DNA from: a virus | Strand: one strand, 5' to 3' | IMG/VR virus record: IMGVR_UViG_3300024529_000007 | Location: 1 to 32,646 of that record | DNA: 32,646 nucleotides | Shown here: positions 1 through 32,646 of the stretch, piece after piece | Layout of the letters: the number at the start of each line of letters is the position of its first letter | Numbering within the stretch: position 1 is the stretch's first letter | Translations under genes and position numbers: made by a program | Notes under the pieces: model-generated | Told to the model about the DNA's origin: nothing | What the model saw: only the letters and a program-made list of their open reading frames with translations | Database searches by the model: none

Positions 1-2006
1 ACTCCGGAAAAGTTATTAAAAAATTTCAAGCTAATTTAGGTTTACTTAATAAAATGAATTTTAGGGGTGGAATGAAAGCTTTAGCTAAAATGTCTGCTCA
101 TTCTGAAAAGTTTAAGTTAAGTATGGAAGCTGTCGCTGGTGTATCAGATAAAGTCTTTAGACCTGAAGGTGCTATTGAAGCTGCGGCTCAACTACAAATG
201 ATGGGTGGCTCACTAGCACAATTAGGTGACCCATTTAAACTAATGTATCAGGCTAGAAATGCCCCAGAAGAATTAGCTAAATCAATCACTAAAGCCGCAA
301 AAGAAAGTGCTACGTTTAATGAAAAAACTGGTGAGTTTGAAATGTCAGCTCATGAGTTAGATAGAATGCGTGAAGCGGCAAACGCTTTAGGTATGGACTA
401 TACTGATTTAGTTAAAACAGCGAAACAAGCTTCAAAAATGGATTATATGGAGAAGTTTTTGCCTAGTGGAATGGACAAAAAAGATAAGGATTTGATTCTT
501 GGTATGTCTGAAATGGGGAAAGATGGTGCTGAAATAACCTTTTCTAAGAATGGTAAGATAGTTACTGAAAAATTAATAAACCTAGAGGCAAAAGATAGAC
601 AGAATATAGTAAGTAGAGCAAAATCTGATAAAGAAAGAGCTAAACAAGCTATGGGTGCTGCTAAGCAGTGGACATCAATACAAAACGCTTTGATGTTGGT
701 AGCTGTTGAGGTTATGCAACCGTTAGTAGATTTTTTAGGTTCTGGTGCTGGAAAGGCTTGGATGACGGGACTAACTGAAGCTTTAATATCTTTCGCTAAA
801 AAAATGAGAGATTGGTGGCCTGAAATTAAAAAGGGATTGAAATGGGTTTGGGAAAAATTAAAATGGGTTGGTGAACATTGGAAAGGTGCTCTAATTTGGT
901 CCGCTATAGGTTTTGCGTCTTATTGGGTTAGTCAACAATTATTGGCCGGTTATACGTTTGCTAAAGGTGCTCGTCTGGGTGGTCTTGGAAAAGGTGGTGG
1001 TGGAGGACCTGATGTAAAATCTAAAGTAAAAGGAAAACCAGGAGCCGGATTAAAAAGTTTGGCTTCAGGTCTAGGGGCGATGGGTACACCACAAGTCTTA
1101 TTCGGTGCACTTAACTTAATACCTACTGCTTTGGGAATGGTTGCTATGGTTCCAGCATTACCAACATTAATGGTTTTTGGTAAAGTAAAATTGAAAGCTC
1201 TTTATAGAAACCTAAGTGCTTTAGGTAGAGGATTATCAATGATGGGAACACCAACCGTTTTATTAGGTACTGCCGGATTAGCTGCAGCAGCGATAGGGTT
1301 TACGGCGATGACTGCTGGTACTATAGGTATGGCGGCTATAGCTATAGGTGGCGTCGCGGCAGGTGCGGGGTTAGAGGCATTAGCCGCAGGTTTAGGTGTT
1401 TTAGGTGCTTCCGTAGAGATATCTGGGATAGGTATTCTAATATTATTAGGGTTAGGTGCGGCTATGATGATGATGGGAGCTGCTGTATACTATGTCGCGG
1501 AAGGTATAGCTCTTATCATAGACTCTTTTGTTAATTTATTTAGTGTTGTCAGTATGGATAATATTGGAGCGATAATTATGTTAGGTCCAGCTTTAATTTT
1601 AGCTAGTTTAGGTATTATAAGTTTAGCGGCGTCCATTGTTATTATGGGTCTAGCCTTAGCGAACCCATTCGGTCTTTTAGGTTTAATAGGTTTAGCCGCG
1701 GCAGCATACTCGTTAGGTGATGCCATGAAGGGTGTTGACGCTGAAGGGGTGTCAAAGGCTGTTGATGCGGTAAACTCGGTTAATACGGAAAATATTGAAG
1801 CTTTAAAATCCCTTTCAATGTGGTTAGGTATGATGGGTAATAATATTAAAATAGAATTTGGTGACATTAATGTTGATGGTGAAATAGACCTAGTAGGTGC
1901 CGGTGGTAAAAAAGTTAGTTCAGAGTTATTAGCAGACAGAACATTTACTGATGGTATTAAGAGAATTGTTGCTAAACATACCTACACCGATAAGCAGGGA
2001 ACTTAA
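1..2006 (+). CDS. Tail tape-measure protein, C-terminal part (5' end outside window)
   Basis: The reading frame is open to the left edge (first complete codon at base 3), so the gene begins upstream; the Met codon at 54 is internal. The visible 667 residues start with a helical, Met/Ala/Lys-rich region. A Trp/Lys-rich amphipathic stretch follows (around bases 800-900, with repeated KW and WV pairs), then a Gly/Lys linker near base 1000. A long stretch rich in Gly, Ala, Leu, Ile and Met (about bases 1060-1720) looks like several membrane-spanning segments. This layout is typical of tape-measure proteins, which fix tail length, sit inside the tube, and can insert into the host membrane during DNA ejection. 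The position directly before the tail-tip genes fits. The family assignment rests on composition, architecture and synteny, because no catalytic motif exists to confirm it. Confidence 0.8.
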   Translation, partial: SGKVIKKFQANLGLLNKMNFRGGMKALAKMSAHSEKFKLSMEAVAGVSDKVFRPEGAIEAAAQLQMMGGSLAQLGDPFKLMYQARNAPEELAKSITKAAKESATFNEKTGEFEMSAHELDRMREAANALGMDYTDLVKTAKQASKMDYMEKFLPSGMDKKDKDLILGMSEMGKDGAEITFSKNGKIVTEKLINLEAKDRQNIVSRAKSDKERAKQAMGAAKQWTSIQNALMLVAVEVMQPLVDFLGSGAGKAWMTGLTEALISFAKKMRDWWPEIKKGLKWVWEKLKWVGEHWKGALIWSAIGFASYWVSQQLLAGYTFAKGARLGGLGKGGGGGPDVKSKVKGKPGAGLKSLASGLGAMGTPQVLFGALNLIPTALGMVAMVPALPTLMVFGKVKLKALYRNLSALGRGLSMMGTPTVLLGTAGLAAAAIGFTAMTAGTIGMAAIAIGGVAAGAGLEALAAGLGVLGASVEISGIGILILLGLGAAMMMMGAAVYYVAEGIALIIDSFVNLFSVVSMDNIGAIIMLGPALILASLGIISLAASIVIMGLALANPFGLLGLIGLAAAAYSLGDAMKGVDAEGVSKAVDAVNSVNTENIEALKSLSMWLGMMGNNIKIEFGDINVDGEIDLVGAGGKKVSSELLADRTFTDGIKRIVAKHTYTDKQGT

Positions 2007-2150
2007 TTATATTGCTAATGGCTTATATTAATTAATATTAAATATTTAATTATTTAAATCAGTTATTATTATTTATAAAGGCTGCGCAACAAATTTGTGT
2101 AGTAAAACCTAATAAGTAAATATTTATTATAAAAAAAAGATGATTTAATT
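2007..2150 (+). promoter_or_regulatory. AT-rich leader of the 1888-aa tail gene, with a small hairpin
   Basis: This 144-base gap is the longest in the window and is almost entirely A/T. The exception is a GC-containing hairpin at 2082-2102: an 8-bp stem with two G-U pairs and a 5-base loop. It is not followed by a T-run, so it does not look like an intrinsic terminator. A TATTTATTATAAAA element lies at 2121-2134, about 20 bases before the start codon. It resembles the repeated 14-mer found upstream of the helicase and gp25-like genes. A promoter or mRNA-stabilising role is inferred only. Confidence 0.35.
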
Positions 2151-5100
2151 ATGCCAGCTATAAATCCCAATAATTACAATATAGACTTTTTCCAAACGTA
2201 TAGTTTCGGTGATTTAACAGATAGTGATTATGTTACGTATCTTTTAGGTCAGAACCTACTTAATTTACCAGACGAATTAGTTGATGGTGCTGCTGGAAAT
2301 TTTTTAAGTGTATGGGCCAACGAAAGAGGGTTAGAAAAAACCATAAATTACTCAAAAATAGAAAATCCTGGTGATGTTGACGAATGGTTTGCTGAAGGAA
2401 ATGTATCTGTAAATCTAAACGACATAAGAAATGAAGTTATATTTAAAGATAATGAATACGGACCTTCTGTATACCAAGCATATAATTGTCCACAACTAGA
2501 AGACCCAGAAGAAACAGGGTTCATACAATACCCAACATCAACTGGTGGTAATGTTGTTACTGACTTATTGGGTGAAACATTGGACGCTGTAGGTTTAGGT
2601 GGTTTAAACGCGTTTTTAATAGATTTCCCTTCAGAATTAAATGAAGTGGCAAACGAAAGACGTTTAACGGAATTAAAAAACAGAGTTAAACAAAATCTAA
2701 TTAACGAAACTGTTGGTAGAATTAATTTGGACCCTTTAGGGTTATTAGCTGGACAACCTTTATTCGGAAAAGATTATAAAATCACAAAACCAGCTGAAGG
2801 GATACCAATACCAGGGTTAGGGGTTTTAACTGATTTAGCTGATTTTAACTTATCAGCTTTAAGGAAAGACCCACTACCAGATGGAGCTTTTGATTGGGGT
2901 CAAAAACCCATGGATAGCCCATTTTCGGAACGTCAAATAGATATATCACAAGCACTACTAGACTATACGGGGAAGGGTACACAAAACTTATTATACGAAG
3001 CTTTAAAAATAAATAAATATGGGCCAATAATTGAAGGTCAAGACGACCCATTAGGTAACGAACCAAAAAAAGCTAAAGACGCAAACCAACCAACACAAAA
3101 GTTAGGTTATCTTGACCACACATACGAAAAACCCGTTGGTTCAAAAGAAAAATCAGTCACAGAAAATAAAACAAAATTAGCCGGAATAGTTGATAAAATA
3201 AAAAATATTGGTAAAAAGGAAAGTGAAGATTTAGCACCAACAGAAGAAAACAACCCAACAGTCAAAGATAGTCCTATCATGGTTTATAAAAACAAAGGGT
3301 TTGATTTCAAATACGCGTATGAAATGGATTTCGTGGCATTAAAGGGTAGTTGGGATTCCCAACATTTAGCTAGTTGGTCTAATCAATATTATCCATCACA
3401 GATAACCACAGACAACCCATTTGAAGACGTTGGTGGTACGTTTGATAATATTGGTCCAGAAACAGAAGCTAGATGGAACAGTGATTTATTTTGGAAAGAC
3501 GGTAGAGACGAAGCAAATCTACCTAAAAGGGGGTTATTAAGGTATACACAAAAATTAATTAATAAATCTACTGGTGAAAAAGGTAGAGGAAGTGCGGCAC
3601 AATTTGTGGGATTACCAAACTCAGACCAAAACTATAATATGGATAGTACCGATAGAAGACACATTACAATGTCACAAGGTAATTTGGTTAAAGAATCTAA
3701 AGAAAATAAATATTATTGTCGTTCATGGTCAGTTAGAAACACTTATAATAGGTATAATGACCTAATAAGACACGATGCGTTATGGAGAGAAACACAACCT
3801 GGTACAATTAGAGACGGAAAATCAGACGCAAATGTAAAACTAGGTAAATACTCAACACTAAGAAGTCCCGGTATACCCAAAATAGCTTGGGAAAAGGATG
3901 GGGAAACAGAAAGTGCGATAATGAAAGCGGCACAATTAGGTAAACTACTTGTTGATAAAAAACATGTAATACCATATATGTTCTCACTTGAAAACTTAGC
4001 TTGGAAAGATTCTCCACATCATAGAAAACTACCCACATGTGAAAAAGGGCCTTTTGGTGGTAGAATAATGTGGTTTCCACCATATAACATAAATTTTACA
4101 GATAACACATCTGTTAATTGGGATACAACTAGTTTTATTGGTAGAGCAGAACCAATATACACCTACAATAATACCGAAAGAACAGGGACATTGTCCTTTT
4201 CAATTGTGGTTGACCACCCATCAGTATTAAATAAATTAAAAGACAAAGCTTTTAAAACCACAACAACCAACGAACTTGGCGAAGTTGAGGAGGTTAGCAC
4301 AACAACTAACTTAGAAACATTCTTCGCCGGCTGTGACGCTGAAACAACAAAAAATATTGTACAGGAAGCTTTTAAAGAAATTATACCACAAGAAGATGAG
4401 CTAGATAAATTAACAGAACCAGAACTATTAGAAGAAAGTGACACAGAAAGACAAAACCAAGGAGTGCCGACAGTAACCGATGGTTTAAGTTTTTTCTTTA
4501 AAAACGCTAGGTCGGCATTTATAAAAGAAATCGATGATTGTGGTTCAGGTACCCAAGGATACTGTAGTAGTTACGGATATATAATAGACGAAAGTTCATG
4601 TCCAGATGGGATTATAGGTAGATGTTTTGATTATAACTACGAAAAAGACCCACAGGCATGGTACGATAACCCAAAATTATATAAAGTAGGTTGGTATTCA
4701 TGTGATGGTGGTGAAGCTTGTAAAGAAGAGATTGATAAATATGGGGGGTATGATGGTAGTCCGCCTGTTAGTCAATGGTTCGACACAATAGAGGATGAAA
4801 ATACATTGGACACAGAGGGGTATCCTTTAGAGGAAATACCAGAAAGTTACCAATACCAAAGATGGGATGGACCATTACCCTGTAACGGTAAAGAAAGTCC
4901 ACCACTAGGTACTGAGAATAGGTTTGGACCAAAGTTAAACGCAGTGCCAACCGGTTCTGGTAATGAAACGAATACCCAACTTTGGGGTTCACAAAGTGAT
5001 GGTCAAGCATATGAAAATATAACTTTTTGTAACGAATGTCTACCTTCGACAGGTACGACACAACTTGCGAGTTGTCCGGCAGGGTACACATTAAGTGGGT

Positions 5101-7817
5101 CTTCCATATGTTACAGTGCATCAACAACATGTCCAACGGGTTTTACATTAACAATGGGTGGTCTGTGTGTTAGTGGTACAACAACAGCTAGTAGTACAAC
5201 TACCATAGTAACAACAAGCCCCACAACAACACCTGGAGAAATTAAAGAAGCTAACCAACTAGGGTCACTATACGAAAGACAGGGTTTTAATTCTAGATTT
5301 TTTGGGACGGGTAGTGATGAGACTAGTGGCCTCTTGGGTAATTATAAATCATCGTTCCTACCAAAAATGGACATACCAGGTATGGAAAATAAAACATGGA
5401 AGTTTACTGTTGATGTTGGTGACGGTGTGGTTGGAAATGGTATAAGCCAATTAATAGAGTTTTTAACAACAACATGGCAAGGAAAGGGGCAAACAATTTC
5501 GGTAATTGGTAACACGAGTAGTTTCGGTAATGTAGAATATAATCAGAAACTATCAGAAGATAGAGCTAGGAATGTTTTTAATTATATGTATGACCAAATG
5601 GTAAAGTGTGAACAATCAACAGATGAAACACCAAAACTACCCACTAGTGGGGAAAGTGAAGTACCATTATACACAGAAAGTGAATACCAGTTATCCGAAA
5701 ACCAAACAGCCAACCTTAGATGGGGTATATTTGGGGTAGGAAAAAAAGACGCTCTTGGTTTTGTTGGTAATGACGCAAATGTTGACACATCATCAGCATC
5801 GTATAGTGGACAGTTTATACCAACACCAAGTAGAGCACACCCAAATGATTATGAAAACGAGTGTCAAATAATCTCTAGAAGAGTTGACATAGTTCTAACA
5901 CCAAACGAGGAACTACTATCAAAATCTTGGGATACATTTAAAAAAGAAGAAAAAGAAAGAATACAAGGTGTAAACGAAGGTTTACTAAAAGAATTTAAAG
6001 ACAAAAAAGCGGCTGCGATAGCAAAAGCTGAAGCCGACAAACAAGAGGCACTTGAATTGGCTAAAAACTTTATAAATGAATGTGATTATTTTATGCAAAT
6101 AAAAGAAGACGACTCTTTCTTATATGATAGCCTTAAAGATAAACTTAGAAACTTCCACCCAGCTTTCCATTCAATAACACCTGAAGGGTTTAATTCAAGA
6201 ATAACTTTCTTACAACAATGTGGTAGACAAGGGCCATCAACAATAGACCCTAACCAACCACAAAATACAGCATTTGGTAGACCACCAGTATGTATACTGA
6301 GGTTGGGTGATTTTTATCACACTAAAATTATAATTGACACAATTAACTTTACTTTTGACCCATTACAATGGGACCTTAATCCTGAAGGTATTGGTGTACA
6401 ACCAATGTTATGTAACGTTGATTTAAACTTTAAGTTTATTGGAGGTTCTACATTACAAGGACCATTGTCAGCATTACAAAACGCCGTTTCATATAACTTC
6501 TTCGCTAATACAGCATTATATATGCCATTAGAAAAGATATTAACAAGAAGAAAAAGTGCTGGAGAAATACTACTTGAGGGTGATGATGGGTTTAGTGATG
6601 GAACACAAGAAAACGAATACTTCTACGGACCATTTGCTGGACAAGAAGAATTTAATGACGCTATTAAGGTAGAAAAAGATAAATCAGACGAAGTGGTAGT
6701 GGAAGACCCAAATGAGGCAGAGGAATCTGAAGAAGCAGCAAGTCAAGGTGAAGGTGGTAATGATGGTGGGCCACCAGTCACTGGTTCTGGTTCTGGTTGT
6801 ATAGACGAAACATTATTATCAGAAGAAGACAAAAGTGTGGCTTTAGAATATGGTATACAAGATAATGTGTCTAGTAAAGTATGGGCAGATATTAAAGCAA
6901 ACCCAAACAAGTATGATGGATATTACTGTAATGACACAACCGGTGTTAATGCTGGCAAAACCACTTGGGTACGTAAAGTAGATGATATTAACAAAACAGA
7001 AGAAGAGATATTAGAAGAAGCACAAGATGGTGGTGGTAGTGGGGGAGACACTGATGGTACTGAAATTGGGGCACCAAATAAAACAACAGATGAAGGTGGA
7101 CTTTTATTCACGGAAACTAATTCATTAAAATACAATCAAGGTGAAACATATAGTAACGATTATGGTAAAATAACAATAAGTGGAGATTATGTTGACGCGG
7201 AAAACGGTATAGGCACATACCTATCATCACCAACGGACCCAACAGATGGGTTATTACCAAATTACGTATGGGGACGAATAAACCCTGATATTGCTAATGA
7301 CTACGATGTGACCATAACTCAAGATAAAGGATTCGAGTCTTTAGATGGTGGTTCAGGTACTAGGGGTGGAGGTAACAACGCTGTGGTTTGGGATAACCTC
7401 ATCGCCAGGGTTGAAAAGACTGAAAATAGTTGTTGTACTGTTACCGATGCTGACAGACCAGCCGAACAAGTAGGTAGACAAATATTTGCTTTCAATATAC
7501 TACCTTACGCGATTAATATGGAAAGTTTTGAGGAGTGGGCATTTTGGGCTGCTGGTGGTAATGATGGTGATGATTTTTACTCATCTGATTTGATTGAAAC
7601 AATACAAAAAAATATAGATGATAAGGGTGTGGCGAAATGGAAGGTTGGGTTTTATATTCAACTTACTGAAACTACTAATTCTATGGAAACTAGAGTAGCT
7701 AATGGGGCGACCGGTGATGACAAACATAGAAAATACGAGAGTGGTTCTATTAATATTGTAGGTGAGATAAAACAAGAAGGTTTAAACATTATAAAAGCGG
7801 CTGTAGGAGCACAATAA
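2151..7817 (+). CDS. 1888-aa tail/baseplate protein with internal OmpA-like domain
   Basis: This large virion protein probably belongs to the central baseplate or tube-baseplate junction. Around residues 607-694 there is a segment containing GRIMWFPP, FIGRAEPIYTY and TERTGTLSF. A second segment (about 1336-1463) contains FGRPPVCILRLGDFY and WDLNPEGIGVQPM. Both resemble beta-rich tube/baseplate-adaptor domains of contractile systems (inference from pattern). Residues 797-1006 are Cys-rich with two C-P-x-G-[YF]-T-L-x5-C units, followed by a Thr/Ser linker. Residues about 1075-1150 match the OmpA C-terminal fold (GNTSSFG, then YNQKLSEDRARNVFNYM). A short Lys/Glu/Ala-rich helical region (about 1265-1310) and an acidic Gly-rich linker (about 1507-1550) follow. 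The gene sits between the tape measure and the gp53-like gene. No Shine-Dalgarno sequence precedes the ATG, which follows an A-run. Confidence 0.7.
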   Translation: MPAINPNNYNIDFFQTYSFGDLTDSDYVTYLLGQNLLNLPDELVDGAAGNFLSVWANERGLEKTINYSKIENPGDVDEWFAEGNVSVNLNDIRNEVIFKDNEYGPSVYQAYNCPQLEDPEETGFIQYPTSTGGNVVTDLLGETLDAVGLGGLNAFLIDFPSELNEVANERRLTELKNRVKQNLINETVGRINLDPLGLLAGQPLFGKDYKITKPAEGIPIPGLGVLTDLADFNLSALRKDPLPDGAFDWGQKPMDSPFSERQIDISQALLDYTGKGTQNLLYEALKINKYGPIIEGQDDPLGNEPKKAKDANQPTQKLGYLDHTYEKPVGSKEKSVTENKTKLAGIVDKIKNIGKKESEDLAPTEENNPTVKDSPIMVYKNKGFDFKYAYEMDFVALKGSWDSQHLASWSNQYYPSQITTDNPFEDVGGTFDNIGPETEARWNSDLFWKDGRDEANLPKRGLLRYTQKLINKSTGEKGRGSAAQFVGLPNSDQNYNMDSTDRRHITMSQGNLVKESKENKYYCRSWSVRNTYNRYNDLIRHDALWRETQPGTIRDGKSDANVKLGKYSTLRSPGIPKIAWEKDGETESAIMKAAQLGKLLVDKKHVIPYMFSLENLAWKDSPHHRKLPTCEKGPFGGRIMWFPPYNINFTDNTSVNWDTTSFIGRAEPIYTYNNTERTGTLSFSIVVDHPSVLNKLKDKAFKTTTTNELGEVEEVSTTTNLETFFAGCDAETTKNIVQEAFKEIIPQEDELDKLTEPELLEESDTERQNQGVPTVTDGLSFFFKNARSAFIKEIDDCGSGTQGYCSSYGYIIDESSCPDGIIGRCFDYNYEKDPQAWYDNPKLYKVGWYSCDGGEACKEEIDKYGGYDGSPPVSQWFDTIEDENTLDTEGYPLEEIPESYQYQRWDGPLPCNGKESPPLGTENRFGPKLNAVPTGSGNETNTQLWGSQSDGQAYENITFCNECLPSTGTTQLASCPAGYTLSGSSICYSASTTCPTGFTLTMGGLCVSGTTTASSTTTIVTTSPTTTPGEIKEANQLGSLYERQGFNSRFFGTGSDETSGLLGNYKSSFLPKMDIPGMENKTWKFTVDVGDGVVGNGISQLIEFLTTTWQGKGQTISVIGNTSSFGNVEYNQKLSEDRARNVFNYMYDQMVKCEQSTDETPKLPTSGESEVPLYTESEYQLSENQTANLRWGIFGVGKKDALGFVGNDANVDTSSASYSGQFIPTPSRAHPNDYENECQIISRRVDIVLTPNEELLSKSWDTFKKEEKERIQGVNEGLLKEFKDKKAAAIAKAEADKQEALELAKNFINECDYFMQIKEDDSFLYDSLKDKLRNFHPAFHSITPEGFNSRITFLQQCGRQGPSTIDPNQPQNTAFGRPPVCILRLGDFYHTKIIIDTINFTFDPLQWDLNPEGIGVQPMLCNVDLNFKFIGGSTLQGPLSALQNAVSYNFFANTALYMPLEKILTRRKSAGEILLEGDDGFSDGTQENEYFYGPFAGQEEFNDAIKVEKDKSDEVVVEDPNEAEESEEAASQGEGGNDGGPPVTGSGSGCIDETLLSEEDKSVALEYGIQDNVSSKVWADIKANPNKYDGYYCNDTTGVNAGKTTWVRKVDDINKTEEEILEEAQDGGGSGGDTDGTEIGAPNKTTDEGGLLFTETNSLKYNQGETYSNDYGKITISGDYVDAENGIGTYLSSPTDPTDGLLPNYVWGRINPDIANDYDVTITQDKGFESLDGGSGTRGGGNNAVVWDNLIARVEKTENSCCTVTDADRPAEQVGRQIFAFNILPYAINMESFEEWAFWAAGGNDGDDFYSSDLIETIQKNIDDKGVAKWKVGFYIQLTETTNSMETRVANGATGDDKHRKYESGSINIVGEIKQEGLNIIKAAVGAQ

Positions 7818-7851
7818 AATTAAAAATGTTAGTGGTATAATAAATTTAGGT

Positions 7852-8172
7852 ATGGGAAGAAGATATTACGATAGGTATGAAGAGTTTAAATTTGACGGTA
7901 AAATGAAGATATTACCATTTTTAAGAATACCAGAAAAAAGTACCGACATTAAAGTAAAATATGATGGCAACAGTAGACTTGACATTATTAGTGATGACTA
8001 TTATAATAACCCAAATATGGGGTGGTTAATATTGCAGGCTAATCCACAATATGGTGGTTTAGAATTTGACATACCGACAGGAACAATAATAAACGTACCT
8101 TACCCATTACAGGAATCTCTACAACAGTATGAGAAACAAATAATAAAATATAGAAATTTTAATGGTCTTTAA
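7852..8172 (+). CDS. Baseplate wedge protein, gp53-like (LysM-type)
   Basis: A 106-residue protein. Its pattern is an N-terminal basic/aromatic stretch, then RLDIISDDYYNNPNMGWLIL, then an Asn-containing turn, then a G-T-I-I-N-V-P-Y-P ending. This is the signature of the LysM-like core seen in T4 gp53-type wedge proteins: 'RLD.IA..YYG.P..WW.I...N' followed by 'G..L.IP'. T4 gp53 is about 196 residues, so this version is little more than the LysM core. In contractile tails these proteins help join wedges to the central hub, and here the gene lies exactly between two giant central-baseplate genes. It ends only two bases before the next start. Peptidoglycan binding, the usual LysM activity, is not implied for gp53 homologues. 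Confidence 0.75.
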   Translation: MGRRYYDRYEEFKFDGKMKILPFLRIPEKSTDIKVKYDGNSRLDIISDDYYNNPNMGWLILQANPQYGGLEFDIPTGTIINVPYPLQESLQQYEKQIIKYRNFNGL

Positions 8173-8174
8173 TA

Positions 8175-11100
8175 ATGGCAATAGAACCAAGAATCATAGA
8201 TAACGGTCAAGGTGTAAAAATTATTGACCCAAACCCACCACACCAAGTTGTTGAACACGAAGACTTGTATATTTACGCTAGTTTAGTTGCTAAAACAAAA
8301 GGAAGAAGTTTTATTACAGAAGGTACAAATGGTGGTACAACACAAGATAATATAAATATAAGTACTGTTGACATGGTTATATCTGATACCGCAACAGATA
8401 ATGGAAAAAAAAGACAATTCTTAACAACAGCGTGGTCAGATATTGGTGGCTCACAAATAGATGATGCAGGAACAAGAGGTGATGTTGAAGGTTTTGGTAT
8501 AACAAACATAGATATTGAAATTAAAGGAAGTTACATACCAAGAGTTGTAGTAGACTTTGTTGATATTAGAGGGGCAACACTTTTTGAGCAGGGTTCTTGT
8601 TCACCATATGGAATGTTTTTCCATCTACCATACCCAATATTTGAATTAACACTTAAAGGATATTATGGTAAACCCGCAACATACTTTTTAAATCTACAAA
8701 AATTTAACACAAAATTTAATACAGAAACTGGTAATTTTGAATGTAAAGCGGAGTTTATTGGTTGGTCTTATGCTTTTTTGGCTGATATGTTGATGGGGTA
8801 TGTTAGGTGTGCGAATTACATGAAGGGTCCATGGGCCGCAAAGGACTCACTTAGAAAAAAATATGATGAAGCGGTAACATATTATTTGGATAATGGTATT
8901 TTTGACGAATCAGACTATTCTGCTTTACATGACAATGTAAATATACGAGGGGGTAAGTATTCAGAAAAAATACAACCATTTTGTAGAAAGATTGCTGGAA
9001 CAGACACCGTTGAATGTAAAACAATAACAAGTTTACTACAAGACATACAACAAATAAAAACTTTTTTAGGTCAAGTTAAAGCTGATGATAACTATTTAGA
9101 GGTCGCTAATTTAATTAGGACTAAAAACGAGGTAATCAAAATGAGACAGTCTGTAACTGATTTCGCTAGAAAATTGGAACAAGATTTTAAAGGGTATTTA
9201 GACGGTGACCCAAGAATCACTAAAGCAAAAAACCCAAACAAATCGGCAAGAAATATAAAAGAACTTTATGTATTTAACCAAGCACCAGACGATAAACTAA
9301 AAGGTTTTCTTGCGACCTATTGGATAAGACCCATAGACGATGGTTCTGGTGGTGACCTAGCTGGTTCAGGTTTTGGTGAAATAACAAGTAACATACCGAC
9401 AATTAAAGAGGGGTTAGTTAAAGAAAATTTTAACACTGGACAAAAAACATGTGGTGGTTCACACGTAGCTGTTGCATCAAATAAGACATTCAGTGATGGG
9501 CTAACACAATGTGAAAAAGTTTCAGAAGAACCATTCAAATACCAACTATTAGATTTTTTAGATGATATAAAGGGGTTTCAAAAAGGTATGTTGAAATTTA
9601 ATGATAAAAATGGAAACTTACAATATGAAGACACTAAAAATTCATTGAACAACGATTTCTATATCGATGTTGGGTACCTAACATCTTTATTGGATGGCGA
9701 TTTAGCTACTCTAAGTGAGGAAATAGAACGTAAAAGAAATTCAGTTAAAGAAGCGATAGACGATGGGGTGACAAGAGCATTGGGTTTTAGACCAACAATA
9801 AGAAACATATTTACAATTTTATCATGTAATGTAGAAAATTTTGTACAACTATTACTAAATGTTAGTATTAAAGCCGAAGAACACCACAAAGAATTAGAAG
9901 AACAATATAACGAACAATATCACGGTGGAGCAGAAGAGCAATTAATGGTATTGAATAGACAAGGCCCAGGAGACGCACCAAAAAAGATATACCCATGGCC
10001 AACATATTATAAAACAAATTACAGGTCAACAGCATCATACAATTCAAACTCAAAAACAGAAACCAAAGAAGTATATCCAGGGGTAAATTCAGAATTTAAT
10101 TCTTGGCCAGAAGTTAGATTTGTTGAAGATTTTATTGATGCTTGCACTAGACTTAATGAAGCGGATGAAGACTTATTGGAAGACAAGGAAAGTAGACCAG
10201 GTTATGACAACTACATGCCAATAAACCCATTAGAAAGTCAAATATACGGACAAATACAATTAAAATATAGGGAACTAATAAAATCTTTGGATACCCCTAG
10301 TAGCCTTAAAGACGGTATTAATAAAATTATAGCTGAAAGAATGTTTATTACATTGGATTTTTCTTATTTTGACCCAATAAGGTATAACCAATTCAATTTG
10401 GGTCTTGGGTTTAACTATCCTTGGAGAAAACAAACCAAAGGGAATTCAGAATCAATAGACTTTCCTACATTCCAACAAAATAGAATTTGGTTTCCAACAT
10501 TGTATAAGGCAACAAAAAGTGAGTTAGCAGAGGAAAACCCAATAATAGCTTTAGCCAAAATAGACGCACACAATTTAATGAGTTGTATAACTGATACTGA
10601 TAAGTTACAGACTCTAAATCTCCAAATCTTTCAAAATACAAACAGCCTATTCGACCAAATTGAAGAACAACTAAAACAAGAAACAGATAATAAAACAGAA
10701 CCAACGGGTGACACAAACAAACCATGGTTCAATCCTGACGCAAAATATACGGACCTATCGACAAACATAAGCATACCAAACGCCTCTGGTCCAGATATAT
10801 TAAAACAAAATTTAATAACAAACCAAGTATGGGTTGGTGGTAACGGCAAAACCTACACTGAAGATTATTGGGCTTATTACCCAAGGGAAGGGTACATAAG
10901 ATTACTAGGTGTTGGCAGTGCAGGAGGTATAGGTAAGGTGGGTCTTAATCAACAGGAGGTACATTGTGACATTAGAAAAATGAAACCAGAGTATTTATTC
11001 CAACTAATAGATGGGGAAACATTTGAAGCAAAATTAGATGCGGGGGTTGATATGGGAGGATATATCAACGACACCAATAAAAAAAGGGAAGAACTACAAG

Positions 11101-14100
11101 GTAATTTAGCAAAAGCGATTGTGCATACGGGCTTGGACAACAAATCATCAGGAATTGAGATGAAGAATTATACGGTGGAAGATAGTAATTCAAAACTGGT
11201 AACTTTTAATGGTGTTGACACCGATAAAGGTTTAAGACTATTTACAACCCTATCTATCACACCTAAACAGGCTGGTGACTTTAAACCTTTTAATATAGAA
11301 TATGTCGGACCAATGCTAACACCATCTTCTGATGATTCAGGAAAAGCTTCACGAATTACACCTGGATGGGGAAGTATAAAACAAACACTCATTCCTTTCA
11401 TGCAACAAGTATATATGTGGCAAGGTGTGGATGGTGAACATACGGGTGAAGAATATAACCGAGAAGCCGGTACTACTCAAGACGCTTCTTACCCATGGTT
11501 ATCATTACCGTTTGACCCACCCGCTACTGGTATTTTTAAGGGTGCAGAACTAGGACAAGATGATAAAGGTGGTTCTGAAGTTTTTAAATGTAAATCAACA
11601 TACAGTGGGTCGAACCCAGCTGCAAAAATGGGTGATATATCGGATGATATTTGTTCCACTGAAGAAAAAACCCGGTGGGGCTGGATACAGGTTATAGACA
11701 CATTAATACAAAACCCATTATGGTTAGACAACACCCTCAAATTTAGAGAAGCAGCGTCTGACACGAATGCTATTGACACCACCACAGCAAATATATCTAA
11801 TAGAGTATCTAATGCTGATTGGGGGTACAAAAGACCATTAACAAAAACCGATGGTGATACAAATTACTATGGGTTAAAGGGGCCAAAACTAGAAGAAATT
11901 AAACAAAAATACGGTAATGCTGTTGGTTTAGAATATTCAAGTACAGAAATACAAAACAGAAATTTAGCTTATTTGTTTTTATCGGCTTGTAAAACAACAC
12001 CATTTATAACCTGTGGTTCTTCAGAGGCTAATAAAAATACTGGTGATGGTGGGGTTGAGTGGATAAATCCAGCCCAATTTGAGTGGATAGATGACCCTGG
12101 AGATGGTATATTTAACTATAAGGGGGACCATTACCCTAAAGCCCTAAGACCATTTATAACATCACAAGGACTAGTTAAAATCCCAAAAGTATGGGTTTAT
12201 GGTATGGGTGCTGTTATGTGGAGATGGAAGATGTATATGGGGGCTAACAAAGATACCTCCGGAAACATAAGATGGAGACATCCCGCTTTTGGTGAAACAC
12301 CAAATGGATTAGACCCACTTTCTCAACCTGGACACCCAGGTATAGCCACAGAAGATAGAGATGAAACACCAATAAGAGGATATCTCATAGGGCCAGATTT
12401 TTTTACTGGTAGAAAAGATAGGAGTAGAACTGAAGACGGTGGTTCTGGTTCTGGTGGTTCTTTTCCTGGTGAATCTTATGCTAATAAATTATTTAAAGAT
12501 GAAAAGGGTTTATGGACAACAAGTATAACACAACAAGAAAGAACACAGGTAAGTGCTTTTTCAAGGGGTGTAACAAGAGTAGACGGAATTACAAGAGCGA
12601 CATTCCATGCGGCAAGTACTACTTCTGAATATACTTTTTCATATAACGGAACACAAGACCCACCACAAGTGGATGGTTGGTCTGATACCATAACTTTTGG
12701 TTGTATGTTTGACTATTGGGGGGTGTATAATTTAGATAAACTTTTAAATAGAGTTTTACCTAACGATTGGAAACCCAAATTGAGCAACAATTATGTTGGG
12801 GCGGGCGCCCAAAAACAACAGTCTTTTGGGGCATGGACTAGTTTAGCGAAAAACTTTATGTTGGACAAAGAATACGGTCCGGATTTTGGAACCGAGATAT
12901 GGGTTGGTGACAATTCCTTGGGCACTCGTTTATCAGAAAATTTCAACGAATTAGACGGTGATTCGGACGCGAGAAGAGAGGGAAACCCCTTAGAATTACA
13001 AATGAGGTCGGCACACGAAGCGACAGCAAACAGTTTTTGGCCTAATTTATGGTGTGCACCTTGGCAACATTTTTATACTGAACCCGTTAATATCGGTAAT
13101 ACAGCAGGGGCATCACAGGCCGACACAGACAATGACAACCCAAATGACTTTGTAGAACAAACACTAACAATACTACCATATGACATTATTTTTAGGGATT
13201 ATGTTGGTAATTTCGGTTATTTAGGTAATCAGAACGGTAATTACGCGGCAATAAAGTTAGATGCCGACCCAGTTACTATAACGGCAGACATACCAGAATC
13301 ATTTACAAGCATAACCAAAGGGGTGATAGCACCAACAACAACAGCACTAATGACATCATTTACGATTAAATACGACATTTATGGGGAAGCCTATTTGATG
13401 TCAGCAGAAGGTGGGAAATATGCTGAATTAATGGCATTATTACCGACATTTGTAAAAGACTCTTTTGTAAAAGAATTTGAAGATTGGTGTGATAACGAAT
13501 GGAAAGATTATTTGCCCGTTATAGACCCAGTTAACTTTGAAGAAGGTGGGAAAAAATCAAGTAGCCCAAATTATGGGGGTAAATATGGGAAGTTATCCGA
13601 TAGTTATAGGGCAAAACAATTTAAGGAGACTCAACCACTTGACAAGTTACTTGGCACGTATCATGCTGAGAATTTTTATGGAAGTAATGGTGATGTACAA
13701 GAAACATTTTTCGCTATACCAACATTATCTAAGGAATTTACTGGTGATAATAATCCAAAAAATATAAACAAAGTTAAAGAACTTGAAGATATATTAGTTA
13801 GAGAATTTTATTACGCAGTAATACCAACACCTAGACTATTTGGTTTAGATGTTTGGAATGGTGATGAATCTGAAGAAGTAAATGGTATGAGTAAAAACGC
13901 TTTTTACGCTAATAAAGATTTAGCTAAACAATACTTAAAAGCGTTTAAATCTGAATGGGATTCGTCATACCTAGATAAAAGAGGGGAATTAACACTAGAC
14001 CCAACAAAAAACGATGATGGTTCAGTACTAAACGATGATGACATAAAATTATCGTTATATAGGTCATTTAAGTCGATAACTGATAAGTGGATTTCTAGTA

Positions 14101-16127
14101 GTACAAATGTTAAGGAAAATACCCCTAGTTACTTTTTTAATATAACAGATAGTGAGGTGGTTGACAAAGCTATGGGAACAAACCACGTCCCATTAGCGGG
14201 ACACTTTAGTTATGTTAATAGAGCAATGCAAGAAATTGGTAACAAATCAGTGTTAGATGTTATAAAACTAGACAAGATACCACAAAACCCAAAAATGAGT
14301 TTCTATAATTTAATATCTGATTTATTAGGTGAAAATAATTTTGATTTTTTCCCACTACCAACATACACAAACTTTACAGCAGACAAATCAAATGAAAACC
14401 TAAAATCAATGTTTAGGCCAGACACAAATTCAATAGTCAAAGCCTCTGGACCAAACTTTATCTGTATGTACGTTGGTGGTACTTCTAGAACATTAGATTT
14501 AAAATCTAAAGGAAGTAAAAACAATTGCCCAGCAGATAATCAAGATATGTCATATAATGATGATGGAATATCATTGACTGAAGGGAAACCAAACTCACTT
14601 CCCCAACCAACCGAAATGCAGAGCCCTGAAGACGATGTCCTTAAATCAACTAGAGATAGAATACTTAAGGATGGTAAAGACTCCCAACTATCACCAGGCA
14701 GAATAGAAGGACAGGGGTTTACGGCTTTTAGGGTGGCATATGGAGTAGAAAATCAAAACATGTTTAAATCTGTTGAACTAGACCAATCAGAATTTTCTGA
14801 AACAAATGAATCGTTATTAGTAATCAATAGGTTAGCTAATGGTGGAAACCCAGGTGATAAAACAAATAAAGGCCAAAACTTACATAACTTATATTTAACA
14901 AGGTCTTACTCATGTACTGTCCAGTCAATGGGTAACATGATGATTCAACCACTACAGTATTTTGAATTAACTAATATACCTATGTTTTATGGGACGTATT
15001 TAATTACAGAGGTTAAGCACAATGTTAAACCACACCATATAGGGACAACGTTTAAAGGGGTTAGACAACCATTAGCGACAGTACCGATAGTGGAAGATAT
15101 AGCTACAGCTATGAGTCTATCACTGAGAGATATCGACCCTATAGCTGGTGGTAATATAATAAATTCAGGTTCAGGAGGTGGTGGTTCCTACGCTACATCA
15201 TCAATAAATGTTTCCAATGTGTCAGCATCTAATGGGTTTTATGTACAACAAAGTGATGGTGATTTATATGTTGTTAGTGATAGGTTAGGTGTTGCTGGGG
15301 CAACATTATTAGAATTTACTAGAGACCTAGAAAAATATTTACAGAATAAATTCCCAGACAGAGAGTATAAATTTTCTAACGATAATGGTGCTGGACCCAA
15401 TATAACAAGGTCTTTACAAGACACATTAGCTGGTGGGCGTGGTAGGATAAAAACATCTAAACATGGGTCTGGATTTGCTATAGACTTGTTATTTGAGGGT
15501 AAATTTAAAAACATCGATAGTGGTGATATTTCTGAACTAGGTAATTATTACAACACCCCAAGTAAGAAAGATGGGGGTACTGATACTAGAACTGGTTATA
15601 AATGGCCTAAGGGTAATTTGGTGGTTGTTAAAGACCATGACTACATGAACGCCATAAAAGAATATCTAGAAACGTCAAAGTGGAAAGATATTATTAAGTG
15701 GGGGGCAACATGGGGTGGTGACTACACTGATTCTGGTAGAGAAAAAATACCTGGGATTGAAAATTCAACACTAAACTTTAACGATGGGGCAACACAAAAC
15801 GATGAATTACATCATTTTGAAATTAAAAGTGGTATAATGGCCAAATATTGGACACAAGAACAAAAAGATTTTATAGAAAGTATTGGGTTAAAAGTACCGA
15901 ACAAACAATCTGAATTAGCACCTATATATAAGTACCCATTTGATAACCCATCAGTCTTAACTGACGACACATTCCAAGATAAGGGTGACGGCGAACCAAG
16001 CTCTAATGTGGTACCAGTACCATCAAATTTTGATGATACACAACCAATAGGTAAAGGAATAGAAGGAAAAAACATAACTAGTGCGGGAAGCGTACAAAAC
16101 GCATTACAATACGCGGGACAAATTTAA
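8175..16127 (+). CDS. 2650-aa baseplate hub protein with C-terminal M15-type zinc peptidase
   Basis: This is the largest gene in the window. The N-terminal region (about residues 105-220) has runs such as VVVDFVDIRGATLFEQG, SPYGMFFHLPYPIFELTLKG and NTETGNFECKAEFIGWSYA, which look like a conserved hub-type beta domain. Residues about 2240-2300 (QPLQYFELTNIPMFYGTYLI, then TTFKGVRQPL) resemble the end of gp27/gpD-type hub domains. A Gly/Ser linker near 2330 leads to a peptidase of the M15 (L-Ala-D-Glu/D-Ala-D-Ala) superfamily. It has S-x-H-x-x-G-x-A-x-D with H2430 and D2437, a WGGDY segment at 2513-2517, and ELHHFE with E2544 as likely catalytic base and H2547 as third zinc ligand. The long middle (about 250-2200) is not recognised. 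The role inferred is a hub with a wall-cutting tip, functionally like T4 gp27/gp5 but with a peptidase instead of a lysozyme. Confidence 0.75.
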   Translation: MAIEPRIIDNGQGVKIIDPNPPHQVVEHEDLYIYASLVAKTKGRSFITEGTNGGTTQDNINISTVDMVISDTATDNGKKRQFLTTAWSDIGGSQIDDAGTRGDVEGFGITNIDIEIKGSYIPRVVVDFVDIRGATLFEQGSCSPYGMFFHLPYPIFELTLKGYYGKPATYFLNLQKFNTKFNTETGNFECKAEFIGWSYAFLADMLMGYVRCANYMKGPWAAKDSLRKKYDEAVTYYLDNGIFDESDYSALHDNVNIRGGKYSEKIQPFCRKIAGTDTVECKTITSLLQDIQQIKTFLGQVKADDNYLEVANLIRTKNEVIKMRQSVTDFARKLEQDFKGYLDGDPRITKAKNPNKSARNIKELYVFNQAPDDKLKGFLATYWIRPIDDGSGGDLAGSGFGEITSNIPTIKEGLVKENFNTGQKTCGGSHVAVASNKTFSDGLTQCEKVSEEPFKYQLLDFLDDIKGFQKGMLKFNDKNGNLQYEDTKNSLNNDFYIDVGYLTSLLDGDLATLSEEIERKRNSVKEAIDDGVTRALGFRPTIRNIFTILSCNVENFVQLLLNVSIKAEEHHKELEEQYNEQYHGGAEEQLMVLNRQGPGDAPKKIYPWPTYYKTNYRSTASYNSNSKTETKEVYPGVNSEFNSWPEVRFVEDFIDACTRLNEADEDLLEDKESRPGYDNYMPINPLESQIYGQIQLKYRELIKSLDTPSSLKDGINKIIAERMFITLDFSYFDPIRYNQFNLGLGFNYPWRKQTKGNSESIDFPTFQQNRIWFPTLYKATKSELAEENPIIALAKIDAHNLMSCITDTDKLQTLNLQIFQNTNSLFDQIEEQLKQETDNKTEPTGDTNKPWFNPDAKYTDLSTNISIPNASGPDILKQNLITNQVWVGGNGKTYTEDYWAYYPREGYIRLLGVGSAGGIGKVGLNQQEVHCDIRKMKPEYLFQLIDGETFEAKLDAGVDMGGYINDTNKKREELQGNLAKAIVHTGLDNKSSGIEMKNYTVEDSNSKLVTFNGVDTDKGLRLFTTLSITPKQAGDFKPFNIEYVGPMLTPSSDDSGKASRITPGWGSIKQTLIPFMQQVYMWQGVDGEHTGEEYNREAGTTQDASYPWLSLPFDPPATGIFKGAELGQDDKGGSEVFKCKSTYSGSNPAAKMGDISDDICSTEEKTRWGWIQVIDTLIQNPLWLDNTLKFREAASDTNAIDTTTANISNRVSNADWGYKRPLTKTDGDTNYYGLKGPKLEEIKQKYGNAVGLEYSSTEIQNRNLAYLFLSACKTTPFITCGSSEANKNTGDGGVEWINPAQFEWIDDPGDGIFNYKGDHYPKALRPFITSQGLVKIPKVWVYGMGAVMWRWKMYMGANKDTSGNIRWRHPAFGETPNGLDPLSQPGHPGIATEDRDETPIRGYLIGPDFFTGRKDRSRTEDGGSGSGGSFPGESYANKLFKDEKGLWTTSITQQERTQVSAFSRGVTRVDGITRATFHAASTTSEYTFSYNGTQDPPQVDGWSDTITFGCMFDYWGVYNLDKLLNRVLPNDWKPKLSNNYVGAGAQKQQSFGAWTSLAKNFMLDKEYGPDFGTEIWVGDNSLGTRLSENFNELDGDSDARREGNPLELQMRSAHEATANSFWPNLWCAPWQHFYTEPVNIGNTAGASQADTDNDNPNDFVEQTLTILPYDIIFRDYVGNFGYLGNQNGNYAAIKLDADPVTITADIPESFTSITKGVIAPTTTALMTSFTIKYDIYGEAYLMSAEGGKYAELMALLPTFVKDSFVKEFEDWCDNEWKDYLPVIDPVNFEEGGKKSSSPNYGGKYGKLSDSYRAKQFKETQPLDKLLGTYHAENFYGSNGDVQETFFAIPTLSKEFTGDNNPKNINKVKELEDILVREFYYAVIPTPRLFGLDVWNGDESEEVNGMSKNAFYANKDLAKQYLKAFKSEWDSSYLDKRGELTLDPTKNDDGSVLNDDDIKLSLYRSFKSITDKWISSSTNVKENTPSYFFNITDSEVVDKAMGTNHVPLAGHFSYVNRAMQEIGNKSVLDVIKLDKIPQNPKMSFYNLISDLLGENNFDFFPLPTYTNFTADKSNENLKSMFRPDTNSIVKASGPNFICMYVGGTSRTLDLKSKGSKNNCPADNQDMSYNDDGISLTEGKPNSLPQPTEMQSPEDDVLKSTRDRILKDGKDSQLSPGRIEGQGFTAFRVAYGVENQNMFKSVELDQSEFSETNESLLVINRLANGGNPGDKTNKGQNLHNLYLTRSYSCTVQSMGNMMIQPLQYFELTNIPMFYGTYLITEVKHNVKPHHIGTTFKGVRQPLATVPIVEDIATAMSLSLRDIDPIAGGNIINSGSGGGGSYATSSINVSNVSASNGFYVQQSDGDLYVVSDRLGVAGATLLEFTRDLEKYLQNKFPDREYKFSNDNGAGPNITRSLQDTLAGGRGRIKTSKHGSGFAIDLLFEGKFKNIDSGDISELGNYYNTPSKKDGGTDTRTGYKWPKGNLVVVKDHDYMNAIKEYLETSKWKDIIKWGATWGGDYTDSGREKIPGIENSTLNFNDGATQNDELHHFEIKSGIMAKYWTQEQKDFIESIGLKVPNKQSELAPIYKYPFDNPSVLTDDTFQDKGDGEPSSNVVPVPSNFDDTQPIGKGIEGKNITSAGSVQNALQYAGQI

Positions 16128-16133
16128 AATATT

Positions 16134-18131
16134 ATGGGACTAACAAAACTAGAAAAAACAATTTTAGACACTATATCCTATTATGAGGGTACGATTGGTA
16201 AATCAGCAAATGGTTATGATATTTTATTTGGTGGTAAGAAAATAATGAATGGGTGGACTGTTGACACAACCGAAATAAGGCACAGATGTATATACCCTAA
16301 AGGTAGTGTTGATAAGGAAAAGATAGAAAAAGAAGGGTTTAGTGTTTGCGAAGACCCAACATGGAAGGACACATTCACCAAAAATGGGGAAACTAAATCA
16401 TCAACAGCAGCCGGAAGATACCAGTATTTAGGGTATAGCTGGGCCTCAGCAACAGAAAAGTTAAATTTAGGTTTTAACGCGCCTATGACAAAAGAAAACC
16501 AAAACAAAGCGGCTCTACGTGGTGTTAAACAAAAAAGAAAGGTAACCGAAACCGAATTAAAAAACGCTTTAACTAGTTTATCTAATTTTAAAATAGTGTT
16601 AGAAAAACTAAAAAATGAGTGGACATCAATGAAAGGGGCTTTATCAGGTAGTTATCACAAAACAGTCGAACAAGGGTGGGAATTCTACAAAGGGGCTTAT
16701 GAAAAATATAATAGTGGCGGTGGGACGAACACTAATACGGTAGTAAATGGTAGTAATACAGTATACGTAGATTCTAATGGACAAACAGTTTCTAAATTTG
16801 GTACCACCACCATATCTAGTAATGGTGATAACAGTAAGTTTTATCTAAATATCCCATCGGGAAATCCAACAAAAGTTATTTATTTTTGGGCAGGACTAGA
16901 GTCCGTTATATCTAGAGAAAAGCAATGGGAACAAATACCACAAGCAGTTAAAAATAAGTGTTATATTGTTATGGCGGCGGGCACAACAGCATCAAACCAA
17001 AATTCATTATCAACACTAAAAGGTATATTTAAGAAATATAATAACAGCATAAATGTTACCCCCCTAAAACAATATTTAATGGGTTATTCTGCTGGTGGTG
17101 TGTCTGTGTTTAATAATTACGATAGTTCTTTTGAGTTTGTAGGGTTAATGGACCCATCACTGTCAACTGAAGCAAACACAGAAAATAGGACATATAGTGG
17201 TAATGTGGCTATGATTTGGGGGTCTGACGCTATGATAGGCATTAGTAATTATGGCACTAGATACCCAAAATTACAAGATAAAATAAAAGATGATAAAGGG
17301 TATTCAATAAAGGAACCTAAATTAAATCATGGGATAGCAATACAAAAATGGTTTGGACTTTGGGGTGATGTAATAACAACAGGTCAAGCATCAACAACTA
17401 ACCAATCATCATCAAATTGTGCAACAGACCCAAACGCCAACTATTTAAGGAGTGTTATTGCTAGTTTAGGTTATAAAGAAAAATTTTACATACCCGAATA
17501 TGTGTATAACTCTGGTAATAAATCAAAGAAACAAGTGCCAACATTAAACCCTAATACGGGTTGTTATGCTCACAAGTATGACGGAAAGTGGTATGAAGGT
17601 GAATTATCCAATGGTGGTGATATGAGTGAAGAAATTTCTAAAGTTGCGGCTAAAGTGTTTACAATAATAAAATCTAAATATCCATCATATCAATTAACAT
17701 TAACTGCTGGTAATGATAAATTTCACTATACAAGAAGTTACAATAGTAGACATAAAGCCGGTAATGGTGTAGACATGGTTATTGATGGGTCAAGTAATAG
17801 TGGTGGTTCTAATTGTGCTACAGATGAGAGTTGGGGTAGGGCTAGTAAAAACAAAAAAGCGTGGAACGTATCTAAAAATGGTACTAAAGTACAAAATGTT
17901 GTTGAGATAATTAGGGGACTTTCTGCTAGTGGTAGTGGTGGTGATATATATGACAAACTTAGGTACATTGATGAGTATTGTAATAAAAGTGCGCCCAATG
18001 TTGGTGACCACATACATTTTTCTTGGGGTACTGGTAGTGAAGCTAAAAAAACAGTTAAAAAGGCTAAATCTGAAGCGGATAAAAACCCTTCACAATTAGA
18101 AACATTTAATGTGGGTGATTTATTCACTTAG
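16134..18131 (+). CDS. Multidomain lytic enzyme: lambda-R-like lysozyme + alpha/beta hydrolase + M15-like peptidase
   Basis: Residues 1-195 follow the lambda endolysin (GH104 transglycosylase) pattern. They have SYYEGT with catalytic-type E18, NGYDILFGGK, a TAAGRYQYL segment, W-containing helices, and a closing G-x-Y-x-K/H region. Residues about 225-415 form a likely alpha/beta hydrolase: nucleophile elbow GYSAGG with S319, an acid candidate D365 (or D340), and H399 in LNHGIA. Residues about 430-650 carry an M15-like zinc site: SRHKAGNGVD (H540, D547) and GDHIHF (D625, H628). Linkers are Gly/Asn/Thr/Ser-rich, and the hexapeptide SNCATD occurs at 427-432 and 559-564. No signal peptide or obvious membrane segment is visible. 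The gene starts 6 bases after the hub gene, which favours a virion-associated lysin over a stand-alone endolysin, though both remain possible. The esterase substrate is unknown. Confidence 0.75.
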   Translation: MGLTKLEKTILDTISYYEGTIGKSANGYDILFGGKKIMNGWTVDTTEIRHRCIYPKGSVDKEKIEKEGFSVCEDPTWKDTFTKNGETKSSTAAGRYQYLGYSWASATEKLNLGFNAPMTKENQNKAALRGVKQKRKVTETELKNALTSLSNFKIVLEKLKNEWTSMKGALSGSYHKTVEQGWEFYKGAYEKYNSGGGTNTNTVVNGSNTVYVDSNGQTVSKFGTTTISSNGDNSKFYLNIPSGNPTKVIYFWAGLESVISREKQWEQIPQAVKNKCYIVMAAGTTASNQNSLSTLKGIFKKYNNSINVTPLKQYLMGYSAGGVSVFNNYDSSFEFVGLMDPSLSTEANTENRTYSGNVAMIWGSDAMIGISNYGTRYPKLQDKIKDDKGYSIKEPKLNHGIAIQKWFGLWGDVITTGQASTTNQSSSNCATDPNANYLRSVIASLGYKEKFYIPEYVYNSGNKSKKQVPTLNPNTGCYAHKYDGKWYEGELSNGGDMSEEISKVAAKVFTIIKSKYPSYQLTLTAGNDKFHYTRSYNSRHKAGNGVDMVIDGSSNSGGSNCATDESWGRASKNKKAWNVSKNGTKVQNVVEIIRGLSASGSGGDIYDKLRYIDEYCNKSAPNVGDHIHFSWGTGSEAKKTVKKAKSEADKNPSQLETFNVGDLFT

Positions 18132-18177
18132 AAGATATATTTTACATTTTTATTTATTTTAAGTACCATTACCAATA

Positions 18178-18744
18178 ATGAAACTAATTAAAATAACAAC
18201 TAACGATACAGATATGGTAAAACCATATATGGATACAACCATGTCATTTGATGAAGGTATTGTGGAAATTATTGTTGGTTGGGACTTAGCCAAAGAAAAT
18301 GGGGCGTCAATATTAGAACATAAACTTAAAGAAAACACCTATTGGACTTTCTCACCAAGAGAGAAAAGAAAGTTATTTAAACAACATTTAAACGAATTTT
18401 TAGAGGATTCTTTGAACAACATAACCTCAAAGGTGGAAATCAAAAACTTAAACCCACTAGAATTTAAGTCAGAAGAAGATTATATAAAATATATAATGGA
18501 GTACATTAGGGGATGTGATGGATATTTATATTCAAATAAATTATATGTTTATTGTGGCAATACTATATATCACATAGATATTAGTTTATTAAAATTTATG
18601 TCATGGAACATAATAAGCAAGATTAAATCTTTGATAAAATTAAAAGAAAACAAAGAAATACCAAACCTACCGAAAAGTCTTGATATTAAGTATATCCCCT
18701 ATTTAGATGCAGAAAAAAATAATATTAGTAGCGACATTTATTAA
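18178..18744 (+). CDS. Hypothetical phage protein, 188 aa
   Basis: I do not recognise this protein. It starts with a beta-like segment (MKLIKITTN) and has a central Lys/Glu-rich helical part. It then has an aromatic region with two Cys (RGCDGYLYSNKLYVYCGNT, around residues 112-130) and ends in a basic helical region. No signal peptide or transmembrane helix is evident. It begins 46 bases after the lytic-enzyme gene and its last 38 bases overlap the next gene, so the two are probably cotranslated. It could be structural or a host-interaction protein; the sequence does not decide. Confidence 0.65.
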   Translation: MKLIKITTNDTDMVKPYMDTTMSFDEGIVEIIVGWDLAKENGASILEHKLKENTYWTFSPREKRKLFKQHLNEFLEDSLNNITSKVEIKNLNPLEFKSEEDYIKYIMEYIRGCDGYLYSNKLYVYCGNTIYHIDISLLKFMSWNIISKIKSLIKLKENKEIPNLPKSLDIKYIPYLDAEKNNISSDIY

Positions 18745-19111
18745 ATTAGAAGACTTAGGTGATTTTTTAAATAAACTAAAGGATAAGTTTGGAATACATG
18801 AAAAATCTGTTTTTATATTTGAAACTGGGGATGATAGTTTAGTTTTAACATATAGAATCTTTTTGGGTATGGGTGAAAAAATAAACCTAAGAAAAGAATT
18901 AAACAAAACCATACAAATACATAAAAAGGGTACCACCTTTTTCACAATAAACTCACTTAATAAATTAATAGAAAGAGACTTCAATCTATCTAGTGGTAAT
19001 GTAGATTATAGTAGTTATGATGTAGAGTGGGAAAAGTATCAAAACACCATAATAACATTAAGAAACAATAATTTAGAAATTTTGCCCATAAAAAAGAAGA
19101 TTATAGAATAA
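18707..19111 (+). CDS. Hypothetical phage protein, 134 aa
   Basis: I do not recognise this protein. The order beta strand (KIILVATF), helix (LGDFLNKLKDKFGI), strand (VFIFETGDDSLVLTYRIF), and a later strand-rich ending suggests a small alpha/beta fold. The middle has a basic IHKKGTTFFTINSLNKLI segment. The chosen ATG lies inside the preceding gene, giving a 38-base overlap in a different frame. The first predicted strand begins immediately after this Met, so a later start would cut the fold. Confidence 0.6.
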   Translation: MQKKIILVATFIKLEDLGDFLNKLKDKFGIHEKSVFIFETGDDSLVLTYRIFLGMGEKINLRKELNKTIQIHKKGTTFFTINSLNKLIERDFNLSSGNVDYSSYDVEWEKYQNTIITLRNNNLEILPIKKKIIE

Positions 19112-19137
19112 GGGCATATTTATAGAAAAGTACTGTT

Positions 19138-19323
19138 ATGGACAATATTAAAAACTACAAAGACAAGGAACTAAAAGACAAACTAAACAATTTTTTAAAC
19201 GATAAAGAAAATTGTGAGGGAGAAGAGTGTTTAATTAAAGACAACGATGAGTTGGTACAAAGAGAACATAAGAAAATCATCACAAGTGATGGTCGTCAAT
19301 TATTAAGCGAATACACAAGATAA
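19138..19323 (+). CDS. Small hypothetical phage protein, 61 aa
   Basis: A short charged protein with a Lys/Asp/Glu-rich helical first half, then an ENCEGEEC segment with two Cys, and ending in SDGRQLLSEYTR. I recognise no function. It is kept as real because its stop codon overlaps the next start by one base (TAATG), a coupling seen several times in this window, and because it fills the space between two other genes. Confidence 0.55.
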   Translation: MDNIKNYKDKELKDKLNNFLNDKENCEGEECLIKDNDELVQREHKKIITSDGRQLLSEYTR

Positions 19324-20135
19324 TGGAAAAAGAAAATCAAAACTTAATTAACGAAGAGGTTAAAAAATTTAATAAAATAGTTAATTATAATACTGAAGGT
19401 GAAGATTCTATCATTACAGAGAAAAAAAATAGACAACCTTGGCAATACACAGACGAAAGTGTAATCACAGAAGCCGAACCAGGTGAAGAAGAAGAAACAG
19501 AAGAGTTTGACTTTGGTGCTGAAGAAGGCGGTGAAGAAGGTGGTGAAGAACCAGCAGATGAAGAAGGTGGTGAAGAGAACGCTGATTTTGATTTTGGTGG
19601 TGAGGGTTCACCAGAGGGTGGTGAAGAACCAGCAGCTGAAGAAGACGAGTTTGGTACCGCTAGTGAATTTTCAGCGTCAGACGATTTAGAATCCTCTGAA
19701 GATGAAGAAGTTGAAGAGATTGACGTTACAGCAATAGTACAAGGTTCTGATGAGGCTAAAGAAATGGCACAACAAGCGGTTTCTGTTGGTCAAGAAAACA
19801 CAACCTACCTACAATCATTAACAGACAAGTTATCAAATCTTGAGGCACAATTAACCAAAATGGACTCAATAGCCTCAAAGATTACTAAAATAGAACAAGA
19901 CATTAAAACACCAGAAGAAAAATTAGAATTACGTTCATTAGATAGTTACCCATTCAACACTAAACTATCCGACTATTGGGAAGAGAAATCTAAAGATGGT
20001 GGGTATAGAATATCGACTGGAGAAGAAGTGTCTAACGGTGAAAAGAAAGAATACGTTTTAACACCAGAAGAACTAAACGCTGATTACAGTGAAGAAGAGA
20101 TTAAAAACACATTTAATCCTTTAAAAAATAATTAA
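19323..20135 (+). CDS. Acidic Glu/Gly-repeat protein with coiled coil, 270 aa
   Basis: The function is unknown. Residues 1-45 are polar with a possible short helix. Residues about 50-135 are extremely acidic (Glu/Asp/Gly/Pro), with imperfect repeats of G-G-E-E-P-A-x-E-E and D-F-x-F-G. Residues about 155-200 form a likely coiled coil (LTDKLSNLEAQLTKM and following heptads). A folded-looking, more ordinary C-terminal part contains LRSLDSYPFNTKLSDYW. Strong acidity can mimic DNA or act in assembly scaffolding, and both are guesses. It is the last gene before a strong terminator and is translationally coupled to the 61-aa gene by a one-base stop/start overlap. Confidence 0.65.
   Translation: MEKENQNLINEEVKKFNKIVNYNTEGEDSIITEKKNRQPWQYTDESVITEAEPGEEEETEEFDFGAEEGGEEGGEEPADEEGGEENADFDFGGEGSPEGGEEPAAEEDEFGTASEFSASDDLESSEDEEVEEIDVTAIVQGSDEAKEMAQQAVSVGQENTTYLQSLTDKLSNLEAQLTKMDSIASKITKIEQDIKTPEEKLELRSLDSYPFNTKLSDYWEEKSKDGGYRISTGEEVSNGEKKEYVLTPEELNADYSEEEIKNTFNPLKNN
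19539..19635 (+). repeat. Direct repeat in the acidic-protein gene (19-mer x2, 78-base period)
   Basis: The 19-base sequence GGTGGTGAAGAACCAGCAG occurs at 19539-19557 and again at 19617-19635. The copies are exactly 78 bases (26 codons) apart and in frame. They encode the G-G-E-E-P-A units of the acidic region. The nucleotide identity suggests an internal duplication rather than only a compositional bias. Confidence 0.75.
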
Positions 20136-20155
20136 AAAAATCACATAAAGTGTGG

Positions 20156-20193
20156 AATGGGGTCATTATTAAAAGATTTTGACCCCATTTTTT
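20156..20193 (+). terminator. Intrinsic terminator after the acidic-protein gene
   Basis: A perfect 10-bp inverted repeat (AATGGGGTCA at 20156-20165, TGACCCCATT at 20180-20189) encloses a 14-base loop and runs into six T residues at 20188-20193. It lies 21 bases after the stop codon of the acidic-protein gene, so it should end the transcript carrying the 18178-20135 genes. Confidence 0.85.
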
Positions 20194-20222
20194 GTTTACA
20201 TATACAAAAGTTTCATTATAAT
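20194..20222 (+). promoter_or_regulatory. Sigma-70/T4-early-type promoter of the replication operon
   Basis: GTTTAC at 20194-20199 and TATAAT at 20217-20222 are separated by exactly 17 bases, matching the core of T4 early promoters (GTTTAC ... TATAAT). The -35 element begins at the base after the terminator's T-run. Transcription would start near 20229 and give a leader of roughly 37 bases before the ssDNA-binding protein gene. The match is by eye. The usual Bacteroidota -7 motif (TAnnTTTG) is not present, so the polymerase or sigma factor involved is uncertain. Confidence 0.55.
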
Positions 20223-20266
20223 TAAAACATAAATAATAATTAATAAATTAAAAAAAAAGTAAAATT

Positions 20267-21136
20267 ATGAGTGTACTCGATGCAATTGCGAAACAGTATG
20301 AAAAAAGTAAGTCTGGTGGAAGTTCAGGCGGTTCATACGAACAAGATTTCAGTAAATACTTTGCTGTAAGACTTGAAGATGGCGACAATGATGGTGAATC
20401 AACCATTAGATTAATGCCACCTAAAGAAGGTGTTCACCCTATTGTGAAAGAAGGTGATACACCATTTGATGAGGGACACTGGCATTCAGTGAAAGTCGGT
20501 GGTAAATGGAGAAAAATATATTGTAGAAAACATAACGATGGTGAACATTGTCCACTATGTGAGGTTTCAGCTGATTTATTTAAATCATGGAAAGAAACTG
20601 GTAACAAATCGGATAAAGATTTAGCGACACAGTATTCAGCTAAGAAGTTTTATCTAGCTAGAGTTATTGACCGTTCAAAAGAAGATGACGGAGTTAAATT
20701 TTGGAGATTCACACACAACTACAAAGGTGAAGGTATTCTAGATAAAATTATACCATTATTCACTAAAAAAGGTGACATAACAGACCCAAGAGAAGGTAGA
20801 GATATTAATATAATTATGGGCAGAGATAATAAGGGGTATACTAAAGTTACATCTATTTTATCTGAAGACCCAGGTGTGTTAACAGACCCTAAAGGTACAA
20901 AAGCTAAAGAGTGGATGACTGAAGAAACTTCATGGAAAGATATCTACAAAGCTCAACCATTAGAGTATGTACAATTAATCGCGGATGGTGAAACACCGGC
21001 TTGGGATAAGAATTTAAACAAGTTTATCGCTAAAGGTGACGATGGTGATTCTGAAACATCTTTTAAACAACCAGAAACAAAGGTTAGTGAAAAACAAGAT
21101 AACTCTTCAGAAAATTCTGATGAAGAACCTTTTTAA
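20267..21136 (+). CDS. Single-stranded DNA-binding protein, T4 gp32-like
   Basis: This 289-residue protein should coat ssDNA at replication forks and during recombination. It has a Ser/Gly-rich N-terminal linker (about 13-24). The core carries a zinc site of gp32 type, H73, C86, C95 and C98, with spacings of 13, 9 and 3 residues; T4 gp32 has 13, 10 and 3. Aromatic and basic residues are frequent in the core (KFYLARVIDR, KFWRFTHNYKG). The last 30 residues are Ser/Glu/Asp-rich and end in DEEPF, like the protein-interaction tip of many SSBs. It is the first gene after the promoter, consistent with a need for high expression, and it is followed 11 bases later by the UvsX-like gene, its usual functional partner. 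Confidence 0.9.
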   Translation: MSVLDAIAKQYEKSKSGGSSGGSYEQDFSKYFAVRLEDGDNDGESTIRLMPPKEGVHPIVKEGDTPFDEGHWHSVKVGGKWRKIYCRKHNDGEHCPLCEVSADLFKSWKETGNKSDKDLATQYSAKKFYLARVIDRSKEDDGVKFWRFTHNYKGEGILDKIIPLFTKKGDITDPREGRDINIIMGRDNKGYTKVTSILSEDPGVLTDPKGTKAKEWMTEETSWKDIYKAQPLEYVQLIADGETPAWDKNLNKFIAKGDDGDSETSFKQPETKVSEKQDNSSENSDEEPF

Positions 21137-21147
21137 TAAATAAATAA

Positions 21148-22182
21148 ATGGCTAGTAAAAAAACGGCAATTAAAAAGAAAAGTTTCTCTTTAAATTCATT
21201 AAAGAAAACACATAGTAGTAAAACAAAGTATAAGCCAACATCGTTCTTCGATGTTGGTGAAGCTTTCCATAAAGCGAGTGGGTTACCAGGACCAGTTATG
21301 CATAACATTAACATGTTTCTAGGACACACTAATTCATCTAAGACCACAGCTCTTATTAAATCAGCTGTATCAGCACAAAAACTAGGGTATTTACCTGTAT
21401 TTTTAATTACTGAAAGAAAATGGTCTTGGGAGTATTGTGAAAAATTAGGGTTACATTCGGCAACCATAACAGATGAAGAGGGTGAAGAAGTTATAGATGG
21501 GTTATTCCTATTTAATGACGACTTCCAAACCATTGAACAAGTAACGGATTTCGCCAATCAATTGTTAGATATTCAAGAGAAAGATGGGATGCCTGACGGA
21601 CCTGATGGTAAACCTTTAAAAGGTTATTTGTTCTTATGGGACTCCGTAGGTTCAATACCTTGTCAGATGACCTTTGATGGTAAAGGTGGGTCAATGCACA
21701 ACGCGAGAGTGTTAGCAGATAAAATTGGGATGGGGTTAACATCTAGGATTACAAACTCAAAAAGAGAAGACTATCCTTATGACAATACATTAGTCATCGT
21801 CAACCAACCATGGGTAGAATTACCCGACAACCCTTTCGGCCAACCTAAGATTAAAGCTAAGGGGGGTGAAGCTATTTGGTTAAACTCAGCATTAGTGTTT
21901 TTATTTGGTAACCAAAAGAACTCTGGAATATCACAACTAGACGCAACTAAGGATGGTAGAAAAGTAGCCTTCGCAACGAAGACAAAAATATCCATTCTTA
22001 AGAATCATGTTAATGGTTTGGGGTATAAAGATGGTAAGATTATTGCAACACCTCATGGATATATTGAGGACACGAAAGAATCAATCAATAAATACAAAGA
22101 AGAGTACGCTGAGTATTGGAAAAGTGTTATGGGTGGTGACACTTTCAATCTTAACGAAACAAAAGAACCTTTAGGTTTATAG
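21148..22182 (+). CDS. uvsX: RecA/UvsX-like recombinase
   Basis: This 344-residue ATPase would form filaments on ssDNA and catalyse strand exchange for recombination-dependent replication and repair. The P-loop is GHTNSSKT at residues 59-66. The usual Gly before Lys is Ser, a departure also seen in T4 UvsX. A glutamate follows strand 2 (ITER, E89). Walker B is GYLFLWDS with D165, and NQPW (N219-Q220) fits the end of the strand before the L2 DNA-binding loop. The first 30 residues are Lys/Ser/Thr-rich and probably flexible. The gene lies between the SSB and 5' nuclease genes. RecA of cellular type is less likely given the length and P-loop. Confidence 0.88.
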   Translation: MASKKTAIKKKSFSLNSLKKTHSSKTKYKPTSFFDVGEAFHKASGLPGPVMHNINMFLGHTNSSKTTALIKSAVSAQKLGYLPVFLITERKWSWEYCEKLGLHSATITDEEGEEVIDGLFLFNDDFQTIEQVTDFANQLLDIQEKDGMPDGPDGKPLKGYLFLWDSVGSIPCQMTFDGKGGSMHNARVLADKIGMGLTSRITNSKREDYPYDNTLVIVNQPWVELPDNPFGQPKIKAKGGEAIWLNSALVFLFGNQKNSGISQLDATKDGRKVAFATKTKISILKNHVNGLGYKDGKIIATPHGYIEDTKESINKYKEEYAEYWKSVMGGDTFNLNETKEPLGL

Positions 22183-22195
22183 AATAAAAAAAGTA

Positions 22196-22447
22196 ATGAA
22201 AGTAAATTATAATAGATTATTAGAATTAAATAGAGAGGCGTTAATTGATAACGAAAGAACCCAGTTAGCATCTTTTTATATAATTCAATCATCTATAGAA
22301 AGATATATATCAGGGGATGTAATACCCCAAGAAGCAATAAATTTATTACTTGATATGGGTGTTTTGGAACCCACTGAAGAAGATATTGCAAGAGAACAGA
22401 TTGTTGGACCTTTTAATTTTAGCCAACATGGGCCTACGAACACCTAG
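22196..22447 (+). CDS. Small hypothetical protein, 83 aa
   Basis: I do not recognise this protein. It is predicted mostly helical (RLLELNREALIDNERTQLASFYIIQSSIERYISG, written here only to show its helix-rich start in pieces: RLLELNREAL, then TQLASFYIIQSSIERYI), with a short PFNFSQHGP ending. The ATG follows an A-run 13 bases after the UvsX-like stop. Its end overlaps the start of the 5' nuclease gene by 20 bases in another frame. Placement inside a replication operon suggests an accessory role, but there is no motif to say which. Confidence 0.6.
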   Translation: MKVNYNRLLELNREALIDNERTQLASFYIIQSSIERYISGDVIPQEAINLLLDMGVLEPTEEDIAREQIVGPFNFSQHGPTNT

Positions 22448-23456
22448 AGGAAAACCTAAAAAAACAAAAACCCTTATCGTTGATGGGAACGTTTTAATGA
22501 AACGTTCTTACAGTGGTGCTAAACATGTTTTCCATAAAGGTAAACATATAGGTGGTATATCCGCCTTTTATGGTACACTAAGAAAAATTATTATAGAACA
22601 TAAGATAGATAAAGTAGTTATCACTTGGGATGGGGAAAGGGGTGGAACCCTTAGATTAGACTACTACCCTGAATACAAAGGAAATAGACCTAGGTTTTTC
22701 GATAAGGAATATGAATTACAAAAACTAAGGGTTAAGGAATATGCTGAAGATTTATCTATTAGACAGTATGAACACCCAGATGTTGAATCTGACGATTTAA
22801 TTGCTTTTTATTGTTTAAATAAAAAAAGTAACGAGGATGTTATGGTTTATACTAATGACCGTGATTTATGTCAGATGATAAATAATGAAGTTACAATTTT
22901 TTTAGCGGATAAAAAAATGGAAGTAGGGATAGGTAACTACCAATGGTTCTTTGAACACCATTATACAAACACTGGACTTATAAAGATTATTGAGGGGTGT
23001 AAGAGTGATTACATCAAAGGTGTTGACGGTGTAACTGAAAACACACTGTTGAAACATTTTCCACAATTAAAAGAAAGGGAAGTAACCCTAGAAGAGATAA
23101 TAGAAGAAAGTAAGAAAATAAAAGAAGAAAGGAAAACACCACTTAAAGTTATTGACAATATCATTGAGGGTAAAACAAGGGGAACACATAGGGGACCACT
23201 TTATGAAATTAATAAAAAAATAATTGATTTAAATAATCCTTTATTAACAGAAGAGGCTACAGATAATGTAAATAATTTAATAAACTTACCCATAGACCCA
23301 AGTGGGAGAGACACTAAAAACGTACTCAAGATGATGATTGAAGATGGTGTTATGTACGCTTTACCAGGTGGGGAAAATGGTTACTTAAATTTTATGGAAC
23401 CATTTATTAAGTTAGCTAAAAAAGAAAAAATAAATTATAAAAAACAAAAAAGATGA
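22428..23456 (+). CDS. 5'-3' exonuclease / flap nuclease, T4 RNase H-like
   Basis: This 342-residue nuclease of the FEN/5' nuclease family would remove RNA primers and flaps. Acidic metal-site residues appear in order: D19 (LIVDGN), D68 (TWDG), E120, D122 and D123 (DVESDDLIAFY), D144 and D146 (TNDRD), and D194 (GCKSDYIKGVDGV). The last leads into a helix-hairpin-helix-like GVDGVTENTLLK segment. The usual GDxxD motif reads GCKSD, so the first Asp is Cys191. The frame is open from 22350, but the ATG at 22428 is preferred. It places D19 where T4 RNase H has its own D19, and the 26 extra residues look like non-coding translation of the overlapping 83-aa gene. The stop overlaps the next start (ATGA). 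Confidence 0.85.
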   Translation: MGLRTPRGKPKKTKTLIVDGNVLMKRSYSGAKHVFHKGKHIGGISAFYGTLRKIIIEHKIDKVVITWDGERGGTLRLDYYPEYKGNRPRFFDKEYELQKLRVKEYAEDLSIRQYEHPDVESDDLIAFYCLNKKSNEDVMVYTNDRDLCQMINNEVTIFLADKKMEVGIGNYQWFFEHHYTNTGLIKIIEGCKSDYIKGVDGVTENTLLKHFPQLKEREVTLEEIIEESKKIKEERKTPLKVIDNIIEGKTRGTHRGPLYEINKKIIDLNNPLLTEEATDNVNNLINLPIDPSGRDTKNVLKMMIEDGVMYALPGGENGYLNFMEPFIKLAKKEKINYKKQKR

Positions 23457-23935
23457 AAAAATTTGATAGAAAATTTGAAAAGAAGTTTGAGTTTGTATTA
23501 TACATAAATGACAATATTATTTGTCAGAGATATTTTTCGGTTAAGAATTTTAACCCTAAAGTGTTAAACTCAATTGAATTAGCTGAGTGTGTAGATGGGT
23601 GTGTTGAGTTAATCCAAGATGACTTAAAGAATAAAACATATGATTATCTATATAAAAGTTATAACCCATTTAGAAAACAATTGCAAGAAGATATTTTAGT
23701 TGAGAATATATATGATGATGAAGATGTTTTTGATTTCGAAATAAAAGTCACAACAAATGATAAGGGATATGATAAGTTACACAGAATCAAAAAAAGATTT
23801 ACTGGTAATGTTTATCCACAAAGAGTTAGATACTCTGTTGATGTTAGAAGAATAATCCCCTCTATAATTAAGGAAATACAAGAAACATTTTATTTACAAA
23901 ATTTTGATGTGGAATACTGCGGAATCTCACTATAA
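23453..23935 (+). CDS. Hypothetical protein of the replication operon, 160 aa
   Basis: I do not recognise this protein. It is rich in Lys, Asp, Phe, Tyr and Ile. A predicted strand (FEFVLYINDNIICQRYF) is followed by a helix with two Cys (ELAECVDGCVELIQDDL), an acidic stretch (YDDEDVFDFEI), and a basic segment (KLHRIKKRF, RVRYSVDVRRI). The start overlaps the 5' nuclease stop as ATGA, so translation is probably coupled. Its position between the nuclease and the helicase suggests a replication accessory factor, such as a loader or clamp-interacting protein. No motif supports a specific choice. Confidence 0.65.
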   Translation: MKKFDRKFEKKFEFVLYINDNIICQRYFSVKNFNPKVLNSIELAECVDGCVELIQDDLKNKTYDYLYKSYNPFRKQLQEDILVENIYDDEDVFDFEIKVTTNDKGYDKLHRIKKRFTGNVYPQRVRYSVDVRRIIPSIIKEIQETFYLQNFDVEYCGISL

Positions 23936-23954
23936 ATAGTTATTTATTAATAAA
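23931..23954 (+). promoter_or_regulatory. AT-rich element upstream of helicase: TATAAATA plus 14-mer with palindrome
   Basis: TATAAATA at 23931-23938 is identical to the T4 late-promoter core, but it overlaps the stop codon of the previous gene and precedes a replication gene, so chance is possible. Directly after it, TATTTATTAATAAA (23941-23954) contains the perfect 12-base palindrome TTTATTAATAAA. The same 14-mer occurs upstream of the gp25-like gene at 27401-27414. A regulatory role is inferred from recurrence only. Confidence 0.3.
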
Positions 23955-23970
23955 TCAAAACTTAGTTTAT

Positions 23971-25368
23971 ATGAGTAAGAAAGTTACAACTTTAGGGTAC
24001 TTAGGGTACAGGTTTCAAACAGAATTTATAAATCAAATATTACACCCAGCAAATAAAAAATTTGCTGATAGAGTTATCGATATAGTTCACGCGAAGTATT
24101 TTGATAACGAGTATTTTAGACTTATCATAGCTACAATAAAAGATTATTTTGAAACTTTCGAGAAAATACCAAAATGGGATACACTTGAAACGGTTTTAAA
24201 GGTAGAGATAAAAGATAAAATAACACAAGATTACGTATTTGAAATAACTAAAGAAATCAAAAATCTAGAAGTAGATGATTGGGAATACGTACAAAAAGAA
24301 TCATTAAATTTTTGTAGACAACAAGAGTTAAAAAAGGCAAACGACAAGATATCAAAAATCATTGATAACGGTGAATTTGGTAGATATGAAGAGTGTGCTG
24401 ACATAATGAAAGAAGCTTTATCTGTTGGAGCAGAAAAAGATGATGGAACATCAATCACTGATGGCTGGGATACAGTTTTAGAAGAGGATTTTAGGCATCC
24501 AATCCCTACGGGGATAAATGGTATAGATAATTTAACCGATGGAGGCTTATCTAGAGGAGAGTTAGGTGTGGTTTTAGCGCCATATGGGGTTGGTAAGACA
24601 ACAATACTAACTAAAATGGCAAACACAGCATATAACGCTGGTTACAATGTTTTACAAATTGTTTTTGAAGATATACCTGATGTAATTAAAAGAAAGCATG
24701 CGTCTTGTTGGAGTGGTATTGAGTTAAATCAATTATCTGACGATAAAGAGTCCGTAATAAATGTTATTAAAGAAAAAACTGATGGTAGAGAAAACGATTT
24801 GATAATTAGAAAGTTTACTTCTGAAGGGATTACAGTAAACCATATTAAATCATACATCAGACATTTAATATCAACAGGATTTAAACCTGATATGATTGTT
24901 TTAGATTATATCGATTGTGTGGAATCAGCAAGAAGATATAATGATGAATGGTCAGGTGAAGGCAATGTAATGAGGGGTTTTGAATCTATGTTAGTTGAGT
25001 ACAATATGGTGGGTTGGACCGCTGTACAAGGTAATAGAAGTTCAGTTTCTTCGGATGTCGTTACTGGTGACCAAATGGGGGGGTCAATCAAAAAAGCCCA
25101 AATAGGACATTTTATCATGTCTATCGCTAGGTCTTTATCCCAAAAGGAAGGTAATAGGGCGACAATAGCGGTTTTAAAATCTAGATTCGGAAAAGACGGT
25201 GTTATTTTTGAAGATTGTACATTTGATAATGGTAAAGTGTTTATTGACACAGAAACTTCAGACACCTTTTTAGGTTACGAAAAAAAGGTTGAAGTTAGAA
25301 AAGAGGAGAACGCTAAAGAAAGGTTAAAAATGGCGAAATTAAGAAGAGAACAAAAAAGTACCGAATAA
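23971..25368 (+). CDS. Replicative DNA helicase, DnaB/T4 gp41-like
   Basis: This 465-residue hexameric-type helicase should unwind DNA 5' to 3' at the fork. Residues 1-150 form a helical N-terminal domain. The RecA-like motor domain follows: GLSRGELGVVLAPYGVGKTT with Walker A A203-T210 (K209), a catalytic-type glutamate E233 in VFEDIP, Walker B VLDYID with D312, a GNRSS segment after strand 4, and RFGKDG near residue 408 where DnaB/gp41 proteins have the arginine finger region. The C-terminal tail is charged and probably flexible. No primase or zinc domain is present, so priming must come from another gene. Sitting with SSB, UvsX and 5' nuclease supports the assignment. Confidence 0.88.
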   Translation: MSKKVTTLGYLGYRFQTEFINQILHPANKKFADRVIDIVHAKYFDNEYFRLIIATIKDYFETFEKIPKWDTLETVLKVEIKDKITQDYVFEITKEIKNLEVDDWEYVQKESLNFCRQQELKKANDKISKIIDNGEFGRYEECADIMKEALSVGAEKDDGTSITDGWDTVLEEDFRHPIPTGINGIDNLTDGGLSRGELGVVLAPYGVGKTTILTKMANTAYNAGYNVLQIVFEDIPDVIKRKHASCWSGIELNQLSDDKESVINVIKEKTDGRENDLIIRKFTSEGITVNHIKSYIRHLISTGFKPDMIVLDYIDCVESARRYNDEWSGEGNVMRGFESMLVEYNMVGWTAVQGNRSSVSSDVVTGDQMGGSIKKAQIGHFIMSIARSLSQKEGNRATIAVLKSRFGKDGVIFEDCTFDNGKVFIDTETSDTFLGYEKKVEVRKEENAKERLKMAKLRREQKSTE

Positions 25369-25407
25369 AACAATAATAATTAATAACAATTAAAAAAATA
25401 AATAAAA

Positions 25408-27306
25408 ATGGAATTATCTAATAAAATTCTATCAGACATAACTGTATATATGAAGTACGCTAAGTATATGCCAGAATTGGAGAGAAGAGAAACTTGGGAA
25501 GAATTGGTAACACGTAATAAAAATATGCACATCAAAAGATACCCAAAGCTTAAAGACGAAATAAATAAAGTTTATCAATTGGTGTATAATAAAAAAATAT
25601 TACCATCTATGAGGTCCATGCAATTTGGGGGTAAACCAGTGGAGATATCGCCAAACAGAGTTTATAATTGTGCGTACATGCCTATTGATAGTGTAGAAGC
25701 TTTTAGTGAATGTATGTTCCTTTTATTAGGTGGGACTGGTGTTGGTTATTCAGTACAAAAACATCATGTAGCTTCACTACCACCAATCAACAAACCATAC
25801 ACAAAAAGGAAAAAAAGATTTTTAATTGGTGACTCAATAGAAGGTTGGGCTGACGCAATTAAAGTATTGATGAAATCTTATCTTAATGGTCGAAGTTCAC
25901 GTATCGAATTTGATTTTTCGGACATCAGACCAAAAGGGGCTATGTTAGTTACGTCTGGTGGTAAAGCGCCAGGACCACAACCACTTAAAGAGTGTTTACT
26001 TAAAATAGAAGGTATATTAAGTCAAAAAGAAGATGGTGACAACCTATCAACAATCGAAACACACGATATTGTTTGTTATATAGCTGACGCTGTGTTAGCT
26101 GGTGGTATACGTAGAGCAGCTTTAATATCATTATTTTCAGCTGACGATGATGAAATGATTTCTTGTAAGGCAGGAAATTGGTGGGAACTTAACCCACAAA
26201 GAGGTAGAGCTAATAATTCAGCGGTACTAATGAGACACAAAGTAACAAAAGAGTTCTTTTTAGATGTTTGGAAACGTGTTGAATTATCGGGGGCTGGAGA
26301 ACCAGGTATTTACTTTTCAAATGATAAAGATTGGGGTACAAATCCATGTTGTGAAATAGCACTAAGACCATTTCAGTTCTGTAACTTATGTGAGGTAAAT
26401 GCTTCAGATATTGAAAGTCAGGAAGATTTAAATGAAAGAGTCAAAGGGGCAGCGTTTATTGGTACACTACAAGCAGGTTACACAGATTTTCATTACCTAA
26501 GAGAAGAGTGGAGAGAAACCACAGAAAAAGATGCTTTAATAGGCGTATCAATGACAGGTATTGGTAGTGGTACAGTTTTAGGTTATGATATGACAAAATC
26601 GGCTAGTTTGGTTAAAAAAGAAAACACTAGGGTAGCTAAATTAATAGGAATTAACCCAGCAGCTAGATGTACTACGGTTAAACCGGCTGGAACAACTTCA
26701 TTAACATTAGGTACTTCATCAGGTATTCACGCTTGGCATAATGATTACTACATTAGAAGAATCAGAGTTGGTAAAAACGAATCAATATATGGATATTTAT
26801 CTGAATTCCATCCAGAATTAATTCAAGATGAATACTACAGACCACATGACACGGCTGTTATTGAAATACCACAAAAATCACCAGAGGGTGCTATTATGAG
26901 AACAGAGTCACCATTTGAATTATTAGAAAGGGTGAAAAAAGTGTCACAAGAATGGATAAGTCCAGGTCATAGAAAAGGTTCCAACACACATAATGTCTCA
27001 GCAACAATTTCATTAAAAGAAAATGATTGGGATTTAGCTGGTGAGTGGATGTGGGAGAATCGTAAATTTTATAATGGTTTATCGGTATTACCTTATGATG
27101 GTGGAACATATGTACAGGCCCCATTTGAAGATATTACAGAAGAAAAATATTTTGAAATGATGAAGTCATTATTAGACGTTGATTTAAGTAAAATCATAGA
27201 AACAGAAGATAATACAGACTTAAGTGGTGAAATTGCTTGTGGTGGTGGGCAATGTGAGATTGACGTAGACTTATCTACTATCGCAGAAAAAGAAGAAATA
27301 AACTAA
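25408..27306 (+). CDS. nrdJ: Adenosylcobalamin-dependent (class II) ribonucleotide reductase
   Basis: This 632-residue enzyme reduces ribonucleotides to deoxyribonucleotides for phage DNA synthesis. The active-site motif is N312-P-C314-C-E316, with C314 as the thiyl-radical Cys and E316 its acid. C88 (YNCAYMP) and C325 (FCNL, 11 residues after C314) fit the reducible pair. A phosphate-binding PAGTTSLTLGTSSGIH segment follows. The C-terminal pair C611-x4-C616 matches the relay cysteines of the monomeric Lactobacillus-type RTPR, as does GGTGVGYSVQ near residue 110. No separate iron/radical subunit gene or glycyl-radical motif is nearby, which supports class II. The motif reads NPCCE instead of the more usual NPCGE. 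At about 630 residues it is shorter than the roughly 740-residue reference enzyme. It is the last gene before a terminator. Confidence 0.9.
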   Translation: MELSNKILSDITVYMKYAKYMPELERRETWEELVTRNKNMHIKRYPKLKDEINKVYQLVYNKKILPSMRSMQFGGKPVEISPNRVYNCAYMPIDSVEAFSECMFLLLGGTGVGYSVQKHHVASLPPINKPYTKRKKRFLIGDSIEGWADAIKVLMKSYLNGRSSRIEFDFSDIRPKGAMLVTSGGKAPGPQPLKECLLKIEGILSQKEDGDNLSTIETHDIVCYIADAVLAGGIRRAALISLFSADDDEMISCKAGNWWELNPQRGRANNSAVLMRHKVTKEFFLDVWKRVELSGAGEPGIYFSNDKDWGTNPCCEIALRPFQFCNLCEVNASDIESQEDLNERVKGAAFIGTLQAGYTDFHYLREEWRETTEKDALIGVSMTGIGSGTVLGYDMTKSASLVKKENTRVAKLIGINPAARCTTVKPAGTTSLTLGTSSGIHAWHNDYYIRRIRVGKNESIYGYLSEFHPELIQDEYYRPHDTAVIEIPQKSPEGAIMRTESPFELLERVKKVSQEWISPGHRKGSNTHNVSATISLKENDWDLAGEWMWENRKFYNGLSVLPYDGGTYVQAPFEDITEEKYFEMMKSLLDVDLSKIIETEDNTDLSGEIACGGGQCEIDVDLSTIAEKEEIN

Positions 27307-27328
27307 TAAAACGTTTAAATAAAAAAAG

Positions 27329-27352
27329 AGCCTCAATACTGAGGCTTTTTTT
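27329..27352 (+). terminator. Intrinsic terminator after the class II RNR gene
   Basis: A perfect 7-bp stem (AGCCTCA at 27329-27335, TGAGGCT at 27340-27346) with a 4-base loop is followed by six T residues. An A-run on the 5' side (27321-27327) can pair with the T-run, so the structure could also work for the opposite strand. It ends the replication operon, separating it from the baseplate-wedge genes. Confidence 0.92.
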
Positions 27353-27381
27353 ATGCCAAAATTTACATTTCATATTTTTAG

Positions 27382-27414
27382 TATAAATTATATAGTTGAA
27401 TATTTATTAATAAA
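27382..27414 (+). promoter_or_regulatory. Candidate late promoter region before the wedge genes
   Basis: TATAAATT at 27382-27389 differs by one base from the T4 late-promoter core TATAAATA. It lies 31 bases before the gp25-like start, just after the terminator. It is followed by TATTTATTAATAAA (27401-27414), identical to the element before the helicase gene. Since a new transcription unit must start in this gap or read through the terminator, some promoter is likely here. The exact element is uncertain because the gap is nearly all A/T. Confidence 0.35.
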
Positions 27415-27419
27415 AAGAA

Positions 27420-27803
27420 ATGGCAGAAAAATACATAAATATATCGTTTCCATTTGAAGAAGACCCTAAAGGTAAATTTCTAAAGATGGAAAAAACTAGT
27501 AAAAGAGCGATTAAAGCCGATTTACTACATCTTTTATTAACACAAAAAAGGCAAAGACTTTATTTACCATCTTTTGGTGTTAACTTAAGACAATATATTT
27601 TTGAACAAAATGACGGTATAGTACACAAATCTATACAATCAGAAATAGAGGCAGCAATAAAAGAATTCATACCAAACCTAACAATATTAGAAATAACAGT
27701 ATCTAAATCAGAAAGAAACGAAAAGGCAGCAATAGTTAGACTAGACTATAAAGTTACTTCGGCCTCTTTCGCTGGTACTGATTTTATAGAAATAGAATTA
27801 TAA
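27420..27803 (+). CDS. Baseplate wedge protein, gp25-like
   Basis: This 127-residue protein is close in length to T4 gp25 (132 residues). It follows the GPW/gp25 pattern: an N-terminal ISFPFEED segment, a helix ending in LLHLLLTQKRQRLYLP, the conserved FGVNLRQYIFE core, a helix (SIQSEIEAAIKEFIPN), and two closing strands. In contractile tails gp25 joins the wedge to the sheath and helps start sheath assembly. It is followed one base later by the gp6-like gene, the usual partner in phage and injection-system clusters. Confidence 0.88.
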   Translation: MAEKYINISFPFEEDPKGKFLKMEKTSKRAIKADLLHLLLTQKRQRLYLPSFGVNLRQYIFEQNDGIVHKSIQSEIEAAIKEFIPNLTILEITVSKSERNEKAAIVRLDYKVTSASFAGTDFIEIEL

Positions 27804-27804
27804 A

Positions 27805-29628
27805 ATGGCAACAACAAACAAAAAAATTAATTACTTCGCTAGAAACTTTTCTGACGTAAGGACAGAGTTATTTAATTTTATTAAAAAATATTACCCAGAA
27901 ACATTCCAAGACTTTAATGATGCATCTATTGGTACTATGTTAATAGAATTAAACGCGGCAGTATCAGACATGTTATCATTCAATACCGATAGGATGTTCC
28001 AAGAAACACAATTAGATTTTGCACAAGAAAGAAAATCAATATTAAATATAGCTAGAACTTTAGGTTTAAATGTTCCAGGTAAAAGACCATCGGTATCTAT
28101 AGTAGATTTTTCTGTAAATGTTCCAGTCAATGGTGACACCTTTGACATAAGATACGCACCAACATTAAAGTATGGGGCTCAAGTTTTAGGTGGTGGTCAG
28201 AGTTTTGAAACACTTGATGATATTGATTTCAGTGAACCATTAAGTATTGGTGGAATACCAAATAGATTAGTACTACCAAATTTAAATCAAAACGGAACTT
28301 TAGTTGGGTATACATTAGTTAAAAGAGAATTTGTAGTGGCCGGTGTTACAAATGTTTTTAGTAAGACCATAACAGAAATAGATGCCAAACCATTTTTAGA
28401 GTTAGTACTACCAAACACAAACGTAATATCTATAGAACAAGTAATTACTCTTGAAGGAGCTAATTTACAAGGAAACCCAACACTATCACAATTTTCGGAC
28501 CCAGAATTAAGTTGGTATGAAATGGATTCTTTAATGGAAGATAAAATTTTTATACAAGACAAAACAAGACAAACAGATAATACAACGATAACACCAGGTA
28601 AATGGGTTAATACGAATAGAAGATTTATTAAAGAATATACAGATAAGGGGTTTTGTAAAATGACGTTTGGTTCGGGTAATGCTGACCAAGAACAATTAAA
28701 TACTTACGCAAACAACAATTTTACATTAAGAATTGGTGATTTTATAAATACCACAGCTATGGGTGAAATACCAACTGTTGGTAAAACCATGTATATTAGA
28801 TATAGAACTGGTGGTGGAGCAAACGCCAATGTTGGGGCTAACACATTAACAGCTAGAGGAGCTTACATTATGGAGGTAAATGGGCCAAACGCTCAAACAA
28901 ATCAAAGGGTTCAGGGCTCATTGAAAGTAAATAACCCAGTCCCAGCTTTTGGTGGTGCTGACGCTCCCAGTACTGAACAAATAAAAAAGATGGTTAGATA
29001 TAACTTTTCTTCACAAAATAGAGCAGTAACATTAAAAGATTATGTTGTATTAATAGATAAAATGCCTGGTACGTTTGGTATACCGTTTAGAAATAACGTA
29101 TCTGAAAGACAAAATAAAATAGATATTGCGATTATAGGGTTAGACAGTCAAGGAAAATTAAGTAATTCGTCTACAAATACACTTAAAGAAAATATAGCCT
29201 CTTGGTTAGCCGATTATAGAATGATTAATGACTATGTTTTAACTAGGGACGGTAAAATATTTGACTTGGCTTTTGATATAGACATTTTTATAGATAAAGC
29301 ATTTTCAAGAGGTGAAGTTATTGCTGGGGTTATTGATTCTGTACAAAAATATTTTAAAGTACAGGATTGGGACATGGGTGATAATATTTATTTATCACAA
29401 TTAATCGAAAATATAAATAATGTAGGTGGGGTTTTAAATGTTATAGATTTCAAAGTATTCAATAGGACTGGTACACCGTATTCTAGTAATGTTACAACAC
29501 AAGAAATGTCAGATTTAGAAACGTTACAGATAAATTTAACAGAAGATTTTACATTATTCGCTGAATACGACTCGATGTTTCAAATAAGATTCCCACAAAC
29601 AGATATAAAAGTTAGAGTTAAAGAATAA
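27805..29628 (+). CDS. Baseplate wedge protein, gp6/baseplate-J-like
   Basis: This 607-residue protein starts with the typical gp6/J arrangement: a helical segment with DFNDASIGTMLIELNAAVSDML, then FNTDRMFQETQLDFAQERKSI and ARTLGLNVPGKRPS. The C-terminal third has DYVVLIDKMPGTFGIPF, an ENI-W-L-x-DYRMINDYV segment and several strands, as in T4 gp6 (660 residues). Gp6-type dimers form the inner iris of the baseplate that opens on contraction. It starts one base after the gp25-like stop and is followed two bases later by the next structural gene. The gp6 assignment over a generic baseplate J is based on length and context. Confidence 0.85.
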   Translation: MATTNKKINYFARNFSDVRTELFNFIKKYYPETFQDFNDASIGTMLIELNAAVSDMLSFNTDRMFQETQLDFAQERKSILNIARTLGLNVPGKRPSVSIVDFSVNVPVNGDTFDIRYAPTLKYGAQVLGGGQSFETLDDIDFSEPLSIGGIPNRLVLPNLNQNGTLVGYTLVKREFVVAGVTNVFSKTITEIDAKPFLELVLPNTNVISIEQVITLEGANLQGNPTLSQFSDPELSWYEMDSLMEDKIFIQDKTRQTDNTTITPGKWVNTNRRFIKEYTDKGFCKMTFGSGNADQEQLNTYANNNFTLRIGDFINTTAMGEIPTVGKTMYIRYRTGGGANANVGANTLTARGAYIMEVNGPNAQTNQRVQGSLKVNNPVPAFGGADAPSTEQIKKMVRYNFSSQNRAVTLKDYVVLIDKMPGTFGIPFRNNVSERQNKIDIAIIGLDSQGKLSNSSTNTLKENIASWLADYRMINDYVLTRDGKIFDLAFDIDIFIDKAFSRGEVIAGVIDSVQKYFKVQDWDMGDNIYLSQLIENINNVGGVLNVIDFKVFNRTGTPYSSNVTTQEMSDLETLQINLTEDFTLFAEYDSMFQIRFPQTDIKVRVKE

Positions 29629-29630
29629 AA

Positions 29631-31508
29631 ATGAGCCAAATATTAAAAGTACCAAAGCAATTAACTAGTAAGTCCGCTTTAGAAACTGATACCTTCCTGA
29701 CTATTGGCTTAGACAACACAACTAAACCATTAATAGAGTATGATTTAGTTAATGTGGTTAACCAAGCTGATGTTTTTGAAAAAGAAAGAGTGGAAGTTAG
29801 AGATTATCGTTTTTCTGGTAAAATAAACATATATACGGCGAATGAACTAGACCCAACAGAACGAATCATAGCGGATGATGGTATAATCACGGTAAAAACG
29901 GGCACACTAAGTGAGGATTGGGACCCACTACCTGACGGTAACCCAAAGGTAACACCAAATAACTGGTTATTACAGATATTATACCCACACGAAAAAGATA
30001 TTGATTTTAATATGGAATATATTAGTCAAGTTGGTACAAACATATCGTCACCAGCTAATATGGGGCCACAAATAAAAACTTTTTTACCAGCAACACCAGA
30101 AGGTGAAGAAGAAAAATTAGGTGTTAAGTGTGTACAAAAACACAATCTTTCAGTAGATGATTATGTTTATCTATATAATAGGGAAATACCTGCAAACCCA
30201 TATTATGGGATATACAAGGTATTAAGTCTAGGTATTGATGGTAAAAATATGGACAAAGAATTTGTGTTAGACACACCATATGAATTCACTTATACAGAAC
30301 CAAGTAATTTTCGTAGAATCGTTAACACAACACAAGAAGATATTAATTTTTCTAATACAATAGACATTAACATGGTTACCGCAACAGACCAATATGGTGG
30401 GACTACCGGTACTTTTTCTAGTGGTAATGATATATACCTTAAAATAACCACACAAACACCACACAATTTAGATGTACCATTTTCAGCATCATTACCACTA
30501 GGGTCTGAAGACCCATCATACACACCACCACAAGAATTTATACCACCATATATAGATTTAAGGGGTGTAGGCATTTTAAATGGTATATTTAAAGTATACT
30601 CAGTTTTAGACCCAAACACCTTCATTATAAAATATATTTTATTTACAACAAAGGGGCAAACACAATCATACACATCAAATAAACCCAGATTTAGAACATT
30701 AAATGGTACTCCTTCAGAATATTATGTTAGACGTTATAAAGTTTTAACAACAAACGAATATGATTCATATAAATGTGCTTTTAGTACTAGTATATACCCA
30801 AAAACAATTGTAAATGAGTTAGGTATAGCTAATGATACTTGGTTGTATCATTTTAATAAGGATATAGATGTTGGTAAATTATTAGACCACAACAACAAAC
30901 CACTAACAGAACTATACTTAGGTTTTATAAAAAGGTCAGGCCAAAACACATACAAATGGTCTAACGTTGTTGCTGGATGGGACTTTAATAGTTACGAAAT
31001 AACAACAATTAATGGGCTAGAAACAATATCCAAATACGTTATTAATGGTGTGGGTACCATAGAAAAACCTAATGACTTATATGATTACATTGGAGATTAT
31101 GCTGAATATAATAGTTTAGAAATTAAAGAGAAGGTGATATCAAAAATAGTACATAGATTTGGTTTAGCTGACGACCCAAATGGGGAGGGGTATTTCTTAA
31201 ACCCATTCAGTAAGTTAGAGATAATGAATTTTTCTGATATAATAGAAACTAGTAGTATAAATGAACCAACAGAAGGGATACCAAATTACGCAGAAACATA
31301 CCCAAATGGCGGTATAGCTTGGAGAGATTTACTATATATTGGTTTTATAGAACCTAATTCAGGTGTTGGTGTAGACTACCCATTTATAAATGGTAAACAC
31401 TATTTTTATGGTAATTACAGTTTTTTTATAAGAAGACAAAACCCACTTACAGAAAAAATTATAGACCAAGAATTCGTAAGAGTGGGTGAAATACAAGATG
31501 TTTGTTAA
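29631..31508 (+). CDS. Putative baseplate wedge/structural protein, 625 aa
   Basis: No catalytic motif is visible. The protein is rich in Asn, Thr, Tyr and Pro with alternating strand-like stretches, as in virion proteins. Recognisable blocks are an N-terminal VEVRDYRFSGKINIYTA, a RRYKVLTTNEYDSYKCAFS block with IYPKTIVNELGI after it, TELYLGFIKR, and a C-terminal YSFFIRRQNPLTEKI. It directly follows the gp6-like gene and overlaps the next gene by one base (TAATG), so a wedge role comparable to T4 gp7 or gp8 is inferred from position alone. Confidence 0.6.
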   Translation: MSQILKVPKQLTSKSALETDTFLTIGLDNTTKPLIEYDLVNVVNQADVFEKERVEVRDYRFSGKINIYTANELDPTERIIADDGIITVKTGTLSEDWDPLPDGNPKVTPNNWLLQILYPHEKDIDFNMEYISQVGTNISSPANMGPQIKTFLPATPEGEEEKLGVKCVQKHNLSVDDYVYLYNREIPANPYYGIYKVLSLGIDGKNMDKEFVLDTPYEFTYTEPSNFRRIVNTTQEDINFSNTIDINMVTATDQYGGTTGTFSSGNDIYLKITTQTPHNLDVPFSASLPLGSEDPSYTPPQEFIPPYIDLRGVGILNGIFKVYSVLDPNTFIIKYILFTTKGQTQSYTSNKPRFRTLNGTPSEYYVRRYKVLTTNEYDSYKCAFSTSIYPKTIVNELGIANDTWLYHFNKDIDVGKLLDHNNKPLTELYLGFIKRSGQNTYKWSNVVAGWDFNSYEITTINGLETISKYVINGVGTIEKPNDLYDYIGDYAEYNSLEIKEKVISKIVHRFGLADDPNGEGYFLNPFSKLEIMNFSDIIETSSINEPTEGIPNYAETYPNGGIAWRDLLYIGFIEPNSGVGVDYPFINGKHYFYGNYSFFIRRQNPLTEKIIDQEFVRVGEIQDVC

Positions 31509-32233
31509 TGGAAAAGTATAGTATAAATAAAGTAAAAGGTAAGGATATAAACATAAGTATGTCACCATCAACAAGTTTTACACAATTAGGATTGAGTGAA
31601 ACTATTGACAAATTAGTCGATATAGAGGTTAACAACACTATAAACCCATTTATTGATGATGAACAAATAGCCTATAAAACATTTGACAGCTTAGGTATTA
31701 ATATAAATTTTAGGTTTTTAGATAGGAGCACAAACACTTATTTAGCAGATTACGAAGCGGCAGGATTTAACACTTCCAGCAGTGGTGGTCTTAGGAAAAA
31801 TTCATTCTTAAAAAGTTATTTTAGATTATATTTTTACGATAAAAATAGTCCAGAAAATAGAAATTTAATGTTATTCGAGGAATTAGACGTTACAGACACA
31901 AAATCACCAAACTTCAACCTAAAAAGGATTTTTTGGGATAGAAATTATACGTTATTTAATGAAACAAACGATGACCTAAATTTATATATTATTGGTAGAT
32001 TTTTCAGTGCATTAAATGGTAAAGTATATGATTTTTATAACCTACCAAACGGTTTTACGTCACCAATAAACATAACACAATATAGTGCTAATAGTGATTA
32101 CTGGACTAGCCCAATTACGGTATACAACCCTAATAATAATAATGGTAACCATAATTTCGCTGTAATACCACAACCCCTTATTGGTGGCAACACCACTAAC
32201 ACAATAACATTAACAGAAAGAGTTATATTATAG
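31508..32233 (+). CDS. Putative structural protein, 241 aa
   Basis: The function is unknown. It has a polar N-terminal part, a FRLYFYDKN segment followed by LKRIFWDRNYTLF and LNLYIIGRFFSALNGKVYDFYN, and an Asn/Thr-rich tail (NPNNNNGNHNF). The strand-rich, Asn-rich composition and the position after three baseplate genes point to a virion protein. The ATG at 31508 overlaps the previous stop as TAATG and is preferred. A TTG two codons upstream would add only two residues and lies inside the previous gene. Confidence 0.6.
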   Translation: MEKYSINKVKGKDINISMSPSTSFTQLGLSETIDKLVDIEVNNTINPFIDDEQIAYKTFDSLGININFRFLDRSTNTYLADYEAAGFNTSSSGGLRKNSFLKSYFRLYFYDKNSPENRNLMLFEELDVTDTKSPNFNLKRIFWDRNYTLFNETNDDLNLYIIGRFFSALNGKVYDFYNLPNGFTSPINITQYSANSDYWTSPITVYNPNNNNGNHNFAVIPQPLIGGNTTNTITLTERVIL

Positions 32234-32646
32234 TGGAAAAATATGAAAGAAATATTAAGGTTAAAAGAATTTTAACAACTATTGATACGGATAATGATGG
32301 TATTGAAGACACTATCGCCTATATTAATCAGGAAGATTTATTTTTACCAATACTAATTAAACAAAGTATAAAAGATTTGGGGGTTTATACTGATGTTAAA
32401 CCACCGCGAGAAGTGGTAGATTTGGGTAGTTTTTGGAACACAGATAATGATGGTTATGGTGATTTTGGTACAAACCCTATAAGTAGTGGGGAAACAAGTA
32501 ACTACGATGAAAACAATACTAATGTAACAACACCTGGTGATTTTATAATAACGGGTTGTATGGATATGAACGCTATAAACTATTCTGATTCAGCAACAGT
32601 TCAGTGTGTGAGCTGTTGTGACTACGGTTTTACGGGTGACAACATC
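32233..32646 (+). CDS. Repeat-bearing surface/fibre-like protein, N-terminal 138 aa (3' end outside window)
   Basis: The frame is open from a GTG at 32233, which overlaps the previous TAG by one base, to the window edge. No in-frame ATG occurs before codon 110, so GTG is the best start. Two Asp-rich calcium-loop-like segments are visible: DTDNDGIED (residues 18-26) and NTDNDGYGD (69-77). These resemble thrombospondin type 3 or EF-hand loops. At residue 108 a GCMDMNAINYSDSAT segment begins, matching the G-C-x-D-x-x-A-x-N-Y-x-x-x-A-T repeat common in Bacteroidota extracellular proteins, with further Cys at 125, 128 and 129. A tail-fibre or host-adhesion role is inferred. Confidence 0.6.
   Translation, partial: MEKYERNIKVKRILTTIDTDNDGIEDTIAYINQEDLFLPILIKQSIKDLGVYTDVKPPREVVDLGSFWNTDNDGYGDFGTNPISSGETSNYDENNTNVTTPGDFIITGCMDMNAINYSDSATVQCVSCCDYGFTGDNI
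32554..32616 (+). other. GC-D-A-NY-type repeat unit
   Basis: Residues 108-128 of the last gene match a widespread extracellular repeat (G-C-x-D-x-x-A-x-N-Y-x-x-x-A-T, ending in a Cys). Only one unit is inside the window. More copies downstream would be expected, as these units usually occur in tandem. Confidence 0.55.

Follow-up and report, generated by a model that had tools for sequence, protein, structure and literature searches.

Record IMGVR_UViG_3300024529_000007 was analysed over its whole length of 32,646 nucleotides (32.6 kb, hereafter the window); it is classed as linear, which often denotes a fragment. The window contains gp25-like, UvsX-like and DnaB-like genes together with an ORF of 607 aa related to annotated baseplate wedge proteins, and it is therefore read as part of a T4-like myovirus. 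Because the best annotated matches of the 607-aa protein among phage records belong to Microcystis and Flavobacterium phages (25–28% identity) and the GC content is 34%, the host is likely Gram-negative and possibly a member of the Bacteroidota. An adenosylcobalamin-dependent ribonucleoside-triphosphate reductase-like gene of 632 aa lies at 25408–27306 (TIGR02505, E 2e-78, below the cut-off of that model).

The gene studied here is an ORF of 665 aa with an ATG start and no internal stop (Table 1). An earlier note on this DNA had read it as a lysozyme, an alpha/beta hydrolase and an M15-like peptidase in one chain. All residues cited for that reading lie at the positions given for them (YYEGT with E18, AGRYQYL, GYSAGG with S319, D365, H399, H540, D547, D625 and H628). 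Two of the three domains, the lysozyme and the alpha/beta hydrolase, are now identified by homology, whereas the peptidase is recognized at the level of a motif and invariant residues. The three-domain family comprises only about four distinct records, namely the window, L003 (with the near-identical L013), L005 and L002, the copy in L002 running off the end of its contig. Searches for more relatives by motif pattern or by neighbouring gene returned only the same records plus L074 and L075, whose lysin is different.

Table 1. Positions of the features discussed (window coordinates unless a locus is named)
Feature	Position	Strand	Basis or remark
Three-domain lysin ORF, 665 aa	16134..18131	+	ORF reading
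Domain 1, residues about 1–195, lambda-R-like (lytic transglycosylase type) lysozyme	16134..16718	+	PHROG 90; PDB profile match
E18, putative catalytic acid of the lysozyme domain	16185..16187	+	aligned with Glu of lambda R EGT motif
Domain 2, residues about 207–418, predicted alpha/beta-hydrolase fold	16752..17387	+	homology to LucasX esterase domain; Foldseek; NCBIfam
S319, candidate nucleophile (GYSAGG)	17088..17090	+	kept in L003 and L005; lost in L002
D340, acid after predicted strand beta6, alternative to D365	17151..17153	+	invariant in all four sequences
D365, acid of the earlier note	17226..17228	+	not conserved (S in L005, V in L002)
H399, candidate catalytic histidine	17328..17330	+	kept in L003 and L005; lost in L002
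Domain 3, residues about 430–650, LAS/M15-like zinc peptidase (motif level)	17421..18083	+	zinc motif, invariant residues
Second, separate M15-like domain, C-terminal about 300 aa of the 2650-aa ORF (SKHGSGFAID...ELHHFEI)	15222..16127	+	PF13539, E 0.076
LUCX_176, annotated hypothetical protein, Xanthomonas phage LucasX	L070 2162–4651		virion-structural N-terminus, C-terminal alpha/beta-hydrolase (esterase) domain

The lysozyme and peptidase domains

The N-terminal domain belongs to the lambda R-like lysozymes (PHROG 90/GH104 type), as its signature had suggested. PHROG 90 (endolysin) matches residues 7–209 with an E value of 5.7e-18, and a profile built from six related domains retrieves lambda lysozyme from the PDB (3d3d/1am7, E 2e-4). 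The alignment places E18 on the catalytic Glu of the lambda R EGT motif, and YYEGT or YTEGT is also present in L003, L020, L049 and L057. Lambda R is a lytic transglycosylase, and the same activity is therefore expected of domain 1, which most likely cleaves the glycan strand. Besides the EGT motif and the profile match, the AGRYQ block is shared with lambda R. In contrast to lambda R, the window lysozyme is fused to two further domains and encoded next to a baseplate-type gene.

Domain 3 carries the motif SxHxxGxGxD...DxxHF. The pair SxHxxG..D and [DE]xxHF was absent from all 20,000 shuffles, and in a set of 442 ORFs from related loci only lysin-type ORFs contained it. The M15/LAS zinc-site pattern HxxxxxxD...[DE]xxH is present, and all four sequences share H540, D547, H626 and H628, while D625 varies, being Ala in L003. 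Scans of the C-terminal domain as a single sequence against Pfam, PHROG and NCBIfam gave nothing above cut-off, its profile found no relevant match among PDB sequences, and comparison with M15 profiles and structures was not significant. Homology to the M15-like domain encoded immediately upstream, or to the Pfam M15_4 domains of sister phages, was considered and rejected, as the scores did not exceed those of shuffles although the zinc motif aligns. For these reasons domain 3 is called LAS/M15-like and not a member of M15. The H540/D547/D625/H628 site proposed earlier thus stands as a zinc motif with one variable position, and not as a family assignment. The likeness to LAS/M15 metallopeptidases of the D,D-carboxypeptidase and L-Ala-D-Glu endopeptidase types resides in the SxHxxG..D and DxxHF motifs; domain 3 differs in finding no profile support and in the Ala that takes the place of the acid in L003. 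Judged by these motifs, domain 3 is most likely a zinc peptidase of this kind that cuts the stem peptide.

The middle domain

Single-sequence scans of the middle domain against Pfam, PHROG and NCBIfam were also negative at cut-off, the NCBIfam PHA depolymerase model reaching residues 267–323 at a sub-threshold E of 0.019. The corresponding profile had no relevant match among PDB sequences and no relative in a search of genome contigs. A tblastn search of 50,697 phage records returned a single weak match (E 7e-3), to the C-terminal part of LUCX_176. This protein combines a virion-structural N-terminus (PHROG 1037) with a C-terminal domain above the Pfam Abhydrolase_1 cut-off, and its relatives, which come from Arthrobacter and Gordonia phages, are annotated as esterases, minor tail proteins and tail fibre proteins. 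When the window family was compared with phage tail esterases in hhalign, the score was 45.6, whereas the highest value among 200 controls with shuffled columns was 22.2, and with L002 included the middle domain still scored 41.4 against a shuffle maximum of 20.9. The GYSAGG elbow of the window was aligned with the tail-esterase elbow.

AlphaFold models were built on four sequences and were poor both for the whole chain and for the middle domain. Although of low confidence (mean pLDDT only 47), the full-length model gave a Foldseek list against the PDB that consisted almost entirely of esterases, cutinases and other alpha/beta hydrolases (best E 2.8e-4); with the middle-domain model, whose pLDDT was 38, Foldseek found nothing below E 0.001. 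Taken together, the tail-esterase homology above shuffles and the Foldseek list make the predicted alpha/beta-hydrolase fold a sound assignment. The domain falls within this superfamily by homology, by fold match and by a nucleophile elbow after beta5. A motif such as GYSAGG arose in 11 of 20,000 shuffles of the domain, and the elbow recognized in the earlier note sits in a domain homologous to real alpha/beta hydrolases.

It had further been suggested that S319, D365 and H399 form a triad attacking an ester-linked substituent. The window copy does retain these residues, and S319 and H399 are kept in three of the four members (window, L003 and L005) at 48–59% identity. In L002, however, GYSAGG is replaced by GVGNRA and the histidine is gone, while the domain and its reading frame are kept. 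With nucleophile and histidine both missing from L002 and D365 varying among the relatives, the triad as named is at best incomplete and does not extend to the whole family. Attack on an ester-linked substituent fits the fold and three members of the family, but not L002. It is reasonable to think that the middle domain of the window is probably catalytic, with D340 or D365 as the candidate acid.

An alternative is that the middle domain is a binding or spacer module derived from an alpha/beta hydrolase, with catalysis incidental or absent and the lysozyme and peptidase forming the working enzyme. We consider this unlikely. The L002 copy and the shifting acid position are what one would expect of such a module, as is the fact that the middle domain is the least conserved part between the window and L002 (40% identity, compared to 78% for the peptidase), but the loss in L002 may be secondary, and although the window, L003 and L005 are about 50% identical, all three have preserved S319 and H399 together with the flanking motifs MGYSAGG and DPSLS. 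A small family in which the triad is retained in some members and lost in another offers a ready-made comparison for deciding whether the esterase-like domains found in lysins act as enzymes or as binders.

The gene slot and its lysin domains

The lysin gene starts 6 bases after a giant baseplate-type ORF of 2650 aa, the middle part of which is conserved across sister phages. The M15-like domain at the C-terminus of this ORF has homologues in L027, L063 and L071, the L071 ORF matching PF13539 with an E value of 5.2e-5. Putative zinc peptidases are therefore present in two neighbouring genes of the window. In L003, the upstream M15-like domain appears by inspection to be replaced by an amidase-like sequence (LHWSGG...GLHYHYEI).

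The slot was compared in loci fetched by UvsX or by neighbour-gene synteny. Beside the baseplate-type ORF, L020, L049 and L057 encode a small lysozyme-only protein, and other sister phages have Amidase_2, Phage_lysozyme2 (tail lysozyme), M15_4, M23 or CHAP-like domains. The lysin domains of this slot are often fused to a hub-like region of the baseplate-type ORF (L004, L027, L036, L047 and L063). Given its position next to the giant ORF and the variety of lysin domains that fill the slot in sister phages, the lysin gene is most likely part of an exchangeable cassette of virion lysins. The fusions to the hub-like ORF are the main reason for reading the protein as a virion lysin, a location that we infer from the gene slot. 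That it acts instead as an endolysin in the lysis phase is rather doubtful: the endolysin annotation of PHROG 90 and the lysozyme-only proteins in the same slot would agree with such a role, but the 6-base spacing from the baseplate-type ORF and the frequent hub fusions argue against it.

Exchange within the cassette is apparent at the level of domains. The identity profile of the window lysin switches near residue 420, in the linker, and the closest relative changes with the region compared: the peptidase domain is 78% identical to that of L002 and 38% to that of L003, whereas the neighbouring 188-aa gene shows 61% and 83%, respectively. This discordance points to domain-level recombination in the lysin cassette.

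Tandem duplicates of the hub-like region, encoded by separate ORFs, occur in L025 (2660–6288), L053 (2374–5863) and L075 (85–3041); in L053 and L075 every copy has a lysin-type domain at its end (Amidase_2 or Phage_lysozyme2). A C-terminal tail at L053 6461–6910 (FSAGC...VEP...GSSSS...KHW) looked by eye like a degenerate or second-half alpha/beta hydrolase, a resemblance that profile comparison did not support. At L075 3660–4229, in the same slot, a tail lysozyme is followed by an SGNH/GDSL-like C-terminal domain (GSSSVG...GTND...KAHN; Pfam E 0.052, below cut-off), which would be a weak but independent hint that an esterase is useful there.

Proposed function and precedents

We propose, with a confidence that is evenly balanced, that the product of the gene is a multi-enzyme lysin of a T4-like myovirus, probably associated with the virion through the baseplate, and that it would join a transglycosylase, an ester-removing domain and a zinc peptidase. 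Its role would be to open the wall locally during DNA entry, with domain 1 cleaving the glycan strand, domain 3 cleaving the stem peptide and domain 2 removing an ester-linked substituent from the envelope. The middle domain is placed at the wall because it lies between two domains predicted to be peptidoglycan-directed, in a chain without a receptor-binding module. This same arrangement makes it improbable that domain 2 is an active esterase against capsule, O-antigen or lipid and not peptidoglycan, even if other phages have homologous domains in tail fibre proteins or virion structural proteins, acetyl-esterase (deacetylating) tailspikes are known for Vi phages and virion lipases have been predicted for Cellulophaga phages (PMC5380687).

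Within the proposed multi-enzyme lysin, the preferred target of domain 2 would be the O-acetyl group at C-6 of MurNAc, a substituent that would block the lytic transglycosylase if left in place. A similar logic may be seen in Neisseria with LtgA and Ape1, the latter an SGNH enzyme. The hydroxyl at MurNAc C-6 has to be free for lytic transglycosylases to act, and its O-acetylation blocks them (PMC1199599); LtgA, the transglycosylase, and Ape1, the O-acetylesterase, show mutual stimulation (PMC7083599). From these observations, peptidoglycan O-acetate would be the most economical substrate. LtgA and Ape1 are, however, separate cellular proteins, and the window would unite the corresponding functions in one chain. 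The more specific idea, that the lysin carries its own peptidoglycan de-O-acetylase beside a transglycosylase and a stem-peptide peptidase in order to open O-acetylated Gram-negative walls, has in our view a small chance of being right. If it were, the sub-threshold SGNH-like domain in the same slot of L075 would represent an independent solution to the same problem. Moreover, if phages fuse an esterase to a transglycosylase against host O-acetylation, peptidoglycan O-acetylation would become a phage-defence trait with a defined counter.

Among the 50,697 phage records, none gave a match that covers lambda-R lysozyme, alpha/beta hydrolase and LAS-like peptidase in this exact combination. The earlier statement that no standard family joins these domains for a Gram-negative host is therefore upheld for the exact set, but the principle has precedents in Tal of phi11/80alpha and in LucasX. 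The three-domain combination is rare, and each of its parts has precedents. In Tal of the staphylococcal phages phi11/80alpha, a hub or endopeptidase part is paired with a lipase/esterase part (PMC5380687; PMC7048315). It resembles the window protein as a tail-tip lysin with a lipase/esterase-like domain, insofar as the window protein is, as its slot suggests, located in the virion. It differs in having an SGNH/GDSL domain and a Gram-positive host, whereas the window protein has an alpha/beta hydrolase and a lambda-R-type glycosidase. Homologous virion alpha/beta-hydrolase (esterase) domains are found in LUCX_176, in gp33 of Arthrobacter phage Seahorse and in gp31 of Gordonia phage Mellie. LucasX is a Gram-negative phage with alpha/beta-hydrolase domains in virion proteins; unlike the window lysin, LUCX_176 matched neither a lysozyme nor a peptidase in the same protein.

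Upstream in the same gene cluster of the window, an ORF of 1888 aa (2151–7817) contains a peptidoglycan-binding OmpA domain above the Pfam cut-off (residues 1102–1153, nt about 5454–5609). An OmpA-family domain is unusual in a phage structural-type protein.
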